This document shows, in pieces, positions 1-64,000 of a stretch of 64,000 nucleotides of DNA. Source of the DNA: Halobacteriales archaeon YIM A00010 (GTDB lineage Archaea > Halobacteriota > Halobacteria > Halobacteriales > Haloarculaceae). How positions within the stretch are numbered: the first letter of the stretch is position 1; each line of letters starts with the position of its first letter. The position numbers were made by a program, and so were the translations under genes. The notes beneath the pieces were generated by a model, which worked only from the letters and a program-made list of their open reading frames with translations, did not search any database and was not told the DNA's origin. The stretch lies in NCBI GenBank assembly GCA_025041175.1, contig JAKCFJ010000001.1, forward strand, positions 1,240,001 through 1,304,000, read 5' to 3'.

Positions 1-1426
1 CGAACTCGCCGGTCTGGGCCGCGTTGGCGGCCTCTGCGATCCGCCCGAAGCGTTCGACGTACCAGCGTTCGATTCCCGTCAGTTCGATAATCTCCTCGAC
101 GGTGTACCCCCGGTCGAACGCCTCGAACATCGCGTAGGGCCGGTCAGGCGTCGGTGTTTCGAGATACGCCGTTTCGAGTGTTGAGTCATCGACAGACCCC
201 CAATCGACGCTCGGTTCGTACTCGCTCGAACGCAGCGCCTTGAGCAAACTCTCCTCGAACGTCCGGCCGATTGCCATCGCTTCGCCCGTGGATTTCATCG
301 CGGTGGTGAGCGTGAAATCCACGTCCTCGAACTTGTCTTTGGGCCACCGTGGCACCTTCGTCACCACGTAGTCGATTGCCGGCTCGAACGCGGCGGTTGT
401 CTCTCCCGTGATCTCGTTTTCGATCTCGTGCAGGCGCTTGCCGAGCGCGACCTTCGCGGTGACGCGGGCAATGGGGTAGCCGGTCGCTTTCGAGGCCAGT
501 GCTGAGGACCGCGAGACGCGTGGGTTGACCTCCACCACCCGGTACTCGCCGCCCGGAGTCCCGTCGTCGCGCCACGCGAACTGGATGTTACAACCGCCCT
601 GAATCCCGAGATCGCGGATAACGTCGATCGCCGCCGTCCGCATCACCTGGTGACCGTCGTCGGGAATGACCTGGCTCGGCGTGACGACGGTCGACTCGCC
701 GGTGTGGATCCCCATCGGGTCGATGTTCTCCATGTTACAGATGATGATGCACGAGTCGGACTCGTCGCGCATCACTTCATACTCCAGCTCCACCCAGCCC
801 GCGATCGATTCAGTGATCTGCACCTCGTGGTTGCGCGACAGCTGGAACCCCTTCCGGACGCGCTCTTTCAGCTCGTCCATCTCCGCAACGACGCCGCTCC
901 CGCTCCCGCCGAGCGTGTACGCCGTCCGCATGATCACCGGCAGCCCGCCCACGGCCGACACCGCGTCTTCGACCTCTTCCATCGCGGTAACCGTCTCCGA
1001 ACGACACACCGGCTGGTCGATCGACTTCATCCGCTCGCGGAACAGATCTCGGTCCTCGGTCGCGTAAATGGTTTCCAGTGGCGTTCCCATGATCTCCACG
1101 CCGTACTCCTCGAGAACGCCCTGCTCTGCGAGCTCCGCCGTGACGTTCAGCCCCGTCTGCCCGCCCAGCCCGGCGATGACGCCGTCAGGCTCTTCTTTCC
1201 GGACGATCTCCGCGATGGCTTCGGTCGTGATCGGCTCGATGTACACTTTGTCGGCCATCTCGGGATCGGTCATGATCGTCGCGGGATTGGAGTTGACGAG
1301 CACAACCCGGGCACCCTCCTCTTCGAGCGCGCGACACGCCTGTGCGCCGGAGTAGTCGAATTCGGCCGCCTGTCCGATCTGAATCGGACCGCTTCCGATA
1401 AGCAGAATCGTCCGCTGGTCGCTCAT
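1..1426 (-). CDS. carB: carbamoyl-phosphate synthase large subunit, N-terminal part (runs off window)
   Basis: This is the large, ATP-grasp subunit that makes carbamoyl phosphate from bicarbonate, ammonia (from glutamine through CarA) and two ATP for arginine and pyrimidine synthesis. The ATG at 1424-1426 opens MSDQRTILLIGSGPIQIGQA, the classical CarB start with its Gly-rich loop. The ATP-grasp domain follows, including the segment LGGSGSGVV and the metal and ATP residues in VEVNPRVSRSSALASKATGYP. About 475 of the usual roughly 1,070 residues lie inside the window; the rest is left of base 1. carA is not seen. Upstream, 170 bases separate it from a small gene read the same way. The family identification is very secure. 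Confidence 0.97.
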   Translation of the reverse strand, partial: MSDQRTILLIGSGPIQIGQAAEFDYSGAQACRALEEEGARVVLVNSNPATIMTDPEMADKVYIEPITTEAIAEIVRKEEPDGVIAGLGGQTGLNVTAELAEQGVLEEYGVEIMGTPLETIYATEDRDLFRERMKSIDQPVCRSETVTAMEEVEDAVSAVGGLPVIMRTAYTLGGSGSGVVAEMDELKERVRKGFQLSRNHEVQITESIAGWVELEYEVMRDESDSCIIICNMENIDPMGIHTGESTVVTPSQVIPDDGHQVMRTAAIDVIRDLGIQGGCNIQFAWRDDGTPGGEYRVVEVNPRVSRSSALASKATGYPIARVTAKVALGKRLHEIENEITGETTAAFEPAIDYVVTKVPRWPKDKFEDVDFTLTTAMKSTGEAMAIGRTFEESLLKALRSSEYEPSVDWGSVDDSTLETAYLETPTPDRPYAMFEAFDRGYTVEEIIELTGIERWYVERFGRIAEAANAAQTGEF

Positions 1427-1597
1427 TACCTGATAGCGTTCGCACATCGTAATAAGCCCGGCGAAATTCTACGAAAGACGGAATTCGGTTACGAATTTCG
1501 GAAACAACGCTGCTGTCTGCCAGACTGATGGGATGAAGCTAGACAGGGTGGACGGTCAGGGGGACGGCAATGGGTCGGAAAAACGTGGCCGACGCGA

Positions 1598-1819
1598 TCA
1601 GGCGTTGTGAATCCGGTATCGGTAGGGGTGCTCGTGAATGACCTCGACCTCCGACTCGGCGTATTGGCCGAGAATCGTAGCGATCTGGTGGGTGCTGTCG
1701 AACGCCTCACCGTGTTCCTCGAGCAGATCGAGAATCTCCCGTGCCGTCAGCGGCTCATCCGGCTCGACCGACGCAATCACATCTCGAATCCGTTCGAACT
1801 CACCCCGGTGGACGGACAT
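1598..1819 (-). CDS. small winged-helix-like protein, 73 aa, unknown function
   Basis: The product MSVHRGEFERIRDVIASVEP... is 73 residues, acidic and mostly helical. The segment PLTAREILDLLEEHGE followed by DSTHQIATILGQYAE looks like the recognition half of a winged helix, and EVIHEHPYRYRI could be the wing. I chose the second ATG (1819) over one four codons upstream because a TATA box (TATAAAT on the plus strand, 1844-1850) lies about 27 bases upstream, giving a leaderless transcript. It is read in the same direction as carB. A small DNA-binding role is inference; I do not recognise a named family. Confidence 0.75.
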   Translation of the reverse strand: MSVHRGEFERIRDVIASVEPDEPLTAREILDLLEEHGEAFDSTHQIATILGQYAESEVEVIHEHPYRYRIHNA

Positions 1820-1843
1820 ACGGATACACACTGGTCCGAGTAC

Positions 1844-1850
1844 TATAAAT
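1844..1850 (-). promoter_or_regulatory. TATA box of the 73-aa gene
   Basis: The plus strand reads TATAAAT, so the minus strand reads ATTTATA. It lies 25-31 bases upstream of the ATG at 1819, the archaeal spacing that places transcription start at or next to the start codon. Confidence 0.6.
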
Positions 1851-1894
1851 CCAGTACTCCATCGTTTGACGTGAGCGAGCGAAAGCCTCGCCGT

Positions 1895-2425
1895 TCACGC
1901 CGGCGTGTCGTGTTCGTCCTCGAACTCCCGTCGTTTCCGGTACTCCTCAACGAAGGCGCCAATGTCGAATTCGAGCATCTGCGATTCGAACTCCTGGGTC
2001 GCGGCGTCGTCGTCGGTGTGGCTGATGGCGTGTTCCATGAGTTCGACGAGGAGTTCGACGACCACCTCGTGGAGCCGCCGCGCGTGGTCGTCGGACAGCC
2101 ACACCCGGGTGAATCCCACGGTGCCGTCGTCGCTCGCGTCCGCACTGACCACCCGGTCGGGGTACTCTTCTACGACCATTCCCATGATGTGCATCGTTCC
2201 GAAGGGAGCGCCGTCGGTCGTCTCGACGGCCTCATCCAGCACCGCAACGAGATCCTCGGGAACGAACCGGCTCAAGGGGTGGACGTCCAGCACGACCGCG
2301 TGGGTATCACCACACCCACACGCGATCTCGCGGAGTCCCATGTCGAGATCGTGGTAGTCGATCGATTCCCCACACGGTAACGCGAGCTCGGACGCCGGTC
2401 CCCCCGGAACGCGGGGCTCTGCCAT
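1895..2425 (-). CDS. conserved haloarchaeal protein (DUF5815-like), 176 aa
   Basis: The product starts MAEPRVPGGPASELALPCGESIDYHDLDMGLREIACGCG. A Cys at residue 18 and a CGC motif at about 36-38 could bind a metal. A middle domain carries VLDVHPLSRFVPEDLVAVLDEAVE, and the C-terminal third is helical and acidic (VVVELLVELMEHAISH). I believe this is the haloarchaeal family called DUF5815, but that assignment is from memory. No function is known to me. The start at 2425 fits a weak TATA (cggttaagg on the plus strand near 2448). Confidence 0.85.
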   Translation of the reverse strand: MAEPRVPGGPASELALPCGESIDYHDLDMGLREIACGCGDTHAVVLDVHPLSRFVPEDLVAVLDEAVETTDGAPFGTMHIMGMVVEEYPDRVVSADASDDGTVGFTRVWLSDDHARRLHEVVVELLVELMEHAISHTDDDAATQEFESQMLEFDIGAFVEEYRKRREFEDEHDTPA

Positions 2426-2463
2426 AAATGTGGTACTGCCGGGGAACGGTTAAGGACCGCGCT

Positions 2464-2673
2464 CTAGTCCTCGGATTCCTCGTCCGATTCGTCCTCGTCC
2501 GGTTCAGCCTCCTCCCGTTCGACTTCGATCTCCACTTCGATCTCGAGTCCCTCGACCTCCAGTTCGGCTTCTGCGGTCTGAGTGTCGCCGACCTCGATTT
2601 CGAGTTCGTTCTCCTCGACCTCCACCTCTACCTCTACCTCGACGCTCACGTCGCCGTCCTGTTGTCGGGCCAT
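2464..2673 (-). CDS. very acidic Val-Glu repeat protein, 69 aa
   Basis: The 69-residue product is built almost only from Glu, Val, Asp, Leu, Ile and Ala. After MARQQDGD it contains alternating Val-Glu tracts (VSVEVEVEVEVEE, then LEVEGLEIEVEIEVE) and ends in a purely acidic tail. Strict alternation favours beta-strand with one charged and one hydrophobic face. It has no cysteine, signal peptide or membrane segment. It is read in the same direction as the DUF5815-like gene just beyond its stop. Low complexity makes homology searching weak, so the coding call rests on the intact frame and the haloarchaeal-type acidity. Confidence 0.6.
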   Translation of the reverse strand: MARQQDGDVSVEVEVEVEVEENELEIEVGDTQTAEAELEVEGLEIEVEIEVEREEAEPDEDESDEESED

Positions 2674-3071
2674 GTCGATCCCTTACGGAAGGGGGGGAGA
2701 AAACGATTGCCATGGACGACAGCGGCGGATCGTTCCACTCGTCGGTGAGACACAGTTCCGCCAGAATCCTGTCGGATTCGACGTTCTCATACTGTCGGAC
2801 AGAGATGATTGAATATCAGCTGTTGGTGACCGCCAGACAGCAGCTGGATATTCCGTCTCATTCTATACGTGGCTCTGTCCGACAGTATCAGTCAACTCGA
2901 GACGAAAGCCCCGATGGTGGACTGGCACCCCGAACTACGAGATGTGCTCGCGGTGACGGCCACTGAAGAGGCCGATTTTGCGGTATTCCCTGATGTGGCA
3001 GCGAGGAGACCTATGTGGCTCGTCACGGCGTGCGAATATCTCCAGATCCCACGATAGCAACCGTGATTCGG
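2674..3071. other. intergenic region carrying a palindromic repeat
   Basis: About 400 bases without a convincing gene. The main content is a 100-bp near-perfect palindrome at 2789-2888, described separately. Open frames here overlap the palindrome and have no family signature. Confidence 0.6.
2789..2888. repeat. palindromic MITE-like element, copy 1
   Basis: The element begins ATACTGTCGGACAGAG and ends CTCTGTCCGACAGTAT, which are perfect 16-bp inverted repeats. Pairing continues inward through GAATATCAGCTG and CAGCTGGATATTC to a loop around tgaccg, so nearly the whole 100 bp can fold as one hairpin. A second copy lies at 15682-15778 and a right-end remnant at 52972-52985. It has no coding capacity. 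The simplest reading is a non-autonomous miniature element or a structured RNA gene. Confidence 0.8.
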
Positions 3072-3764
3072 TCAGTCATCCACGGCGAGATTGATATATG
3101 GCAGGAGAAACGTAATGAGCTTCCGTTCCACTTTCCGAAGATGGGTGGATGCGGTGGTCTTCGTGATGTCCATCTCCTCCGCGAGTTCTTCGAGCGTCAC
3201 CGCGCGTGGAATTTCGAAGTACCCCATTTCGACTGCCGTATTCAAGAACTCGCGTTGTCGCGTCGGAATCGACGAAAGGAGCTCTTGCCACTCTGCGCGA
3301 CTTGGGGTGATTTCTCGTTGGATATCCTGCGTGATTCGTTCGACAGACACGCTCCCGAACTCGGAGAGCAGCTCGATGGCGTTCGAGAGTTCGCTGCGGT
3401 CACCCAGTAGTAGATCGAAATATTCACAGCCATCTTCTAACTTTGTCGGCCCGATTGGAAGATAGCCTTCGTACATCAGTGCCTGCAACGGGGTGAGTTC
3501 GGTGAGGCGGCCGCGAAGCAGTATCGTCGCCGCATACCGTCCATCTGATGTTTCATACTGTTCGACCACATTGACGCTGTCTACCATCCGGTGTGTGCGA
3601 ATGATGTCGAGTGCCGGTTCGTACTCGCTGGTTTCAAGCGCCAACATTCCGACGTACCGGTGATTACGAAACGTAGACGCAATAAATTCTCCAAAAACAT
3701 CGAATTCGGCAAGTTCGGCGGTCCAGTCGCCGTCGTATCGGACACGCACTTCCGCAGTCAACAT
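3072..3764 (-). CDS. Bat-type helix-turn-helix regulator (HTH-10)
   Basis: The product is 230 residues. The C-terminal 55 residues form the HTH-10 (bacterio-opsin activator type) DNA-binding domain: TRQREFLNTAVEMGYFEIPR, then VTLEELAEEMDITKTTASTHLRKVE. The N-terminal part is a sensor-like alpha/beta region of the kind in haloarchaeal Bat-like regulators, where it probably senses a ligand. I chose the ATG at 3764 because further upstream the frame has arginine-rich composition that belongs to the antisense of the neighbouring gene. It lies 95 bases after the MmgE/PrpD gene and is read in the same direction, so it is the likely local regulator of the catabolic genes. Confidence 0.9.
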   Translation of the reverse strand: MLTAEVRVRYDGDWTAELAEFDVFGEFIASTFRNHRYVGMLALETSEYEPALDIIRTHRMVDSVNVVEQYETSDGRYAATILLRGRLTELTPLQALMYEGYLPIGPTKLEDGCEYFDLLLGDRSELSNAIELLSEFGSVSVERITQDIQREITPSRAEWQELLSSIPTRQREFLNTAVEMGYFEIPRAVTLEELAEEMDITKTTASTHLRKVERKLITFLLPYINLAVDD

Positions 3765-3859
3765 GATACTGAACGATGGAGTGGCCACCCATAAGTGTTC
3801 TCCGCTAGTAAATGATTCGACGACAAACGTGTCTATAATGCGACTGAACCTCCGATTCG

Positions 3860-5185
3860 CTACGTCTGCCATGGACAGACCAGTTCCGTTGCCGATGCGT
3901 CGCCGTGAAGTCGTCGTTCGATCGTTTGGATAACTGACGCCGGAAGTGTGGGCGAGACGAGACGACGGGCTTTCTCGCGTCTCGCATCGTCCGAGAGTGG
4001 TTGCGTTCGAGCGCCCGGTGGACGAGTAACGTCCGAAACGTGCGTCCCATCCTCGGCGTCGAGTTCGACGCGAGCGAGACACTCCTGTGGAAAGCGATCG
4101 TTCAACGCGTCGTCAGTCTGGAGCTCAACGGACTCCGAAAGCCCCAGTATTTCGGGGTCGGTCAGCGCATCCGTCGCGTGTTCCGCTTGTGTGAACCGGC
4201 CGCGGGCGAGCGCTGCCGCGACGGGGAACGGATAGGAGTACTGTGCCTCCTCGGGGGACTCGGGCGCACGAGTGTGAAGACGCGTCGCCTCCTCGAACGT
4301 GTGGACGCGAACCGCCTCGACGGCTGTCGAGTCGAAATCCTTCGACGCAGTTAGCGCCAGCACGGCTTCGACGCCGGGTTGCGCCCAGCGACAGCAGGGG
4401 TAGGGTTTGAGATACCCTTCTGTGACGTGATACGTGTCGCCGAGCGTGGCAGTGGTGGTAACGCCCGTTTCGTCGAACACCGTCCCCGATCCGGTGAACC
4501 CCGACTCGGCGAGGTGGGCTGAGACGATACCCACGTAGGCACCCCAGCCGATACCGTCTTTCGTCATTCCCGGCCGTTCGACACCGCGCATGATGGGTGT
4601 TCGCGGGGCGTGATACTCCGAAATTCCGAGCGCGTGCGCCGTCTGTTCGTGGGAAAATTCCTTGAGACGAGCAATGGACGCGGCCGCACCGAGCGCACCC
4701 CACGACCCTGTCCCGGTATAGACGCCATCTATCTCGTGGATTGCGAGTCCGGCCCGCACGCCGATTTCGTACCCGACGTAGACGGCCTCGAGGAAGTCGT
4801 TGATGGTCGCATCCAGGGATTCGGCCACGGCGAGTGCTGGCGGGACGACGACGGCGGCCGGATGCCCCTTCACTTCGCGGTGGCCGTCGTCGATGTCGAG
4901 GCCGTTCGCCGCCGTTGCGTTGGCGAGCGTCGCACCCTCCACGTGGAGTTTCGTCCCGCTTCCATCGAGCAGGACTGCCGTCGTCCCGTTTTCGTCGTCA
5001 AACCGGTTTTTCGCGTACCCACGAACGATGTCGATCCCGTCCTGACGATAGCCCGCCGTCATCGCGGCGAGGGTATCGAGCACTCGCATTCGGACATGTC
5101 GTTCGACCGCTGACGGTGCATATTGGAGCGTTGCAGATCGAACGAACTCGACTGCATCGTCCGTATTTGATCGATTGTTTCCCAT
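3860..5185 (-). CDS. MmgE/PrpD family protein (2-methylcitrate dehydratase-like)
   Basis: The 441-residue product belongs to the MmgE/PrpD superfamily, which includes 2-methylcitrate dehydratase and cis-aconitate decarboxylase. Supporting segments are MRVLDTLAAMTAGYRQDG near the N-terminus, ANATAANGLDIDDGH, GHPAAVVVPPALAVAESL, and LKPYPCCRWAQPGVEAVLAL in the lid region. The ATG at 5183-5185 directly follows the Rieske gene stop, so translation is probably coupled. The exact substrate cannot be read from sequence. Gene order (amidohydrolase, Rieske protein, this enzyme) suggests a hydro-lyase or decarboxylase step on an organic acid produced by the upstream enzymes; that is inference. Confidence 0.93.
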   Translation of the reverse strand: MGNNRSNTDDAVEFVRSATLQYAPSAVERHVRMRVLDTLAAMTAGYRQDGIDIVRGYAKNRFDDENGTTAVLLDGSGTKLHVEGATLANATAANGLDIDDGHREVKGHPAAVVVPPALAVAESLDATINDFLEAVYVGYEIGVRAGLAIHEIDGVYTGTGSWGALGAAASIARLKEFSHEQTAHALGISEYHAPRTPIMRGVERPGMTKDGIGWGAYVGIVSAHLAESGFTGSGTVFDETGVTTTATLGDTYHVTEGYLKPYPCCRWAQPGVEAVLALTASKDFDSTAVEAVRVHTFEEATRLHTRAPESPEEAQYSYPFPVAAALARGRFTQAEHATDALTDPEILGLSESVELQTDDALNDRFPQECLARVELDAEDGTHVSDVTRPPGARTQPLSDDARREKARRLVSPTLPASVIQTIERRLHGDASATELVCPWQT

Positions 5186-5186
5186 A

Positions 5187-5657
5187 TCAGAGGTAGACGA
5201 CGACGACTTCGTCCTCGACCGCCACTTCGTAGGTGTCGACCGGCGGTTCGTCGCCACTCGCACCACAGTCACAACAGTCGGCTGTCGAACGGGCGTTGGA
5301 CTCGTTGTCGTGTTCTTCCTCGGAAGATTCGACGGTCGTCTCGAACGTGCGAGCGCGAACTTTGTGGGGATTGAACACCGACTGGCCGGTCTCGATATCG
5401 AACTCCCACCCGTGCCACGGACAGCGCAAGATGTGTCCGTCATCCGTCCAGTCAACCTTCCCGGAACGGTTGGCCGCTGTCGTTCCGGTTACTTTCCCCA
5501 TACACAGCGGCGCGCGCTGGTGTGGACAGTCGTTTTTCAACGCGTAGTAGTCCCCATCGACGTTGAACACGCCCACGGAGACACCGTTCAGTTCGGTTAT
5601 CTCCCGCTTTCCCGGCGGAAGTTCTGCTGCCGGACAGATCTCGAATCGTTTTTTCAT
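5187..5657 (-). CDS. small Rieske [2Fe-2S] protein
   Basis: The 156-residue product is a single Rieske domain. The cluster ligands are visible as C44-P-H46 and C79-P-W-H82 (CPHQRAP and CPWHGWEF). It is too short for an oxygenase alpha subunit and fits a Rieske-type ferredoxin or an electron-transfer partner. An acidic, Cys-containing insertion (roughly residues 110-136, with C128, C129, C131) interrupts the last strands. The ATG at 5657 is preferred to the GTG at 5666 because GAGGTGG lies five bases upstream as a ribosome binding site. It starts 10 bases after the amidohydrolase stop and abuts the MmgE/PrpD start. Confidence 0.93.
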   Translation of the reverse strand: MKKRFEICPAAELPPGKREITELNGVSVGVFNVDGDYYALKNDCPHQRAPLCMGKVTGTTAANRSGKVDWTDDGHILRCPWHGWEFDIETGQSVFNPHKVRARTFETTVESSEEEHDNESNARSTADCCDCGASGDEPPVDTYEVAVEDEVVVVYL

Positions 5658-5667
5658 GCATGCCACC

Positions 5668-6774
5668 TCAGTTGGTCGGAAGACTCGCCGGGTCGTCCGG
5701 AAGTCCGTACAGTTCCTGTGCGTTTCCAGCCATCACGCCCGCTTCCATCTCCTCGGGCATCGGCGGCAGGGCGTACAGAGGCGAGTCCGTGTCCCAGTGT
5801 GGGTAGTCGCTCGCGAACATCACCGTCTCCTCGGCGTTCATCATCTCCATAATCTGGAGGAGGTGCTGTGGGTCGTCGGGTTCCTCGATGGGTTGGGTGG
5901 TGAACCGAACTTGGTCCGTGACGTACTCGCTCGGCGGCTTGTCGAGGTACGGAACCTGTGCGCGAAGCGCTTTCCAATTCTTGTCCATCCGCCAGAGGAA
6001 ATGTGGAACCCAACTGAGACCACCCTCGATGACGACGAAGTTGAGGTCGGGGAACGACGAGAGGACGCCCTCCGAGACGAGACTGACGAGTTGGCCCATC
6101 GCGTACGTCCCCAGGAGCGTGTGCCACTCGAAGTAGGTGCGCGGATGTCCGGCACCGGTCGGGGGCCGAGTGACCCCATGGCTCTCCGTGTATGGGTGCA
6201 TGGCGATGGGAAGATCCATCTCCTCGGCCGCTTCGTACATCGGCCAGTAGTATTCGTGACCGTAGGGGAGTTGGGCCGCCATCGGTATCACGACCTGTAC
6301 GACCCGCGGATGTTGCCCGAGTGTTCGAATCATCTCCGCCATCCGGTTCGGCTTCTGTGGTGCTGCCAACAGCGATCCGACGAACGCCCCACCCTCGGAG
6401 AGCCATCGGTCGATCGCCCACTTGTTGCTCGCGACCGCGAGCTCAGCAGCGTAGTCGTCGTTCGGGAGTGCGGTGAGATTGAGATACGAATTTCCCGTCA
6501 AGACGGCGTAATCGACGCCGTACTCCTCGAAATGCTGCTCTTTCATTTTCGGGATGTCGGACCCCGGTTTGCTCCCGTCGTCGGGGATCGCGTCGCGCCG
6601 AGAGAACTCCGCGACGTTGTCGTAGAGGATTTCGGGTGCCTGAATCCCCCTGTCTTTGTATCGGTCGGGGAGGTACTGGACGACCTCCGAATCGTCTTTC
6701 CACCGCTGGTGGATGTCACAGTCGATGAGCGTCAGATTCCCATCAGTGGACTGTTGGGTTCGTCGCCTCGTCAT
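5668..6774 (-). CDS. amidohydrolase-2 family metal-dependent hydrolase/decarboxylase
   Basis: The 368-residue product fits the amidohydrolase-2 (ACMSD-like) branch of the metal-dependent TIM-barrel superfamily. Seen motifs: LIDCDIHQRW near the N-terminus (Asp-x-Asp-x-His metal site), AMHPYTESHG, VVIEGGLSWVPHFLWRMD, and MFASDYPHWDTDSP with the catalytic Asp. Members hydrolyse C-N or C-C bonds or decarboxylate aromatic or unsaturated acids. The ATG at 6774 is preferred over a TTG at 6798. It is the first gene of the leftward operon, behind a TATA box at 6833-6839. The substrate is unknown. Confidence 0.93.
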   Translation of the reverse strand: MTRRRTQQSTDGNLTLIDCDIHQRWKDDSEVVQYLPDRYKDRGIQAPEILYDNVAEFSRRDAIPDDGSKPGSDIPKMKEQHFEEYGVDYAVLTGNSYLNLTALPNDDYAAELAVASNKWAIDRWLSEGGAFVGSLLAAPQKPNRMAEMIRTLGQHPRVVQVVIPMAAQLPYGHEYYWPMYEAAEEMDLPIAMHPYTESHGVTRPPTGAGHPRTYFEWHTLLGTYAMGQLVSLVSEGVLSSFPDLNFVVIEGGLSWVPHFLWRMDKNWKALRAQVPYLDKPPSEYVTDQVRFTTQPIEEPDDPQHLLQIMEMMNAEETVMFASDYPHWDTDSPLYALPPMPEEMEAGVMAGNAQELYGLPDDPASLPTN

Positions 6775-6832
6775 CGGTTGAATAAAACGACTCGCCAAAT
6801 CCCGTTATAGATCAGGGCGAACGTGTAACGGA

Positions 6833-6839
6833 TATAAAT
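6833..6839 (-). promoter_or_regulatory. TATA box of the amidohydrolase operon
   Basis: The plus strand reads TATAAAT; read leftwards this is ATTTATA in a GGGGATTTATATCC context, about 60 bases before the ATG. It implies a leader of roughly 30-35 bases, consistent with Shine-Dalgarno use inside this operon. Confidence 0.55.
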
Positions 6840-6951
6840 CCCCTCTCGAAATCTCGGGCGTCGTTTAACCCCCGAAGATGTAGGTGCGAAAGGCTACTTC
6901 GACCGTTCGCCTACGAATGTCCATGTACCGAACGAACGAGGAGAGCCGACT

Positions 6952-7725
6952 ATGACGAATCGGCAGGTCGCCACTTGTCAGTTCGAACCGGTAATCGGTG
7001 ACACCGCCTCGAACCTCTCGTCCATCGAAAAACTCGCACAGACACTTCCTGACGCCGTCGAGTTCGCGGTGTTCCCCGAACTCTGTGTGACCGGCTATGA
7101 CCTCGATATCGTTCCGGAGCACCAGAATTCGGTGCCGGGGGAAACGACGAAGCGCCTTGCGACCGTCGCCCGCAACACCGGCAAGGATTTGGTCGTCGGC
7201 CTGCCCGAGGGTGCCGACGAATCGGTGTACAATTCGCTCGTCTACGTTTCCGAGGACGGCGTCGAAGCGACCTATCGGAAGCGAAAACTCTGGGGTGAGG
7301 AGGCCAAGCGGTTCGATGCGGGGACAGGGCCGGCTACCGTCGAAACGCCGATCGGACGGGTTGGGCTACTGTTGTGTTACGACCTGAACTTTCCGGAACT
7401 ATCGCTCGCATACGCGAACGACGACTGTGATCTCCTCGCGGTGAGCGCAGCGTGGCGACAGTCGTTCGAACGCGATTGGCGACTGCTCTGTCGCGCCCGG
7501 GCACTCGATGGAACGTGCTACGTTGTCGGGTCGAACCACGCCGGAACCCAATCCGGTCGTCGGCACGCGGGCGAGAGCTGTATTGCTGGGCCGCGTGGTG
7601 ACATCGTGGCCAAGACGACTGATGGAACCGCAACCGCCGCGGCTACGGTCAGCGCCGAGACGCTCGTGCGGGCACGACGAAAGAATCCGGTTCGGAGGAG
7701 TAGAGAGTTCGATCCGGAACAATAG
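6952..7725 (+). CDS. nitrilase-superfamily carbon-nitrogen hydrolase
   Basis: The 257-residue product has the Glu-Lys-Cys triad of the nitrilase superfamily: E43 in FPELCVTGYD, K110 in YRKRKLW and C142 in LLCYDLNFPEL. Such enzymes hydrolyse nitriles, linear amides or carbamoyl groups. Its length matches the single-domain amidase branches. A GAGGAG ribosome binding site lies eight bases before the ATG. It is divergent from the amidohydrolase operon and 278 bases ahead of the ABC importer, so it probably hydrolyses an amide-containing imported compound or intermediate; that link is inference. Confidence 0.92.
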   Translation: MTNRQVATCQFEPVIGDTASNLSSIEKLAQTLPDAVEFAVFPELCVTGYDLDIVPEHQNSVPGETTKRLATVARNTGKDLVVGLPEGADESVYNSLVYVSEDGVEATYRKRKLWGEEAKRFDAGTGPATVETPIGRVGLLLCYDLNFPELSLAYANDDCDLLAVSAAWRQSFERDWRLLCRARALDGTCYVVGSNHAGTQSGRRHAGESCIAGPRGDIVAKTTDGTATAAATVSAETLVRARRKNPVRRSREFDPEQ

Positions 7726-7948
7726 AGGCGGTCGGTCCGGATTGCTGGATCGACCACACCCAGTTGGAAGGTGGATACGAATCGAGCACGGGCGTGACCC
7801 TCGTTGGCAAAATCGTGGTGCACTATCGTCAGTTCATATCAATATGTTTCGTCATAGTTGCGGTCTCACAGAACACGAGCGAAACCGATCGCATCGTTCG
7901 TAGCGTGGTCGGTAGTTGGCCGAACGAGTCGGTCGTGCCCAACGTAGC

Positions 7949-7956
7949 TTATAAAT
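7949..7956 (+). promoter_or_regulatory. TATA box of the ABC importer operon
   Basis: TTATAAAT lies about 50 bases before the likely ATG at 8004. It is the best promoter candidate in the 278-base gap after the nitrilase gene and implies a short leader. Confidence 0.5.
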
Positions 7957-8003
7957 GATGAACTACTACGGGTCAACCATTAGGCCACTCTTTGTATAAA
8001 GAC

Positions 8004-8963
8004 ATGAGTATGCCACGGCCAATCACGCGGCGAGAGTTCCTCGAGACAGGAGGTGGTCTCGCTGGCGTTGCCGGTGTCGGAGGACTTTCGGGGTGTGTTA
8101 CTATGGCGACACAGCTCAGCGGCGACTCGATATCAATCAGTTCCAAACGGTTCACCGAACAGGAGGTGCTTGGCTACATCGCATACGAAGCACTGTCGAC
8201 GAACACCACCCTGAACGTCACCGATCAGATCGGCCTCGGCGGGACGACGACCAACTTTCGCGCACTCGACACCGGCGAAGTACAGTTGTACTGGGAGTAC
8301 ACAGGGACGGCGTGGCAGACGCTACCGCCACAGCACGATACAGTCATCTCCGATCCGAAGAAGCTCTACCGGGACGTGAAAGCTGAGTTCGAGCGGAAAC
8401 ACGGGCTGACGTTTCTCCAACGGGCACAACTCAACAACACGTACGTCATCCTTGCCAACCCCGACTGGGCGAAAAAGACCAGCATCAAGACGCTATCCGA
8501 TTTTACCACGTTCCTGAAAAACAACGGATCGAACCTGACGGTCGCGTTGAACGCGGAGTTCCAGAGCCGTGACGACGGCTGGCCGGGACTGAGCACGCAT
8601 TACGGGTTCGCGGACGACCTCGGAAACGTCACCGTGAACAACATCGGCTCGGGGCTTCTGTATCAAGTCATCGGCAAGGGATCTGCCGACGTGGGGGTCG
8701 GTTTCAACACCGACCCCCGAATTCTCCAGTTCGGCCTGCGAGTGCTCGAAGACGACAAGGGCTATTTCCCGGTGTACAACGCAGCACCGCTCGTTGACAG
8801 TGCAACGCTGGACGCCAACCAGTCGATTCGAGCACCGCTGAACGACGCCAGCGAGGGGTTGACGACCGACGTGATGCGACGCCTCAACAAGCAGGTGGCA
8901 CTGGAAAAAAAGAATCCACAGACGGTCGCACGGGAGTACTTGCAACGAAAGAAGATCATCTGA
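8004..8963 (+). CDS. glycine betaine-type ABC transporter substrate-binding lipoprotein
   Basis: The 319-residue product begins MSMPRPITRREFLETGG, a twin-arginine signal, followed by the lipobox LSGC, so it is a Tat-exported lipoprotein on the outer face. The mature part matches the OpuAC/ProX-like family: SKRFTEQEVLGYIAYEAL, then TGEVQLYWEYTGTAW, where family members read YxEYTGT. Aromatic residues in these proteins often form a cage for a quaternary ammonium group. It is followed by a permease, an ATPase and a second permease. The ligand may be an osmolyte or, given the catabolic neighbours, a carbon or nitrogen source; sequence cannot decide. Confidence 0.92.
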   Translation: MSMPRPITRREFLETGGGLAGVAGVGGLSGCVTMATQLSGDSISISSKRFTEQEVLGYIAYEALSTNTTLNVTDQIGLGGTTTNFRALDTGEVQLYWEYTGTAWQTLPPQHDTVISDPKKLYRDVKAEFERKHGLTFLQRAQLNNTYVILANPDWAKKTSIKTLSDFTTFLKNNGSNLTVALNAEFQSRDDGWPGLSTHYGFADDLGNVTVNNIGSGLLYQVIGKGSADVGVGFNTDPRILQFGLRVLEDDKGYFPVYNAAPLVDSATLDANQSIRAPLNDASEGLTTDVMRRLNKQVALEKKNPQTVAREYLQRKKII

Positions 8964-8965
8964 CA

Positions 8966-9697
8966 ATGTTCGGAGCACACCTCACGGTCTCTCAATCGGT
9001 GGCACCGCTTCTACTCGAAAGCTACGTCGAGTACGCATCGAAAAACCAGGCGCTCCTGTGGGACCTCCTCGTCAATCACATCATTGTCGTTGTGGACTCG
9101 GTGTGGCTCGCGTTGCTCATCGGAATCCCACTCGGTGTGGTCGCCACACTCGACGACCGTCTCGGGAACGGCATTCTCTGGACGACGGGGATACTGATGA
9201 CGGTGCCGAGTATCGCACTGTTCGGTCTTCTCATCCCGTTTGTCGGCATCGGCGAGATTCCAGTTGTCATTGCACTCGTCCTCTACGCACAACTCCCCAT
9301 CGTCCGGAACACCTACGTCGGCCTGACGCAAGTCGATTCGGCAACAATCAAAGCCGGGCGCGGGATGGGAATGACACGACGACAGCGCCTCTGGCGTATC
9401 CAACTCCCGCAAGCGGTTCCCGTCATCATGGCCGGGGTTCGGAACGCCGTTGTCATTCTCGTCGGTATCGCCGCCATCGGCGCGTTCATCGGCGCGAACA
9501 ACCTCGGTGACCCCATCTTCACTGGTATCAGCGAGGCGTACCCGGCGGCAATCGTCGTTTCGACTGTTCTCGTCTCACTGCTCGCGCTCGCGTTCGACTA
9601 CGGCCTCGGCGTGGTAGAACAGCTGTTCCAACTGCGAAACGGCGAATCCGTCGATCCAGCACTCCTCACGCGCGTCATTAGGCGGTCGATAGCATGA
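8966..9697 (+). CDS. betaine-type ABC transporter permease
   Basis: The 243-residue membrane protein belongs to the OpuB/OpuC-type permeases (MetI-like fold). Five or six hydrophobic segments are visible. The coupling loop for the ATPase is AGRGMGMTRRQRLWRIQLPQ, corresponding to the EAA motif. The gene starts two bases after the binding-protein stop and its TGA overlaps the ATPase ATG, so translation is coupled. It is one of two different permeases flanking the ATPase gene, as in OpuC- and Yeh-type systems, where the two subunits form a heterodimeric channel. Confidence 0.93.
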   Translation: MFGAHLTVSQSVAPLLLESYVEYASKNQALLWDLLVNHIIVVVDSVWLALLIGIPLGVVATLDDRLGNGILWTTGILMTVPSIALFGLLIPFVGIGEIPVVIALVLYAQLPIVRNTYVGLTQVDSATIKAGRGMGMTRRQRLWRIQLPQAVPVIMAGVRNAVVILVGIAAIGAFIGANNLGDPIFTGISEAYPAAIVVSTVLVSLLALAFDYGLGVVEQLFQLRNGESVDPALLTRVIRRSIA

Positions 9698-10743
9698 ACG
9701 ACACGACAGACTCACCAACGCAGGAGCGATCCAACATGATAACATTCGATAACGTTACGAAAGTGTATCCAGACGATACGGTCGCAATCGAGAACATCAG
9801 CTTCGAAGTCGAGCGCGGAACCACGACGGTGTTCGTCGGCCCATCCGGTTGTGGCAAGACCACAACGATGACGCTGGTCAACCGACTCGAAGAGCCGACC
9901 GAAGGTGCAGTGTACTACGATGGAACCGACATCCAGGAGTTGAACACGGTCGAACTCCGCCGGGACATCGGCTACGTCATCCAGGAAATCGGGCTGTTTG
10001 ACCACATGACCGTCGGCGAAAACATCGCGACGGTGCCCGAACTCAGGGGTTGGGAACAAGACCGTATCGACGACCGGGTTGACGAACTCCTCTCCCTGAT
10101 GGATCTGCCCTCCGAAACGTACCGCGATCAGTATCCGACAGCACTCTCCGGCGGGCAACAGCAACGTGTCGGCGTCGCGCGCGCCCTCGCCGCGGATCCC
10201 GACGTGATACTGATGGACGAACCGTTCGGCGCGCTCGACCCGATCACGCGTACGGAACTGCAAGACGAATTCCTCGAAATTCAAGCGCGAATCGACACGA
10301 CGATTCTCTTCGTCACGCACGATATCAACGAAGCGTTGAAGATGGGCGACAAAATCGCCATCTTCGACGTTGGCGAGCTCGTCCAGTACGGGACCCCGCA
10401 GGAGATCCTTGCGAACCCCGCGAACGACTTCGTGAAGCAGTTCATCGGTGCCGACCGGACGCTCAAAGAACTCCAAATCACTCGCATCGAAGATGTCATG
10501 CGTTCGGACGAGGCCGGCCGTGAAACCCCCGCTACCGCGGTCGATGGCGGAGCAGGAGTATCGGAGATCTCGACCGGATCCAGCGTTCACGTCTCGCCGG
10601 ACGACACCGCGGATATCGCCTTGTCACGAATGATCGAAACTGACACCGAGGCGCTCCAGGTTGTCGATGACGATGACGTTGTGGGCGTGGTCACGGAACA
10701 GGACATCCGCGACTATCGAACCGCAACCGAGGTGGGTGCGTAG
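9694..10743 (+). CDS. betaine-type ABC transporter ATPase with CBS region
   Basis: The 349-residue product contains Walker A GPSGCGKTT (about residues 49-57), signature LSGGQQQR, Walker B VILMDEP and the switch His in LFVTHDINEALKMGD. After the ATPase domain is a CBS-type region (LQITRIEDVMRS, later LQVVDDDDVVGVVTEQDIRDYR). In OpuA-type importers CBS domains sense ionic strength or cyclic di-AMP. The ATG overlaps the stop of the preceding permease by four bases. The first CBS repeat looks short, so the module may be partial. Confidence 0.94.
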   Translation: MNDTTDSPTQERSNMITFDNVTKVYPDDTVAIENISFEVERGTTTVFVGPSGCGKTTTMTLVNRLEEPTEGAVYYDGTDIQELNTVELRRDIGYVIQEIGLFDHMTVGENIATVPELRGWEQDRIDDRVDELLSLMDLPSETYRDQYPTALSGGQQQRVGVARALAADPDVILMDEPFGALDPITRTELQDEFLEIQARIDTTILFVTHDINEALKMGDKIAIFDVGELVQYGTPQEILANPANDFVKQFIGADRTLKELQITRIEDVMRSDEAGRETPATAVDGGAGVSEISTGSSVHVSPDDTADIALSRMIETDTEALQVVDDDDVVGVVTEQDIRDYRTATEVGA

Positions 10744-10744
10744 T

Positions 10745-11419
10745 ATGGGCGTCATCGCGACGCTCAGTGCGACACTCTCGTACCTCCTCTCGCACTTCGA
10801 CACCTTCCTCACGTTGTTACGAGAACATCTAACGCTCGTCCTCGTGTCGGTGGTCCTTGCGATCGTCGTGGCCGTGCCGCTCGGTATCGTGGCGACGCGG
10901 AACGACCACGCGAAACGGGTGGTGTTGGGCATCGGGAACATCGCACAGACGGTGCCGACGCTCGCGATTATCGCCCTCGTCTTCCCGCTTCTCGGCCTCG
11001 GGTTCCTGCCGTCACTGGTCGGCCTGTTCACCTACGCGCTGTTGCCGATCCTCACGAACACGGTCACCGGCCTCGAAAACGTCGATGAGAACACGGTTGC
11101 CGCGGCACGCGGCATGGGAATGACCGAAAACCAAATTTTGCGGAAAATCAAGCTTCCCCTCGCGCTGCCCGTTATCTTCGCCGGAATCAGAACGAGCGCC
11201 GTTCTCAACGTCGGTACTGCCTACCTCGCCTTTTTCATCGGCGGCGGCGGACTCGGCGTCTGGGTGATAACGGGAATCTCCTTGTTCGACACCCCGCAAC
11301 TGCTTGCAGGCGCGATTCCTGGCGCACTGTTGGCTATCGGCCTGGATTCGCTGTTCGCGCTCATTGAACGATATCTCGGTAACGATTCACTACAAGACCA
11401 AACAGTGGTAACTGGATGA
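10745..11419 (+). CDS. second betaine-type ABC transporter permease
   Basis: This 224-residue integral membrane protein is homologous to the permease at 8966-9697. It has the coupling segment AARGMGMTENQILRKIKLPLALP, and the last residues lie in the cytoplasm. The ATG at 10745 lies one base after the ATPase stop; a longer in-frame extension upstream overlaps the ATPase gene and lacks membrane character. It completes the four-gene importer. About 60 bases downstream is a strong hairpin (11480-11499) that could end the transcript. Confidence 0.93.
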   Translation: MGVIATLSATLSYLLSHFDTFLTLLREHLTLVLVSVVLAIVVAVPLGIVATRNDHAKRVVLGIGNIAQTVPTLAIIALVFPLLGLGFLPSLVGLFTYALLPILTNTVTGLENVDENTVAAARGMGMTENQILRKIKLPLALPVIFAGIRTSAVLNVGTAYLAFFIGGGGLGVWVITGISLFDTPQLLAGAIPGALLAIGLDSLFALIERYLGNDSLQDQTVVTG

Positions 11420-11479
11420 TCGTGCGTAATTTTTGGACCCACCGTAGCCGGGGATTGTGACACTGATTCGTGGAGAAAG

Positions 11480-11499
11480 CCCACGACTGAAGTCGTGGG
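11480..11499. repeat. hairpin resembling an IS200/IS605-type end; possible terminator
   Basis: CCCACGAC and GTCGTGGG pair around a TGAA loop. I know this hairpin type from the right ends of IS1341/IS605 (TnpB-encoding) elements in archaea, but no tnpA or tnpB is present here. It lies 60 bases after the ABC operon. It could be a solo element end or simply a terminator. Confidence 0.5.
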
Positions 11500-11585
11500 A
11501 GTAGTCACGCAGCAAATTACCAATTCTCAGTGACATCTCTTCGTCCGTTCGAACAGGGGGGAGGTTCACAGTACCGGTCCGGCGG

Positions 11586-11999
11586 TCACGGCCAGTCGTC
11601 GCGTTCGGGTTCGTTCCGTGTGGATTGAGTGTCCGACGATCCGAGCGTCCAGTCGGCGGCGCTGGCGGCGTCCTCGATGTCGAGAAACTCCCACTCAGTC
11701 TCCTCGGCCAGCGCCCGGTCGTCGTCGCCCGCTCCGATGAACACGTGCCGGTCGGTGTCGAACTGCTCTTTCACGTTCTCTAGGCTCTCCTTTTTCCCCC
11801 GTGGGCCGGAAAAGAAATCCTGTCGAATACGGTTTTTTCGCGTGAAGTTCGTCACCACGTACGTCGGTTTCTCCGAGACGACACCGATGTACGATGTCCA
11901 CTGACGGGCGTCCGTGAACACCACGTCGGGTTCGGACAGTCGTTTCAGCGCCTCAAGTTCGAACGCCAGCGTCATGTCGTTGCTCCCACCGCTTTGCAT
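11586..11999 (-). CDS. conserved haloarchaeal protein, 137 aa (DUF7124-like)
   Basis: The product starts MQSGGSNDMTLAFELEALKRL and continues with VVFTDARQWTSYIGVVSEKPTYVVTNFTRKNRIRQDFFSGP, a strongly conserved-looking core, then VKEQFDTDRHVFIGAGDDD. The C-terminus is acidic and probably disordered. I associate it with a haloarchaea-only family that I recall as DUF7124, with modest certainty. No catalytic motif or membrane segment is visible and no function is known to me. It stands alone, converging with the ABC operon. Confidence 0.85.
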   Translation of the reverse strand: MQSGGSNDMTLAFELEALKRLSEPDVVFTDARQWTSYIGVVSEKPTYVVTNFTRKNRIRQDFFSGPRGKKESLENVKEQFDTDRHVFIGAGDDDRALAEETEWEFLDIEDAASAADWTLGSSDTQSTRNEPERDDWP

Positions 12000-12064
12000 A
12001 CCGCGGAGTAAGCAGTCCGGGCCAAAACCCCTTCGGACTTGTGCTACGATCGAACGATGTCGGG

Positions 12065-13327
12065 CTACTGCTCGGCTTCGGGCGGATTGAATCGCTCGGG
12101 ATCGATCGTTTCATCGAGAAGGCGCTCTTTTCTGTCGCTCACGTCGGTCCCCTGGCGGGCGAGGCGTTTGAGAGCGGTTTGTGGCGCGAGATCGCCGATG
12201 AGTACGCCGCCGATCACCCTTCCGTTCTTGAGCACGACGCGCCGCCACTCGGTGTCCGAATACTTGCGTTCGACGTAGTCGTCCCCGATCGTCGGATGGC
12301 CAAAGGAGAGAAACGGGAAGTCGAAATGAGTGATCGAGTACGAGGAGACCCAGTGGAACGTGGCCTCCTCGGCGTCTCCGCCGGTGTCACGCACCATGTT
12401 CGTGGCGGCGATCGCCCCTTGTTCCTTCGCGCTGCCCCACGCGCCGTTTTGGGCTTGTTCGCCGAGGATGGTGTCGTAAAAGTACGTCACGTCGCCCGCT
12501 GCGTACACGTTCTCGGCGTTCGTCTGCATCTGCTCATCGGTCACGATCGCTCCGTTGTCGGTGAGTTCGATCCCGCTCCCCCGGAGGAACTCCGTGTTGA
12601 AATCGAGTCCGATCGCAACACCGACGAAATCAGCGTCGTAGCGCTCGCCGTTCGGATCGACGACCGCTCTCACGTGGCCGTCGTCGTCGACCTCGAAGCG
12701 ATCGACACCGCTGTCGAACACCGGCGTAACGTCCCGCTCGCGCATCGCCTCGTGCATGATTTCGGCACCCTCCTCGTTCAACGCGTAGCGCCACCACGTG
12801 TTGCCCCGCATCAGGTACTGGGCAGAAACGGCCTGTGCCCCACAGATGGCGGCGAGGTCGATACCGAGCAGCCCCGCACCCACGATCACGCCCGTCTCGG
12901 CGGCGTCAGCGTGTTCTTCGATCGCCCGCGCGTCCTCGAACGTCCAGAAGTGGTGAACGCCGTCGGCGTCGCTGTTTTCGACGGGGAGCTGTGCGGGCGT
13001 CCCGCCCGTCGCAATCAACAGCGCGTCGTACTCGATCGCGTCGCCCTCGTGGGTGTGGATCGCCTGCTCGTCGGTGTCGATCCAAGTCACCATCGTGTTC
13101 AACCGGAGTTCGATGTCCCGCTCGTCGTACCAATCGGGCTGGTGGATCGAGATCGGTCCCTCGGGCATCTTTCCCTTTGCGAATTCTTTGATGAGAATCC
13201 TGTTGTAAAGCGCCTCACCCTCGTCGGTGAGTACGGTGATGTCGGCAGCGGGATCGGCCTCTCGGATCGTTTCCGCGGCTGAGCTTCCCGCAATGCCGTC
13301 GCCAATAATTACGTGCGACGTGCCCAT
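12065..13327 (-). CDS. NAD(P)/FAD-dependent oxidoreductase (pyridine nucleotide-disulfide reductase fold)
   Basis: The 420-residue product starts MGTSHVIIGDGIAGSSAAETI, a GxGxxG FAD-binding site (here IGDGIAG). A second dinucleotide fold is at GVIVGAGLLGIDLA, and the second FAD motif at VYAAGDVTYFYD. There is no CxxxxC redox pair, so it is nearest to rubredoxin/ferredoxin reductase or NirB-type FAD subunits rather than a disulfide reductase. The electron acceptor is not evident from neighbours, which are single genes. The ATG at 13327 gives the full FAD-binding strand. Confidence 0.92.
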   Translation of the reverse strand: MGTSHVIIGDGIAGSSAAETIREADPAADITVLTDEGEALYNRILIKEFAKGKMPEGPISIHQPDWYDERDIELRLNTMVTWIDTDEQAIHTHEGDAIEYDALLIATGGTPAQLPVENSDADGVHHFWTFEDARAIEEHADAAETGVIVGAGLLGIDLAAICGAQAVSAQYLMRGNTWWRYALNEEGAEIMHEAMRERDVTPVFDSGVDRFEVDDDGHVRAVVDPNGERYDADFVGVAIGLDFNTEFLRGSGIELTDNGAIVTDEQMQTNAENVYAAGDVTYFYDTILGEQAQNGAWGSAKEQGAIAATNMVRDTGGDAEEATFHWVSSYSITHFDFPFLSFGHPTIGDDYVERKYSDTEWRRVVLKNGRVIGGVLIGDLAPQTALKRLARQGTDVSDRKERLLDETIDPERFNPPEAEQ

Positions 13328-13549
13328 GAGCAGCCGATACGGAGCCGCGCCTAATGTGGATTGCTATCTCGCGCATCCACCATATACTATCATCCCGATC
13401 CGTCAATCACGAAGTATACGGTCCGATCCGGCTCTTCGTCGGGGATGAACCCATATTCCGTATGAATACGTTTATTTTTATTTCCCGTACAGAATCAGTG
13501 AGAACAGTCTCGATCAACATTGATGTGTGCGCGTCCCTTACAGCAGACG

Positions 13550-14155
13550 ATGAAGATCAGGCAGAACGCCCGTCACTGGGCCACGAAGCAGGCGCTGACG
13601 CTCCCGGGGCTTCGTACGCTCGTCCACGCCGGGTTGGTTCGCCTTCACACCAACATTTTCCTCGGGAAGGCCGACGAGGAGCACCGGACCGAGCGGAAAG
13701 CGCACCTGAACGGACTGTTCGACGGGACGATCGACGCGTACACGGCGGCGCTCAAAGAGGGGTATTCGGAGGCAGAGGCGCGGGAGATCACCCACATCCA
13801 GGCCAACTTCGACTTCTACAACCACGGGTGGGTGGAGATGATGGAGATCCCCGTTTCCGAGATTGACGAGCATTACAGTCGGTACGAGTCGTTTTTCGCG
13901 TCCCACGACGTCACCGTCGAGGAACCGCTGGGGGAGTTCGTGCCCGATGATCTCCCCGACGCGCCCGAGACCCCCGAGCGGCTCGCGGCGCTCGATGGAA
14001 ACATCGACCAGCCAAACGCCGTCGGTGGCTACGCTGACGACGTGTACGTCGAAACCGAGGACGGCGAGGTGACCGCTGGCGGAACCGACGAGCCCGAGGA
14101 CGTGGGGCTCGGCAACGCCGTCGGCGTGTCGGACGACGGATCCGACGAGACCTGA
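13550..14155 (+). CDS. DUF6149 family haloarchaeal protein
   Basis: The 201-residue product starts MKIRQNARHWATKQALTLPG and contains the conserved segment AREITHIQANFDFYNHGWVEMMEIP, which I recognise from the haloarchaeal family DUF6149. It is helical in the first 120 residues and ends in an acidic, glycine-rich, probably disordered tail. An ATG ten codons upstream is possible but adds a cysteine-containing leader absent from relatives as I remember them. It converges with the flavoprotein gene at 14166 and only 10 bases separate the stops. Function is unknown. Confidence 0.87.
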   Translation: MKIRQNARHWATKQALTLPGLRTLVHAGLVRLHTNIFLGKADEEHRTERKAHLNGLFDGTIDAYTAALKEGYSEAEAREITHIQANFDFYNHGWVEMMEIPVSEIDEHYSRYESFFASHDVTVEEPLGEFVPDDLPDAPETPERLAALDGNIDQPNAVGGYADDVYVETEDGEVTAGGTDEPEDVGLGNAVGVSDDGSDET

Positions 14156-14165
14156 CGGTCGCCGG

Positions 14166-15608
14166 TCACGCCTGTGGTGGATCGGCAGGAGACCGTTCGC
14201 CCTCGGTTTCCGCGGTCTCGATGATGCGGTCGGCGCACGCATACCCCGCCACGACGCCGCCGTTCAGGCTGCGTTCGGGGTACTGCGCCCGGCTCGCCAT
14301 CCCCGCGTAATAGATCCCCTCGCCCACTGCCTCGCCGAGATCGTAGGGCACGACCATATCCAGGTAGCCGCGCTCGTAGATCGGTGCCGTTCTGGGGTTG
14401 CGCGCGATCCGAACGCTGTTGACCACATCCCGATCGAACCGGGGAAACAGCTCCTCGATCCCCGAGAGCCAGTGATCTGTGACTTGTTTGTCGCTCATTT
14501 GCCAGAGGTCCTCGTTTCGATCCTGCACGTAGCTGGCGACGTACAGCAGGTGTTCGCCGCCGTACCGATCTCGCGGAACGAAGTTCGTGTGCTCGATCAA
14601 CGCGCCAAAGGGCGCGTCGTCGGCGATGTTGAGCCAGTAGGTGTCCATCAACGATTCTTCCATCTCGACGACCGCACACACAGACCCCTGGAAATCGATG
14701 GCACACGGATAGCCGGTCAGCGACTCCAACACGTTTGGCATCGCGGCGACGACCACGCTGTCAACCTCATGAACCGTCGTTCCGTCCTCGCTGTCACCGG
14801 ACTGCGTCCGGCTGTCGTCGGGTTGCACCCGACTGCCCGAGACGCTGTGCGTCTCGCTGCTTGAGGAACGTTGTTCCTCGCTTTCCACGGTCATCGACTG
14901 TACCCGATCGTCGACCGCGAGATCGGTCACCCGCGCGTCGGTGGTGATGTTCTCTCTCCCGACCGCCTCGACGAGCGCGTCCAACAACACGCCGAAGCCG
15001 CCCTCGAGGTAGCCGAGCACCTCCCCCCGGAGGAGATCGCGCTCGCCGCGGAACTTGACCCGCCCGAGCAGCCACGCCGCGCTCACATCGTCTTTCCGGC
15101 TGCCGAATTTCGCGTCGAGCAGCGGCTCGAAAAACGTCTCGTACACGTTCTGTGTGGTGTGCTCGATGGCGAACTCTTTGACTGGTGTGTGCTCGAACGC
15201 CTCCAACCGCTCGTAGGTGTCAAACGACGGCACGCCGCCGCGCACGTCGACATCGAGCGTCAACATCCCCAGCCGGAATTTATCATAAATGCTCCAGTGG
15301 GGAAACGCGAGAATCTCCCACGGCGTGTCCATCGGATAGACGCTGCCCTCGACGTAGTACGCGTTTTTGCCGACGTGCCACTCGATGCGGTCCCCGACGC
15401 CCAACTCCTCGGCAAGCTCCACGATCGTCTGCTCGGATTTCGAGAGGTGGTGATAGAACGCCTCGATGCGGTCACCCCCGGTCTCGTACGTCGCTGCCAG
15501 CCCGCCGACGTCGCTGCCCGCCTCGAACACCTGTACGTCGTGGCCCGCGCGCTGCAGCCGGTAGGCCGCCGCCAGCCCCGCAATGCCGCCACCGACGATG
15601 CCAATCAT
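14166..15608 (-). CDS. flavin amine oxidase-type (protoporphyrinogen oxidase-like) FAD oxidoreductase
   Basis: The 480-residue product starts MIGIVGGGIAGLAAAYRLQ with the Rossmann GxGxxG motif, followed by VFEAGSDVGGLAATYE, typical of the NAD(P)/FAD-dependent amine oxidase superfamily (protoporphyrinogen oxidase, phytoene desaturase relatives). The C-terminal FAD contact is GIYYAGMASRAQYPERSLNGGV. The substrate is unknown. At 14797-14879 the gene carries four back-to-back mini-hairpins that translate in frame into a Ser/Arg/Gln/Asp linker (around residues 245-272) that looks inserted. The ATG at 15608 is the natural start of the FAD strand. Confidence 0.92.
   Translation of the reverse strand: MIGIVGGGIAGLAAAYRLQRAGHDVQVFEAGSDVGGLAATYETGGDRIEAFYHHLSKSEQTIVELAEELGVGDRIEWHVGKNAYYVEGSVYPMDTPWEILAFPHWSIYDKFRLGMLTLDVDVRGGVPSFDTYERLEAFEHTPVKEFAIEHTTQNVYETFFEPLLDAKFGSRKDDVSAAWLLGRVKFRGERDLLRGEVLGYLEGGFGVLLDALVEAVGRENITTDARVTDLAVDDRVQSMTVESEEQRSSSSETHSVSGSRVQPDDSRTQSGDSEDGTTVHEVDSVVVAAMPNVLESLTGYPCAIDFQGSVCAVVEMEESLMDTYWLNIADDAPFGALIEHTNFVPRDRYGGEHLLYVASYVQDRNEDLWQMSDKQVTDHWLSGIEELFPRFDRDVVNSVRIARNPRTAPIYERGYLDMVVPYDLGEAVGEGIYYAGMASRAQYPERSLNGGVVAGYACADRIIETAETEGERSPADPPQA
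14797..14879. repeat. tandem mini-hairpin array inside a flavoprotein gene
   Basis: Four palindromes follow one another: CCGGACTGCGTCCGG (14797-14811), GTCGGGTTGCACCCGAC (14817-14833), CGAGACGCTGTGCGTCTCG (14838-14856) and GAGGAACGTTGTTCCTC (14863-14879), separated by short spacers. The array keeps the reading frame of the host gene. Its CGGAC/GTCCGG unit recurs at 40397-40413. Confidence 0.85.
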
Positions 15609-15681
15609 ACGGAATGATCCGAGCCCGCTCCGTAAGTCGGTTCTCATCCGCGACAAACCTGTTCACGACTGGTCGGTATTC

Positions 15682-15778
15682 ATACTGTCGGACGGGAGTG
15701 ATCGCGTATCGGCTGCTGGTGACCCGCCAGACAGCAGACGGATAGTCCGTCTCACTCCATCCGCAGGTCCGACAGTAT
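15682..15778. repeat. palindromic MITE-like element, copy 2
   Basis: It begins ATACTGTCGGAC and ends GTCCGACAGTAT, and folds on itself through GGCTGCTGG and CCAGACAGCAG. It is the same family as 2789-2888, with conserved termini and a conserved centre (CTGGTGACC, CCAGACAGCAG) but more divergent arms. It lies between the start of the flavoprotein gene and the zinc-finger peptide gene. Confidence 0.8.
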
Positions 15779-15797
15779 CACATCGGTGCGCCCTCCA

Positions 15798-15887
15798 TCA
15801 CCTCCCAGTAACGTGCTCCTCGCGCTCGTGGCGCTGGCGTTCGTGGGCCGTCTCGTACACTTCTCCGCACGCGTGACACTCGTACAT
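15798..15887 (-). CDS. 29-residue single C2H2 zinc-finger peptide
   Basis: The ATG at 15885-15887 opens MYECHACGEVYETAHERQRH, continuing EREEHVTGR and a TGA at 15798-15800. The spacing C4-x2-C7-x12-H20-x4-H25 is exactly that of a classical C2H2 zinc finger, and the peptide is little more than that finger. Haloarchaea encode many such zinc-finger microproteins. It stands alone between the palindromic repeat and an AT-rich region that could be its promoter. A nucleic-acid or protein-binding role is inference. Confidence rests on the perfect motif, since the frame is very short. Confidence 0.7.
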   Translation of the reverse strand: MYECHACGEVYETAHERQRHEREEHVTGR

Positions 15888-16046
15888 TCCGGTTAACACG
15901 TATCATCACCATTCACATAGTGATATTACACTCTATTAAAACATATTTCTATATTTATACAATATGGCGTCGATTGTCGTCTTGGTATGTGTGGTATACG
16001 GTCGGAGGCACAACGGAGGTGGGATGGCAGGCGCATTCGGGTACAT

Positions 16047-16052
16047 TTATCC
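16047..16052 (+). promoter_or_regulatory. TATA box of thrB
   Basis: TTTATC within ACATTTATCC lies 25-29 bases before the thrB ATG at 16076, giving a leaderless transcript. Confidence 0.5.
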
Positions 16053-16075
16053 GGGCGCTCGGTTAACGCGGTGAC

Positions 16076-16957
16076 ATGGTGACCGTCCGGGCTCCGGCGA
16101 CGAGTGCGAACCTCGGGAGCGGTTTCGACGTGTTCGGCGTCGCCCTCGACCGCCCGGGAGACGTCGTACACGTCGAGAAAGCCGATACGACGACGATCGA
16201 GGTAACGGGGATCGGAAGCGAGTACATTCCCGAAGACCCCGAGAAGAACACGGTGGGAGCCGTCGCTCGCGCGCTCGACGCCCCGGCTCACATCGAGATC
16301 GACAAGGGCGTTCGTCCGGCGTCGGGACTGGGTTCCTCGGCCGCGAGCGCGGCCGCAGCTGCGGTTGCGCTCGACGTTCTGTACGACCGCGGGCGTTCCA
16401 AAAAAGAGCTGGTTTCGATCGCCGCGAAAGGGGAAGCAGTCGTCTCGGGGACCGCCCACACCGACAACGTTGCTCCCGCCATTCTCGGTGGATTCACCGT
16501 TGCAACCGAACAGGGCGTCACGCGGATCAACGCCGACATCTCGCTGGTCACGTGTCTGCCCGAGATCGTCCTCTCCACGCGCGACGCTCGGGGGATACTC
16601 CCCGAACGCACGACGATCGAGAAGGTCGTCGACACCGTCGGAAAGGCCGCGACGCTCACCGCCGGAATGGCCCGCAGCGATCCGGAACTCGTCGGTCAGG
16701 GGATGCACGACACCATCGTCACGCCCGTGCGCTCCGAGCTCATTCCCGGCTACGAGTCCGTCCGCGAGGCTGCGCTCCAAACCGGTGCGACCGGCGTGAC
16801 GATCAGCGGTTCCGGGCCAGCGATCATTGCGGTCTGTCACGAACAGGAACAACGAGCGGTCGCAAACGTCATGCTCGATTCGTTCGCCGACCACGGCGTC
16901 GAAGCACGCGCCTACCAGACCGAAATCGGCGAGGGTGCACAGCTGCGAGCGCGGTGA
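16076..16957 (+). CDS. thrB: homoserine kinase
   Basis: The 293-residue product phosphorylates homoserine to O-phosphohomoserine for threonine synthesis. It is a GHMP kinase: the N-terminal strand VTVRAPATSANLGSGFDVFGVAL, the phosphate loop RPASGLGSSAASAAAAAVAL, and the C-terminal GATGVTISGSGPAIIAV are all present. GTAHTDNVAPAILGGF is also typical of ThrB. It stands alone; thrC is not in the window. Length matches the family. Confidence 0.96.
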   Translation: MVTVRAPATSANLGSGFDVFGVALDRPGDVVHVEKADTTTIEVTGIGSEYIPEDPEKNTVGAVARALDAPAHIEIDKGVRPASGLGSSAASAAAAAVALDVLYDRGRSKKELVSIAAKGEAVVSGTAHTDNVAPAILGGFTVATEQGVTRINADISLVTCLPEIVLSTRDARGILPERTTIEKVVDTVGKAATLTAGMARSDPELVGQGMHDTIVTPVRSELIPGYESVREAALQTGATGVTISGSGPAIIAVCHEQEQRAVANVMLDSFADHGVEARAYQTEIGEGAQLRAR

Positions 16958-17015
16958 AGCTTCCCGCTATCGGTCCGCTCGGAACGTCGCTGCGCACCGC
17001 AAGAGCGACGCCAGG

Positions 17016-17225
17016 CTACCGCGTGGACGTGAGGCGGCTACTGAGATCCCACTCGGCCTCGAGCAGGTATCCACCCCCGACGACCACCCCCAACACAGGA
17101 ACGAGCGCCTCCGGAATGATGAGACCGGTGTAGACTGACCCGAGGACGGTAAGTACCATCGCTATCAACCCAATCCCAAGCGCGTTGATAAGATTCGTCC
17201 ACTCGACGAACGTCTCTGTAGCCAT
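17016..17225 (-). CDS. small two-helix membrane protein, 69 aa
   Basis: The product starts MATETFVEWTNLINALGIGL and has two hydrophobic segments (about residues 14-36 and 40-56, LGIGLIAMVLTVLGSVY and ALVPVLGVVVGGGYLL), then a short polar tail. I chose the internal ATG at 17225 because the frame upstream is arginine-rich and not membrane-like. Its stop faces the thrB stop 59 bases away. No family recognised; the topology and intact frame are the support. Confidence 0.6.
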   Translation of the reverse strand: MATETFVEWTNLINALGIGLIAMVLTVLGSVYTGLIIPEALVPVLGVVVGGGYLLEAEWDLSSRLTSTR

Positions 17226-17347
17226 ATTCGGAGTACGTGATTGGATGGACAAAAAGGCGCGATCTCGTTCAGGAACTTTGAGAGGTGCAGATCGTAGCGC
17301 CTGGCGACCATGAGACCCCCAGACCTGCTCGGAGAAACTGTTCTCGA

Positions 17348-18322
17348 TTAAACAGTAACCATCGCAGCGATCGGTTCGTCCTCGTTCTCCTCGAGAAACG
17401 GGCTGGGACCGACGACGGTCGACGCATCGGTCTCGAGCGCTGTCTCGGCGTGGGTGAGGAACCGGTCGAGCGAGGCTGATGCGATCGGGACCTTCCACTG
17501 TGCTGTTTCCTCGGGATCGATCGACCGGCGCGTCGCCACATCCAGCATCCGATCGACCCGATCGTGGTCCAACAGAAGGGCGAGCGCGCTGTCCGGGTTC
17601 TCGTCGGTGAGCGAGACCGATCCGATCAGTGTGCCCCGCTCGTTGTCACCGATCGCGCCCAGGATCGTGAGTAGCTGTTCGTTCGCCGGCTGATCCAGTT
17701 CGAGCGACAGTTTGAACCGGCCCCAGTCGTACACGCGCTGGCGGCGCTCGCGGGCGCGGGAGACCTGCGTTTGGAGCTGCTCGTCCGCCAGCAGCAGCCG
17801 TACGACCCCGATCGTCCCCTCGGTGTCGGTACCGAGATGCACCTCCGGAACGTGGGGCGTGTACTCGCCACCGATCAGCGGATGGACCGCCGTCTGGTGC
17901 TCGATTGCCCGCGTTGCGGCCGGCGTGGATTCGAGGTCCGTAGCGTCGCCGCGCTCGATTTCGTGGAGCTCGAACCCGTCGAACGACCCGTGTTCGAGGT
18001 GGGTTTCGACCCGAGAACGGGCCTGTGAACCCGTCTCGGCAACGACGCACGCCACATACTCCCTGATCTGTTCGTACTGATCGTCCCGCTCGCGCGTCAC
18101 CGCGTCGCGCTGGAACAGATCCACGAGAAATCCAGCCTCGCGTGGCGTCCAACCGCCCCACTCCGGCGTGAACCGTCCCACACGCGACCGCACGCGCAGC
18201 GCCCACGGGTTCAGCCCCGGCGGCACACCGTACAGCTGCCGGTAGGACTCACGACGGACGACGATCCGGGCGTGAAACCAGTACCGCTCGTCCTGATCCG
18301 AACCGATAACGTTCGTTTGCAC
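17348..18322 (-). CDS. unknown haloarchaeal protein, 324 aa
   Basis: The product starts with GTG (MQTNVIGSDQDERYWFHARI). It has an N-terminal segment with VVRRESYRQLYGVPPGLNPW, a long acidic middle, an Arg-rich helix (VSRARERRQRVYDWGRFKLSL) and a C-terminal domain with SLTDENPDSALALLLDHDRV and GPSPFLEENEDEP. No signal peptide, membrane helix or cysteine cluster is visible. Acidic composition and a long intact frame support it as real. I do not recognise the family, and neighbours (a small membrane protein and pdxS) do not suggest a role. Confidence 0.8.
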   Translation of the reverse strand: MQTNVIGSDQDERYWFHARIVVRRESYRQLYGVPPGLNPWALRVRSRVGRFTPEWGGWTPREAGFLVDLFQRDAVTRERDDQYEQIREYVACVVAETGSQARSRVETHLEHGSFDGFELHEIERGDATDLESTPAATRAIEHQTAVHPLIGGEYTPHVPEVHLGTDTEGTIGVVRLLLADEQLQTQVSRARERRQRVYDWGRFKLSLELDQPANEQLLTILGAIGDNERGTLIGSVSLTDENPDSALALLLDHDRVDRMLDVATRRSIDPEETAQWKVPIASASLDRFLTHAETALETDASTVVGPSPFLEENEDEPIAAMVTV

Positions 18323-18447
18323 GTGCGCTGATTACGGAGAGGAGTACGTTAACTTTCATTGGTATGGTACATCATGACACAAACAGGACAAGCGCGTCGG
18401 CGATCGACAGCTTCGCGCAGCGTTCGGCCCGCGACGATTCGCCGGAA

Positions 18448-19356
18448 TCAGTTCCCGCGGGCTTGTAGTTTCTCCTCGTCGCTCATTTCGACGTTCGACT
18501 GTCCTTTCATGCCGCGTCCGACGCCAGTGGCAATCTCTGCGAGCCGTTCGGGATCGTCCCAGTTGTTGACGGCTTCGACGATCGAGCGGCCCATCGCTTC
18601 GGGGTCTTGTGCGCCGAAGATGCCCGAGCCGACGAAGATGCCGTCACAGCCGTGGTGCATCATGAGCGCCGCGTCGGCCGGCGTGGCGATTCCGCCAGCG
18701 GCGAAGTTCACGACGGGAAGCCGGCCCCGTTTTGCGGTTTCGTGGACGAGATCAGCGGGGGCGTCGTGTTCTCTGGCCCACTTTTCGCGCTCTTCGTGGG
18801 TCTTGCCTTCGAGCTCACGGATGGCGCTTTTGATTGCGCGCTGGTGGGTGACCGCCTGATTGACGTCGCCGGTGCCCGCTTCCCCTTTGGTGCGGATCAT
18901 CGCAGCCCCCTCCTCGACCCGACGGAGCGCCTCGGGAAGGTTCCGCGCGCCACAGACGAAGGGCGCGGTGAACGCGCCCTTTTCGATGTGGTACGCGTTG
19001 TCCGCGGGCGTGAGCACCTCACTCTCGTCGAGCATGTCGGCCCCGGTCGCTTCGAGGATCTGTGCCTCTTTGGTGTGGCCGATGCGGCATTTCCCCATCA
19101 CGGGGATCGAGATCTCGTCGATGATCGCTTCGAGTTTGCCGGGATCGGCCATCCGTGCGACGCCGCCGCGTTTTCTGATGTCCACGGGCACGGCTTCGAG
19201 CGACATGACTGCCACCGCACCAGTGTCTTCGGCGATGCGGGCCTGCTCTCGGGAGACGACATCCATGATGACGCCGCCTTTCTGCATCTTCGCAAAGCCG
19301 CGCTTGACCAGATCAGTGCCGCGCTTTAGTTCCTCGATATCTGTTGCACCGCTCAT
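18448..19356 (-). CDS. pdxS: pyridoxal 5'-phosphate synthase, PdxS subunit
   Basis: The 302-residue product makes PLP from ribose 5-phosphate, glyceraldehyde 3-phosphate and ammonia supplied by the PdxT glutaminase. Very conserved segments are visible: [70 protein letters not shown] (second active-site lysine) and [18 protein letters not shown] (phosphate site). The ATG at 19356 gives [14 protein letters not shown], matching archaeal relatives. pdxT is not in the window. Confidence 0.97.
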
Positions 19357-19512
19357 ACGTGCACTCGATCCCGGATCCACTTAACCGGTCTGTCTGGGGC
19401 TGCTATCGGTCTCCGTCGCACAGGATGTTGGCGTAGCGAACAACGCGTGTGGAATCGACAGCAATCCCACGACGGAAGACACAGGTGTAGGCACGGAAAG
19501 GTGTCTACTGAC

Positions 19513-20181
19513 ATGGCAAACGGTTCACTTCCGTCACGGGAGGATCTTCCGTGGTACGTCGCTCCCCTCCCCAAGCCGATCGAGGATCTCGGACTGCGGC
19601 TCGCGTGGCTCGTGGTCGGGATCAATCTCCTCGGAACGGCCTTCGGGTTCTGGTACTACCGGTTGCAGTTTACCACGACGCCAGTGGTGATGTGGCCGTT
19701 CGTTCCCGACAGCCCAGCCGCAACGCTGCTCATCGCCTGCAGCATCGCGCTCTGGAAGCTCGGACGGGAAAGCGAGATCATGAACGCACTCGCGTTTTTC
19801 GGCTGCATCAAGCTCGGGCTGTGGACGCCGTACGTGCTGTTGGCGTTCTTCCCGGCGTGGGGGTACCTCCACCCCGCGATGTACAACTTCCTCTTCTGGA
19901 GCCACTTGCTGATGGTCGTCCAGGCGTTCGTTTTACACCGGTACGCCGACTTCCCGCTCTATGCGATTGCCGTCGCGGTGGCGTGGTACACCGTCGACCT
20001 CGTCGTTGATTATTTTTACCCTATTGTCGGCGACCCCCACCACACGGCGCTGCCCGTTGCGGACGCGACCCCGTGGCTCGGCGTCACCGCGCTCGACGTC
20101 GCGGCCGCTGGAGCCATCGTGTTGCTGGTCCTCCCGACGACTCTCGCGCTGGCGACGAGACGGGCAAAACTCGCAGGGTGA
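19513..20181 (+). CDS. DUF1405 family membrane protein
   Basis: The 222-residue product has about six hydrophobic segments. Conserved stretches are LPWYVAPLPKPIEDLGLRLAW, NLLGTAFGFWYYRLQF and LLIACSIALWKLGRESEIMNALAF, which I recognise as DUF1405 (also found in Firmicutes as YpjA-like). Function is unknown. The ATG at 19513 was chosen over an upstream one because the extension is basic and lacks membrane character. It is divergent from pdxS and converges on the PIN gene. Confidence 0.88.
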   Translation: MANGSLPSREDLPWYVAPLPKPIEDLGLRLAWLVVGINLLGTAFGFWYYRLQFTTTPVVMWPFVPDSPAATLLIACSIALWKLGRESEIMNALAFFGCIKLGLWTPYVLLAFFPAWGYLHPAMYNFLFWSHLLMVVQAFVLHRYADFPLYAIAVAVAWYTVDLVVDYFYPIVGDPHHTALPVADATPWLGVTALDVAAAGAIVLLVLPTTLALATRRAKLAG

Positions 20182-20221
20182 ACGAATGTACCCGGACTGA
20201 TTGCTCTGTGCCGGTCGCAAG

Positions 20222-20707
20222 TCACAACGATTGGATGTATGTGTTCAGTTGCTGTGCTTGTTGGTCGGACAGAATGACCTCGCACGCCACGTCATCGACC
20301 CGCTCGAAATCATCATCGAGGGTGAGCACCGTTTCGACGCCTTCACTGCGCGCTACTGTGGCGTAGTACCCATCCCACCCATCGATATTCTCCGCTCCGG
20401 AGACCGCGAGACTGTCCTGGAGGACAGGTTCAGGAATGCTGTCATACCAGTAAATACGCTTTCCGCCGCGGAAGTCACCGATCAATTGGGCGGCGGCGTC
20501 CCAGGAATAACGATAGACGCGCCGGAGAATGTGCTGGGCACCGATGAGTGCCGCGTGGGGCACCACAGCACTGATTTCTCCTCCGAGCGCCTGACGAACG
20601 TACTGCAACGCCGGGTCACTGACCGGCGTCCCGGCGTGAGCTAGTGCGATCACACTCACATCGAACAGATACGGCCCGTCTGTGTCTCTCCCTGTCTCTT
20701 GGTTCAT
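20222..20707 (-). CDS. PIN-domain toxin (VapC-like)
   Basis: The 161-residue product has the PIN nuclease pattern: an N-terminal strand ending in Asp (GPYLFDVSVIALAHAG), a central helix-rich part, and a C-terminal acidic cluster (VETVLTLDDDFERVDDVACEVIL). Such proteins cleave tRNA or other RNA and are held inactive by the partner antitoxin. The start ATG overlaps the stop of the upstream AbrB-type gene by four bases, the usual toxin-antitoxin arrangement. The active-site set is less obvious than in canonical VapC, so the PIN call is good but not certain. Confidence 0.85.
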   Translation of the reverse strand: MNQETGRDTDGPYLFDVSVIALAHAGTPVSDPALQYVRQALGGEISAVVPHAALIGAQHILRRVYRYSWDAAAQLIGDFRGGKRIYWYDSIPEPVLQDSLAVSGAENIDGWDGYYATVARSEGVETVLTLDDDFERVDDVACEVILSDQQAQQLNTYIQSL

Positions 20708-21021
20708 GTGTGTTCGACCGAGTCATCATCGTCTGCCGACTGTGCGCGTCGTTTGATCACCTCACGGTGATGGGCTGCGATCGGATCATCTTCGAGGGAC
20801 AGACTCTCCTCGCGGTCAACTCGCCGGTTGTCACGCTTGGCTGCTATCTCTTCAATCAGGCTGACGTGGTCACTGACGAACTGGGCGGTGTCTTCTGTCG
20901 GCTCGATGACGACACTCCCACAGGTGGTGTGCACGTCCACATCACTACCGGCGTGCAGATCAAGGCGCTCGCGGATGTCACTCGGGATGACGATACGGCC
21001 TTTCTCATCCACTGTTGCCAT
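20704..21021 (-). CDS. AbrB/SpoVT-type antitoxin
   Basis: The 105-residue product starts MATVDEKGRIVIPSDIRERL with the swapped-hairpin AbrB fold (MazE/VapB type), followed by DVHTTCGSVVIEPTED. The C-terminal half is acidic and helical and probably wraps the toxin. A TATA-like TTATT and a palindrome lie directly upstream, so the pair is probably self-repressed. The ATG at 21021 is preferred over one three codons earlier because of family alignment. Confidence 0.9.
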   Translation of the reverse strand: MATVDEKGRIVIPSDIRERLDLHAGSDVDVHTTCGSVVIEPTEDTAQFVSDHVSLIEEIAAKRDNRRVDREESLSLEDDPIAAHHREVIKRRAQSADDDDSVEHT

Positions 21022-21024
21022 GAA

Positions 21025-21040
21025 TCCCACTATGGTGGGA
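21025..21040. promoter_or_regulatory. palindromic operator of the AbrB/PIN pair
   Basis: TCCCAC-TATG-GTGGGA is a perfect palindrome of 6-bp arms, located between the leftward TATA-like element (near 21045-21050) and the antitoxin ATG at 21021. The position would block transcription start, as expected for antitoxin autoregulation. Another GTGGGA follows at 21055-21060. Confidence 0.65.
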
Positions 21041-21113
21041 AGGAATAAGTATGTGTGGGACGAGAGAAAAACGGTGCGTCGGCGCAGCTCATCGGGTTTC
21101 GTATCGGGTGATG

Positions 21114-21134
21114 CTAGTTCTTCAGAAGAACTAG
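21114..21134. promoter_or_regulatory. 21-bp perfect inverted repeat upstream of the LVIVD gene
   Basis: The arms CTAGTTCTTC and GAAGAACTAG flank a single A. The repeat ends six bases before the TATA box (TATAAAAT, 21141-21148) of the 21171 gene, which has a 30-base TATA-to-ATG spacing. A dimeric regulator could bind here. It lies between two divergent genes and could affect either. Confidence 0.65.
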
Positions 21135-21140
21135 AAATAT

Positions 21141-21148
21141 TATAAAAT
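21141..21148 (+). promoter_or_regulatory. TATA box of the LVIVD protein gene
   Basis: TATAAAAT within an AT-rich tract, with its first base 30 bases before the ATG at 21171. It fits a leaderless transcript. Confidence 0.7.
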
Positions 21149-21170
21149 ATACCGTACTATACTAGTAGAT

Positions 21171-22577
21171 ATGAACGTACCCCCACTCGATTCATCCCCA
21201 ATCCTTCGACGCCGGTCGTTTCTCCGTGGCGTCGCCGGAGCGGTTGGCCTCTCACTCACAGCGACAGCGACAGCTGCCGAGCCAGCGTCGACGCCGCTCG
21301 GGAGTGTCGTCATCGAAGGCGCAAAGGAGGCAGTCGTTGGAGAGAACGACGTGGTGTACATCGCTGCCACTGACGGTTTTGCGATCGTCGATGTCAGTGA
21401 TCCGACTGCCCCATCACTCATCACAGAACAACGAACCATTCTCGCTGACGAGGAGAACGGGCCACTCAAGAGCATTGCCGATGTGAAGGTTGCGGGGGAT
21501 CGGTTGTTAGTCGCCGGCCCTGCCTATCCCAAATCCGGAGAGAGCTATCTGAATGCGATCGTCGTCTACGATGTGAGCGATCCGAGCGATCCGGGGCGGA
21601 TCGGGTGGAAGGAAACGGAGATGCTCCATCACAACGTCTTCATCCGCGATGGCGTTGCCTACCTCACTGGCCAGGGTCTTCAGGAGAATCCGCTCGTGAT
21701 GATTGACGTGGAAACGGTCGCGGAGCTCGGGCGGTGGTCGATCGTCGACGTGAATTCCTCGTGGAGCTCTGTCCCGTCGGCGCTCTGGATTCTCCACGAT
21801 CTCTGGATACAGGACGGTGTCGCCTACCTTGCCTACTGGGACGGGGGGACGTGGATGGTGGATGTGAGCGATCCAGCGAACCCGACGCTGATAACGAGGG
21901 TCCGCGGGCGGCCGCCGTCCGCGCTCGCCGGTCTCGCTGACGCGAACGAAACGGAGATGAACAGAGCACTGTTCGAACAGCCGGGCAATGACCACTACCT
22001 CACGGTCAACGACGACACAACGCTCCTCGGAATTGGCAGGGAGGCGGAGGATGTGCAGCCCACTGATCCACAGGCGGGGCCGGGCGGTATCGAACTGTTC
22101 GACATCTCCCAGCCAACACAACCGACATCGCGTTCGCAGATCGATGCACCGACGCTCCCAGAGAGTGATCCCTGGTCCACCGCCCACAACTTCGAGATCG
22201 TCGGTAACCGCCTGTATGCGTCGTGGTTCGCGGGGGGTGTGGGGCTGTTCGACGTGAGCGATCCGGCTTCCCCAGCCGAGATTCAGGCGTGGCGCGATCC
22301 GAAGACAACGAGCTTCTGGACCGCACAGGCTGTCCGTCCCGGTGAGTTCTTCATCGCCAGCAGCTGGGTGAATCCAAACACGGATACGGTTGGTGGAGCG
22401 GGAAAGAAATCGGGGGCACGCCTGTACACGTTCCCCGAACCGCCGCTCGAAACCCAACGGAGAACCCCTACCGAACGGACGACCACGACCGAGATGGGCG
22501 GCCCAGGCTTCGGCCTCACTGGCACTGTCATCGCATGTGGCATCGGTGCGTGGCACTCGTTGCGAAACAGACGATGA
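21171..22577 (+). CDS. Tat-exported LVIVD beta-propeller protein with PGF-CTERM-like tail
   Basis: The 468-residue product begins with a twin-arginine signal (LRRRSFLRGVAGAVGLSL) and an Ala-rich cleavage region. The body contains repeated LVIVD motifs: GFAIVDVSDPTAPSLI, AIVVYDVSDPSDPGRI, TWMVDVSDPANPTLI, GIELFDISQPTQP and VGLFDVSDPASPAEI, giving a surface beta-propeller. A Thr-rich linker is followed by GGPGFGLTGTVIACGIGAW and a basic end, matching an archaeosortase PGF-CTERM anchor. It is probably lipid-anchored on the cell surface. Ligand and role are unknown. Confidence 0.9.
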   Translation: MNVPPLDSSPILRRRSFLRGVAGAVGLSLTATATAAEPASTPLGSVVIEGAKEAVVGENDVVYIAATDGFAIVDVSDPTAPSLITEQRTILADEENGPLKSIADVKVAGDRLLVAGPAYPKSGESYLNAIVVYDVSDPSDPGRIGWKETEMLHHNVFIRDGVAYLTGQGLQENPLVMIDVETVAELGRWSIVDVNSSWSSVPSALWILHDLWIQDGVAYLAYWDGGTWMVDVSDPANPTLITRVRGRPPSALAGLADANETEMNRALFEQPGNDHYLTVNDDTTLLGIGREAEDVQPTDPQAGPGGIELFDISQPTQPTSRSQIDAPTLPESDPWSTAHNFEIVGNRLYASWFAGGVGLFDVSDPASPAEIQAWRDPKTTSFWTAQAVRPGEFFIASSWVNPNTDTVGGAGKKSGARLYTFPEPPLETQRRTPTERTTTTEMGGPGFGLTGTVIACGIGAWHSLRNRR

Positions 22578-22594
22578 ATCGACGCTCTGGATTT

Positions 22595-23575
22595 TCATCC
22601 CCCAGAGTCACGCGTTTCGTTCTCGTCGGCGTGTGATCTGACCCAGAGCGCGCCGATCCGGGAGAGTCGCGTGCGGTAGGATTTGCCCTGTTCTTCCTGT
22701 TCGATGTAGCCTTTCCCGCCGGGACCGAGCCGATCGACGTTGTAGATCACCTTCGAGCGGAAGCTGTTGGTGTACTCCTCGTTCAGATCGCGCGCGAGCG
22801 TCTGAGCCAGCTCGGAGACGCTTTCGAACTCGCCGTGTTCGCCGAGCGTGAAGAGAATGAGCTCCTCGAACGGTTTCACGTTCGAAAACGACGCCACGGG
22901 GAGTTCGATGATGTGGCTGTCGCCGACGCGTTTGGCCCCGATCGTCGTTCCGCGCTCGTCGAACTCGTCGAGCATCGTTCGGGCGTCGGTCATCCATTCA
23001 TCGATGCGAGACTCGGCCACCTCCGACGTCTTGATCTCCGAGAGCAGATCGATCCCCTTGCGGAGCTCTTCGGCGAGTTCGGTTTCGAGATACTTCTCGG
23101 GGACGGTGTAGTAGGTGTGGATGCGCTCGCGGTCGCTCTGGCGCTCGACCATGATGGAGTGAGCGGCCGTCGCAAACGCGAAGCTCACCGTTCGGGGCAT
23201 CGAGGAGACGTTGACCCACACCTCCCGCTCCGTCGGCGCTCGCTGATCGGTGGAGCCTTCCGATTCGGCGTCCGTTCGATCCCGGTCCGTGACCGAATCA
23301 GAATCGAGTTCGGCGTTGATGAGGTCATAAGCCTGCTCGAAGGCGGTGTCGTAATCGTAGACGTCTTCGATGACGAAGCGCTCGGTTTCTGCCCCCATCA
23401 GATTCCTGAAATCGGTTTCGAGCTTTTCGGCGAGGTGTCTGGAATACTCCACGTTGGCCTCGCTTCCGACAGCGCCTTCGAGTAAGATGACCCGGCTGAC
23501 ATCGAGCTGGTCCCGGACGAGCGGCGCGATGAGCCGATCGTAATCAAACCCGACCGGAACGATGTGTGTCTGCAT
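22595..23575 (-). CDS. HFX_2341-type transcriptional regulator (CARF-like N-domain, DUF6293)
   Basis: The 326-residue product starts MQTHIVPVGFDYDRLIAPLV, a Rossmann-like N-terminal domain of the kind seen in HFX_2341/DUF6293 regulators. The segments VWVNVSSMPRTVSFAFATAA and RERIHTYYTVPEKY follow. The C-terminal third contains a winged-helix region (LFTLGEHGEFESVSELAQTL, NSFRSKVIYNVDRLGPGGKGYIE). The fold could bind a nucleotide ligand. The family name is from memory. It lies 82 bases beyond the glpC stop in the same direction, but no link to glycerol use is shown. Confidence 0.88.
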   Translation of the reverse strand: MQTHIVPVGFDYDRLIAPLVRDQLDVSRVILLEGAVGSEANVEYSRHLAEKLETDFRNLMGAETERFVIEDVYDYDTAFEQAYDLINAELDSDSVTDRDRTDAESEGSTDQRAPTEREVWVNVSSMPRTVSFAFATAAHSIMVERQSDRERIHTYYTVPEKYLETELAEELRKGIDLLSEIKTSEVAESRIDEWMTDARTMLDEFDERGTTIGAKRVGDSHIIELPVASFSNVKPFEELILFTLGEHGEFESVSELAQTLARDLNEEYTNSFRSKVIYNVDRLGPGGKGYIEQEEQGKSYRTRLSRIGALWVRSHADENETRDSGG

Positions 23576-23657
23576 ATCCGTCTTTCTTTCGAGCGAGGGT
23601 TAAACGTTCAGTTGTCCGAGAGCACACTACGTCCCAGAAGACGGGCCACAAACCATC

Positions 23658-24983
23658 TCACACAACCGCTTTCTCGATCACTTCGAGCGGGTGGTCGATC
23701 TCGTATCCGGTGCCGTGTTCCATCTGCATCGCACAGGTCGGACACTCCGTCAGCCCGGTGGTTCCATCGGCGTCTTCCATGTGCTCGAACATCTCCTCGG
23801 CGATCTCCATCGAGTAGTCGTACTTCTCGCTTTTCCAGCCGTAGGTGCCCGAGATTCCAGAACAGGAGTCGCCCACGTCCTCGATAGCGACGCCATCGAG
23901 CTCCCTGAACAGTTCGAGCGCTTGGCGGTGTAGCCCCTGATTCCGGGCGTGACACGGCGCGTGGTAGGCGAGCTCCGGATGCTCGCCGTCGACCTCGCTT
24001 TCGCTGAGTGCGCCGTCGAGATCCTCGTGGAGGCGCAGGTATTCGAGCGCCTCGTAGGTGTGGGCGGCGACCTGTTCGGTGCCCTCGAAGTCGAACAGCT
24101 CGGGATACTCCTGCCGGAGCGCCATCGAACAGGAGGTACACGAGCAGACAACGTCGTACCCCTCCTCGACCAACGCCGACAGCGTATCGACGTTGAACTC
24201 GGCAGCCCGACGGGCGTCCTCAAGCATCCCGTTGGCGAACATCGGCGTGCCCGAACACCGCTGTTCCGGAACGACGACCTCGTAGCCGAACGCTTCGAAC
24301 ACACGCACCAGCGCCTTGGCGACCTCCGGCGTGTTGAAGTTCGAGTAGTCGCCGTGAAAGTACGCGATCCGGCGGTCCTCGCTTTCGATCTGTGGCCCAC
24401 CGCGCTCCTCGTACCACTCCCCGAACGTTTGGGTGGCGAACGCGGGAAACTCCCGCTCGCTCGCGATGCCGAGCAGCCGCTCGTTGAACCACTTCGTGAC
24501 GCGATTGCTCATCACGAAATTCGTCAACCGGGGCACGCGGCTCCCGATGCGCGCGAGCCGGCCGTAGTTGGCGAGAATCCGGTTGCGAACGTACTCCCGA
24601 GACAACTTGCTCATCCCCTCGACGTACTCGCCGCGAGCCGTGTTGTGCATCTGGCTCAACGGCACGCCCGACGGACACGCGCTGTCACACCGCATGCAGT
24701 TCGAACAGGACGTGATCGACTCGTCGATGTCGGTGTCCTCCGATCGCTTCAACCGCCACTGCTCGGGACCCTGGAACTTCGGTCCCGGAAACTCGTCGTC
24801 AACCTCCGCTACCGGACACGACGTATCACACGCCGTACACTTGTAGCAGTTATCCGCGCCCGGGCGGAGATCCGTCGTTCGTTCGCTGCTGGGCGGGACG
24901 GTCGCTTCGGCGGTGGCCACCCGGTCCGTCCGGTCGGTCGTGTGATCAGTGTGATCGTGATCGGTCTCTGAGTCCTTGGTCAT
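23658..24983 (-). CDS. glpC: glycerol-3-phosphate dehydrogenase subunit C (iron-sulfur)
   Basis: The 441-residue product is the membrane-associated iron-sulfur subunit passing electrons from GlpAB to quinone. Two [4Fe-4S] sites are visible, CYKCTACDTSCP and CSNCMRCDSACP, followed by two CCG domains (CSCTSCSMALRQEYPELF and the pair in YHAPCHARNQGL and CSGISGTYGWK). It lies one base after glpB and closes the operon. A His/Asp/Thr-rich leader of about 40 residues precedes the first cluster, as in other haloarchaeal GlpC. Confidence 0.95.
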   Translation of the reverse strand: MTKDSETDHDHTDHTTDRTDRVATAEATVPPSSERTTDLRPGADNCYKCTACDTSCPVAEVDDEFPGPKFQGPEQWRLKRSEDTDIDESITSCSNCMRCDSACPSGVPLSQMHNTARGEYVEGMSKLSREYVRNRILANYGRLARIGSRVPRLTNFVMSNRVTKWFNERLLGIASEREFPAFATQTFGEWYEERGGPQIESEDRRIAYFHGDYSNFNTPEVAKALVRVFEAFGYEVVVPEQRCSGTPMFANGMLEDARRAAEFNVDTLSALVEEGYDVVCSCTSCSMALRQEYPELFDFEGTEQVAAHTYEALEYLRLHEDLDGALSESEVDGEHPELAYHAPCHARNQGLHRQALELFRELDGVAIEDVGDSCSGISGTYGWKSEKYDYSMEIAEEMFEHMEDADGTTGLTECPTCAMQMEHGTGYEIDHPLEVIEKAVV

Positions 24984-24984
24984 A

Positions 24985-26235
24985 TCAGATCGCCTCTCTT
25001 GTGAGTCGTCCTGCGAGCGTTCCGGTCGCCAGCGAAATTCCGCTGCCCGATTTCTCTGCCGCGATGTTCGCGCCACCGAGGACGCTGCCCGCCGCCCTGA
25101 GATTCTCGAATTCGGGATCCCCCTGGTTATCGACGGGTCGGAGTTCGTCATCGGGAATAACACCAAACCGGGCGAACGGGTGATCCCCGAAGGCTTCGTC
25201 CAGAAACCAGTCGTACCGGTCCTCTGGATGGGGAACGTGGCAGTCAAAGATCGGTTCGCGCACGCCGTTCCGGTCGGAGTCGATTCCTTTGCCGACGAGT
25301 CCACCGGTTGCGAGCACGAACTCCCTCGCGTGGTAGGGGTGGGGCGCGTGGCTGCCCCGATCGACGAGCACCGACGTGATGCGGTCTTCCTCGGCCTCGT
25401 ATCCGACGACCGGAACGCCGGTGGAAACGTGGACGCCGGCCGAGTCTAGCGCCTCGAACAGCCGATCTGCCAGCCGCACCCCGGGGAGGCTCGGCGGTCC
25501 CCCCGGAAGCTCGAAGACGGACACCCCGAGGCGGGATTCGAGATCGGCCCGAACCGCAGCGGCGTCATCCTCGCCCAACAGCGCCGGAACCCCGACGCGC
25601 TCGGCACCGTCGAGGTGTGGCTCGATCGTCTCTGCGAGCGCTCGTACGGTTCGAGCGCGTTCGAGCGCCGTCGCAAACCGCGTGAGCTTCGCGTCGGCCC
25701 GGAGATCCGCCGGAAATCGAACCGTCACCCCCCGAGATTCGAACGGAACGCCAGCCGCCTCGAGGTGGTCGGCAGCCAGCGGTGCATCGAAGTCGGACAA
25801 CGATTCGAACCCGACGAGCAGCATCTCCCGATCGTCACTGGCAAGTCCGGCGGCCATCGACCGCGGATAGCGCGCCGTCGGCTTGACCGTCCCCTGTTGG
25901 GTCGGAACGAGCGCGTTCCGATCGGTGTGCCCGCCAACGTACAGATCGCCCGTGATCTCGTCGAACAGCGCCAACCCGTCCCGAACGCCGGACGCCCCAA
26001 CGACGCTGTATGGGTGGCCCGTCGGCAGCTCATCCAGCGCGTCGAACGGGTTCACGACCGGCTGCTCGCCGCCGTTCGGGTAGCCGAGCACGTCGATGAG
26101 ACCGCTCGCGTGGCGGAGCGTGCTCTCCTTGTGGGAGATGAGCCGAACGGACGCGCCCGTCCGGGCCGCCGACAGGGCGCCCACGCTTCCGGCAAGCCCC
26201 CCGCCGATGACGACCACGTCTTCGCTAATCGCCAT
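24985..26235 (-). CDS. glpB: glycerol-3-phosphate dehydrogenase subunit B
   Basis: The 416-residue flavoprotein starts [20 protein letters not shown] with the FAD-binding GxGxxG. Conserved GlpB segments include [41 protein letters not shown] and [13 protein letters not shown], ending [28 protein letters not shown]. It overlaps glpA by 11 bases and is followed by glpC. It serves as the second flavin subunit of the respiratory glycerol-3-phosphate dehydrogenase. Confidence 0.94.
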
Positions 26236-27928
26236 CTGGTTCCTCCCTCCGGCCGGAGTCGGGCGCACCCGCGTCGAACGCGTCGAAGTTCACCGTTTCG
26301 TGACGGGCGGGGTCTCGATCCCGGTTCATCGTCGTTCCGTGGAGCACGTGGTTCAACATGGCTTGTGAGAGCTGCTCGCCCCACAACGCGTGTCGCTGTC
26401 CCTTCCATCGCTCCTGGTACAACTCGTCGAGCGCCGTCCGAACGGTCGGCTCCTCGTGCTCGGGGTGTAGCTCGTTCGCCATCCGGTGACAGCACAGCCC
26501 GCCTTGGCAGTTGCCCATCGAGGCGCGGGTCCGGATCCGGACGGCGTTGAGATCTGTTCCCGACTGATCGATCGCATCCTGTATCTCCGCGCGCGTGACC
26601 GCCTCACACTCACACACGACCGGGTTCGGATCGTCCGTCGTCAGCACCTCCTCGGCGCGGCTACCGAGCCGCTGGGTGCTCCGACGGCCAATGGGGGATC
26701 GAAGCCCGAACGCCTCCATGTGGTCTTGGAGTACCTCGAAATCCTCGCTGCCAGGCAACGGTTCGTCTGCGGTCCGACAGTCGGCCGTGATCCCGAACTG
26801 CTCACACACGTGATCGGCGATCCGTTCGGCCATCATCCGGTAGGTGGTGAACTTCCCCCCGACGATGCTCGTCATGCCGGCCAACCCGTCGCGCTCCTCG
26901 TGATCTAGCAGGAAGAAATCCCGTGTGATGTCCGTCGGATCCGTCGTTCCCGTTCCCGGTGGCTCGTACAACGGTCGAACGCCCCAGAACGATCGGATGG
27001 TCCGTGACTCCCGAAGGATGGGTACCAGCTTCGACAGCTCCTCGATCATCATATCGACCTCCCACCGCTCTTCGGGGTATTCTTCGGGATCGTCGACCTC
27101 CTCGTCGGTCGTTCCGAGGATCGCCGTGGTTTCGTGGGGAACGATGATGTCCGCGTCGCCCTTCGGACGACAGCGGTTGATCACGGTGTCGACCTGCCGG
27201 ACGTTCATGATCACCATCGCTCCTTTCGAGGGCCGGACCTCGATATCGACGCCGGCCAGCTCGCCGATCTGTCCGGCCCACGCCCCCGTGGCGTTCACGA
27301 CGTAGTCCGCGCGGATCTCCTCGGTCGTTCCCGGCGTCCGGTGGACGCGCTTTCCCGACCCGGAGTCATGGCGCACCTCACACCCGACAACCGCGCCGTC
27401 CTCGAGGAGCACGTCAGTCACCTCGGCGTGCGTTTCGATGCGCGCGCCGTGTTGCTCCGCGCTGACGGCGTTGGCGACACAGAGCCGAAACGGGTCGATC
27501 GCGCCGTCGGGCACGGAGATCGCCCGTTCGACATCGCCCGCCAACGCCGGTTCCTTCGTTCGTGCCTCCTCGGCCGACAGCACGGTCACCGGGATGTCAC
27601 ACTCGCGACACCCCTGCAGCTTCTCCTCGAAATACTCGTCGGAGTCCTCGGGCCGCTGGACGAACAGCCCGTCCGTCATTTCCACGCAGTGGCTAGCGAT
27701 GTCGCGCAGCACGCGGTTCTCCTCGATGCACTCTTTCGCACTGGCCTGGTCGGAGACAGCGTACCGACCACCGCTGTGGAGTAGCCCGTGCATCCGCCCG
27801 GTCGTACCGTTCGTGAGGTTCCCCTTCTCCACGAGCGTGACACCGAGCCCCCGCATGGCGAGGTCGCGGGCGATCCCACACCCGGTCGATCCACCCCCAA
27901 TCACGAGCACCTCCGGAGAGTCTACCAT
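26225..27928 (-). CDS. glpA: glycerol-3-phosphate dehydrogenase subunit A
   Basis: The 567-residue catalytic subunit oxidises glycerol 3-phosphate to dihydroxyacetone phosphate. The FAD motif [21 protein letters not shown] is at the N-terminus, followed by [15 protein letters not shown] and [20 protein letters not shown], characteristic of GlpA/GlpD. A C-terminal BFD-type [2Fe-2S] domain is shown by [17 protein letters not shown] and NCQGGLCC. It is the first gene of glpABC. No glycerol kinase gene is adjacent. An AT-rich promoter region lies upstream. Confidence 0.96.
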
Positions 27929-28548
27929 TACGTAGACGTACGACGCCCGCTACTTTACTTTATCTCTATTGCGTATTCACCAGTAAACATAATGAACAAA
28001 TCAAGAAGATTCACCAGAGTGCTCGCAGATGCCCGCTATGTACAGCTCTCTACCGACGCATCTCCCTTCTCACCATCAACGTACCAATAGAATACTAGTA
28101 GGCTGCTACAATCCGTAAAGAATACGTGCGCCGATCGAAACCACTCCCGTACTCCAGTCACGTGGGATCAACGACCGGGGGATACACAGCGTTCGACGAA
28201 CGATATCACCAGGAGAACAGCAACCGTTTCCGGTAAGAGAGAGACCAGATGGGGGGTCGGCGGGGGATGCCTCGGCAGCGTGGTGCTGCCTCGGGGCCAC
28301 CTCATAGCGCATGGTGCGTTCCCGCGCGACATCAAGTTTATAGACGAACTCGTGTAAAAATCTTCCTATATACGCTCGATCGTCTGACAAATATAAGATG
28401 ATTAACAGTATTACGGACAGCCGTACTGACAGCCGTTGTAGGACAGTCGTGCGGCTGGGAGGATGGTGGCAGAACGTTTTTTGGAATCGAAAGCCCAGCA
28501 TCGTCGTGATCCGGAACAGGTATTAGCGCTCGGTAAGATCCAGCACAC
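27929..28548. other. intergenic region between glpA and a small membrane protein gene
   Basis: About 620 bases. The first 80 are AT-rich (including ctttactttatctc) and should hold the glpABC promoter. A GC-rich hairpin lies at 28274-28290 (GGCAGC, loop GTGGT, GCTGCC). I see no convincing gene; the longer open frames have no family signature and odd composition. Confidence 0.5.
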
Positions 28549-28836
28549 ATGCTCGGTCTCCTGTTCGTGACGCCCGGTCTCGACTCCGTATTTTTGGGCA
28601 CGGGATTGTTCGCTTTGGGCGCCGGGTTCGTGCTCGAAGCGATTCGGACACGGGATCGACGGTACGTGGCGCTCTCAATCGTGTGTGCAAGCGCGCTCGT
28701 GGCTACTCTCAGTAGTCTCGTCTCATCCGCCACGATTGCCACGTACACGCTCATCGGGGGGCAGATCGGTGGTGTGGTGTTCCTTTTCCTGTTTTTCCGC
28801 CATTGGCTTCGTTCTCCCACCACGCCCTCCCGATGA
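28549..28836 (+). CDS. small membrane protein, 95 aa
   Basis: The product starts MLGLLFVTPGLDSVFLGTGL and has three hydrophobic segments: residues about 3-27, 38-58 and 62-83, the last ending FLFLFFRHWLRS. The loop between the first two carries TRDRRY. It precedes a membrane-anchored winged-helix regulator gene in the same direction. No named family recognised. Confidence 0.6.
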   Translation: MLGLLFVTPGLDSVFLGTGLFALGAGFVLEAIRTRDRRYVALSIVCASALVATLSSLVSSATIATYTLIGGQIGGVVFLFLFFRHWLRSPTTPSR

Positions 28837-28920
28837 GCGATGTCTGTGCCACGGTCGTTTGATTCTGATCGGTCTGAATGTATCAAATGCAAGTTTGAAA
28901 CATCAAAACGATCATGGGTG

Positions 28921-29490
28921 ATGACGATATACAGTTATCTGATGAGTTTGTTGCCGCTACGCGGGGAGCCTCAATCGACCCCCAACGAGCCACGCGTTCT
29001 CGGACTCGACAACGAGGCGGCCGACGAGGCCTTCGAGACGTTAACGGCCTCGACGACACGGAAAGTGCTTTCGATTATCTACGAGCAGCCATCGACTCCC
29101 ACGGAGATCCGAGATGAGATCGACACGTCACTCCAGAACGTCCACTACCATTTGGGAAAATTGGAGGACGCGGATCTCATCAAGCCGTCCGGCGTCGGCT
29201 ACTCGGAGAAAGGGACGGAGATGACTGTGTACGCGCCGGCGAACGAGGCGGTGGTGCTGTTCGCCGGCCGCAAGTCCGATCACCTCCGTCTCCGTGATTT
29301 CCTTCGCCGGGCGCTGGGCACCGTCGCCGTGCTCGCTGGCGCGACTATCATGTTCAGTTACCTCTTCAACGTGAATCGGATGGGTGCGCCAGCCTCACAG
29401 CCTGTTGTGGTCGATTCGGTGGTGATGTTCCTTATGGGCGGTCTCTTTTCGATCTTCGTCATCGGCGTCCTGTGGCATCTCGACCGGTGA
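28921..29490 (+). CDS. winged-helix regulator with two C-terminal membrane segments
   Basis: The 189-residue product contains an ArsR-type winged helix (AFETLTASTTRKVLSIIYEQPSTPTEI, DTSLQNVHYHLGKLEDADLI, a wing with KGTEMTVYAP), then two hydrophobic segments (TVAVLAGATIMFSYLF and VVMFLMGGLFSIFVIGVLWHL). This layout, a DNA-binding domain tethered to the membrane by its C-terminus, is common in haloarchaea. I chose the ATG at 28921; 28942 is also possible. The target is unknown. Confidence 0.87.
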   Translation: MTIYSYLMSLLPLRGEPQSTPNEPRVLGLDNEAADEAFETLTASTTRKVLSIIYEQPSTPTEIRDEIDTSLQNVHYHLGKLEDADLIKPSGVGYSEKGTEMTVYAPANEAVVLFAGRKSDHLRLRDFLRRALGTVAVLAGATIMFSYLFNVNRMGAPASQPVVVDSVVMFLMGGLFSIFVIGVLWHLDR

Positions 29491-29604
29491 TCCCTTCGTC
29501 CGACGTTTCGGCTGGACCGCGCGATGCTTCAGTTGCTATTTTAGATGCTGAACTAGAAGAAAAAACGACCAACGACGAATCGATCCAGCAGGTGATCTGA
29601 TATA

Positions 29605-30006
29605 ATGGGGCTCTACGACAGAGTAACCTTCGAGGACGTGATCGATGTTGCGTTCCCAGACATCGATGCTGATCCGTTTGCGATCACGTGGCAGACAAAA
29701 TCCATCGCCCGCCACCAGCCGATGATGGAGAACTACAAAATCACCGCTGAAGGCCGTCTTTTCGAGGAAAATGCCGAGTACAAACACGTTCCCGAAGAAG
29801 AGCGCCCGGAGTACAACGAGGAGATCGGCGGATTTGAAAGCCCGATCGATACGATGCGTGGTAGCCGGCGGAAGATCCACCACGGCTGGTCGGATACGGC
29901 GTATCACGGAACGTTCGAATGTCATACTGCTATCGACGGCGACTACATCAGCCTCGAAGCGAAATTCACCGACGGCCAGCTGGTAGCGATCCCCCGCAAC
30001 GACTGA
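29605..30006 (+). CDS. phage-type hypothetical protein, 133 aa
   Basis: The product starts MGLYDRVTFEDVIDVAFPD and contains PFAITWQTKSIARHQPMMENYKI, a central HVPEEERPEYNEEIGG and the C-terminal ISLEAKFTDGQLVAI. I recognise this layout from small proteins in bacterial and archaeal viruses and prophages, function unknown. It is followed after four bases by another small gene. The two together with the antitoxin remnant suggest mobile DNA between 29.5 and 30.6 kb. Confidence 0.75.
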   Translation: MGLYDRVTFEDVIDVAFPDIDADPFAITWQTKSIARHQPMMENYKITAEGRLFEENAEYKHVPEEERPEYNEEIGGFESPIDTMRGSRRKIHHGWSDTAYHGTFECHTAIDGDYISLEAKFTDGQLVAIPRND

Positions 30007-30010
30007 GCCC

Positions 30011-30568
30011 ATGTCCCGAGAAAAGCGTACCATCGATCGAGACTGCATCGAGTGTGGGGAGACAATCCGGGTCACTATCGACGAGGATGGCACGTACGAA
30101 GATGGACATTATTTCGGCGTATTCACCGTTCCGGACGAAGACAGAGACGGTGAATACGAGAAGACAGGCGAATGGGACGGTCACGATGTCGTGAAATGGA
30201 CGGGAGAAGAGGTGTCCAACGAGTATTGGGAGTGCGATAGCTGCTACACGAACCACCGCCACCATCCCAGACGATCGTACCGACCTCATGGAGGGAGCCG
30301 TCAAAGCGGGAATCTTCGAAAACAAGAGCGACGCCGTTCGTCACGTTCTACGAGAGTACTTCGAAGAGAATCAGAACGCCCGGATTTCGGCTGCAGTATC
30401 GCTTTACGAGAAGAAAAAATCACCCTGGGTACTGCTGCCCGGCTCGCTGGCGTCAACCGGTTTGGGATGCGGGACATACTGCGAGAAGAAGGCGTTGAAC
30501 TACGATCCGGCCCTGAGGACATGGCTGGCGCGAGAGACGAAATCGACGCCGCCCGTAATCTGGAATGA
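30011..30568 (+). CDS. zinc-ribbon protein running out of frame into an antitoxin remnant
   Basis: The first 80 codons give a coherent small protein: MSREKRTIDRDCIECGETIR with a CIECGE knuckle, an acidic middle (TVPDEDRDGEYEKTGEW) and a second knuckle ECDSCY, so two Cys pairs could bind zinc. Beyond residue 80 the frame becomes arginine-rich (antitoxin DNA read out of frame) and then becomes in-frame UPF0175 sequence (EEKITLGTAARLAGVNRFGM) to the stop. So the single open frame joins two unrelated genes. The real zinc-ribbon protein probably once ended near 30250. Confidence 0.55.
   Translation: MSREKRTIDRDCIECGETIRVTIDEDGTYEDGHYFGVFTVPDEDRDGEYEKTGEWDGHDVVKWTGEEVSNEYWECDSCYTNHRHHPRRSYRPHGGSRQSGNLRKQERRRSSRSTRVLRRESERPDFGCSIALREEKITLGTAARLAGVNRFGMRDILREEGVELRSGPEDMAGARDEIDAARNLE
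30258..30568 (+). pseudogene. UPF0175 family antitoxin remnant, frameshifted
   Basis: Codons from about 30258 (ATIPDDRTDLMEGAVKAGIF, then NKSDAVRHVLREYFEENQNA) are the N-terminal half of a UPF0175-type antitoxin. The C-terminal half (EEKITLGTAARLAGVNRFGM, RDILREEGVELRSGPEDM) continues in another frame. The switch point is the A6 run at 30414-30419; one extra A would restore a single frame. The expected ATG is also missing. The stop overlaps an ATG (30565), the usual coupling to a PIN-like toxin, but the toxin reading is lost after a few codons at the cdc6 gene. Confidence 0.75.
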
Positions 30569-30592
30569 CCACTACCGACCGTCGTTCCCGAA

Positions 30593-31714
30593 TCAGTCGA
30601 TCCGTTCGAGCACCGCGGATTCCTCGTACGTCAGCGACAGCTTCCGCGACCGGCCACGACCGTCGACACTCGTGTACTCCGCGTCGATGAGATCGAGCTG
30701 ATCGAGTTTGTTGATGAGTTCGGAGTAGCGCGTGTAGCCGAGACCGGTTCGGTCTTCGAACGACTCGTACACCACGCCCGCGCGTTCGCCGTTGTGCTTC
30801 GCGACTGTTTTGACGAGCGCGATTTCGGCGTCGCTGAGGTCCCGGAGGTGCCGGGAGAGGTGGACGTACTTCGATTTGTCGTACGCTCGTTCGACATCTT
30901 CGAGCTCGACCGTGGTGCTGGCGCGCATCTCGGCGTTCAACCCGGCCCGCCGGAGGAGATCAATCCCCACCCGGAGATCGCCCCCCGTCGTGGCGGTGAG
31001 TTCTGCCACGCGATCGAGGATGTCAGCCCCGGCAACGCCCTCGTGAAACCCGCGATCGACGCGCTCTTGGAGAACGTCCACGATCTCCGGTTCGTCGTAC
31101 CGGGGGAAGTACACCTCCTCGGGCCGAAACACGCTCTGAACGCGGGTATCCAGCTCCTCGATGATGTCGAGATCCAGATCGGAGGAGACGAGAATCACCC
31201 CGATCTTCGCGCCAGTGTGGGCTTCGTGTGCGCGCAACAGGGAATACAGCGTGTCCGACGCCTCACCTTCGTAAAAGAGGTAGTTCACGTCGTCGAGCGC
31301 GACAGCGAGCACTTCTTCCTCCTCGACGAGACGATCGGTAATCTGTCCGAAGAGCTTTTTGAATGAGATGCCGCTCGTGGGTGGCTCGTACTCGAACATC
31401 TCCTCGAACAGCCGAGAAAAGACCGCGTACCGGGTCGAATCGACCTGGCAGTTCACGTGGGAGACGTTCACGCTCGTGTGCGTCTGGAGGTCGGACGCGA
31501 GCAACTGCAAGGCAGTCGTTTTCCCCGTTCCCGACGGTCCTCGTACCATCACGTTCAGCGGGCGCGACCCACGGACGGCGGGACGCAGGGCGTACTGGAG
31601 CTGTCGCGTCTGGTCCTCCCGGTGGAGGAACGTTTCGGGGACGTAGTCGATCTCGAAGACGTGCTCGTCCCGAAACACGGTTTCGTCCCACGACAGCATC
31701 TCCTCATCCGACAT
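30593..31714 (-). CDS. Orc1/Cdc6 family replication initiator-like protein
   Basis: The 373-residue product is an AAA+ ATPase of the Orc1/Cdc6 family. Walker A is GPSGTGKTT; Walker B reads AVALDDVNYLF, with DD rather than the usual DE; sensor 1 is GVILVSSDLDL, and the arginine region follows FRPEEVYFPRYDEPEIVDVL. A C-terminal winged helix is seen in GLGYTRYSELINKLDQLDLI. It probably binds origin DNA, but no origin repeat is evident nearby. The ATG at 31714 gives MSDEEMLSWDETVF, typical of the family. Confidence 0.93.
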   Translation of the reverse strand: MSDEEMLSWDETVFRDEHVFEIDYVPETFLHREDQTRQLQYALRPAVRGSRPLNVMVRGPSGTGKTTALQLLASDLQTHTSVNVSHVNCQVDSTRYAVFSRLFEEMFEYEPPTSGISFKKLFGQITDRLVEEEEVLAVALDDVNYLFYEGEASDTLYSLLRAHEAHTGAKIGVILVSSDLDLDIIEELDTRVQSVFRPEEVYFPRYDEPEIVDVLQERVDRGFHEGVAGADILDRVAELTATTGGDLRVGIDLLRRAGLNAEMRASTTVELEDVERAYDKSKYVHLSRHLRDLSDAEIALVKTVAKHNGERAGVVYESFEDRTGLGYTRYSELINKLDQLDLIDAEYTSVDGRGRSRKLSLTYEESAVLERID

Positions 31715-31825
31715 TCCAGGTTCACTTCGCCTGCGAGGACACATAAGGATTTGGCGCGGACGAACGCGAAACGCCAGCAATGCGTATCAGGAAAGATTAT
31801 CCGTAAGCGTTCGTACGATCACAAA

Positions 31826-32977
31826 ATGGAGATCGTAGACTACGAACTGTTCGAAGTCCCGCCGCGCTGGCTGTTCCTCAAAGTGTCGACGGACACAGGA
31901 CTCGTGGGGTGGGGAGAGCCGATCGTCGAGGGGCGAGCGAGAACCGTCCGTAGCGCTGTCGAGGAGTTGATGGACACCTACCTGCTCGGGAACGATCCCC
32001 GCGACATCGAGAAACACTGGCAGACGATGTACCGCGGCGGGTTCTATCGGGGCGGTCCCGTGTTGATGTCAGCGATCGCCGGTATCGATCAGGCCCTGTG
32101 GGACATCAAAGGAAGACACCACCAAGCACCCGTCTACGAACTGCTCGGCGGCCGGGCACGCGACCGTATCAGGGTGTACCAGTGGATCGGCGGCGATGAA
32201 CCGTCCGCGGTGGGCGCGGCCGCCCGCGAGCAGGTCGACGCCGGATTCACCGCGCTCAAGATGAACGGAACGGCGGAGGTCCGCCACATCGACTCGCCGG
32301 CCGTAGTCGAGGACGCTGTCGAACGGCTGTCGGAGGTCCGCAGCGCCGTCGGCACCGACGTCGACATCGCCGTCGATTTTCACGGTCGGGTCTCGAAGTC
32401 GATGGCCAAACGACTGGCCAAGGCGTTAGAACCCTACGATCCGATGTTCATCGAGGAACCCGTGCTCCCCGAGCACAACGAGTCGCTCCCAGCGATCGCC
32501 GACTGTACGACGACACCGATTGCTACCGGTGAACGCATGTACTCGCGGTGGGATTTCAAGGAACTGCTCGAACAGGGCGCCGTCGATCTGATCCAGCCCG
32601 ATCTCAGCCACGCCGGCGGCATCACCGAGGTCCACAAGATCGCATCGATGGCGGAAGCGTACGACGTGGCCATCGCCCCCCACTGTCCGCTCGGACCGAT
32701 CGCGCTGGCGTCCTGCGTGCAGGTAGACGCTACCTCGCCCAACGCCCTCATCCAGGAGCAGAGTCTCGACATCCATTACAACACCGGCAGCGACGAGACC
32801 GAATACCTCGCCGATCCCTCCTTGTTTGAGTACGATGGGGGTTACATCGAGCTACCGACCGAGCCGGGACTCGGCATCCGGATCGACGAGGAGACGGTGC
32901 GCGAACGCGCCCAGGCGGACGTCGACTGGCACAACCCCGTCTGGGAGTACCCCGACGGGAGCGTCGCGGAGTGGTGA
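31826..32977 (+). CDS. dgoD: mandelate racemase/enolase-superfamily dehydratase, galactonate dehydratase-like
   Basis: The 383-residue product starts MEIVDYELFEVPPRWLFLKV and continues TDTGLVGWGEPIVEGRARTV, very like D-galactonate dehydratase. Metal ligands are placed in DIAVDFHG, MFIEEPVLPEH and IATGERMYSRWDF, and the C-terminal active-site His in APHCPLGPIALAS. The enzyme would convert a sugar acid to the 2-keto-3-deoxy acid. No other sugar-acid gene is adjacent, so the exact substrate is uncertain. The ATG at 31826 is preferred over a long upstream extension that overlaps the cdc6 gene. Confidence 0.88.
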   Translation: MEIVDYELFEVPPRWLFLKVSTDTGLVGWGEPIVEGRARTVRSAVEELMDTYLLGNDPRDIEKHWQTMYRGGFYRGGPVLMSAIAGIDQALWDIKGRHHQAPVYELLGGRARDRIRVYQWIGGDEPSAVGAAAREQVDAGFTALKMNGTAEVRHIDSPAVVEDAVERLSEVRSAVGTDVDIAVDFHGRVSKSMAKRLAKALEPYDPMFIEEPVLPEHNESLPAIADCTTTPIATGERMYSRWDFKELLEQGAVDLIQPDLSHAGGITEVHKIASMAEAYDVAIAPHCPLGPIALASCVQVDATSPNALIQEQSLDIHYNTGSDETEYLADPSLFEYDGGYIELPTEPGLGIRIDEETVRERAQADVDWHNPVWEYPDGSVAEW

Positions 32978-33085
32978 CGAGCGCGTCGAGCCGGTCGCAG
33001 CTCGGTTCCAAATCACTTGCGTGATTTATCGTCGATCGGAGCGGAAAAACGAGGAGCCATCCCTTCCGAGGTAGTACACAGGGGC

Positions 33086-33802
33086 ATGCTCGGAAGGATC
33101 GGTCGGATGCTCGGTGCTGTCGTCCGGATCGTGTTCGGGATTGTGGTGCTGTCGTTGCTGCTCTCCGCGGCGGTCTCGATGGGGGTGATCGATGTCGGCC
33201 CGGTAGACGACGGAACGATAGACACACCGGAGCCACTCCCTGACTGGCCGCTCGTGTGGGAGGTTCCGGTCGACACCGATCCCGCGGAGCAAGGGCCACG
33301 AACTGATCCGACCGCCACGAACGGGAGTGAACCGCACACGGACGATCCGGGCACCACGCGCCTCGAAGCCGGCGAGTCGTCGGTCAGCTCGGAGGAGATC
33401 GAAGCCCGCATCCACGACCGAATCAACGCGATCCGGTCGGAAAACGACCTCTCGCAGCTCGATCACGACGACGAGATCGCCAGCATCGGACGGGCCCACA
33501 GCTACGACATGGCCGAACGAGACTACTTCAGCCACGTCAGCCCCGAAGGAGCTGGACCCGACGACAGGCTCGGTGACCTGTATCCGAGCACGTGTCGAGC
33601 CGTCGGAGAGAACCTCGCGTACGTGGGGACCGCTGGAGCCACCGACGCCGACGAAATCGCGGAGCGGATCGTCGACGGATGGATGAATTCGGAGGGACAC
33701 CGCGAGAACGTTCTCACTGGTCGGTGGGACAGCCAGGGCATCGGCGTCTACATCGACGGCCAGCGGGTGTACGCCACAGAGAACTTCTGTGACGAGTGGT
33801 AA
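33086..33802 (+). CDS. membrane-anchored CAP (SCP/PR-1) domain protein
   Basis: The 238-residue product has an N-terminal membrane segment (IVFGIVVLSLLLSAAVSMGVI), a Pro/Thr/Asp-rich linker and a C-terminal CAP domain: IHDRINAIRSENDLSQLDHD, IGRAHSYDMAERDYFSHVSP, GENLAYVG and GWMNSEGHRENVLTGRWDSQGIGVY. The CAP-site His residues are in RAHSYD and SEGHRENV. It is probably a surface protein of unknown role. Start chosen at MLGRIGRMLGAV to place the membrane helix at the N-terminus. Confidence 0.9.
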   Translation: MLGRIGRMLGAVVRIVFGIVVLSLLLSAAVSMGVIDVGPVDDGTIDTPEPLPDWPLVWEVPVDTDPAEQGPRTDPTATNGSEPHTDDPGTTRLEAGESSVSSEEIEARIHDRINAIRSENDLSQLDHDDEIASIGRAHSYDMAERDYFSHVSPEGAGPDDRLGDLYPSTCRAVGENLAYVGTAGATDADEIAERIVDGWMNSEGHRENVLTGRWDSQGIGVYIDGQRVYATENFCDEW

Positions 33803-33814
33803 ATCGAGATACTG

Positions 33815-35224
33815 CTAATTGTTATCGGGCCGGGCCGACAGGAGCGCGAGGCTCGCGAACGGCAAACCGGAGAGCAGGGTGAGACCGATCGTTGCCGCCG
33901 TTGGAAGGGTGATTTCGAGCAGGCCGACGACGGTCGTGTAGAACGAGAACGCCAAAAACAGCGGGAGTATCGTTCCGATGGTGTAGCGCCACGGAACGCT
34001 CAGCGTTCGTGCGATTGTTCCAGCGCCGTCGGTGAACTCTTCGACGGCTTCGTCGCCGAGTACCCACGCGGTGTAGAGCATAAAGCCAATGAGACCGAGC
34101 GTAAGGAGCTGGCTCACGAGCGGTCCGGCGACGACTTCGAACACGTTCGCGTCGAAGGCGTTGATCGCTCCGGTTCCTAAGACGAGAACGAACAGCGCGC
34201 TGGTGGCCCGCGAGCGGTCGACATCGAACTCGTCGACGAGGTACGCGACCGGGATTTCGAGCATGCTGATCGAGCTCGTCAATGCTGCGAACAGGATGGT
34301 GAGGAAGAAGATAGCGCCGATGAGTCGCCCGCCGGGGAGTGCAGCGAACGCGCCCGCGATGCTCACGAACAACGCGCCGGTGCCGCCGCTTGTCGGCCCG
34401 CCGACGAACGAAAAGAGCAGTGGGAAAACGACCAGACCCGCAAGCACGCCGATGCCGAGGTTCAGCATGGCGATGATCGATCCGTCGGCCGGGAGCGACC
34501 GGTCTTCTTCGAGGTAGGACGCGTACGTGAGCATCGTTCCGCTACCGATCGAGAGCGTGAACAGGGCCTGACCGGCCGCCGCGCCCAGCACTGTGATGAA
34601 GTTATCAGCGAGATACGCCAGGTCGAACGCGAGATAGAACTCGTACCCGCGAATCGTGTTGGGCCGGTAGAACGCCCACACCGCCAGTCCACCGAGCAGC
34701 AGTACCACAGCCGGGGTCATGAGCTTGGTCGTTGCCTCGATCCCCCTCCGAACGCCAGCCATGACGATGCCGACAGTCAGGAGCAAAAAGAGCACCTGAT
34801 AGGAGAACGCCTGGACGCCGAAGGCGATGCTGTCGTAATACGCCTCCGGTTGCGCGAAGTATGCGCCCGTGAAGCTCTCAAGGAAATACCGGAGAATCCA
34901 CCCCCCGACGACGGTGTAAAACGAGACGAGCACGATCGACGTGACGACACAGAGTCCGCCCAGCACTGTCCAAGCGCGGCCACCGCCGAGCGATTTGAAC
35001 GCGCCGACTGGATTCCGTTTGGACCGGCGACCGATGACGAACGACGCCAACAACCCCGGGACACCGACGCCGAGAACGATGAACAGATAAACGAGTAAAA
35101 ACGCACTCCCACCGTTCTCTGCGGTCAACCACGGAAACCGCCAGATGTTCCCCAGACCGACCGCACTCCCGACGGCTGCGAAGATGAATCCAGCCCGCGA
35201 AACCCACGTTTCTCGTTCCACCAT
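33815..35224 (-). CDS. neurotransmitter:sodium symporter (NSS/SLC6) family transporter
   Basis: The 469-residue product starts MVERETWVSRAGFIFAAVGS with AVGLGNIWRFPWLTAENGGSAF, the strongly conserved first helix of NSS (LeuT-type) transporters including the Na-binding and substrate-binding residues. About 11 hydrophobic segments follow. Such proteins take up amino acids or related amines with sodium; the substrate is unknown. A TATA box (plus strand TATAAC, near 35254-35260) lies about 30 bases ahead. It converges with the CAP gene. Confidence 0.94.
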   Translation of the reverse strand: MVERETWVSRAGFIFAAVGSAVGLGNIWRFPWLTAENGGSAFLLVYLFIVLGVGVPGLLASFVIGRRSKRNPVGAFKSLGGGRAWTVLGGLCVVTSIVLVSFYTVVGGWILRYFLESFTGAYFAQPEAYYDSIAFGVQAFSYQVLFLLLTVGIVMAGVRRGIEATTKLMTPAVVLLLGGLAVWAFYRPNTIRGYEFYLAFDLAYLADNFITVLGAAAGQALFTLSIGSGTMLTYASYLEEDRSLPADGSIIAMLNLGIGVLAGLVVFPLLFSFVGGPTSGGTGALFVSIAGAFAALPGGRLIGAIFFLTILFAALTSSISMLEIPVAYLVDEFDVDRSRATSALFVLVLGTGAINAFDANVFEVVAGPLVSQLLTLGLIGFMLYTAWVLGDEAVEEFTDGAGTIARTLSVPWRYTIGTILPLFLAFSFYTTVVGLLEITLPTAATIGLTLLSGLPFASLALLSARPDNN

Positions 35225-35253
35225 TGTGATGGTGCCGGTTACTAAACCGAGAG

Positions 35254-35260
35254 ATATAAC
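35254..35260 (-). promoter_or_regulatory. TATA box of the NSS transporter gene
   Basis: The minus strand reads GTTATATCTC; the core lies about 30-36 bases before the ATG at 35224, consistent with a leaderless or very short-leader transcript. Confidence 0.55.
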
Positions 35261-35364
35261 TCCATCATTATACGCTTCGACCAAGCTTATTTGACACGAT
35301 ATTATTGCGTATTGCTGTGTGTTGGATATATCGTGTGAGGCGCTTCAACGACTAGTGGGACCGA

Positions 35365-37386
35365 TTACTCGGATTCGCCGTCGAATCTCGCCAACAGTCG
35401 CTCGTAAAACCGGCTCTCGGTTTCGTCGTCGGTAGCGAGTTTCTCCACGATGAGTTCGGGCGTCGACCGTGCCAGTCGGCCTTTGACCGGCGAGCGGTTG
35501 ACTTTCAGCTGCCCATCCACGAGTCCGACGGCTTCGATGCCGTCGATCTGCACGTCGGTGTCTGCGGCGGTCCGGATCTCCCCCGCCAGATGAGAGACGA
35601 ACACGCTCGTAGCGCCCTGCTCGTCCAGCGCGCCGAGGATGCCGGCGATGATCTTCGCGCTAGCTCCTGGTTCAGTGATGCTTTCGAGTTCGTCGACGAG
35701 GATCAGACGGTTCCCCTTGCCATCGACGAGATCGCCAAACGATCGGAGCGTCGCCTCGAACGCCCCGGCATCCAGCGTTCCCTGGCTTTTCGCCTGGTAG
35801 TACAGCGCATCGAACCGTTCGAGGCGGACGTGATCGGCGGGAACGGGGAGTCCCATCTGGGCGAGGATCACCACGAAGCCGACGAGATCGATGAGCGAGG
35901 TTTTCCCGCCGCTGTTCACCCCCGAGAGGATCGCGTTCTCGTCGACGGCGTAGTCGACCGGCTCGACCGCCTGGAATGGAACGTCGAGGAGCGGCGAGCG
36001 TCCGCCTTCGATGTGAACGCCGGTTTTTGTCTCCAGCGTGTTCGTTTCCGCTCCCTCGTGGTCGATGACGGGCATGATACAGTCGAACTCCCGTACGAAC
36101 CGCGACACGGCGAGCTCGACGTCGAGTTCGAGCGCTCGATTGACGAGCGTTTCGACAGGATCGCGGAGGATCCCAAGATCGGCCGCAAGGTCGGATTTCA
36201 GCCGCTCTGCCCGACGATCTCGGGCGGCAGTCAGCTCTGACCGGAGCCGGGAGACGGTTTCGGCCCGGCGTTCGACCGGGAACGTCGGCTCGTCGGGGAA
36301 CACTTGCTCCGCGATGGCGTCGTACTCCTCCACAGCGAGGGTCTCACACAGGTGGTTCCGTGCGGCCTCGACCGCCGCGGTGAACTCCTCGGAGAGCTCG
36401 CGTTCGAGCAGCGAGTCGACGCGCGCGCCCTGTTCGACGAGCGACAGGAGATCAGCCCCTTCGATGGTGACATCGCGCTCCTGGATCGCCTCACGCAGCT
36501 GGTCGTTTGCGACGCGTTCGGCGGTTGAGACCGCCGCGTCGAGATCGTCGAGCGCGCGCTGGAGCCGGGTGAGTTCCGAATCGCCCGTGACGGTTCCGTC
36601 CTCACCGAGGCGGTCGAGACAACTCCGGAGCGCGTCGAGATCGCACGGTGGATCGAGTCCGGCAGTCTCGTGGACGGCAGCACTAGCGAGCAGTCGATTG
36701 CGGTTCGTTGCGAAAAACGCGAGCAGCCGCTCGGGAACGATTTCGTCGACCCGGTCGAACGCGTCGGGACAGACGCGAACGTTCTCCGCGAGATCCAGCC
36801 CGGCGAACGACTCATCGACCGCGATGACCGACGAATAGCCACGAGCGAGTTCGGAGAGGTCGCGGGCGCCCTCGATCAGCTCCACGGAGAGCGCCGGAAA
36901 CTGCTGCTCGGCGCGAGCGTACGTTTCGGCGTCGGCCGTCGCCACACACCGCTCTCGCACCCGGAGATCCGACGGCTTCTCCAACGGCGACACGTCCGAC
37001 AGCGCTTCGAGCACCGCTGGATCCGGTTCGTGCTCAATGGCTCGGGTCACGAACGATCGCACCTCCTCGATGCGCGACCGAGTGGTGCTCGGATACAGGG
37101 TTTCCAAGTGCTTTTGGGCGTACTCCGTCACGGCGCGTTCTTGGAGCAACGAGAGCGCCGACTGGTACAGCTCGCGCGCTCGATCGGTGCGGAGAAACTC
37201 CGCCTGGTCGTCGTGTCGCTGACGAATAGCGCTCCGAGCGATGCGCGCGGCGCGCCCCTCGCTGATGTTCGGCGCTCGGGCGATCGTTGCCACGTCACCC
37301 TCGCGGAGCGCACGCTCGGGCCTCTCCAGCGCGGACAGCTGCTCGGCGGTCGTCGCGCCGATTCCCGGAACGGTCTCCAACTCCAT
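35365..37386 (-). CDS. mutS5: MutS-related protein MutS5 (HhH-MutS ATPase)
   Basis: The 673-residue product starts MELETVPGIGATTAEQLSAL with a helix-hairpin-helix DNA-binding motif. A long helical middle leads to the MutS-type ATPase: Walker A GVNSGGKTSLIDLVGFVVIL, VPADHVRLERFDALYY and Walker B RLILVDELESITEPGASAKI. It lacks the mismatch-reading N-domain (no FxE motif) and matches archaeal MutS5, possibly acting in recombination or branched-DNA handling. Length is typical. Its 5' side carries the repeat at 37425-37600. Confidence 0.9.
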   Translation of the reverse strand: MELETVPGIGATTAEQLSALERPERALREGDVATIARAPNISEGRAARIARSAIRQRHDDQAEFLRTDRARELYQSALSLLQERAVTEYAQKHLETLYPSTTRSRIEEVRSFVTRAIEHEPDPAVLEALSDVSPLEKPSDLRVRERCVATADAETYARAEQQFPALSVELIEGARDLSELARGYSSVIAVDESFAGLDLAENVRVCPDAFDRVDEIVPERLLAFFATNRNRLLASAAVHETAGLDPPCDLDALRSCLDRLGEDGTVTGDSELTRLQRALDDLDAAVSTAERVANDQLREAIQERDVTIEGADLLSLVEQGARVDSLLERELSEEFTAAVEAARNHLCETLAVEEYDAIAEQVFPDEPTFPVERRAETVSRLRSELTAARDRRAERLKSDLAADLGILRDPVETLVNRALELDVELAVSRFVREFDCIMPVIDHEGAETNTLETKTGVHIEGGRSPLLDVPFQAVEPVDYAVDENAILSGVNSGGKTSLIDLVGFVVILAQMGLPVPADHVRLERFDALYYQAKSQGTLDAGAFEATLRSFGDLVDGKGNRLILVDELESITEPGASAKIIAGILGALDEQGATSVFVSHLAGEIRTAADTDVQIDGIEAVGLVDGQLKVNRSPVKGRLARSTPELIVEKLATDDETESRFYERLLARFDGESE

Positions 37387-37424
37387 CGACTGAGTGCTCG
37401 ACACCAAAACGGAAAAGCTTCACC

Positions 37425-37600
37425 ACCACCTTTTTTCCGCTCGGGTAGCTGCGCTACCCTCGCGCAAAAAATCTGGACCAAAAAAAGCCGCTCGCTGGCT
37501 CCCACTCGCTTCGCTCGTGGGAACTGCGCTCGCGGTGAGTGTACTCACGCGACCGCCACCGCACCGCGACCGCTCCGCTACCGCCTCCGCACCGCTCGCT
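37425..37600. repeat. dispersed hairpin-bearing intergenic element, copy A
   Basis: Read on the minus strand towards mutS5, the order is a CG-rich run of CGCT-type words, GCGGCTTTTTTT, TTTTTTGCGCGAGG, a hairpin with GGGTAGC and GCTACCC arms (37443-37459), then GAGCGGAAAAAAGGTGG (37425-37441). The same order in the same orientation to the next gene occurs at 38761-38985 before larE. It fills the gap between the 37612 gene and mutS5. Confidence 0.8.
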
Positions 37601-37611
37601 GCGGTTGTCTG

Positions 37612-38169
37612 TTAGTCGTCGATGGTGGGTGCAGTGGCGGCCTCACCCGCGACGCCCACTAGTTCGGGGTGGCGCTCCCGTAATCCAGCGAGATCGCCGC
37701 GCTGTCGATACTGGCAGTACTCCACGAGCGTTGCGACCAGACAGGCTGGAGCACTCTCTGCGTCGGGTTTCTCGGTCATGGCGGCCGGTTCGCACGAGTC
37801 TTCGGGGGTGAATACCGATTGGACCACGTCACCATCGCGTTGTTCGTGAAAGCGCACGCATGCGCCGTTATCGAACCAACATTCGATGATCGTTTCGCCC
37901 ACAGCACAGTAGCGCGTGAACCGCGCAATGCCGGGCAACTCATCGTAGCCACCCGCCCGGGTCCTGCCAAGCCCGGCGGTCGCCAGTATCTGCTCGATCT
38001 GCGTAGCATGCGCGCAACCAGTGCTCTGACACGGTCTACACCACAACCCCTCACCGACATCGATGCTGTGGTACAGTTCGGCCGTCACGATCTCATCCCG
38101 ATCCGTGGCGGCCGAGAGGCTCACGACCTCGCCCTGCTGATTCCGGAACTGGAACAACGGCAACGTCAT
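37612..38169 (-). CDS. unknown Cys-rich protein, 185 aa
   Basis: The product starts MTLPLFQFRNQQGEVVSLSA. The pattern LWCRPCQSTGCAHATQIEQIL (C-x2-C-x4-C-x-H) could bind zinc, and more cysteines follow (FTRYCAVGETIIECWFDNGAC). The C-terminal part contains CQYRQRGDLAGLRERHPEL and a short acidic tail. I do not recognise the family; a SWIM-like or other zinc-binding fold is possible. I chose the ATG at 38169 over upstream ATGs with atypical composition. Confidence 0.65.
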   Translation of the reverse strand: MTLPLFQFRNQQGEVVSLSAATDRDEIVTAELYHSIDVGEGLWCRPCQSTGCAHATQIEQILATAGLGRTRAGGYDELPGIARFTRYCAVGETIIECWFDNGACVRFHEQRDGDVVQSVFTPEDSCEPAAMTEKPDAESAPACLVATLVEYCQYRQRGDLAGLRERHPELVGVAGEAATAPTIDD

Positions 38170-39022
38170 CGCCACCACTGCCCCTGCGGGCACCCGATGC
38201 GGTGTTCGAGACGTGACCGAACTGGCCGACCACACACCGGACAGCGCGTGCGCTGTTCATCATTTTGATACGATGCGACACCGTTACATGTCTCTGATTC
38301 GTTTCCCATCATGGGATTCTCTTACTGCAGAGGACCCCAGCGTCGGGTGGTACCATCACCCGGCGCGTTTCAACGAACGCGCATGCGTTGCCGCCATGCT
38401 GGCGTCCTCATGTATCGTTCCTTGCCCCATCACACATAAAGGTACTGATGGAATGAGTAATGTTATATCGTACTAACAGCTCGAGCCTTCAGCGGTTACT
38501 CGGACCATACCAACGAGCTACCGACAATCGGGCGTTGCTGCTGCCAAGATAGCACTGGCAGTAATGAATTTCTTGTCGAGAATCACGTTGGTGTTGGCGG
38601 TGCTCGAAGCGATCCGAACAGACCAGTATCTCAGCGACGCTACGGTGAGCACGTTCCCGACAGGACCACCGGCCAGTCAGTCCGTCGAAGCGGTGTGGTG
38701 CGGAGCATGAGTACGATGACCTGCAAACAGGTCACGCTCGCATAGCAGATTGGTCCTGTGTGCGGTCGCGGAAGCGGAGCGGTGCGGTAGCGGAGGCGGA
38801 GCGGTGACCCCACCCACCGCGAGCGGAGTTCCCGCGAGCGAAGCGAGTGGGAGCGAGCGAGTCGCAGCGCGAACGAAGTGAGCGACCGTCTCGCCACGCG
38901 AGCGGCTTTTTTTCGCCCACGTTTTTGCGCGAGGGTGGCCTCCGGCCACCCGAGCGGAAAAAAGGTGGCGGATCAAAAAGGTGGGGCAACGACCTTTTTG
39001 GCTGTCACAGCGAACACGCTCT
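38170..39022. other. gene-poor region upstream of larE
   Basis: About 850 bases without a convincing gene. One short frame at 38564-38710 (48 codons, starting MNFLSRITLVLAVLEAIR) is conceivable but unsupported. The right part, 38761-38985, is the hairpin-bearing repeat. Confidence 0.5.
38761..38985. repeat. dispersed hairpin-bearing intergenic element, copy B
   Basis: Read towards larE on the plus strand: a CG-rich run (GCGAAGCGAGTGGGAGCGAG), GCGGCTTTTTTT, TTTTTGCGCGAGG, a hairpin with GGGTGGCC and GGCCACCC arms (38933-38951), GAGCGGAAAAAAGGTGG (38952-38968), then a second AAAAAGGTGG. Compared with copy A the stem differs on both sides while pairing is kept, while the flanks are nearly identical. 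Confidence 0.8.
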
Positions 39023-39898
39023 ATGAGTATCGCGGAAAAGCTGTCGGGGGCACGCGAGGATCTTGCCGCGCGCGATGGGGTGCTCGTCGCCTTCTCGGGT
39101 GGGGTGGATTCGAGCGTCGTTGCCGCGCTCGCCCACGAGGCGCTCGGTGAGAACGCGGTGGCCTGCACCGCGAAAAGCGAGACGCTGCCGGTCGAAGAAC
39201 TCGCGGACGCAAAGCAGGTTGCCCGAGAGATCGGCGTCCGCCACGAAATCGTCGAATTTTCTGAACTGGACGATCCGGCCTTCGTGGAAAACGACGACGA
39301 CCGGTGTTACCACTGCCGGACGATGCGGCTGGGGAAGATGTACGAAACCGCCCGCGAGCTGGGCATCGAAACGGTCTGTGACGGGACGAACGCGTCCGAT
39401 CCGGGCGAGGGCCACCGACCGGGACTCGAAGCCGTCGAGGAACTCGAAGTGTTCTCGCCGCTGCTCGCCAACGATTTCGAGAAATCGGAGGTCCGGGACG
39501 CCGCCGACCACTACGGGCTGTCGGTCGCGGACAAGCCCTCGATGGCGTGTCTCTCCTCGCGCATTCCGACCGGTCTCGACGTGACCGAAACCCGGCTCAC
39601 CCGGATCGAGAAGGCCGAACGGCTCCTGCGAACGTGGGGATTCGACCAGTTCCGCGTGCGCGATCACGACGGACTCGCCCGGATCGAAGTCGGGAGCGAC
39701 GAACTCGACCGCGCGCTCGACCCCGAATTCGTCCGAGCATCGCGTGAGCACCTCTCGGAACTCGGTTTCGACCACGTCACGCTGGACCTCCACGGCTACG
39801 AAACCGGGAGCGTCAGCCCCGAATCGGAACGATCGGAGAACGCCTCCGAGCCAGTGGTCGAAAACGTGTTCGAGACCGAGTACCCGACCACCGACTGA
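39023..39898 (+). CDS. larE: ATP-dependent sacrificial sulfur transferase LarE
   Basis: The 291-residue PP-loop enzyme adenylates and sulfurates the pyridinium cofactor precursor for the nickel-pincer cofactor of LarA-type racemases. Seen: VLVAFSGGVDSSVVAALAHE (PP-loop), CYHCRTMRLGKMYETARELG and KPSMACLSSRIPTGLDVTET with the Cys residues typical of the family. larB and larC are not in the window. The ATG at 39023 gives MSIAEKLSGAREDLAARDG. The last 20 residues are acidic. Confidence 0.93.
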   Translation: MSIAEKLSGAREDLAARDGVLVAFSGGVDSSVVAALAHEALGENAVACTAKSETLPVEELADAKQVAREIGVRHEIVEFSELDDPAFVENDDDRCYHCRTMRLGKMYETARELGIETVCDGTNASDPGEGHRPGLEAVEELEVFSPLLANDFEKSEVRDAADHYGLSVADKPSMACLSSRIPTGLDVTETRLTRIEKAERLLRTWGFDQFRVRDHDGLARIEVGSDELDRALDPEFVRASREHLSELGFDHVTLDLHGYETGSVSPESERSENASEPVVENVFETEYPTTD

Positions 39899-39949
39899 GT
39901 CGCGCCCGTCGATCAACGGATTCTATACGAACGGCGACGTTCGGCGGGT

Positions 39950-40279
39950 ATGAGCGACCCCGAGACGCCGTTCGACGTGCAGCTCCAAGTCGGTGAAGTA
40001 CTGCGCGCAGAGCCGTTTCCGGAGGCGAACAAACCCGAAATGGCGAAGCTTTGGATCGACATCGGATCCGAAGAGCTTCAATCAGCAGCTCAGACCGGAT
40101 ACAACTACGACGCCGACGATCTGGTCGGTCGACAGGTTCTCTGTGCGACGAACCTCGGTTCGGTTCGAATTGCCGGCTTCAAATCGGAAGCGCTGACCGT
40201 CGGTGTGCCCGACGAGGACGGACACCCCGTCCTGGTCGCGCCCGACGCGGCGGTTCCCCTGGGTGGCGCGCTCTACTAA
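39950..40279 (+). CDS. CsaA-like tRNA-binding domain protein
   Basis: The 109-residue product is a stand-alone tRNA-binding OB fold like CsaA or the C-terminal domain of methionyl-tRNA synthetase. Seen: VGEVLRAEPFPEANKPEMAKL, QVLCATNLGSVRIAGFKSEAL and the C-terminal DAAVPLGGALY. In bacteria CsaA has been described as a chaperone-like or tRNA-binding factor; in archaea the role is unclear. It follows larE after 51 bases in the same direction. Confidence 0.9.
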   Translation: MSDPETPFDVQLQVGEVLRAEPFPEANKPEMAKLWIDIGSEELQSAAQTGYNYDADDLVGRQVLCATNLGSVRIAGFKSEALTVGVPDEDGHPVLVAPDAAVPLGGALY

Positions 40280-40396
40280 TCCAGTGCATCCAGTCCGGCG
40301 ATACCGTTCATGAAAAATTATTTCTCTCTTCGTTGACTCGATGGCGTATCGATGACGTTCATCACTCCGCCGGCGATGACCTCCGGCGATAGCGTC

Positions 40397-40441
40397 ACCG
40401 GACTACGTCCGGTTGCTTGCTGAGCTTCGCTCAGCTCTGTC
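40397..40441. repeat. 45-bp mini-hairpin insertion in the S66 peptidase gene
   Basis: ACCGGACTACGTCCGGT (40397-40413) and GCTGAGCTTCGCTCAGC (40419-40435) lie back to back, then TCTGTC. The stretch 40397-40441 is 45 bases, so the frame is kept, but it contains TGA. GTC occurs on both sides of it (40394-40396 and 40439-40441), which might be a target duplication. The first hairpin is nearly identical to one in the flavoprotein gene at 14797-14811. Confidence 0.85.
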
Positions 40442-41010
40442 GCCGTGATTGCCCCATCGAGCGGTAGCGCACGGAACGCACCGCACGTGTTCGAACTCGC
40501 GCTCGAGCGGCTTCGAACGGTGTTTGATCTCGATCCCGTGGTGTATCCCACAGCCCGCCAGGGAGACGAGTTCCTCTCGGCGAACCCGAGAGCGCGGGCA
40601 GCGGACGTTCACGCCGCATTCAAAGATCCGGATATCACGGGCGTGTTCGCTACGATCGGGGGCTGGGAGCAGCTTCGAATCCTGAAACATCTCGATCCGA
40701 CAGTACTACGCGATCACCCCACTCGATTTTTCGGGATGAGTGACAACACGAACCTCGCGCTGGCGCTCTGGAACTGCGAGATCGTCTCGTACAACGGTGC
40801 CCAACTGATGAACGAGATCGCCGTTCCGGGCGAGCTTCCGGAGTACACGGAGCGATACTGCCGACGGGCGTTTTTCGAAGACACGATCGGAGAACTCACG
40901 CCGTCACCGGAGTGGACCGACGAGCCAGCGCCGTGGGGCGATCCGGCGGCCTTCGAGTCACCACCGGCGTACGAACCCAACCCCGGCTGGCGGTGGGCGG
41001 GCAGCGACAG

Positions 41011-41050
41011 CGAGGCGCAACGCGCCTCGGGTAGTCGGTCGCAGTCCGGC
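41011..41050. repeat. mini-hairpin unit within the S66 peptidase coding region
   Basis: CGAGGCGC and GCGCCTCG pair around AAC (41011-41029), followed by a decayed unit TCGGTCGCAGTCCGGC (41035-41050). It encodes an in-frame linker (EAQRASGSRSQSGDL) similar to the one in the flavoprotein gene (SRTQSGDS). It lies between two conserved blocks of the peptidase. Confidence 0.7.
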
Positions 41051-41530
41051 GATCTGCCGGTTACAGGACGGCTCTGGGGCGGCTGTCGGGCCATACTCGA
41101 GTGGCAGCTGGCAACCGAACGGTATCTGCCGGAGCCGGACGAGCTCGACGGCGCGGTGCTCGCCATCGAAACCGCGGAAGATCTCCCCGATCCGACGATC
41201 GTCGCGGGAACCCTCATGTGCTTGGGCGAGCGGGGACTGCTCGAACGGTTCGGGGCGGTGGTCGTGGGCCGAGCGCCCGGTCGGAGCTTCCTCGAAGAGC
41301 CGCCACAGGAAGAGCGAAAGTCCTACCGCAGCCGGGTGTACGACGCCGTCATCGAACAGGTCGAGCGATACAACCCCCATGCTCCGATCGTGTGTGGAAT
41401 CGACTGGGGCCACACCACGCCCATCGCGCCGCTCCCGATCGGCGGCCGCGTCACCGTCGACCCAGGGCAGGAAACGATCATCGTCGAAGCCGCTCACACG
41501 GAAAGCTAGCCGTTCCGCTCGATCACACGA

Positions 41531-42163
41531 TCAGGACTCGTCCCACGGCACCACGTTCGTTTGGGCGATCGACGGTTCGGGGGCGGATCCGTGTTCGATC
41601 TCGATCTCGGTGAGAGAGCAGTTGATCGGTGCTTCCTCTACCAGCGCCCGTTCGAGGGGGACGTTTCGGATGTGTCCGAGCACTGTCTGGATCGGTCCGC
41701 CGTGCGTCACCACGAGGACGCACTCGTCGGGATCGCTCGCCCCGAGCAGCTCCTCCCACCCGGTGATGACGCGGTCTTGGAGGTGAACGAAGCTCTCACC
41801 GCTGTCGGGCGTGCGGTCGGAAGCGTTCGCGGCCGTCGTGCCGAGACCGAACGCTGGAAAGCGATCGGCCACCATCGAATGCAAAAGCCCCTGATACACG
41901 CCAAGATCCCGCTCGCGCCACGCCGCCTCGAACTGCACCGGCGCGTCGATCACCGACCGAACCAGCTCGGCCGTCTCCCGTGTGCGCGTGAGATCCGACG
42001 ACACCACCCGGTCAGGAGTTGTCCCCGCTCCATCGAGATGCGCCGCGGCCGCGGTGGCCTGTTCGCGGCCCCGGTCGTTCAGAGTGACTGGTGCCCAGCC
42101 CTGTAACCGCCCCTCCAAGTTCCACGCTGTTTCGCCGTGTCGCATGAGCATGACTGTCGTCAT
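41531..42163 (-). CDS. histidine phosphatase family protein (phosphoglycerate mutase-like)
   Basis: The 210-residue product starts MTTVMLMRHGETAWNLEGRL with the catalytic LMRHGET (phospho-His). SDLTRTRETAEL follows, then RERDLGVYQGLL and VLVVTHGGPIQTVLGHI with the second catalytic His. This is the phosphoglycerate mutase/alpha-ribazole phosphatase/broad-specificity phosphatase superfamily; the substrate is not determinable. Its stop lies 21 bases from the peptidase stop, reading convergently. Confidence 0.94.
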   Translation of the reverse strand: MTTVMLMRHGETAWNLEGRLQGWAPVTLNDRGREQATAAAAHLDGAGTTPDRVVSSDLTRTRETAELVRSVIDAPVQFEAAWRERDLGVYQGLLHSMVADRFPAFGLGTTAANASDRTPDSGESFVHLQDRVITGWEELLGASDPDECVLVVTHGGPIQTVLGHIRNVPLERALVEEAPINCSLTEIEIEHGSAPEPSIAQTNVVPWDES

Positions 42164-42240
42164 CCCTGACGTGTATGGCCGTGACGTATATATGTACATT
42201 ACGGGCGATATGAAAGCGGGACACGGACCGAGTTAGGACG

Positions 42241-43248
42241 CTACTCGGAGAGATCGCCGGTTCGGACGGCGCGTTGGATCATCGTTTCAGCAATGTTGCC
42301 ACCGTACTCCGACGTTCTGCGGACGCTGTCGAGCAGGAGACCCAATGGGTGTTGATCCGGGCTATCGCTGTCGTACAGCCGTCTGTCCGAACGATCGAGT
42401 TCGGTGAGGAGTTTGTCGCGGTCCGCGAGCGCCCGGTAGGCCATCTCGACGTCTGCCCCACCGAGCAGAACGCTAGACGCATCGGTTACGATCCCCCGTG
42501 CAGAGCGAGCAACAGCATCGATGTCGGAGATCGTCTCCGCCGCTGGCGCGTCGAGCCGAACCGCGATCGTCGCCATCTTTTCGGCGTGGTCTGCGACCCG
42601 CTCGAGCTGCTGGGCGGTCGTGTAGTAGTCCGCGATCGCCGGCCGATCGATGTCGAGCTGATCGATCGCCTGTAGGTCGGATAAGGATTGTTGGTAGTAG
42701 CGGCTCACCAGCCCGAACAGCCGGTCAGCTTCGTCGTCGCGTTCACGGACGCGGGCTGCACGCTCAGTGTCGCCCTCTATGGCGGCGGCCACCGCGTTCT
42801 CGTGCATCGAAAGCGTGATCCGCTGGAGCTGGATCACCGTCTGTCGAATGGAAACGTCATTCGTGTCGAGTAGGCTATGAAGGGTGATACGCCGTCTGGA
42901 CTCCGAAACAATCTCCAGTCCGATGAGTCCGTCCACTGTGCGTGTTACAGCCGTGCGCTGTGAATCGTCGATCCCTCCCGTGGCGGTCAGCGCGATCGTG
43001 TCGAACCCCGACGCATACCCCGCTCGAACCGTCCGAACGATGTCCTCGTCACTGCGGTGATCGACGGTGATGGTGATCGCTCGCTCGCCGTTTTTCGTGG
43101 GATCAGGACGAACGAGCAACGATCCATCGCTGTGTGGGTACAGATGCATCCGCGCCCCCGATTCGAGTCCGTGCTCTTTCGCCCACCGTTTGGGCAACGA
43201 GACGGTGAACGTCGACCCGCCGGTGAGCTGAATCTTACGCGTCTCCAT
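42241..43248 (-). CDS. AbrB-PhoU fusion, phosphate uptake regulator
   Basis: The 335-residue product has an N-terminal AbrB/SpoVT DNA-binding fold (RKIQLTGGSTFTVSLPKRWA, ESGARMHLYPHSDGSLLV) and a C-terminal PhoU-type four-helix region (TERAARVRERDDEADRLFGL, ADYYTTAQQLERVADHAEKM). Haloarchaea use such fusions as regulators near phosphate transport genes, though none is adjacent here. The ATG at 43248 starts exactly at the AbrB strand. It follows the phosphatase gene on the same strand after 77 bases. Confidence 0.92.
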   Translation of the reverse strand: METRKIQLTGGSTFTVSLPKRWAKEHGLESGARMHLYPHSDGSLLVRPDPTKNGERAITITVDHRSDEDIVRTVRAGYASGFDTIALTATGGIDDSQRTAVTRTVDGLIGLEIVSESRRRITLHSLLDTNDVSIRQTVIQLQRITLSMHENAVAAAIEGDTERAARVRERDDEADRLFGLVSRYYQQSLSDLQAIDQLDIDRPAIADYYTTAQQLERVADHAEKMATIAVRLDAPAAETISDIDAVARSARGIVTDASSVLLGGADVEMAYRALADRDKLLTELDRSDRRLYDSDSPDQHPLGLLLDSVRRTSEYGGNIAETMIQRAVRTGDLSE

Positions 43249-43522
43249 GTGTGTCCTCTCTTGTCAGTGTGAAATCGCCCGCATTGATTGTCCTACGAAC
43301 GGTCCAGCCGCCAAATCCCACCGGATCGGCCGACTGTCTATTCCATCGTTCGTGTCTCCCACGCCGCTGGCACTTCGATCGTTCTGTCTCCATCCGTTAT
43401 TATTCATGTATGTGTAGTTGGTTCTAAAATAACTGTATATGTTGGCTATATTCATAACATACGGATCAGTATCACTCTGTTTGGATGGTAGTAGTCGGTA
43501 GTGGTATGTAGCACATAGTATA

Positions 43523-44269
43523 GTGGTCATCCCTATCGGGAAGACGTCTGGCGGCTTGGAGCTGCTTCGGGCTCGATACCGAGCTGGGGTCCAATTAGAG
43601 GACGGATCCGCCGAAATGATCGCCAGTATGGCCCTCGGCACCGGTACCTTCGGTGCGATGTACATCTGCCTCTACATCTTCGGGTACCAGTTGGCTGGCG
43701 ACCTCGAAGATCGCCGCTACGAAGCGTATCGATCGATGCCCCCCGCTCCTTCAGCTGATCTCTCTGGACGAATGCTGAGCGGAGTTGTCCTTGCAGGCGT
43801 TACGTTCATCTTAACGATTCTCGCTGGCGTCTACACGGGTGCCTCGTTCGGGCTCCGCGGGCTCATGTCGATTCCGATCGTCCTTCTTGCGTTCGTTGTA
43901 ACCTGTGTTTTCTGGATGATCGTCGCAATGCCGGTCATTCTGTACGCACAGAACGAACGAGTTGCGGAGTATGCCGTGCCGATGATCGCAATTGTGGGCT
44001 ACATTGGGACGGGGCTCAATGGGGTGAACACCGAACTGTCGCCGATCGACGGCGAGATACTGACGTACCTACCAAATGCCCTCCCAACGCGTTTGATCAT
44101 CTATCATCTCGTTCCCGGTGGGGATTGGGCTGATATCGGCGTGGCACCGCCTGCGTTGCCCACTGGCCCCGAGTACGTCGCCTTGCTGGTCGTCTACGGG
44201 CTCCTCGCACTCGCTGTCGGAACCGTCCTGACGACGAGAGTGCTGTACCGACGGGAGTGGTGGCCATGA
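43523..44269 (+). CDS. ABC-2 type transporter permease, possibly N-terminally short
   Basis: The 248-residue frame has five or six hydrophobic segments: MIASMALGTGTFGAMYICLY, LSGVVLAGVTFILTILAGVY, IPIVLLAFVVTCVFWMIVAM, VPMIAIVGYIGTGLNGV and YVALLVVYGLLALAVGTVLT. The polar loop DLEDRRYEAYRSMPPAPSADLSG is typical of haloarchaeal ABC-2 permeases. There is no ATG near the beginning; only GTG at 43523 or ATG at 43616 fit, and relatives normally have one more N-terminal helix. It overlaps the ATPase gene by four bases. The exported substrate is unknown. Confidence 0.8.
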   Translation: MVIPIGKTSGGLELLRARYRAGVQLEDGSAEMIASMALGTGTFGAMYICLYIFGYQLAGDLEDRRYEAYRSMPPAPSADLSGRMLSGVVLAGVTFILTILAGVYTGASFGLRGLMSIPIVLLAFVVTCVFWMIVAMPVILYAQNERVAEYAVPMIAIVGYIGTGLNGVNTELSPIDGEILTYLPNALPTRLIIYHLVPGGDWADIGVAPPALPTGPEYVALLVVYGLLALAVGTVLTTRVLYRREWWP

Positions 44270-45138
44270 AACAACCGTGTATCGAAGCTACTGATCTCGA
44301 GAAATCCTTCGATGACGAGCTCGTGCTTAAGGGCGTCAACCTCAGTGTCAGGACGGGGGAACTACTCGCGGTGATGGGACCGAACGGCGTCGGTAAATCA
44401 GTGCTGTTCTCGTGTCTGGCTGGTAGCGAAATCCCCACGCACGGCTCAATTACCGTTCTCGACGAACCAGCCACCGATCGATCTGTCACGACGAGCTTTC
44501 TGTTACAGGACGCGCTCTGTCTCGAGCGGCTCACCGGCCAGGAGAACATCCGATTCTACAGTCAGCTGCACCCCATGTTCACCGACGACTGGCAGGAATA
44601 CGTGGAAGTGCTAGGTCTCGTTGATGACCTCGACAAACGTGTCGAACAGTATTCCGGAGGCATGAAGCGCAAACTCGAGTTGACGATTGCCCTGAGCATC
44701 GATGTCCCGATCTACCTGCTCGATGAGCCGACCGCTGCCCTCGACCTGACGGTGATTCAGGAAGTCCACCGTCTGCTCCGAGAGAAACAAGACGAGGGGA
44801 AGACGATCGTCATCTCGAGTCACAGTCCGATGGACGCTGATATCGCTGATCGCATCGCGTTTGTGGCCGATGGTCGTGTCGTGGCGATGGGTGAGCCTGA
44901 CGAACTGTTCGATGCGGTACCGCCGGTGCTCGAAACGACTGGGACCAACGCCGACGCTCTCACTGGGATGGCAGTAGGCGGCCAGCTGTTCCCCAGTGAT
45001 GGGGGAGTTCGAGCGTTTTCGCCGCCGGACGAACCGATACCGACAGCGGACATGGAGGCGGTGACCCGTCTCGATCGGCCGACGTACACCGATCTGTTTA
45101 ACTATTATACAATCGATATCAGAGATATAAATAAGTGA
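44266..45138 (+). CDS. ABC transporter ATPase (ABC-2 exporter)
   Basis: The 290-residue product has Walker A GPNGVGKSVLF, signature QYSGGMKRKLELTIALSIDV, Walker B PIYLLDEPTAALDLTVIQEV and the switch His in VISSHSPMDADIADRI. The C-terminal 60 residues vary and end IDIRDINK. The ATG at 44266 overlaps the permease stop (ATGA). With the permease, a membrane protein and a small regulator it forms a four-gene export operon, in the CcmA/NatA style. Function unassigned. Confidence 0.93.
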   Translation: MKQPCIEATDLEKSFDDELVLKGVNLSVRTGELLAVMGPNGVGKSVLFSCLAGSEIPTHGSITVLDEPATDRSVTTSFLLQDALCLERLTGQENIRFYSQLHPMFTDDWQEYVEVLGLVDDLDKRVEQYSGGMKRKLELTIALSIDVPIYLLDEPTAALDLTVIQEVHRLLREKQDEGKTIVISSHSPMDADIADRIAFVADGRVVAMGEPDELFDAVPPVLETTGTNADALTGMAVGGQLFPSDGGVRAFSPPDEPIPTADMEAVTRLDRPTYTDLFNYYTIDIRDINK

Positions 45139-45146
45139 TTGAGAGA

Positions 45147-45764
45147 ATGAACGACACAGATATCGACAAAGATGTCCTCGAGAAAGAGCTGGGTCAGATC
45201 AAACAGGCCGTCGGTCTGCAGGACGAGTACCCCTACTGGTGGCGCTGGTGGCTTGTCGAAGGCGTCGGTGTCGGTATTACTCTTCCACTCCTCGAGTGGG
45301 GGGTTCGTGAGGGGTTCTCACTGGTGCTCATTGGCGCGCTCATCGCTGTCTTCGTCGCCCACCAGCTCGCGCTGTACCACATCCAATCGAGCTACGAACC
45401 ACCGACGACTGGCATCCCGAGCTGGGGAACGTGGCACCTCGCGTTCTTTGCCGCGCTCGGCGCGGTCCTCGTCGGGATGAATCCGTTTTTGGACGCAATC
45501 GATACGAGCGAGACGCTCGTCCTCTGGCTCGTGGTCGTTGGTGGACTCCTCGGCCTCGGCTATCTGTCTCTCGGACAGTTGCTAGAGGCCCACAATATCA
45601 GAAAAGCCGACAGATACGCCTTCTACGCTGGTGGTATCTGGATACTCGGACTGGTCGCAGTCATCCCGTACGTTCCGCAGGTGTACGGCTGGGCCTTTAC
45701 TATCTTTGGCGTGAGCTACGCCTGTTACTGTATCGTCGCATACGTCATCCTCTCACGAACGTAG
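45147..45764 (+). CDS. multi-helix membrane protein of the ABC operon, 205 aa
   Basis: The product starts MNDTDIDKDVLEKELGQIKQ, an acidic helical head, then YWWRWWLVEG and about six hydrophobic segments (ITLPLLEWG, FSLVLIGALIAVFVAHQLAL, WHLAFFAALGAVLVGM, LVLWLVVVGGLLGLGYLSLG, AFYAGGIWILGLVAVIPYVP, TIFGVSYACYCIVAYVIL). It starts 8 bases after the ATPase stop and ends one base before the HTH gene. It may be an accessory membrane partner. Family not recognised. Confidence 0.85.
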   Translation: MNDTDIDKDVLEKELGQIKQAVGLQDEYPYWWRWWLVEGVGVGITLPLLEWGVREGFSLVLIGALIAVFVAHQLALYHIQSSYEPPTTGIPSWGTWHLAFFAALGAVLVGMNPFLDAIDTSETLVLWLVVVGGLLGLGYLSLGQLLEAHNIRKADRYAFYAGGIWILGLVAVIPYVPQVYGWAFTIFGVSYACYCIVAYVILSRT

Positions 45765-45765
45765 T

Positions 45766-46053
45766 ATGGAATTCGACAAACTTGTCCACCAACCGACGCG
45801 TTTGCAGATATTCGCCCACCTGTACGCACACGGCGAGACGCGTTTCACTGACCTCCAGGCAAACCTCGACATCACGGAGGGAAACCTGGCAAGCCACATT
45901 GGGAAGATGGAAGACGCCGAGTGTGTTGCCGTCGAAAAACAGTTCGTCGACCGAAAACCGCAGACGACGTATCAGCTCACCGATCGAGGAGAGGAGCTGT
46001 TCGAGTCACACGTACAGACACTCGAACGTTTGATTTCCGATTTTGATACCTGA
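45766..46053 (+). CDS. small winged-helix regulator of the ABC operon
   Basis: The 95-residue product is a MarR/ArsR-type winged helix: LVHQPTRLQIFAHLYAHGET, RFTDLQANLDITEGNLASHIGKMEDAECV, and a wing KPQTTYQLTDRGEELFESHV. This type (HTH_34-like) is common beside ABC-2 exporters and membrane proteins. The gene starts one base after the membrane protein stop, so it is co-transcribed and probably controls its own operon. Confidence 0.9.
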   Translation: MEFDKLVHQPTRLQIFAHLYAHGETRFTDLQANLDITEGNLASHIGKMEDAECVAVEKQFVDRKPQTTYQLTDRGEELFESHVQTLERLISDFDT

Positions 46054-46383
46054 TCCAACTCTGCAATTGCTCTTCTCTGTACGTCTGCGGTTACCGATGG
46101 ACCGTGTACAGGTTGTATCAAGGACCGTTGTTCCACACGTCCCAAACTGCTCACTGCGATCGTGACGTGCTCAATAGGTTCCGTGATCGAACGTACCGAC
46201 CACGGGTGGGTGCCCATTACGATCACCACTGGCTGTTCACCCGAAACGATCAGTTGGAGTCCTACAAACGATTTCGGACCGGCTGGCCTACCAGCCGTTA
46301 CGAACGACCCCACTCTCCGTGAATCGTACACACGGAAGAACAGCACGGTTGGGGAGTGATGCATCCCTTGTGCGCACGAGGAT
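46054..46383. other. intergenic region between two regulator genes
   Basis: About 330 bases between convergent genes. A short hairpin CGGCTGGCCTACCAGCCG lies near 46279-46296 and might end one of the transcripts. I see no convincing gene. Confidence 0.45.
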
Positions 46384-46746
46384 CTACTGCTGAGTGGCAC
46401 TAACGAGATCGTGGATCTCTGCAGCGCGGCTCTCGGACGTGACGAACCGCGAGAACACCCACGACAGTTGGTTCACGATGGCGTCGTGGCCAGCCTCGGT
46501 CAGCGCGTACTCGTTCGTTCGCTTATCGAGTTCGCTTTTCTCGACGAGTCCCATCTCGACGAGATCGTCGAGATTCGGATAGAGTCGCCCGTGGTTGACA
46601 TCCGAGCCGTCATACTCTTCTAGCTCGCGCTTGATCGCCAGCCCGTAGCGAGCCTCCTCCGAGAGGATGGCGAGAATCCTCTGTTGGAACGCCGTCAGTT
46701 CGTACGCAATACCTGATTCCTCCTCGTCTGGCACTGTCACCGACAT
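46384..46746 (-). CDS. PadR family transcriptional regulator
   Basis: The 120-residue product has the PadR winged helix: YELTAFQQRILAILSEEARY, GLAIKRELEEYDGSDVNHGRLYPNLDDLVEMGLVEKSE and a wing RTNEYALTEAG, then a C-terminal dimerisation helix. PadR proteins usually repress a nearby transporter or stress gene. It is convergent with the ABC operon and read in the same direction as tatC beyond it. The target is not identifiable. Confidence 0.92.
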   Translation of the reverse strand: MSVTVPDEEESGIAYELTAFQQRILAILSEEARYGLAIKRELEEYDGSDVNHGRLYPNLDDLVEMGLVEKSELDKRTNEYALTEAGHDAIVNQLSWVFSRFVTSESRAAEIHDLVSATQQ

Positions 46747-46933
46747 GCTACAGACTGACGATCGTATCGCATGTAATACTACTCGACCATCACATGAGTG
46801 TTTGACGCATCCAACGAGTAATATGGTGATATGGGAATTTTGCTCTCCGTACAGCGATCACAGAATTCGATTCGTCTCGGTCTCACCGGCGACCTGCATC
46901 CTATCGTCGATATCTCATCGCCGAGCGCGTCGG

Positions 46934-49444
46934 TCACCCGCGCTGGGTCCACTTGAGGAGAAGCAGCGTGGATTCGAAGAGGACCACCATGGAGAGCGCC
47001 ACGATGATCGGGGCCATGCCAGTTGGATCCGGGTTGGTGATGAACGCCAGACCGGCGAAGCCACCCCAGAAGTACAGTCGCCGATCAGTGAGCCACGACC
47101 GGCTCGTCACCCCCATCATGACGGCGAGCATAATGAACAGGGGGATCTGGAAGATGAGGGCAAAAAAGCCCATCATGAGGAGCATCAGCCCGAACGTATC
47201 GGACAGCCCGAATGCGATTTCGGCGGTCCCCTGGGTGTAGCCCAGAAAGTAGACGAAGATGAGGGGCAGGACCACGAAGAAGGCGAACGCGACACCGAGC
47301 GTGGAAAGTATGAGACTCGTTGGGATTGCAGCGATGTAATACCGCCGTTCACGTGGATACAGCCCCGGCCGCATGAACAGATACGTCTCATAGACGAACA
47401 CCGGCATAGCGATAACGAATCCAGCGAGCGTTGCGACTTTCAGCCGTGCGAGCACGAGCGCGAGCGGGCGATACACCCGGGGCTGAACCACGTCTGTGCT
47501 CCCCAGAGCGAGAATCGAATACCAGATCTCATTGATGAGCCGGTCGGCAAACGGAAACGTGAGTGCGCTCACAATGGCCATGACCACGACGACGACCAAC
47601 ACCCGGCGGACCATCTCTTCGATGTGGGCGCTCAAAGGCATCTCCTGGTCTTCGGTCGGTCCACTCGGAACGAGCGAATCATCCTCTGAACCCGCCTCTG
47701 AGCCCGCAACGTCGGGGGTTGCTACCGTGTCCTTTGTGAGAGTCCCTCCATCCGATTTCCTCGGTTCTCCTGTCTCGGAGGAGTCAGCCGGGGAGGACGT
47801 GCCCGCCGCAGTCGAACTCGTATCGTCTGCTATCGATGTCGAATCCGCACTGGTTGTGGGTGATGATCCGGTGTCTCGATCGTCGTCGTTCCGGCCCGAC
47901 TGAGAGGTCGACTGACGCTTCCACGGTACCTCAGAGACACCACCCATTTGAGACCCTTCGGAGGGTCCATCCGACGCTTCCTCTTCTGAGTGATTTTGTT
48001 CCCGCGAGGACGATTGAGACGCGTCAGTGTCTTGATTTCGTGACGGTGATTGCTCTGTGTCAGAATTCGGATCTCGAGCACCCGCTGGATCTGACTTCGA
48101 CCCTCGATCTCGGGCACTGCGCCGATCCGTATCAGAGAGACGATTCCGCGAACTCGTCAGATCTGAATTCGAGCTCCGATCGCGGGAACTCCTTGGATCC
48201 GACTCCGACTCCGACTCTCGATTCCGAGCACTACGCCGATCCGTATCAGAGGGACGATTCCGCGAACTCGTCAGATCCGGCTTCGACTCCCGATTGTGGG
48301 CGTTCGTTGGACCCGACCCTGACTCCCGATTCCACGAATTCGTCGGGTCTGAATTCGAATTTCGATTGCGGGAGCTCGATGGATCCGACTCCGACCCTCG
48401 ATTCCGTGAACTCGTCAGATCTGAATTCGACTCCCGATTGTGGGCGTTTGTCGGATCCGACTCCGATCCCCGATCTCGGGCACTGCGCCGATCCGTATCA
48501 GAGAGACGATTCCGCGAACTCGTCAGATCTGAATTCGAGCTCCGATCGCGGGAACTCCTTGGATCCGACTCCGACTCCGACTCTCGATTCCGAGCACTAC
48601 GCCGATCCGTATCAGAGGGACGATTCCGCGAACTCGTCAGATCCGGCTTCGACTCCCGATTGTGGGAGTTTGTCGGATCCGACTTCGACCCTCGATCGCG
48701 GGAGCTCGTTGGACTTGAATTCGAGCTCCGATCGCGGGAACTCCTTGGATCCGACTCCGACTCCGACTCTCGATTCCGAGCACTACGCCGATCCGTATCA
48801 GAGGGACGATTCCGCGAACTCGTCAGATCTGAATTCGACCCTCGATCACGGGAGCTCGTTGGACCCGACTTCGAACCCCGATCTCGGGCACTGCGCCGAT
48901 TCGTATCAGAGGGCCGATCCCGGGACCACCCTGTGCCGGCATTGCGGTCCTGGGTGGACGTCGATCCGGAGTTCGTGCCGCGCTCTTGTGAGGCCCTCCG
49001 GTCAGAATCCGCATCACTGCTCCGAGACGACGATCGAGCGCGGTCTCTCGTTCGTCTCGTGTTCTCCGTCTCCCGATCCGATGCAGTCGACCGTCGGCGA
49101 TCGTGTGCAGAGTTCCGAGAACGAGACGCGTCTCGATTCCTCGAACTCGGCGTGGACGACCGTCTCTTTGAAGACGATTCGGTTGTGTCGTCACGACCAC
49201 GAACGTCCGAACGCAGATCGGTCTCGTCCCCACGATCGAAACCATCGTTTGGGGAGTCCGAACCGGAACGGGGAGAATCCTCGTCTAGCTCATCGAAGAA
49301 ACCGGAATCATCGGAGAAGACGAAACTATCCTGATCCCGTGTCTCATCGTCGGATGTATCTTCCCACGAATCATCGCCATCCGCCGGCTCATCGCGGGAC
49401 CTGCGTCCGTCGTCTCCGCCCATTACGGTACTCTGGTATCCCAT
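46934..49444 (-). CDS. tatC: Sec-independent translocase TatC with giant Ser/Arg/Asp repeat N-terminus
   Basis: Residues about 600-836 are a complete TatC: MPLSAHIEEMVRRVLVVVVV (conserved His-Ile-Glu-Glu head), six hydrophobic segments, and FITNPDPTGMAPIIVALSMV. TatC is the receptor for folded, twin-arginine proteins, the dominant export route in haloarchaea. The preceding 600 residues are hydrophilic: an acidic head, then about 26 tandem 12-residue repeats of the type SSRNRxSDTDRR or SSRDRSSNSDLT, then a Ser/Thr/Asp linker. The ATG at 49444 (or 49423) is supported by a TATA-like GATATTTTTG upstream. An internal start at 47641 (MPLSAH) cannot be excluded. Confidence 0.93.
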   Translation of the reverse strand: MGYQSTVMGGDDGRRSRDEPADGDDSWEDTSDDETRDQDSFVFSDDSGFFDELDEDSPRSGSDSPNDGFDRGDETDLRSDVRGRDDTTESSSKRRSSTPSSRNRDASRSRNSAHDRRRSTASDRETENTRRTRDRARSSSRSSDADSDRRASQERGTNSGSTSTQDRNAGTGWSRDRPSDTNRRSARDRGSKSGPTSSRDRGSNSDLTSSRNRPSDTDRRSARNRESESESDPRSSRDRSSNSSPTSSRDRGSKSDPTNSHNRESKPDLTSSRNRPSDTDRRSARNRESESESDPRSSRDRSSNSDLTSSRNRLSDTDRRSARDRGSESDPTNAHNRESNSDLTSSRNRGSESDPSSSRNRNSNSDPTNSWNRESGSGPTNAHNRESKPDLTSSRNRPSDTDRRSARNRESESESDPRSSRDRSSNSDLTSSRNRLSDTDRRSARDRGSKSDPAGARDPNSDTEQSPSRNQDTDASQSSSREQNHSEEEASDGPSEGSQMGGVSEVPWKRQSTSQSGRNDDDRDTGSSPTTSADSTSIADDTSSTAAGTSSPADSSETGEPRKSDGGTLTKDTVATPDVAGSEAGSEDDSLVPSGPTEDQEMPLSAHIEEMVRRVLVVVVVMAIVSALTFPFADRLINEIWYSILALGSTDVVQPRVYRPLALVLARLKVATLAGFVIAMPVFVYETYLFMRPGLYPRERRYYIAAIPTSLILSTLGVAFAFFVVLPLIFVYFLGYTQGTAEIAFGLSDTFGLMLLMMGFFALIFQIPLFIMLAVMMGVTSRSWLTDRRLYFWGGFAGLAFITNPDPTGMAPIIVALSMVVLFESTLLLLKWTQRG
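47987..48931 (-). repeat. 36-bp coding repeats in tatC
   Basis: The minus strand encodes about 26 tandem units of 12 codons (a few of 14) with consensus (T/R)-S-(S/A)-R-(N/D)-R-x-S-(D/N/E)-(S/T)-D-(P/L/R). Larger blocks recur almost identically at DNA level, for example TCAGAGAGACGATTCCGCG or TCAGAGGGACGATTCCGCG at 48135, 48248, 48501 and 48613. There are no spacers of unique sequence. Confidence 0.9.
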
Positions 49445-49907
49445 CGATTGTAAGCCTTCTCACCCGATAGCACGCGCACAAAAATATCAACATAAGTATA
49501 GCACGCTCGACCTCCTTGTACAGTTCCGTATTCGTTTCTAGAACAGTAGGAAAGCAATCGGGAACCACCACGAGCGATGAATCGTGGTTGCAGGGGCCTC
49601 CAGCGGGAATCAACTCCTCGCTCTGGGACGTGTTAGCTTTGGGCTACAAAAACTACGTGGATGAGAGAAATCAGAATGGAACACAGGAGAATGACAAATA
49701 CACGATCGATAGCGAACGATCCACGTTTCCAGTTATGTCCGCTTTCGTGTTCGTTCGGTACCCGTTCGTGACGCACTCGATAGCCTCCCTGCGGTCGTTC
49801 GTTCCAGCGGTTCCAGGAGATCCATCCGGAGTCACCGCGATCGATGCACGGGGACGACCACCAATCATTATTGTTCGACTCGTCGTATCCGCACCCGGAG
49901 ACAGATA
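49445..49907. other. intergenic region between tatC and the SDR gene
   Basis: About 460 bases. It contains the tatC promoter side (AT-rich around 49480-49500), a hairpin ACCACGA/TCGTGGT with loop GCGATGAA at 49567-49588 resembling IS200/IS605-type ends, and the SDR promoter side. I see no convincing gene. Confidence 0.5.
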
Positions 49908-50666
49908 ATGTTGGATGATAAAACTGTGTTTATTACTGGTGCTGGCGGCGGCATCGGAAGCGAGACCGCGCGCCAGTGTGCGAACGCGGGCGCACGCGTC
50001 GTCCTCACGGACATAGACAGCGATTCCGCCGAATCGGCCGCACAGTCGATCCGAGATTCGGGCGGGAAAGCCGTCGCTCACGACCTCGACGTGACAAATT
50101 CAGATCAGTTCGAGGATCTCGTCGCCGTGACCGCAGACGAGTACGGTTTGGACGTGATCGTGAACAACGCCGGCATCGGTCACGACGCGGCCTACACGGA
50201 GAACGTGGCGGAGCACACCCGGGATCGGGTGATGTCGGTCAACATCGACGGCGTCTGGAACGGCTGTCACGCGGCGCTCCCGATCATGAAAGAGCAAGGT
50301 CACGGATCGATCGTCAACGTCGCCTCGCTCGCGGCGATCGTTGGACTCCCGAAGCAGGCGGTGTACTCGCTCACGAAGGGTGCGATCGTCAGCTTCACCC
50401 GCGCTGTCGCCGTCGAGTGTGGTCCCAGCGGCGTGCGCGCGAACGCGGTCTGTCCCGGCTTCATCGACGCTGGCGTCGGGAAGGAGTACTTCGATTCGGC
50501 CGACGATCCACAGAAAGCCCGCGAGCGCAGCAAACGGGCGTATCCGTTACGCCGACTCGGCGACGCCGACGAGGTCGCCGCCGCGATCCGGTTCCTCGCA
50601 AGCGAACAGGCGTCCTACATCACAGGAAACGCACTCAGGATCGACGGCGGCTACTCGGTTGCGTGA
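49908..50666 (+). CDS. short-chain dehydrogenase/reductase (SDR)
   Basis: The 252-residue product is a classical SDR: cofactor loop VFITGAGGGIGSETARQCAN, a following Asp (VVLTDIDSDS) that favours NAD, the NNAGIG strand, catalytic Ser in IVNVASLAAIVGLP, YSLTKGA with the Tyr and Lys, and the C-terminal SYITGNALRIDGGYSVA. It could be a 3-oxoacyl or sugar-alcohol dehydrogenase; substrate not determinable. Its stop codon overlaps the left end of the 110-bp inverted-repeat element. Confidence 0.94.
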   Translation: MLDDKTVFITGAGGGIGSETARQCANAGARVVLTDIDSDSAESAAQSIRDSGGKAVAHDLDVTNSDQFEDLVAVTADEYGLDVIVNNAGIGHDAAYTENVAEHTRDRVMSVNIDGVWNGCHAALPIMKEQGHGSIVNVASLAAIVGLPKQAVYSLTKGAIVSFTRAVAVECGPSGVRANAVCPGFIDAGVGKEYFDSADDPQKARERSKRAYPLRRLGDADEVAAAIRFLASEQASYITGNALRIDGGYSVA

Positions 50667-50775
50667 TAGGGACTGTTGTGCGTATTTTCGGCACAGTCGT
50701 TGACTGACGACTGCTCTGTGGTTTCACGAACCGTTCTGTGTCACCCCAGCGGGAAGAAATCACAACAGTCCCTAT
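50666..50775. repeat. 110-bp MITE-like element with 15-bp perfect terminal inverted repeats
   Basis: The left end ATAGGGACTGTTGTG (50666-50680) is the exact reverse complement of the right end CACAACAGTCCCTAT (50761-50775). The interior is 80 bases without a gene. No clear target duplication is seen. It lies between the SDR stop and the mutL stop and may be a non-autonomous transposable element, or double as a bidirectional terminator. Confidence 0.75.
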
Positions 50776-50786
50776 GAGCGGCCCTC

Positions 50787-52871
50787 CTACGTCCGGCGGC
50801 CCTCGTGACCGGGGTAATCGCGTTCGAAGCGTTCCTCTAGCTCCGGTCCGCTGATCTCGATGATGACCGGTCGACCGTGGGGGCAGGCGTACGGGTTCTC
50901 ACACGCGTCGAGCGCGCGGAGAAGATCGACGATCGATCCGTCCGTGAGGGCAGTGTTCCCCGTGAGCGACGGGTAGCAGGCCATATCCGCGAGCAGTTCG
51001 TCCGCGGCGGCCTCGACCGTGCTCGCGCCGTCGCCGGTGACGAAGGCCGTGAGGAGGTCACGAACGAGCGACGGTCCGTCTGACTCCGCCAACAGTTCGG
51101 GAACGGACCGCACTTGGGCGACCCGGTCGTCGACGAGCGAGGCGTGGAATCCGAGCTGGGCGAGCGCGTCCACGTACTCCTCGAACAGCTCCGTTTCCCT
51201 GGCTGTGAGTTCGAGCTGGACTGGTTCGGCGAGCGCCTGAACCGCCATCTCCTCGTCGAACTCTCGTTGTAATCGCTCGTAGTTGATCCGCTCGTCCGCG
51301 GCGTGCTGGTCGATGAGCACCAGCCCGCTTTCCGTCTCGGCAACGACGTACGTCTCGTGGGCCTGCCCGAGAACGCGCAGTGGCGGTAGTCGCTCGGGCT
51401 CGAACGCCGGCGGCTCGGTCGACTCTCCGTCGTCAGTCAGCCGCGACTGGGTGGTCGGGCCACGAATCCGGCGCGATCTCCGTGAGCCATCCTCACCGGA
51501 ATCGGAGGCCGCCGCATCGGGAGCGGGAGACGCCGCGTCCGTGTCGGTGTCCAGCTGGGTGCTCACAGCCCTGTCGGTGTCCGGCGCTGTGGTCGATGGG
51601 CGTGCCCGTCCGCTCGATGGTGAGGCGTCGGGATGCTCGTCCGGTTTGGCGGCGTCCGATTCGATCGGTGTCCGTTCGGGCTGTCCGCCCGATTCCGGGT
51701 CGTCACCGGCCGGTTCGGTCGTTTGGAGAGTGTCGATCCCGCTCCCACCGGACTCGGCCGGTGTGGTGCCGTCTCGATCCTCGCGGTCGCTGCCAGGGGT
51801 GATCTCGGTCTGTTCGGGTGCCGACCGGCCTCGGGGAGCGCTCGACCGGAGCACTCCCTCCTCTAACAGCGCGGTTTCGACCGCGTGGCTGACCTGTGCG
51901 TTCGCTCCCGTGTCATCGGTAAAGCGCACCTCTAGCTTGCGGGGATGAACGTTCACGTCGACGGCTTCCGGATCGAGCGTCACCGCCACGACAGCGAACG
52001 GGTAGCGATCGGACGCGAGCTGTGATCCGTACGCCTCGACGACTGCCTCGCGCACCGACCGCGCAGTCACGTATCGGCCGTTGACGAACGTCGTGCAGTA
52101 CGCCCGGCTCGCGCGGTTGGTTTCCGGGTGGCTCACCAGCCCCTCGACGGCGGTGAGTGGACCGTCCGGAAGCTCCTCCCGGTCGATATCGACCATCGCG
52201 CTCGCAACGTCCCGCCCGTAGACGGCCATCACCGTCCCCCGGAGATCGCCGCGCCCGCTCGTGGAAAACCGCTCGCGACCATCGTGTTCGAGCGTGATCG
52301 ACACGCCGGGGTTCGCAAGCGCGTAGCCGGTCACGATCCGTTGGATGTGATCGAACTCGGTGCTCTCCTGTTTGAGGTATTTGCGCCGGGCCGGAACGTT
52401 GTAAAAGAGATCAGTCACCTCGACAGTGGTTCCCTCCGGACAGCCGGCCGGCCCGGCGTGGGTTCGCTCGCCGCCCTCGACGCGTATTTCGGTTCCACGC
52501 GTGCCACCGCGGGGCTTGGTGGTGATCGTCGTCCGCGACACCGCGCCGAGCGCGTGCAGCGCCTCGCCGCGAAAGCCGAGCGTTCTGACCCCCGTTTCGA
52601 GATCCGCGATGTCGTCGATCTTGCTCGTCGTGTGTTTCTCGACGGCGCGTTTCGCGTCCGCGGGGTCCATCCCGTGTCCGTCGTCGCTCACCCGGATCAG
52701 CTCCGTCCCCCCCGCTTCGACGGCGACCGTCACCCGCGAGGCGTCCGCGTCCAGGCTGTTTTCGAGAAGTTCCTTCACGACTGACGCCGGACGCTCGACC
52801 ACCTCCCCCGCAGCAATGCGTTCGATCGTCCGCTCGTCGAGCTCGTGGATCCGCTCATCCTGGTCGGTCAT
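50787..52871 (-). CDS. mutL: DNA mismatch repair protein MutL
   Basis: The 694-residue product has the GHKL ATPase motifs: IAAGEVVERPASVVKELLENSLDA, DDGHGMDPADAKRAVEKHTT, TLGFRGEALHALGAVSRTTI. A long acidic linker (about residues 340-490) follows. The C-terminal domain carries the metal-dependent nuclease motif DQHAADERINYE (DQHA-x2-E-x4-E) and the zinc-site segment ACPHGRPVII, so this MutL should nick DNA like the MutL of organisms lacking MutH. mutS lies 1.7 kb further on the same strand, separated by two genes. Confidence 0.96.
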   Translation of the reverse strand: MTDQDERIHELDERTIERIAAGEVVERPASVVKELLENSLDADASRVTVAVEAGGTELIRVSDDGHGMDPADAKRAVEKHTTSKIDDIADLETGVRTLGFRGEALHALGAVSRTTITTKPRGGTRGTEIRVEGGERTHAGPAGCPEGTTVEVTDLFYNVPARRKYLKQESTEFDHIQRIVTGYALANPGVSITLEHDGRERFSTSGRGDLRGTVMAVYGRDVASAMVDIDREELPDGPLTAVEGLVSHPETNRASRAYCTTFVNGRYVTARSVREAVVEAYGSQLASDRYPFAVVAVTLDPEAVDVNVHPRKLEVRFTDDTGANAQVSHAVETALLEEGVLRSSAPRGRSAPEQTEITPGSDREDRDGTTPAESGGSGIDTLQTTEPAGDDPESGGQPERTPIESDAAKPDEHPDASPSSGRARPSTTAPDTDRAVSTQLDTDTDAASPAPDAAASDSGEDGSRRSRRIRGPTTQSRLTDDGESTEPPAFEPERLPPLRVLGQAHETYVVAETESGLVLIDQHAADERINYERLQREFDEEMAVQALAEPVQLELTARETELFEEYVDALAQLGFHASLVDDRVAQVRSVPELLAESDGPSLVRDLLTAFVTGDGASTVEAAADELLADMACYPSLTGNTALTDGSIVDLLRALDACENPYACPHGRPVIIEISGPELEERFERDYPGHEGRRT

Positions 52872-52964
52872 CGGTCATCCACCACCGTTCCGCTGTCATT
52901 GGGCACACCCACGCGATAAGCGCGTATCAATCCACGTGGTTGGTACTGGATCGATTGCGCTTCA

Positions 52965-53156
52965 TCACTCCTGTCCGACAGTATCAGTCACGATACGGTT
53001 GGTTCCGACCACGACGGTAAACAGAGACCAGAGAAGAACGACAGCGGTCATCACGGTGACGGAGCCGCTGGTGAGTATCGCACCGAGCGCAACCGCGCTG
53101 CCGAGTATCCCGATCAGCAACAGGAGACGACCCGGAATACGAGGGATAAACGACAT
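52965..53156 (-). CDS. small membrane protein, 63 aa, ending in a repeat remnant
   Basis: The product starts MSFIPRIPGRLLLLIGILGS, with two hydrophobic segments (LLLLIGILGSAVALGAIL and TVMTAVVLLWSLFTVVVG). The final residues VTDTVGQE are encoded by the remnant of the palindromic element (ACTGTCGGACAG read leftwards), so the natural C-terminus may have been replaced. The ATG at 53156 is preferred; upstream the frame is Arg-rich and reads through a likely promoter region. No family recognised. Confidence 0.55.
   Translation of the reverse strand: MSFIPRIPGRLLLLIGILGSAVALGAILTSGSVTVMTAVVLLWSLFTVVVGTNRIVTDTVGQE
52972..52985. repeat. right-end remnant of the palindromic element
   Basis: TGTCCGACAGTAT followed by CA matches the right ends at 2876-2888 and 15766-15778. 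The preceding TTCATCACTCC resembles the sequence just inside copy 2. No left end is seen within 400 bases. Confidence 0.5.
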
Positions 53157-53342
53157 GATCCGGTGTAGATCACGTTTGGAAATACGTATTCCGGTGTCCG
53201 GGACACCAATACGCGTCCGATGGAGCCACAGAACGATCGGTTCGATGCTCCACAACGTACGTGCTGATCGAGACGTATCTCGAGCCGGTGCCCATCGGAA
53301 TGCCACTCACCCCGGTGTACAATTCGGAGATCTTATACTGTA

Positions 53343-53356
53343 TTAGGCCAGCCTAA
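53343..53356. promoter_or_regulatory. DtxR/IdeR-type iron box at the siderophore-binding protein promoter
   Basis: TTAGGC-CA-GCCTAA matches the TTAGG-N4-CCTAA half-sites bound by DtxR/IdeR/SirR-family metalloregulators. It lies between a TATA-like TTATAC (53335-53340) and the ATG at 53362, where bound repressor would block transcription. The downstream gene encodes an iron-siderophore-type binding protein, which supports iron control. Confidence 0.75.
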
Positions 53357-53361
53357 AACAC

Positions 53362-54552
53362 ATGAGTGAGAACGATCGGTCAGTAATGTCCCCAACACGC
53401 CGCGGGGTGCTCAAAGCGGGGGGAAGTGTTCTGGGTAGTGGGGTTCTCTCGGGGTGTATCGGCGGTCGTTCGGGAACCGAATCCACGCCATCCTCGGGAG
53501 AATCCGGGCATTCCGCGTCGCTGGCACCGGTGGGAGACGTATCGGTGGATTCGCCTCCGGAACGAATCTTCTCGATCTACCCCCAGTACGCGGATATGGC
53601 GGTCGCGCTCGGCTACGGCGACGCCGTGAACGCGGTGTACGTTCCGGAGATGTCGGGACCGACGATGAACCACTACTACGACCGGTTGGATGGCGTTTCG
53701 TTCGCGTGGGAGGAGCTAGCCGATCCGCTGAGCGACGGTTTGGCCAAGGAATTGCTGTACGAACTCGACAGCGACATCCATTTCGCCGATCCTGCGTGGG
53801 TCTCGACACAGAAAGGCTGGACGAAGGCGGACGTACAGGAGATTCGGGGGAGTCTCGCCCCGTGGATCGGGAACTTCTACAGCGGAACGCACGCGGATCC
53901 ACCGGAGGGATACGCCGATCAATACGAATATTACACGCTCTGGGAGCTGTTCGGTGTGATCGCGGAACTGCTGGGAGAGCAGGAGCGATACCACTCCCTC
54001 GAAGCGATCCACGCGGACGTGCGCTCGACGATCGAATCAAAGCTCCCCCCCGAATCCGAGCGACCGACTGCGGTCCGTGTGACGCTCGGTGACGGCGTGT
54101 TTTGGACGTACCACCTGAACCGGCCGGGCTACTGGCTCGCCGACACCCGCCCCCTCGGGGCGACCGACGCGTTCGCCGACCAGGAGTGGGACCGGCTCTG
54201 GGGCGAGGTCGGATACGAGGCGATGGCCGAGGCCGATCCCGACGTTATCCTCCATCTCTGGGGAATGACGCCGGACTACGACACGGCCGAGGCGCGTGCC
54301 ACCGTAGCGAACCATCCAGTGGGAACGCAGCTCACCGCCGTAGAGAACGACCGGATGTACGCACAGGGAATGCGCTACCAGGGACCGCTCATGAACCTCT
54401 TCCAGCTGGAGATGACCGCGAAACAGCTCTATCCCGACCGGTTCGGGGCGTGGCCCGGCTACGCCGACGGCGAGCCCTACCCAGAGATCCCAGAAAACGA
54501 ACGACTGTTCGACCGGGACCGCGTCGCGGAGATCATCACTGGTGATGAATGA
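53362..54552 (+). CDS. iron-siderophore-type ABC substrate-binding lipoprotein
   Basis: The 396-residue product has a twin-arginine signal (SPTRRGVLKAGGSVLGSGVL) and lipobox LSGC, so it is a Tat-exported lipoprotein. The mature part fits the BtuF/FepB-like (class III) fold: PPERIFSIYPQYADMAVALG, LAPWIGNFYSGTHADPPEGY, ADPDVILHLWGMTPDYDTAE and LTAVENDRMYAQGMRYQGPL. It would bind a ferric siderophore or similar metal complex. No permease or ATPase is adjacent. Its stop is one base from the mutS stop. Confidence 0.9.
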   Translation: MSENDRSVMSPTRRGVLKAGGSVLGSGVLSGCIGGRSGTESTPSSGESGHSASLAPVGDVSVDSPPERIFSIYPQYADMAVALGYGDAVNAVYVPEMSGPTMNHYYDRLDGVSFAWEELADPLSDGLAKELLYELDSDIHFADPAWVSTQKGWTKADVQEIRGSLAPWIGNFYSGTHADPPEGYADQYEYYTLWELFGVIAELLGEQERYHSLEAIHADVRSTIESKLPPESERPTAVRVTLGDGVFWTYHLNRPGYWLADTRPLGATDAFADQEWDRLWGEVGYEAMAEADPDVILHLWGMTPDYDTAEARATVANHPVGTQLTAVENDRMYAQGMRYQGPLMNLFQLEMTAKQLYPDRFGAWPGYADGEPYPEIPENERLFDRDRVAEIITGDE

Positions 54553-54553
54553 A

Positions 54554-57181
54554 CTACTCCTCTAGTCGTTCCTGCCAGCGTTGGACGGTCGCCATCAGAT
54601 CCACAGGGGACCGTTCGTTCACGTCGACGTCGGACAGCTCCTCCAGCACCGACTCGGTCTCGGGATCGCGCGATGACTCCCCGTCGTCGGTGCTGTCCCT
54701 CCGGAACTGACCCGTTTCGAGATCGAACACCACCTGTTGGGTCTCACCGTCCCCGCTCTTTGCCCCCCGAACGTCGATCGCCTCGTCCTCGCGCAGGCGC
54801 TGGAGCACGGTTCGAGAGCGATCGACCACCGGCGACGGCACGCTTGCGAGCTCCGCGACGTGCACCCCATAGGACCGGTCGGCGGGACCGTCCTCGATTG
54901 TCCAGAGGAAGGTCACGTCTCCGCCTCGATCCTCCGCCGCCATGTGAACGTTGTGGACGCCCGGCAGCCGATCCGCGAGCTCGGTCAGCTCGTGGTAGTG
55001 GGTGGCAAACAGCGTCTTGGCGTTGATCCGGTTGTGGAGATACTCGGTGGTGGCCCACGCGATCGAGATGCCGTCGTAGGTAGCAGTGCCACGACCGACC
55101 TCGTCCAGGATCACGAGCGACTCCTCGGTCGCGGAATGGAGGATGTTGGACAGCTCTTGCATCTCGACCATGAACGTCGAGCGACCCTGTGCGAGTTCGT
55201 CGAGCGCGCCGACGCGCGTGTAAATTCCGTCCACCAGACCGATCGTCGCCTCGCGCGCGGGAATGAAGCTCCCGATCTGGGCGAGCAGGACGATGAGCGC
55301 GGTCTGCCGCATGTACGTCGATTTCCCGCTCATGTTCGGACCGGTCACCACGAGAAAGCGCCAGTCCTCCGTCATCGACAGATCGTTCGGGACGAACTCG
55401 GTCTGGGTTTCCACGACGGGGTGGCGGCCGGCCTCGATGTCGATCGGACCGGGATCGGTAAGCGTCGGGCGGGTCCAGTCGTTGCGCACAGCGTGGCGGG
55501 CGAGGCTTGCCAGCGCGTCGAGTTCGGCCAGCGCCCGGCCCACGTCCTGGAGCAGGGTAGCGTTATCGGCCACACGCGCGCGTAGCTCCTCGAACAGCTC
55601 GTACTCCAGCTCTCCTCGTTGCTCTTCGAGCCGCAGAATGTCGCGCTCGCGTTCACGAAGCTCGTCGGTGACGTACCGTTGGGCGTTTTTCAGTGTCTTG
55701 ATCCCTTCGTACTCGTCGGGGACCGCGTCGGTCTCGGATTTGGGCACCTGGATGTAGTAGCCGTCGGTCTTGTTGCGGTCTACGGACAGCCGGCCGATGT
55801 CGTGACGACGGCTTTCGCGTTCCGCGAGCGTATCGATCCACTCGGTGGCGCTCTCGTACTCTTCGATGAGCGCGTCGAGTTCGTCGTCGTACCCCCGGCG
55901 GATGAGTTCGCCCTGTGTGAGCGTCTGGGGCGGATCGCCAGCCAGCGCGTCCGAAAGATTGGTTTGAAGCTCCGCCGCTGTCGTGCGGTCGGGCCGTTCG
56001 ATGACCCCTGCCAGCGGCGAGCCGGCGAGACGATCCGACCGTTCGATGCGTTCGGCCACCTGTGGCAACAGCGCGAGCGTCTCCCGAACCCGGAGCAGGG
56101 CGTGGGCGTCAGCGCTGCCCGAAACCGCCCGGCTGGCCAACCGTTCGAGGTCCGAAGCGTCACCGAGCAGCTCGCGCAGCTCCTCGCGCGTCATCGCGGA
56201 CTCACAGAGCACCCCGATGCACGCCTGTCTGCGTTCCAGCTCTCCGCGCGAGCGTCGGGGCCGGGTGAGCCACTCTTTCAACAGCCGTCCACCGGCGCTG
56301 GTCACGGTGTGGTCGATCGTTTCGAACAGCGTCTGCCCCCCGCCGGTCATGGTTTCGACCAGTTCGAGGTTCCGCTGGGTCGTTGCGTCCAACTCGACGT
56401 GGTCGTCGGGGTGATACCGGTGGAGCCGCGTCACAGCCGCGAGCACGGAGATTCCCGTCTCCTCGATGTAGGACAACACGGCGCCAGCGGCGCGGATCGC
56501 GGTCTCGCGTTCGAGTCCGACGCTCTCCTCGACCGCGCCGAACTGCTCGCGCACCGCGTGTCGAGCACGACCGAGCGCGAACGACTCGGTCGCGTGCAGC
56601 GTGGTGTTCGTCTCGAGGCGCTCGTCGAGCCGTTCGAGCAGCCGATCGTTGCCCCGCGTGTCCGGCCCGGGAAGGATCTCCGTCGGCGTGAATCGGTACA
56701 GCTCCGTGAGCACTTCGTCCTCGCCAGCGACCGTTGTGACGTGGAACTTCCCGGTCGTGATGTCGACGAAGGCAAGCCCGTACTCGGTGTCGCCGTTCCG
56801 GTCGGCCGTGCCCTCCACGATGGCCGCGAGATACTGGGCGTCTTCCGTCGTCGTTTCGAGCAGCGTTCCGGGGGTGACGACCCGCGCGATCGATCGGGCG
56901 TGGCCATCCTCGGTTTCGTGCTGGTCCGCAACGGCCACCCGATATCCCCGCTCGACCAGCGCCCGCACGTACGGCGTGAGATCGTCCACCGGGACCCCTG
57001 CCATCTGGTAGGTGTCACCGCCGCTCGATCGCTCCGACACCTTCAGATCCAGCTCCTGACCCACGGTTTCCGCGTCCTCGTGGAAGAATTCGTAGAAATC
57101 ACCCATCTGCATCGCCAGCAAGTCGGCCTCAGTCTCCCGTTTTAGCGCGAGATACTCGCCGACGATTCCCTCCGCAGTCAT
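54554..57181 (-). CDS. mutS: DNA mismatch repair protein MutS
   Basis: The 875-residue product recognises mismatches: MQMGDFYEFFHEDAETVGQE contains the FYE mismatch wedge. The ATPase has Walker A VTGPNMSGKSTYMRQTALIV, and LVILDEVGRGTATYDGISIA with ATHYHELTELADRLPGVHNV. Domains I-V are all present. I chose ATG 57181 (MTAEGIVGEYLALKRETEAD), matching haloarchaeal MutS starts, with a TATA-like GTTTTAC about 30 bases ahead; ATG 57202 would add MARHRNG. It is divergent from the ParA-like gene at 57270. Confidence 0.96.
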   Translation of the reverse strand: MTAEGIVGEYLALKRETEADLLAMQMGDFYEFFHEDAETVGQELDLKVSERSSGGDTYQMAGVPVDDLTPYVRALVERGYRVAVADQHETEDGHARSIARVVTPGTLLETTTEDAQYLAAIVEGTADRNGDTEYGLAFVDITTGKFHVTTVAGEDEVLTELYRFTPTEILPGPDTRGNDRLLERLDERLETNTTLHATESFALGRARHAVREQFGAVEESVGLERETAIRAAGAVLSYIEETGISVLAAVTRLHRYHPDDHVELDATTQRNLELVETMTGGGQTLFETIDHTVTSAGGRLLKEWLTRPRRSRGELERRQACIGVLCESAMTREELRELLGDASDLERLASRAVSGSADAHALLRVRETLALLPQVAERIERSDRLAGSPLAGVIERPDRTTAAELQTNLSDALAGDPPQTLTQGELIRRGYDDELDALIEEYESATEWIDTLAERESRRHDIGRLSVDRNKTDGYYIQVPKSETDAVPDEYEGIKTLKNAQRYVTDELRERERDILRLEEQRGELEYELFEELRARVADNATLLQDVGRALAELDALASLARHAVRNDWTRPTLTDPGPIDIEAGRHPVVETQTEFVPNDLSMTEDWRFLVVTGPNMSGKSTYMRQTALIVLLAQIGSFIPAREATIGLVDGIYTRVGALDELAQGRSTFMVEMQELSNILHSATEESLVILDEVGRGTATYDGISIAWATTEYLHNRINAKTLFATHYHELTELADRLPGVHNVHMAAEDRGGDVTFLWTIEDGPADRSYGVHVAELASVPSPVVDRSRTVLQRLREDEAIDVRGAKSGDGETQQVVFDLETGQFRRDSTDDGESSRDPETESVLEELSDVDVNERSPVDLMATVQRWQERLEE

Positions 57182-57269
57182 ACCGTTCCGGTGGCGCGCC
57201 ATCGGGTAAAACGCTATGGGTTCGACGTTGGCAGTAGGTTTTTATCGGAAAACGGGACCACCCGGATCC

Positions 57270-57977
57270 ATGAACAGCGTGGCAGTCGTCGGCGCGGTCG
57301 GCGGAGCCGGTACCACCCGGACGTGTCTGGCGTTGGCGGGGATACTAGCACGGGACGGACGATCGGTCGTGATTCTGGACGCCGCGTACGCGACACAGGG
57401 GTTGTCCGATCACGTTCCAGGGCGGATCGCCCCGGACATGACCGCGCTCGTGGTTGACGATCTGTCACTCGCCTCGGGTCTCATCGAGTTCGATACCCCC
57501 GCGGGACGACTCGCGTGCTGTCCGGCGCGCGCGCCGTTCGAACGGCTCGCGCGAGCGAAGGCACCACCAGCGGCCCGCCGGTTCGGGGAGCTGATCGAGG
57601 CGGCCACGGAGTCGTTCGACCACGTGCTCGTCGACACCCCGCCGGTCGCGTCGAATCAGGCCATCGCCGCCGTCACCGGCGTCGACCGGATCGCTGTCGT
57701 CACCCCGGCGAACAGACCGGGAACCGACGGGCGCGTGCGCACCCACGACCGCCTCGCGGATCTGGGGTGTGACGAACCGGTGACGATCCGGACGAACGTG
57801 GAAAGCGACGAAACGGGAGACGGGCGGCTCCCCCCACCCGACGCCACCGATCCGAGCCGGACACCGACGGTGGTTCGTGGCGCCGACCCGTTCACGATCG
57901 CGGTGGCTGACGCCGTCGAAACGGTGTTCGACACCGCGCTCGACATCACGATCGAGACCGGCCGAGGGCTGTTGTGA
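57270..57977 (+). CDS. ParA/MinD-like protein with degenerate P-loop (first of two)
   Basis: The 235-residue product starts MNSVAVVGAVGGAGTTRTCL and continues VILDAAYATQGLSDHV and VLVDTPPVASNQAIAAVTGV, the layout of ParA/MinD ATPases. The P-loop reads GGAGTTRT, where the catalytic Lys of GKT is absent. ATP hydrolysis is therefore doubtful, and a nucleotide-binding or scaffold role is more likely. A TATA-like TTTTTATC lies 30 bases upstream. It diverges from mutS. Confidence 0.85.
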   Translation: MNSVAVVGAVGGAGTTRTCLALAGILARDGRSVVILDAAYATQGLSDHVPGRIAPDMTALVVDDLSLASGLIEFDTPAGRLACCPARAPFERLARAKAPPAARRFGELIEAATESFDHVLVDTPPVASNQAIAAVTGVDRIAVVTPANRPGTDGRVRTHDRLADLGCDEPVTIRTNVESDETGDGRLPPPDATDPSRTPTVVRGADPFTIAVADAVETVFDTALDITIETGRGLL

Positions 57978-57982
57978 AGCCC

Positions 57983-58501
57983 TCACCGCAGCTCGCTCGC
58001 GTCGCTCATCGTCTCGGCCAACACGTCGCGCTTGGTGACCGTCGGGCGTTTCGCCGATTCGGGCATGAACACTGGTTCGAGCGCTTCACGCGCCCCCGCC
58101 AGCGGTTCGTGTGTCTCCACAAACACCGCGAGCGCGAACTCCGCCTCACTGGCGTGGGCAAGCTCGAGCGCCTCCGCCCGCGTACAGTCGGCGTCGATCC
58201 ATTCTCGAACCACCCGACGGCCCACCGGTGAAAGCGGCGCGATCGGCTCGCCGAGCAGGTGCAACGTCTTCGCACCGGTGACGGGTGCGAGACCGGCCGC
58301 GTAAGAACTGTCCCCGACGCTCGATCCGCTAACGTACGACTCGATCAGCGTCACGGCTGCCCCCGCGGCACACGGTAGATCGTCGGCGAACGGAGCCAAA
58401 CGATCGGCGAGCGATGCGTCTGTCACGTCGATTGCCGCGACGCTCCGATCGTGCTGCTCCGATGTTACCTTTACTCCGGAGGCAATGTCAGCTAATCCCA
58501 C
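57983..58501 (-). CDS. conserved haloarchaeal protein, 172 aa
   Basis: The product starts with GTG (MGLADIASGVKVTSEQHDRS). It has VTLIESYVSGSSVGDSSYAAGLAPVTGAKTLHLLGEPIAPLSPVGR, then an acidic helical C-terminus with DCTRAEALELAHASEAEFALAV. It stands between the ParA-like gene (convergent) and tfb (divergent). I do not know a function. An ATP-binding or regulatory role cannot be inferred from sequence. I associate it with the conserved mcm-tfb neighbourhood of haloarchaea. Confidence 0.8.
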   Translation of the reverse strand: MGLADIASGVKVTSEQHDRSVAAIDVTDASLADRLAPFADDLPCAAGAAVTLIESYVSGSSVGDSSYAAGLAPVTGAKTLHLLGEPIAPLSPVGRRVVREWIDADCTRAEALELAHASEAEFALAVFVETHEPLAGAREALEPVFMPESAKRPTVTKRDVLAETMSDASELR

Positions 58502-58635
58502 TTCTCTGTGAATGAATCATACCAACTTAAATGTTTGTTTTCTATATGTTCTCGTTACATTCTCCCGGTTCTAACCCACCAATAACCGGTATGTTCTGCT
58601 CCTCGCACCGATCATATTTCGTTTCATCGTCTACA

Positions 58636-58643
58636 TTTTTAAA
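58636..58643 (+). promoter_or_regulatory. TATA box of tfb
   Basis: TTTTTAAA begins 36 bases before the ATG at 58672, with its centre about 32 bases upstream, giving a leaderless or very short-leader transcript. Confidence 0.55.
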
Positions 58644-58671
58644 GATCAGAAGGGACGTAGTTTCACATGTG

Positions 58672-59539
58672 ATGTACTCCACAACAGTCCGGTGTTGTCC
58701 AGAGTGTGACAGTCGAGTGAGACGCGATGGAACCGAGAGCGTTTGTGAGCAGTGTGGATTGGTGCTCGGCGAGGATCCGGTCGATCACGGCCCGGAGTGG
58801 CGGTCGTTCGACGACGACGACACGAATCCTGTCCGGACGGGTGCCCCACTCACCCGATCGCGTCACGATCGGGGGTTGTCCACTGAGATCGGCTATTCGA
58901 CGCGGGTGAAAGGCCGCAAACGCCGTCAGTTCGCTCGGATGCGCCGCCAGCACAGTCGAGCGCAGATATCGACGAAGGCCGAGCGCAATCAGGTGTACGC
59001 GTTCACCGAGATCAGGCGGCTCACGAGCGCGCTCGGACTGCCGTCGTCGATCCGCGATCGGGCGTGTGTGCTGTTCGACTCGGCCCAGGACGCGAGCCTG
59101 CTCAGGGGACGCTCGATCGAAGGGTTCACAGCGGCGGCCATTTACGCGACGTGCCGGGCGGATTCGGTGTCGCGGACGCTCGAAGAGATCGTCGCGGCCG
59201 CCCGCGCGTCGGAAGACGAACTGAAAGCGGCGTACGCCGCGCTCAACCGTGAACTCGGGCTGCCGACGGGTCCGATCGATCCCGGCGAGTATCTCCCTCG
59301 GTTCGCGTGTGAGCTCGATCTTCCCCAGTCCATCGAGCGCCGCGCCCAGGAGCTCGTTGTCGAGGTCCGCGAGCACGGCTTGGTCTCCGGACGGAATCCG
59401 GGAGGCGTTGCCGCTGCCTGTCTGTACACTGCTGCCAGCGAAGCGTCGTACGATCTCACACAGGGACGACGCTGCCCGCGTAGCGGGGGTGACGCCCGTG
59501 ACGCTCCGGTCGACGTACTACGATCTCACCGACGCGTGA
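58672..59539 (+). CDS. tfb: transcription initiation factor TFB (TFIIB homologue), apparent frameshift near C-terminus
   Basis: The product starts MYSTTVRCCPECDSRVRRDG with a zinc ribbon (CCPEC, CEQCG) and then a B-reader region (DHGPEWRSFDDDDTNPVRTG). Two cyclin repeats follow (KAERNQVYAFTEIRRLTSAL to the TCRAD region; IDPGEYLPRFACELDLPQSI to GVAAACLYTAASEASYDLTQ). At GGG 59463-59465 one extra G shifts the frame. After the shift the expected ending DDAARVAGVTPVTLRSTYYD is found in the second frame with a stop at 59537-59539. Unshifted, the frame would run on to 59736 with unrelated Arg-rich sequence overlapping the opposite gene. Confidence 0.88.
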
Positions 59540-60147
59540 GCGGCGAGCCGACGGAACGCACGCTGAATCGATCTCTGGACCGGATCGTCGACGGCCAGCG
59601 CGGTGACAGTGGGAACAGCCGGGATCGGCGTTACCGGCGCGCAAAACGCCCGTTCGAGCCGTTCGATGGCCGCCGCTGTCGTCGGGTGGGCACCCAACAG
59701 CGCGGTGGCGACGATTCCTTCCTCGATCGTCCGTGACAGTCTGCGCGTCCGGAGCAGGTCGGACAGCGCAACGGAGGGCGTCGTCACGAGCACCGCGCCG
59801 TGGGACGCACACACCACACCGCTGCTCACGATCGATGGACAGTCGATGAGAACGGTTCCGTATTCGCGCTCAAGGGCCTCGAGGACGGCCACGAGCCCCG
59901 TGTGCGGCGTCTTCTCGATCGGGCGTCCACACGGAAGAATCGCCACCGGACCGTCCTCACACACCGCCTCGATCGGACTGGCACGGCCCGCGAGCACGTC
60001 GTGGAGGTCCGGTCCCCGCGTGGCTATCCCTCGATCCCAGCTCAGTTCGAGCGCGGCGTCGACGATGACCGCGTTCAGATGTGCACCGAGGCGGGATGCG
60101 ACAGCCGATCGCTCCCGACCAGATCGACCGATGACGATGCGGATCAT
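59518..60147 (-). CDS. ParA/MinD-like protein lacking a P-loop (second of two)
   Basis: The 209-residue product starts MIRIVIGRSGRERSAVASRL. The N-terminal loop IGRSGRERS lacks the GKT/S of a Walker A. Later segments keep the family look: VIVDAALELSWDRGIATR, YGTVLIDCPSIVSSGVVCASHGAVLVTTPS and ATALLGAHPTT. It is probably a catalytically dead ParA/MinD relative. It is the last gene of a leftward operon with the genes at 60178 and 60993, and it converges with tfb, overlapping it by 22 bases. Confidence 0.8.
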   Translation of the reverse strand: MIRIVIGRSGRERSAVASRLGAHLNAVIVDAALELSWDRGIATRGPDLHDVLAGRASPIEAVCEDGPVAILPCGRPIEKTPHTGLVAVLEALEREYGTVLIDCPSIVSSGVVCASHGAVLVTTPSVALSDLLRTRRLSRTIEEGIVATALLGAHPTTAAAIERLERAFCAPVTPIPAVPTVTALAVDDPVQRSIQRAFRRLAAHASVRS

Positions 60148-60177
60148 ACGGCGTCTCGTCCCGTTATCGGCTATCAA

Positions 60178-60996
60178 TCATAGGCTGATGACCGGCGCGT
60201 TCAGCCAGTCGGTGGCCGCCCGAACGGTGTCAAACCGGTCGCATTCGAGAACGACCGGAGCGCTGAGTTCGCCGAGCCGGACGACAGCGAGCGCTACAGT
60301 CACAGGGTCGTCCGGGAGACCAAGCGCTCCTGGCACGGACTCGACAGCCCGTTCGAACTCGTTCCGGAGCCGATCACACAGGTGTCTACGAGCGGCTCGA
60401 GCCAGATTCGCGGCCCGGTCTTCGAGCGCCAGCCGCTCGTCGTGGCGGTCGTGGAGCTGTCGCTGTCGGTCGCGCGCTCGTTCGAGCGCCTGCTCGGCCG
60501 CAGCGCGTTCGGTTGCAAGCTCGCTCAACTCCCGCATCGCGCGTTCGAGCGCCCCGTACGCTTCCCCCGCTTGCTGTCCGGGCCGGTCTCGAAGCGCTTT
60601 CACCTGTCCTTGCAGCCGCGCAACCCGCTCTCTTTGTCGGTCGAGTTCATCGGCCGTCTCGGCCAATCGCTTGCGCGCTGTCGCGGTGTCGACCCCGGAG
60701 ACCGATAGCTCGCCGATGCGGTCCTGTATCCGGTCGTGCTCCTCGTCTTGTGGCGCTGACCAGCCACGAGACCGAGCAGCCGCCGCAAGCGCAGTGTGCC
60801 GCCGAAGCGTCATGCCCGACGCGATCCGACCGACGTGCTCGTGAAGATCGCCCGGATCACCACACGCGACCCGAAGGCCGCTCTCCTTGCCGCCTGCCAT
60901 CGCGTGGACGATCCGCGCGCCGTCGAACCGAGGGACGACGCCCGAGAGATTGATGGCTCGGCCACGCCACACCGAGCCGTCCCGCTCTATTCTCAC
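60178..60996 (-). CDS. coiled-coil haloarchaeal protein, 272 aa (DUF7856-like)
   Basis: The product begins with GTG (MRIERDGSVWRGRAINLSGV) and has a strand-rich head, a long coiled-coil centre (about residues 85-215, with repeated DELDRQRERVARLQGQVKAL and ATERAAAEQALERARDRQRQ) and a C-terminal domain VTVALAVVRLGELSAPVVLE. It overlaps the upstream gene (GTGA) and is followed by the second ParA-like gene, so the three are probably translated together. Function unknown; family number recalled from memory. Confidence 0.82.
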   Translation of the reverse strand: MRIERDGSVWRGRAINLSGVVPRFDGARIVHAMAGGKESGLRVACGDPGDLHEHVGRIASGMTLRRHTALAAAARSRGWSAPQDEEHDRIQDRIGELSVSGVDTATARKRLAETADELDRQRERVARLQGQVKALRDRPGQQAGEAYGALERAMRELSELATERAAAEQALERARDRQRQLHDRHDERLALEDRAANLARAARRHLCDRLRNEFERAVESVPGALGLPDDPVTVALAVVRLGELSAPVVLECDRFDTVRAATDWLNAPVISL

Positions 60997-61331
60997 AGTT
61001 CTCGTCGTGCCATCGACGCTACGTCCGGGTGATCCGTTCCGGCAGCGAACGCCGAATACGGCGTGTTCGCGTGCTCGCGCTCCGAATACGCCCGCACCGC
61101 ATCACGAACGCGCTGGGGAACTGCCATGAACTCGTTGAACGGCCGTGTCCGTTCGATCTGGACCGCTTCGGGGTGCTTCTCCCGAAGACGGAGCCCGTGA
61201 AACGCACCCAACTCCGTGGCCTCGAACAGCGCCGAACGGCCAAACCACCGGACTACAACGTCCTCGTGAGAACGACGCACGTTCCGAAGGCTGCTCCGAG
61301 CAGACCGAGTGTACGTGATAATCAGGAGCAT
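60993..61331 (-). CDS. conserved haloarchaeal protein, 112 aa (DUF7855-like)
   Basis: The product starts MLLIITYTRSARSSLRNVRR and contains HEDVVVRWFGRSALFEATELGAFHGLRLREKHPEAVQIERTRPFNEF, a strongly conserved core in haloarchaea as I recall, then an Arg/Glu-rich C-terminus. It heads the leftward operon 61331-59518 behind an AT-rich promoter (61355-61400, including a TATA-like TTAAATAC). Function unknown. The Arg-Thr-Arg-Pro-Phe motif could contact nucleic acid, which is inference. Confidence 0.82.
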   Translation of the reverse strand: MLLIITYTRSARSSLRNVRRSHEDVVVRWFGRSALFEATELGAFHGLRLREKHPEAVQIERTRPFNEFMAVPQRVRDAVRAYSEREHANTPYSAFAAGTDHPDVASMARREL

Positions 61332-61425
61332 CCAATTACTACACTCATCCACTCTGTATTTAATTCTATATTAAGAATTATAAATATGATTAGATAATTG
61401 TATGAATTAAATACATTTATCCGTG
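61332..61425 (-). promoter_or_regulatory. AT-rich promoter region of the DUF7855-like operon
   Basis: The 94 bases are strongly AT-rich compared with neighbouring genes. A TATA-like element (minus strand TTAAATAC, plus strand near 61355-61363) lies about 27 bases before the ATG at 61331. Confidence 0.5.
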
Positions 61426-61701
61426 TCAGCGGTCGACAGTCTGGACATCGAACCGTTCGACGGTGTCATCCGCGAGGCTACGGATCCGTTCGCGCGCGTC
61501 GCCGGGTGAGTCGGCGACGACGACGAGACCGTCGACCGGCGGCGGTCCGCTGGCCTTGTAGGCGTCTCGTTCCTCGAAGTTCGTCGCGTAGGTGCGGAGA
61601 ATCGAGCGCACGCGAACCTCCATCGATCCGAGATCGATCTCGCCGTCTTCGAACTCCGAGAGGGCGTCTTCGACGTTTCTGAGTGCGGATATCCGGTCCA
61701 T
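61426..61701 (-). CDS. conserved haloarchaeal protein downstream of mcm, 91 aa (DUF7854-like)
   Basis: The product starts MDRISALRNVEDALSEFEDG, has a helical acidic first half (VRVRSILRTYATNFEERDAY) and a second half with PPPVDGLVVVADSPGDARERIRSLADDTVERF, which looks like a compact alpha/beta domain. Its ATG overlaps the mcm stop (TAATG), so it is co-translated with mcm. Function unknown; I associate it with the conserved mcm neighbourhood. Confidence 0.85.
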   Translation of the reverse strand: MDRISALRNVEDALSEFEDGEIDLGSMEVRVRSILRTYATNFEERDAYKASGPPPVDGLVVVADSPGDARERIRSLADDTVERFDVQTVDR

Positions 61702-64000
61702 TATACGGTTCGGAACGTATCGGATTGGGGTTCGTACACGTCACCTTGGCGACGTAGCTTTTCGAGTTCGTACTCGGCTTTGTCCCGTTCCATTCCTGCC
61801 TCCTCTACGCGTTCGAGCACTTCTTCACGGGGGGCACCGACATCGTGATCCTCTTCGACCTCGGCGATGATGCTTTTGAGATTGCGAATTCGGTCGCGTT
61901 GGCTTTTCGACGTTCCCGTTTCGATCACGTCGGCATCGAACTCCCCGGTTTCGGGGTCCATTCCGATGTCTTCGAGCGATGCGGTCACGATGTCGAGAAT
62001 GCGATCGACGTCCTCGGCGTCGACGGTGTCGGACAGTCGCACGCGGGCGCTCGCTTCGGCCAGGCGTACGAACGCTTCGAGCTTTCGGGCTGTCACCGGC
62101 ACCGGCGCGTCGTTGTCCGTGCCCTGTGAGCGCAAATCCACGTAGAACTCCTCGATCGTGGTTTTTGCCTCCTCGGTCATCGTCGGGAAACAGCTCCGCC
62201 TCGCGTACGCGATGTATTTCCGCAACAGATCGGTGTCGATCGCCGGCTCGACGTCCTCGGTGACCGTATCGACCTCCTCTTGGGTGATGTCCGACGCGCT
62301 GTTTTCGGACCGGTGGGTGTGTAACTCCCCCGCGTAGTTCGTGTTGAGAATGTGTTGTGCGAGCTTTTTGTCCTTCTCCGGGTCGGGTTTGTCCGTCACG
62401 GTGAAGATGATATCGAACCGCGATATCAGCGCCGGTTCGAGATCGATCTGCCCCGCAATGGCCTCGAATTCGTCGAACCGACCGTACTTCGGGTTCGCGG
62501 CACCGAGCAGCGAACACCTGGATTTGAGGGTGGCGTTGATGCCGGCCTTGCTGACGCTGATTTCCTGCTGTTCGAGGGCTTCGTGCATCGCTGACCGGTC
62601 CTCGGAGTTGTGGACGACCATCCCGTTGGCGATGAAGTTGTGCGTCCCGGCGACGGTGAGATCGTACACTGACTCGTAGTCGTGGTCCTCGATCAGCCGT
62701 GTGGTCTCGACCCGGTGGTAGGTGATCTCCTCTCTCCCTGTTCGAGGCGTGGTGGTCGATCGGCGGGCTATTCCGCCGTCGGTGACCGCTGGGGCCGTAT
62801 CGGGCACGGCCACCAGATCGCCGGGTGCGAGCAACCCGGCGGGCGTTTCGTCGCGCTCACCCCCATCGAGAACGAAAAACGGGTGATCTGGGGTCGCCGT
62901 CAGCTGCTCACCGGATTCGAGCGTGATCTCACACAACTGGCTCGGGGCGTCATACTCGTGGACCGCCTCGACCGATCGACGGTCGAGACGGTCGTCGTCG
63001 GTCGCCGTCCACACGTCGACATCCGTCCCGCGGATCGTTCTGCCGTTCTCGTGGCGTTCGGTGTCGCCGTGTGCCGCCCGTGTGAGTTCTCGGATGGGGA
63101 CGACCTCCTCGGCGGTGCGGACGAGGGTGTCGCCGGTCACACACTGCATCTTGTCCAGCTCGTCGACCGCCGCGACGCCCTGGTCCGCGAGCACGAGCGC
63201 CCCCGCTTCGAGCGACCACTGTTGGCCGTCGCTGAAGTCGTCGCGGACCGCAGCAGCGGTAAGCCCTGCCGCGGAGGAGCCTTTGCCGGAGGCGTACACC
63301 GACCGGGGGGCGATGTTCCTGACGTACTGCAGCAGCTGGGACTTTCCCGTGCCGGGATCGCCGATCAGCAGAATGTGCATATCACCCCGGATGCGCGATC
63401 CGTCGGGGAGGTGTTTCGTCACCCCGGAGAACAGCTGGAGGATGATGGCGAGTTTCTCCTTTTCGTACCCGTAGATCGACGGCGCCATCGACCCGACCAT
63501 CTGCTGGTAGACGTCCTCCTCGTCGGACAGCGAAATGATGCGCTTTTTGTCCTCATCACTGATCGTCATGTCTTCGAACCGGTCGTCCTCGATCTCGACC
63601 GCCACCCCGTCCATGTAGATGTCGAACATCGTCGACTTCTCGCCGTGGGATTCCTGCTGATCGAGGTGTAACACCCCGGTCACGCGGACGGTGTCGCCGG
63701 CGGTGACCTCCCCAGTGATATCGTCTTCGATGTTGATGTCGAGGCTCTGGGGGCGTTCTCCTCCGCGCAATCCTTCCGGGCTCTCCTGAACGCGGAGTTT
63801 CTGGGCGTCGACGAACTCGGATTGATCGAAGTTGATCCTGAACGGGCCTTGCCGCTCACAGCCCTGACACTCGTGCGGTGAGTGGAACTCTCCCCCAGTC
63901 TGTGGAATGCGCGTCAGGGTGCCACACCGCTGGCATTCGAACGCCGCGTCTTGGACTTTCGGACGGACGTTCGTCGCTTTGCGGATGATCCCCCGAATAC
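61701..64000 (-). CDS. mcm: MCM replicative helicase, intein-containing, N-terminus outside window
   Basis: This is the replicative DNA helicase. Seen in the window: a zinc site (CQRCGT ... CQGCER), the N-terminal beta-hairpin domain, Walker A ILLIGDPGTGKSQLLQYVRN, ALVLADQGVAAVDELDKMQ (Walker B region) and, after an intein, SEDRSAMHEALEQQEISVSK, then sensor and arginine finger regions (LISRFDIIFTVTDKPDPEKD) and a C-terminal winged helix. The intein interrupts DELDKMQ|SEDRSAM. The host protein is functional only after protein splicing. About 765 codons, including 179 of intein, lie inside. Confidence 0.97.
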   Translation of the reverse strand, partial: IRGIIRKATNVRPKVQDAAFECQRCGTLTRIPQTGGEFHSPHECQGCERQGPFRINFDQSEFVDAQKLRVQESPEGLRGGERPQSLDINIEDDITGEVTAGDTVRVTGVLHLDQQESHGEKSTMFDIYMDGVAVEIEDDRFEDMTISDEDKKRIISLSDEEDVYQQMVGSMAPSIYGYEKEKLAIILQLFSGVTKHLPDGSRIRGDMHILLIGDPGTGKSQLLQYVRNIAPRSVYASGKGSSAAGLTAAAVRDDFSDGQQWSLEAGALVLADQGVAAVDELDKMQCVTGDTLVRTAEEVVPIRELTRAAHGDTERHENGRTIRGTDVDVWTATDDDRLDRRSVEAVHEYDAPSQLCEITLESGEQLTATPDHPFFVLDGGERDETPAGLLAPGDLVAVPDTAPAVTDGGIARRSTTTPRTGREEITYHRVETTRLIEDHDYESVYDLTVAGTHNFIANGMVVHNSEDRSAMHEALEQQEISVSKAGINATLKSRCSLLGAANPKYGRFDEFEAIAGQIDLEPALISRFDIIFTVTDKPDPEKDKKLAQHILNTNYAGELHTHRSENSASDITQEEVDTVTEDVEPAIDTDLLRKYIAYARRSCFPTMTEEAKTTIEEFYVDLRSQGTDNDAPVPVTARKLEAFVRLAEASARVRLSDTVDAEDVDRILDIVTASLEDIGMDPETGEFDADVIETGTSKSQRDRIRNLKSIIAEVEEDHDVGAPREEVLERVEEAGMERDKAEYELEKLRRQGDVYEPQSDTFRTV
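62607..63143 (-). mobile_element. 179-residue mini-intein in MCM
   Basis: The intein starts with Cys after DKMQ (CVTGDTLVRTAEEVVPIREL) and ends VAGTHNFIANGMVVHN before Ser. Splicing blocks are visible: block A CVTGDTLV, block B LESGEQLTATPDHPFFV with the His of TPDHP, block F YESVYDLTVAGTHNFIANG, and block G with His-Asn, +1 residue Ser. No LAGLIDADG or HNH endonuclease domain is present, so it is a mini-intein that can no longer home by itself. The insertion site at Walker B is a known MCM intein site. Confidence 0.92.

Follow-up and report, generated by a model that had tools for sequence, protein, structure and literature searches.

A 45-nucleotide double-hairpin insert in an S66 peptidase gene as a probable unit of a dispersed, gene-less element of haloarchaea

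The window analysed here, a stretch of 64,000 nucleotides from the genome of Halobacteriales archaeon YIM A00010, contains a gene for an S66 (LD-carboxypeptidase/MccF-like) peptidase whose reading frame is interrupted close to its start. A first-pass annotation had described two back-to-back hairpins with an in-frame TGA at this place (40421-40423), and the sequence reads as claimed. The locus raises the questions of what kind of sequence has interrupted the gene, and what has become of the gene. The comparison of sequences suggests, with a probability of roughly 0.8, that the insert is a unit of a small dispersed, gene-less haloarchaeal element that is usually translated within its host gene. 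The positions of the features are given in Table 1.

Translation from the ATG codon yields MTFITPPAMTSGDSV, followed by TGLRPVAC, the stop codon, and then SSVAVIAPSSG. The frame is open from 40445 to 41509, corresponding to 354 amino acids, and the host protein matches the N- and C-domains of the S66 family in Pfam (PF02016 and PF17676, with E-values of 7e-25 and 5e-18, respectively). Within the insert, hairpin 1 is followed by the linker TGCTT, hairpin 2, and the sequence TCTGTC, which extends to position 40441 and precedes GCC (40442) and the GTG codon at 40445. Both hairpins comprise stems of 7 bp without mismatches and loops of 3 nucleotides. The folding energy of the insert region amounts to -38.2 kcal/mol, as compared to -20.7 +/- 2.5 kcal/mol for shuffled sequences (z = -6.9), and none of the 200 shuffles equalled this value.

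Table 1. Features of the interrupted S66 gene and further copies of the element in the window
Feature	Position	Strand	Remarks
S66 (LD-carboxypeptidase/MccF-like) peptidase gene, interrupted	40352..41509	+	ATG at 40352; TGA at 40421-40423 in the insert; reopens at GTG 40445
GTC target codon	40394..40396	+	shared with the empty sites of the closest relatives (alignment)
45-nt double-hairpin element	40397..40441	+	sense; perfect stems; own GTC at its end
Hairpin 1	40397..40413	+	ACCGGAC 40397-40403 / GTCCGGT 40407-40413, loop TAC
Hairpin 2	40419..40435	+	GCTGAGC 40419-40425 / GCTCAGC 40429-40435, loop TTC; contains the in-frame stop TGA 40421-40423
GTG start candidate	40445..40447	+	in frame, downstream of the stop and upstream of the conserved domain
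Second element copy in the S66 gene	41006..41053	-	48 nt with both tags; antisense, in frame, stop-free; encodes DSEAQRASGSRSQSGD
Chain of same-family hairpins	14793..14882	+	in FAD-type oxidoreductase-like ORF 14166-15656 (-); antisense, in frame (SEEQRSSSSETHSVSGSRVQPDDSRTQSGD)

The DNA of the S66 gene was aligned with nine orthologues, six from genomes of the same genus and three from more distant ones. Exactly 45 columns are missing in all nine, and the codons match on both flanks. The closest aligned orthologue, L041 (84% protein identity), reads GGTGACAGC-GTC-GCCGTGATC at the empty site; the target codon is likewise GTC in L040, L042, L043, L044, and L045, and GTT or GTG in L046-L048. 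Thus, the earlier proposal that a structured mini-element had recently inserted here, for which an empty site in relatives had been named beforehand as the test, is borne out by 9 of the 9 aligned orthologues, and the exact gap agrees with the proposed size of 45 bases, a multiple of three. The GTC sequences said to flank the insert are both present; they are to be read differently insofar as the left one is a pre-existing codon and the right one is the end of the element, which places the insert at 40397-40441. Neither of the findings that had been listed as arguments against the proposal was made: no aligned relative has the hairpins, and homology upstream of the GTG codon is clear.

Given that the N-terminus M-F-TPPAM-PGDSVAVIAPSSG is conserved among the relatives (upstream homology M.F.TPPAM.PGDS), the ancestral start is the ATG codon at 40352 and not the GTG codon at 40445. 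Initiation at the latter costs approximately 17 N-terminal residues; the Pfam S66 model still matches from its position 4, and the first strand of the protein is modelled poorly by AlphaFold2. The in-frame stop results from insertion in the rare sense orientation with a stem 2 reading GCTGAGC; sense units elsewhere are often without a stop (VAGLRPAARGALRLAV). As judged from the sequence, the gene may be silenced, read through at the TGA codon, or restarted at the GTG codon. The dN/dS ratio of its own branch is approximately 0.20 (0.071/0.35, derived from pairwise values) versus 0.09 and 0.14 in the sisters, indicating that the gene has been under purifying selection, slightly relaxed, during most of this branch. 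It would therefore not have been dead for long: either its interruption dates from recent times, or a protein shorter by approximately 17 residues is made from the GTG codon.

The same gene contains a second copy of the element that the first-pass annotation had missed. On the minus strand, this copy (41006-41053) reads ATC-GCCGGAC-tgc-GACCGAC-TACCC-GAGGCGC-gtt-GCGCCTC-GCTGTC, and 45 nucleotides of it are absent from the aligned S66 relatives. It is probably older than the copy at 40397-40441, as its hairpin 1 has acquired two mismatches. In the AlphaFold2 model of the S66 protein (pTM 0.89), the corresponding residues 190-202 form a loop between two strands and represent almost the sole internal stretch of low confidence. 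Elsewhere in the window, at 38760-38980, we observed a run of intergenic hairpins, rich in G+C, that ends in a GAGCGGAAAAAAGGTGG-like sequence. This pattern is also present at L029 and L035, where it is invaded by double-hairpin units, and seems to represent another dispersed intergenic repeat of greater length. In addition, an array of 36-, 72-, and 114-bp tandem repeats (TRF) is located at 48093-48922.

Eight further loci of the same genome were compared with sister species. In the GH3 glucosidase gene, 216 nucleotides are inserted between CTGTC and GCCG, a site that is empty in two relatives. Empty sites within the same genus were likewise found for the 45-nucleotide insert of an enolase-like gene, for the single unit (45 alignment columns) of a P-type ATPase gene, and for a chain of approximately 3.5 units in the PEP carboxylase gene, the ORF of which stays open for more than 800 codons. 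The chains in a CofC-like gene and in a gene for a secreted protein are missing from at least one sister, and at locus L025 remnants of the element are present in the sisters. Where the comparison is clean, the unit is placed after a GTC or RTC that the empty site already contains, and it adds its own CTGTC. The 5′ tag in named species (n = 68) is CGTC in 44 cases, TGTC in 12, GGTC in 11, and AGTC in one.

The presence or absence of the unit was also followed in two sets of orthologues whose sequences were not chosen by unit presence. The main copy of the Halorubrum acetyl-CoA synthetase gene contains the 45-nucleotide insert in 6 of 17 cases, one of them with decayed stems, and an exact empty site in the remaining 11. 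In Halorubrum lipolyticum, the paralogue L297 of this gene is occupied at the codon that is used in the main copy of other species, whereas the main copy of H. lipolyticum itself, L288, lacks the unit. Of the 26 relatives that were readable at the gene of a beta-CASP exonuclease, 24 are empty and two are occupied between VLVD and DGETR with differing stems; the same site is occupied in Halorussus, Natrinema mahii, and Halomicroarcula. The perfect conservation of stems between Halorubrum species was not counted as proof of selection, since these copies were picked by a pattern requiring near-perfect units; the acetyl-CoA synthetase set, chosen without the pattern, includes one decayed copy. Moreover, we observed that three sister species share the insertion at 1510-1549 of L002 (compared with L111 and L112), their hairpin 2 being wholly different and the coding flank approximately 94% identical; stem replacement and repeated insertion are candidate readings of this difference.

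From reading the copies, the unit can be described as GTC-[7 bp, 3-nt loop]-TGCYN-[7 bp, 3-nt loop]-NCTGTC, and units are chained head to tail at the GTC with a period of 45 nucleotides. Variants with a longer-stemmed second hairpin exist (TAAC..TGATG), and at 1402-1507 of L005 extra hairpins are nested in a second hairpin, that is, inserted inside a unit. Neighbouring units carry different stems; the chains are thus not products of simple duplication. No terminal inverted repeats were found over the unit, and target and element end share GTC alone, which sets the element apart from MITEs. Within its own genome, BLAST revealed 18 matches to the 94-nucleotide region and 42 to the consensus unit, and a covariance model revealed at least 55; the copies were gathered by searches and from targeted stretches, and copy numbers are lower bounds, as no more than 52 candidates were scored per genome, or 15 in the class-wide search. 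The covariance model matches 105 of 116 relatives and, at E <= 1e-6, 323 of 391 haloarchaeal genomes sampled from the class, representing 74 of 86 genera. A search with the exact IUPAC pattern over approximately 85,000 species returned 97 stretches, and among the matches listed (80) all belong to Halobacteria; the exact pattern was not found in viral contigs. The mobile nature of the element, earlier marked as inference, thus gains support from dispersed copies, precise presence or absence at other loci, and a class-wide family, the evidence for movement being comparative throughout, with no transposition observed.

We asked in which context the copies reside. For this purpose, 82 exact copies in named genomes were assigned to coding context by open frame and third-position G+C. 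Supported coding frames contain 65 of these copies, 58 of which lie antisense in phase 0, with the GAC codon in frame. When histidine kinases are left out, the proportion is 44 of 51 (p = 2e-27 against an expectation of 1/6, a value to be taken as indicative, as some copies are orthologous and not independent). The antisense in-frame copies encode approximately DSExxSxSGSRTQSGD, and their host proteins include aconitase, adenylosuccinate synthetase (PurA), MutS, aldehyde dehydrogenase (ALDH), dihydrolipoamide dehydrogenase, AMP-binding synthetase, molybdopterin oxidoreductase, M20 peptidase, CobN, a P-type ATPase, and an ABC exporter. The other frames of many units are also open, and the bias for strand and frame does therefore not arise from stop codons alone; we infer that it reflects targeting to GTC combined with selection, once a unit is in place, for a peptide that is hydrophilic and acidic-compatible. 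Histidine kinases (L145, L154, L163, L176, L178, L206, L217, and others) carry the unit, at times several, adjoining the N-box (..NSVEHGSTGSRTESGDSVEHGSTG..), and stem 2 of the element encodes SVEHG, as does the histidine kinase motif. This motif is possibly the origin or a hot spot of the element.

Copies are also located at intergenic places. In L067, L068, L072, L083, and L092, which represent several genera, the unit resides at one conserved, non-coding-looking place (..GGAGGAAACCGCGCC-GTC..GTT-CACGGCGCGGAG..). This locus, for which no match was found in Rfam, may encode a genuine structured RNA, one of whose stems holds the unit; a first impression that it could be RNase P RNA was not supported by the Rfam search.

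The strong fold, the covarying stems, and the intergenic copies would also be in keeping with a conserved structured RNA, regulatory or involved in processing, in place of mobile DNA. To distinguish pairing in RNA from a palindrome in DNA, we considered the stem positions that the scan pattern leaves free in 62 distinct units. Watson-Crick pairs occupy 424 of 434 such positions (98%), and G-T pairs and mismatches five each, whereas the composition of the columns predicts 225 Watson-Crick and 65 G-T pairs; the stems of the own-genome set are likewise Watson-Crick. The lack of a G-T surplus suggests a constraint on the DNA palindrome, or young copies in which stem pairs change together, rather than RNA pairing. 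As G-U pairs are no more frequent than mismatches, no Rfam family matches the unit at either the E-value or the gathering threshold, most copies lie antisense in unrelated coding genes, and the unit is missing from most orthologues, we regard a structured RNA as very improbable. It is still harder to believe that ribosomes bypass the insert from GTC 40394 to GTC 40439 and thereby make the full-length S66 protein. Take-off and landing codons that are identical and enclose hairpins do recall phage T4 gene 60 and the mitochondrial byps; however, this identity already follows from the insertion rule, and if the inserts were skipped, selection would not keep them in frame across the class, with lengths divisible by three and a single strand and frame preferred. 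A review does not name bypass among the archaeal recoding events that it lists as shown.

As to the mode of spreading, elements of the IS200/IS605 group are placed 3′ of a short fixed sequence, cause no other target duplication, and end in a hairpin. The placement and end hairpin of the haloarchaeal element follow this logic, as would be expected if it were an IS200/IS605-derived, REP- or PATE-like element mobilised by a Y1 HUH transposase, the cleavage site of which lies 3′ of a tetranucleotide beside a hairpin. The link of the Haloquadratum PATEs to IS605-type elements (PMC3119063) and the GTAG or CGTC tags of bacterial REPs (PMC3733652) point in the same direction. Nevertheless, the number of Y1 transposase genes (PF01797) does not correlate with copy number across 92 genomes (Spearman 0.02), nine element-rich genomes are devoid of Y1 genes, the hairpins beside eight sampled Y1 genes do not resemble the element, and bacterial REPs of the CGTC class are not associated with a transposase either (PMC3733652), so that we consider this origin unlikely. 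One could also imagine an origin in place, by template switching or slippage at imperfect palindromes with tandem duplication giving the 45-nucleotide period. Perfectly complementary arms with almost no one-sided changes are what arm-to-arm correction would produce, and stems do differ at one site between species. This scenario, which does not involve a mobile element, appears improbable in view of the linkers GTC, TGCYN, and NCTGTC, which are identical across dozens of genera and loci and for which the empty sites hold no precursor, and of adjacent tandem units with different stems, unlike slippage products.

We therefore return to a dispersed mobile element. Its stems vary between copies yet stay Watson-Crick perfect, and some copies are decayed by point mutation. 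Copies at the same site in different genera sometimes have different stems, and the shared copy in L002 differs in stem 2 between sisters; simple insertion and decay do not explain different stems at shared sites. The element would spread as DNA, probably as a single-stranded hairpin form, and an enzyme supplied in trans would recognise the GTC tag and the hairpins. Most insertions would be tolerated only in frame and antisense, hence these would be the ones that are seen. The S66 insert would be a recent sense insertion that escaped this rule and met a TGA codon, whereby the full-length protein would be lost and at best a shortened protein made from the GTG codon. Going further, we put forward only tentatively that a class-wide archaeal element, mainly an in-frame coding insert, is copied and preserved in the form of a perfect palindrome of DNA by machinery not of the IS200 type, with recurrent insertion into one and the same codon of given genes in different genera.

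Mitochondrial double-hairpin elements of fungi, algae, and sponges are likewise dispersed, mobile-looking pairs of small hairpins, but reside in organelle genomes; to our knowledge, neither a GTC tag rule nor a coding-frame preference is known for them. CGTC-tagged REPs occur in five bacterial phyla and include RPE-4 and RPE-6 of Rickettsia conorii; their stems are 8-9 bp in length with A-T as the first two pairs, their loops comprise 4-5 nucleotides, their tail is CCA, and they mostly form head-to-head dimers (Di Nocera et al. 2013, PMC3733652). The haloarchaeal element resembles them in being a dispersed short palindrome with an unpaired CGTC/TGTC end tag, in lying within genes, as REPs do in some species, and in having no associated transposase. 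In contrast, its stems are 7-bp, G+C-rich, and begin with G-C or A-T, its loops comprise 3 nucleotides, its tails are TGC and NCTGTC, each 45-nucleotide unit contains two different hairpins, and units stack head to tail instead of head to head. By the published description, in which all phyla named are bacterial (PMC3733652), it is thus not a CGTC-tagged REP. With the Rickettsia palindromic elements, to which we liken it by description, the host domain being different, it shares in-frame coding insertions in unrelated functional proteins. Haloquadratum walsbyi harbors SMRs of approximately 80-110 bp with terminal inverted repeats and PATEs with near-terminal palindromes that are related to IS605 (Dyall-Smith et al. 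2011, PMC3119063). They too are small, transposase-free palindromic repeats of a haloarchaeon without target duplication, but neither corresponds to a 45-nucleotide coding unit. A search confined to the open-access literature yielded no earlier account of this haloarchaeal element.

Taken together, these results would extend in-frame palindromic elements, whose reports have so far come from bacteria, Rickettsia among them, to an entire class of archaea. A genome may contain up to dozens of copies, and many copies reside in housekeeping enzymes. The element accounts for unusual low-complexity inserts (SGSRTQSGD) of haloarchaeal proteins, which could mislead annotation, alignments, and trees. 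How palindromes without a transposase spread is an old open question, and CGTC-tagged REPs pose the same gap. Haloarchaea are readily cultured and several are genetically tractable, and the GTC rule, the 45-nucleotide unit, and the present/absent pairs, with clean examples in the Halorubrum acetyl-CoA synthetase and the beta-CASP exonuclease, are directly testable in these organisms.

Follow-up and report, generated by a model that had tools for sequence, protein, structure and literature searches.

The 64,000-nucleotide stretch of Halobacteriales archaeon YIM A00010 analyzed here (the window; positions are counted from its first letter) carries a tatC gene on the reverse strand, at 46934-49444, as a single open frame of 836 amino acids (aa). 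The six-helix membrane receptor occupies the last 235 of these (residues 602-836, positions 46937..47641, reverse strand), as a first-pass annotation of this DNA had estimated. PF00902 matches the core at 138.9 bits (cut-off, 25.1) over profile positions 2-207 of 208, and NCBIfam TIGR00945 aligns at full length (1-215) with 118.1 bits, below its curated 132.7. The core also matches 4b4a and 4hts in phmmer, and a confident model of residues 602-836 has the TatC fold, with Foldseek recovering 4hts, 4b4a, and 9e01 at TM scores by target of 0.65-0.80 (4hts: E 6.1e-8, TM 0.80). E610 and E699 are invariant in an alignment of 44 sequences, R614 and D806 are likewise invariant in aligned TatC cores, and the core is intact. 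E699 aligns with the Glu of LY.HE(R/K)R in 4b4a and 9dzz, and E610 with the Glu of H..EL. In E. coli TatC, E15 and E103 are the acidic residues of the signal-peptide site, and E610 corresponds to the N-terminal signal-site Glu. The product is thus a bona fide TatC, the single-domain haloarchaeal TatCo receptor; Tat is the chief export system of this archaeon and its close relatives.

As in four of five relatives, tatCo lies near SDR and mutL genes. On the other side of tatC, past its stop codon, an ABC transporter-like cluster (43523-46746) comprises a 248-aa membrane protein, an ATPase, and a 209-aa membrane protein, followed on the opposite strand by a PadR regulator; no such cluster was seen around tatC in the loci of relatives.

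At the other end of the gene, the open frame begins with Met1 (ATG, 49442-49444), initially taken as the gene limit, whereas translation very probably starts at Met8, at 49423, because TTACAA stands 30 nucleotides (nt) upstream of Met8 and two of the six genus members lack the upstream ATG (the Met1 codon is AGG in L031 and L034). The gene then spans 46934..49423 on the reverse strand and encodes 829 aa, including an N-terminal tail of 594 aa. TTACAA (49448-49453), the probable TATA box, is part of a promoter block, GTGAGAAGGCTTACAATCG (49445..49463, reverse strand), that all six genus members share without a difference, with one exact copy per genus genome; in all six species the distance of TTACAA to Met8 is 30 nt. 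A leaderless transcript should have its TATA box at about such a distance from the start. Among 122 distinct haloarchaeal tatCo genes, 61 have an in-frame start with TTACAA 26-35 nt before it, while six scrambled hexamers used as a control at the starts of the same genes gave 0. A promoter element, AGAAGGCTTACAA or AGAAAGTTTACAA, is kept across haloarchaeal genera at fixed spacing to the start codon (L001, L057, L063, L077, and many others), a conservation that is unusually strong for an archaeal promoter and usable to correct tatCo start annotation. First-ATG tail lengths are unreliable, since read-through inflates some of them (854 and 919 aa), and promoter-anchored starts are therefore used throughout.

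The tail more than triples the receptor core’s length. It opens with a conserved head, MGGDDGRRSRD ... FVFSDDSGFFDELDED (49277..49423, all tail features being on the reverse strand), that could be aligned in six species, and continues with a Ser/Arg/Asp-rich nonrepeated part (48893..49276) that in translation has low pLDDT and no secondary structure. The tandem array follows at 48083..48892, with 22 units in 270 aa (unit types SSRNRPSDTDRR, SARNRESESESDPR, and SSRDRSSNSDLT). A Ser/Thr/Asp-rich linker region then leads to the core; it contains a VPWKR box (47915..47929), present in all six genus tails with VPWK invariant, and closes with the membrane-proximal linker SGPTEDQE (47642..47665), whose form GP..D[EQ]E is common to other haloarchaeal TatCo in alignments. 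The tail joins the core just before E610. The earlier description of an acidic head followed by 12-residue units rich in Ser, Arg, Asp, and Asn holds, with 22 recognizable units of about 12, sometimes 14, residues in place of about 26; likewise, the extension does measure close to the 600 residues first given (594 aa from Met8), yet the array makes up less than half of it.

Repetition in the tail far exceeds what chance would give: the longest peptide that recurs exactly has 67 aa, whereas none of 200 shuffles went beyond 8, and the array reaches TRF scores of 859-877. With 24% Ser, 15-16% Arg, and a net charge per residue of -0.04 (-0.14 to +0.06 across genus tails), the tail is a Ser/Arg/Asp polyampholyte with multivalent Arg and aromatic motifs. 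Acidic Trp segments are found in most genus members, L033 and L035 being without one near the N-terminus. AlphaFold2 assigns the whole tail no secondary structure and a pLDDT of mostly 35-47, which is consistent with disorder without proving it, and the very large disordered domain proposed at the outset is thus borne out as a prediction. Two further ideas about the tail were considered. RTX-like Ca2+ repeats were dropped, as the units of the window do not fit GGxGxD and the TatC N-terminus is cytosolic. A twin-Arg pseudosubstrate role of the conserved DGRR head remains an idea, with no hydrophobic stretch after DGRR.

Specific studies of haloarchaeal TatC or TatCo tails were not found in the open-access literature searched, and we compared the tail with those of other TatCo proteins. 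Those of Halomarina, Haloarcula, and Haloferax share an orthologous core (about 55-71% identical) and the same promoter box, and other haloarchaeal TatCo carry a tail in the same place, with a linker of the form GP..D[EQ]E-MPL. Across 55 other anchored TatCo proteins, this tail is 25-320 aa long (median, 143) and nearly always strongly acidic. In contrast, tails of the genus Halocatena/Actinarchaeum measure 389-594 aa, so that the window’s tail is longer than any other anchored haloarchaeal TatCo tail (the next longest outside the genus has 320 aa) and the expansion is as unusual as first supposed. Composition differs as well: Ser amounts to 17-30% and Arg to 9-16% in the genus, compared to 5-13% Ser and mostly low Arg in other tails of at least 60 aa, and the genus tails are near neutral, whereas nearly all others carry about -0.25 to -0.38 charges per residue, one other tail (L054) being near neutral too. 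The repeat span is about 140-270 aa in the genus and at most 64 aa elsewhere, short acidic arrays of up to that length occurring in 23 of 78 other TatCo tails from several genera. Repetition in TatCo tails is thus recurrent, and its length and composition are extreme in Halocatena/Actinarchaeum. The head and VPWK box are absent from the other haloarchaeal TatCo compared.

In the sister genus Halomarina, the same promoter block is followed by M[ST]GDERR, which resembles the MGGDDGRR of the window’s protein. These common N-terminal residues and the common promoter block tie the long tail to the ordinary haloarchaeal TatCo tail, of which it is a compositional variant and an enlarged version, and not a new kind of protein. 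Fusion with a neighboring gene was rejected on the same grounds: the agreement with Halomarina tatCo in promoter block and first residues points to the enlargement of an old tail. As a side observation, in Halomarina halobia the TatCo core is divided between two frames (open frames of 581 and 301 aa), which suggests a frameshift or a sequencing error.

Relatives within the genus include Halocatena pleomorpha, H. marina, Actinarchaeum halophilum, and strain YIM A00013, and the clade has been described with hyphae and spores (PMC10067837). All six distinct alleles have promoter-anchored, in-frame tails of 389-594 aa; with L031/L034 and L033/L035 as close pairs, the six species amount to about four independent lineages. 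Head, VPWK box, and linker align throughout the six. The repeat unit differs by lineage (about 12, 16, 20, 20, and 21 aa), the copy number ranges from about 7 to 22, and in H. pleomorpha TRF detects no array, so that a long array can be dispensed with. Of 391 genomes of the class, 5 yielded the head, all of them in Halocatena/Actinarchaeum, once each and always in TatC, and VPW occurred in no TatCo extension outside the genus among the set scanned; both the 391 genomes and the 122 tatCo genes are samples of the class. Within the genus, the tail belongs to TatCo only, as the two readable TatCt proteins start with a short, normal N-terminus, and a search of nine genomes brought up no paralogue or further copy of the tail, its own antisense match aside. 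A dispersed family of repeats was also discounted, since 464 kb of the same genome yielded nothing besides TatC by naive ORF calling (criteria per 100 aa: Ser, at least 15%; Arg plus Lys, at least 8%; Asp plus Glu, at least 15%; hydrophobics, at most 10%); a looser Ser/Arg window score was uninformative, being dominated by spurious antisense ORFs.

Some features of the wider Tat gene set were observed along the way. tatCo and tatCt lie far apart in six genomes of the genus, while in most other haloarchaea examined they are neighbors, usually in head-to-head orientation. A single TatA-family gene was found per genus genome, compared to two or three in Halomarina (two genomes) and in one further genome (G020). 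One of the relatives’ genomes, G006 (9% contamination), seems to contain the chromosome of G002 or a near copy of it, as matches on its contig C1 share G002 coordinates (e.g., 77485-78117 and 2520664-2521287).

Comparison of reading frames and substitution patterns indicates that the tail is very probably translated. Over the extension, the TatC frame alone is free of stops in all six species, and stops interrupt all five remaining frames in every species. Within the arrays, pN/pS in the coding frame is 0.58 in the window and 0.35, 0.19, 0.24, and 0.21 in four other arrays, while four of the remaining five frames give at least 0.82 in all arrays. The fifth, an antisense frame, shows 0.20-0.73; such low values are expected of the mirror frame should its third positions lie opposite the third positions of the coding frame. 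In comparisons between species, the head has a dN/dS of 0.12-0.41 and the linker from VPWK to the core one of 0.20-0.38, compared to 0.02-0.12 for the core itself. The tail is clearly under weaker constraint than the core; its middle aligns poorly between species, and dN/dS is only rough there. On the opposite strand, two open frames, 47836-49470 (544 aa) and 48057-49334 (425 aa), mirror the repeat array; the periodicity of the repeats accounts for their openness, and relatives do not preserve them as open frames.

A start of translation at about 47641, with the repeats never made, had been named at the outset as what would refute the reading of the extension; the open frame upstream would then be fortuitous. 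The length of the two antisense frames does mean that openness alone proves little. The Met at 47641 is the first core residue (MPL...), kept in at least 90% of aligned TatCo, and an in-frame tail precedes it in nearly all haloarchaea examined. The frame conservation in all six species, the excess of synonymous changes within arrays, and the tatCo promoter box 30 nt upstream of Met8 leave this start highly improbable; judged from sequence, no evidence favors it, and selection within the array and the position of the promoter contradict it.

As to what such a tail might do, we favor, with a probability of about 0.5, a flexible cytosolic spacer or brush that shows short binding motifs beside the TatC signal-peptide site; this is a joint figure for the identity of the extension as an enlarged TatCo tail and for its display role. 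An ancestral acidic cytosolic N-tail would have been enlarged in the Halocatena/Actinarchaeum lineage by tandem-repeat amplification, with its composition moving from strongly acidic to a Ser/Arg/Asp polyampholyte. The middle would act as a flexible spacer or brush that keeps the head and VPWK motifs at a distance from the membrane, and these motifs, next to the N-terminal signal-peptide site of TatC, could bind a partner or Tat precursors, concentrating them locally or helping to position the translocase. What suggests a spacer or brush is the contrast between a changing unit sequence and copy number and the features that persist, namely disorder, Ser/Arg content, a minimum length of 389 aa, and the two ends. 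The tether or scaffold role first put forward for the tail is a plausible one. The conserved ends may have other causes, e.g., translation initiation or membrane insertion. The main rival to the spacer or brush is tolerated filler: slippage would enlarge loosely constrained tails, selection would keep them soluble, disordered, and in frame, and the extra length would have no specific function. Fast turnover of unit type and copy number agrees with filler, as do the tails of other haloarchaea, whose range of 25 to 320 aa and short arrays in 23 of 78 mark expansion as recurrent and tolerated. We regard it as a real possibility, albeit one well short of even odds, given that all six alleles are long and none has decayed, that amino acid changes within arrays are selected against, and that all members of the genus retain the head and VPWK box, although compositional constraint alone could produce part of this.

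The closest functional analogue is found in the chloroplast proteins STT1 and STT2, whose disordered regions bind Tat signals via acidic WEEPD and LVP-W motifs and phase-separate (PMC8740050). By analogy, the tail could be a capture or condensate domain borne by the receptor, binding Tat precursors or clustering translocases by weak multivalent contacts. Besides this precedent, the position of the tail just before the signal-peptide-site residues, its polyampholyte character with multivalent Arg and aromatic motifs, and the invariant VPWK box together with acidic Trp segments in most genus members are in keeping with the idea. The acidic-Trp and VPWK motifs of the window resemble WEEPD and LVP-W only loosely, however, in a likeness that is short and may be due to chance, and two members (L033 and L035) are without an acidic Trp segment near the N-terminus. 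That disordered regions serve a Tat pathway is demonstrated for STT and conjectured here, and no homology is claimed: STT1 and STT2 are soluble, plant-specific ankyrin proteins of cpTat, whereas in the window the disordered part belongs to the receptor chain itself. Charge contacts are weakened at molar intracellular salt, which counts further against a condensate, and we consider this reading unlikely. An antenna built into the receptor, capturing Tat precursors or clustering translocases and so helping to place export in filamentous cells, seems doubtful to a similar degree. Finally, the tail had been called SR-like and its Ser residues proposed as sites of regulatory phosphorylation. The abundance of Ser and Arg and the disordered, low-complexity repeats do recall the RS domains of eukaryotic SR proteins; these hold at least about 40% RS/SR dipeptides over 50 or more residues, whereas RS/SR dipeptides account for 17% of array residues here and for 30% of the best 50-residue stretch. 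The likeness is therefore one of composition and not SR-like in the strict sense, the tail being RS-sparse and rich in Asp, Asn, and Thr, with no Pfam RNA-binding domain matched. The arrays of relatives consist of quite different units, and the seven genus genomes searched gave no Hanks-type kinase over the cut-off, only weak hits, which leaves phosphorylation unsupported; other Ser kinases are conceivable, and an SR-like switch appears very improbable.

The tail offers a concrete case of a predicted disordered domain on a translocase receptor, placed just before the N-terminal signal-peptide site. It is confined, in our sample, to one clade, a genus in which some haloarchaea form hyphae and spores (PMC10067837). 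The lengths and units found in six species form a natural allele series, and the tails of haloarchaeal TatCo emerge as a fast-evolving module.
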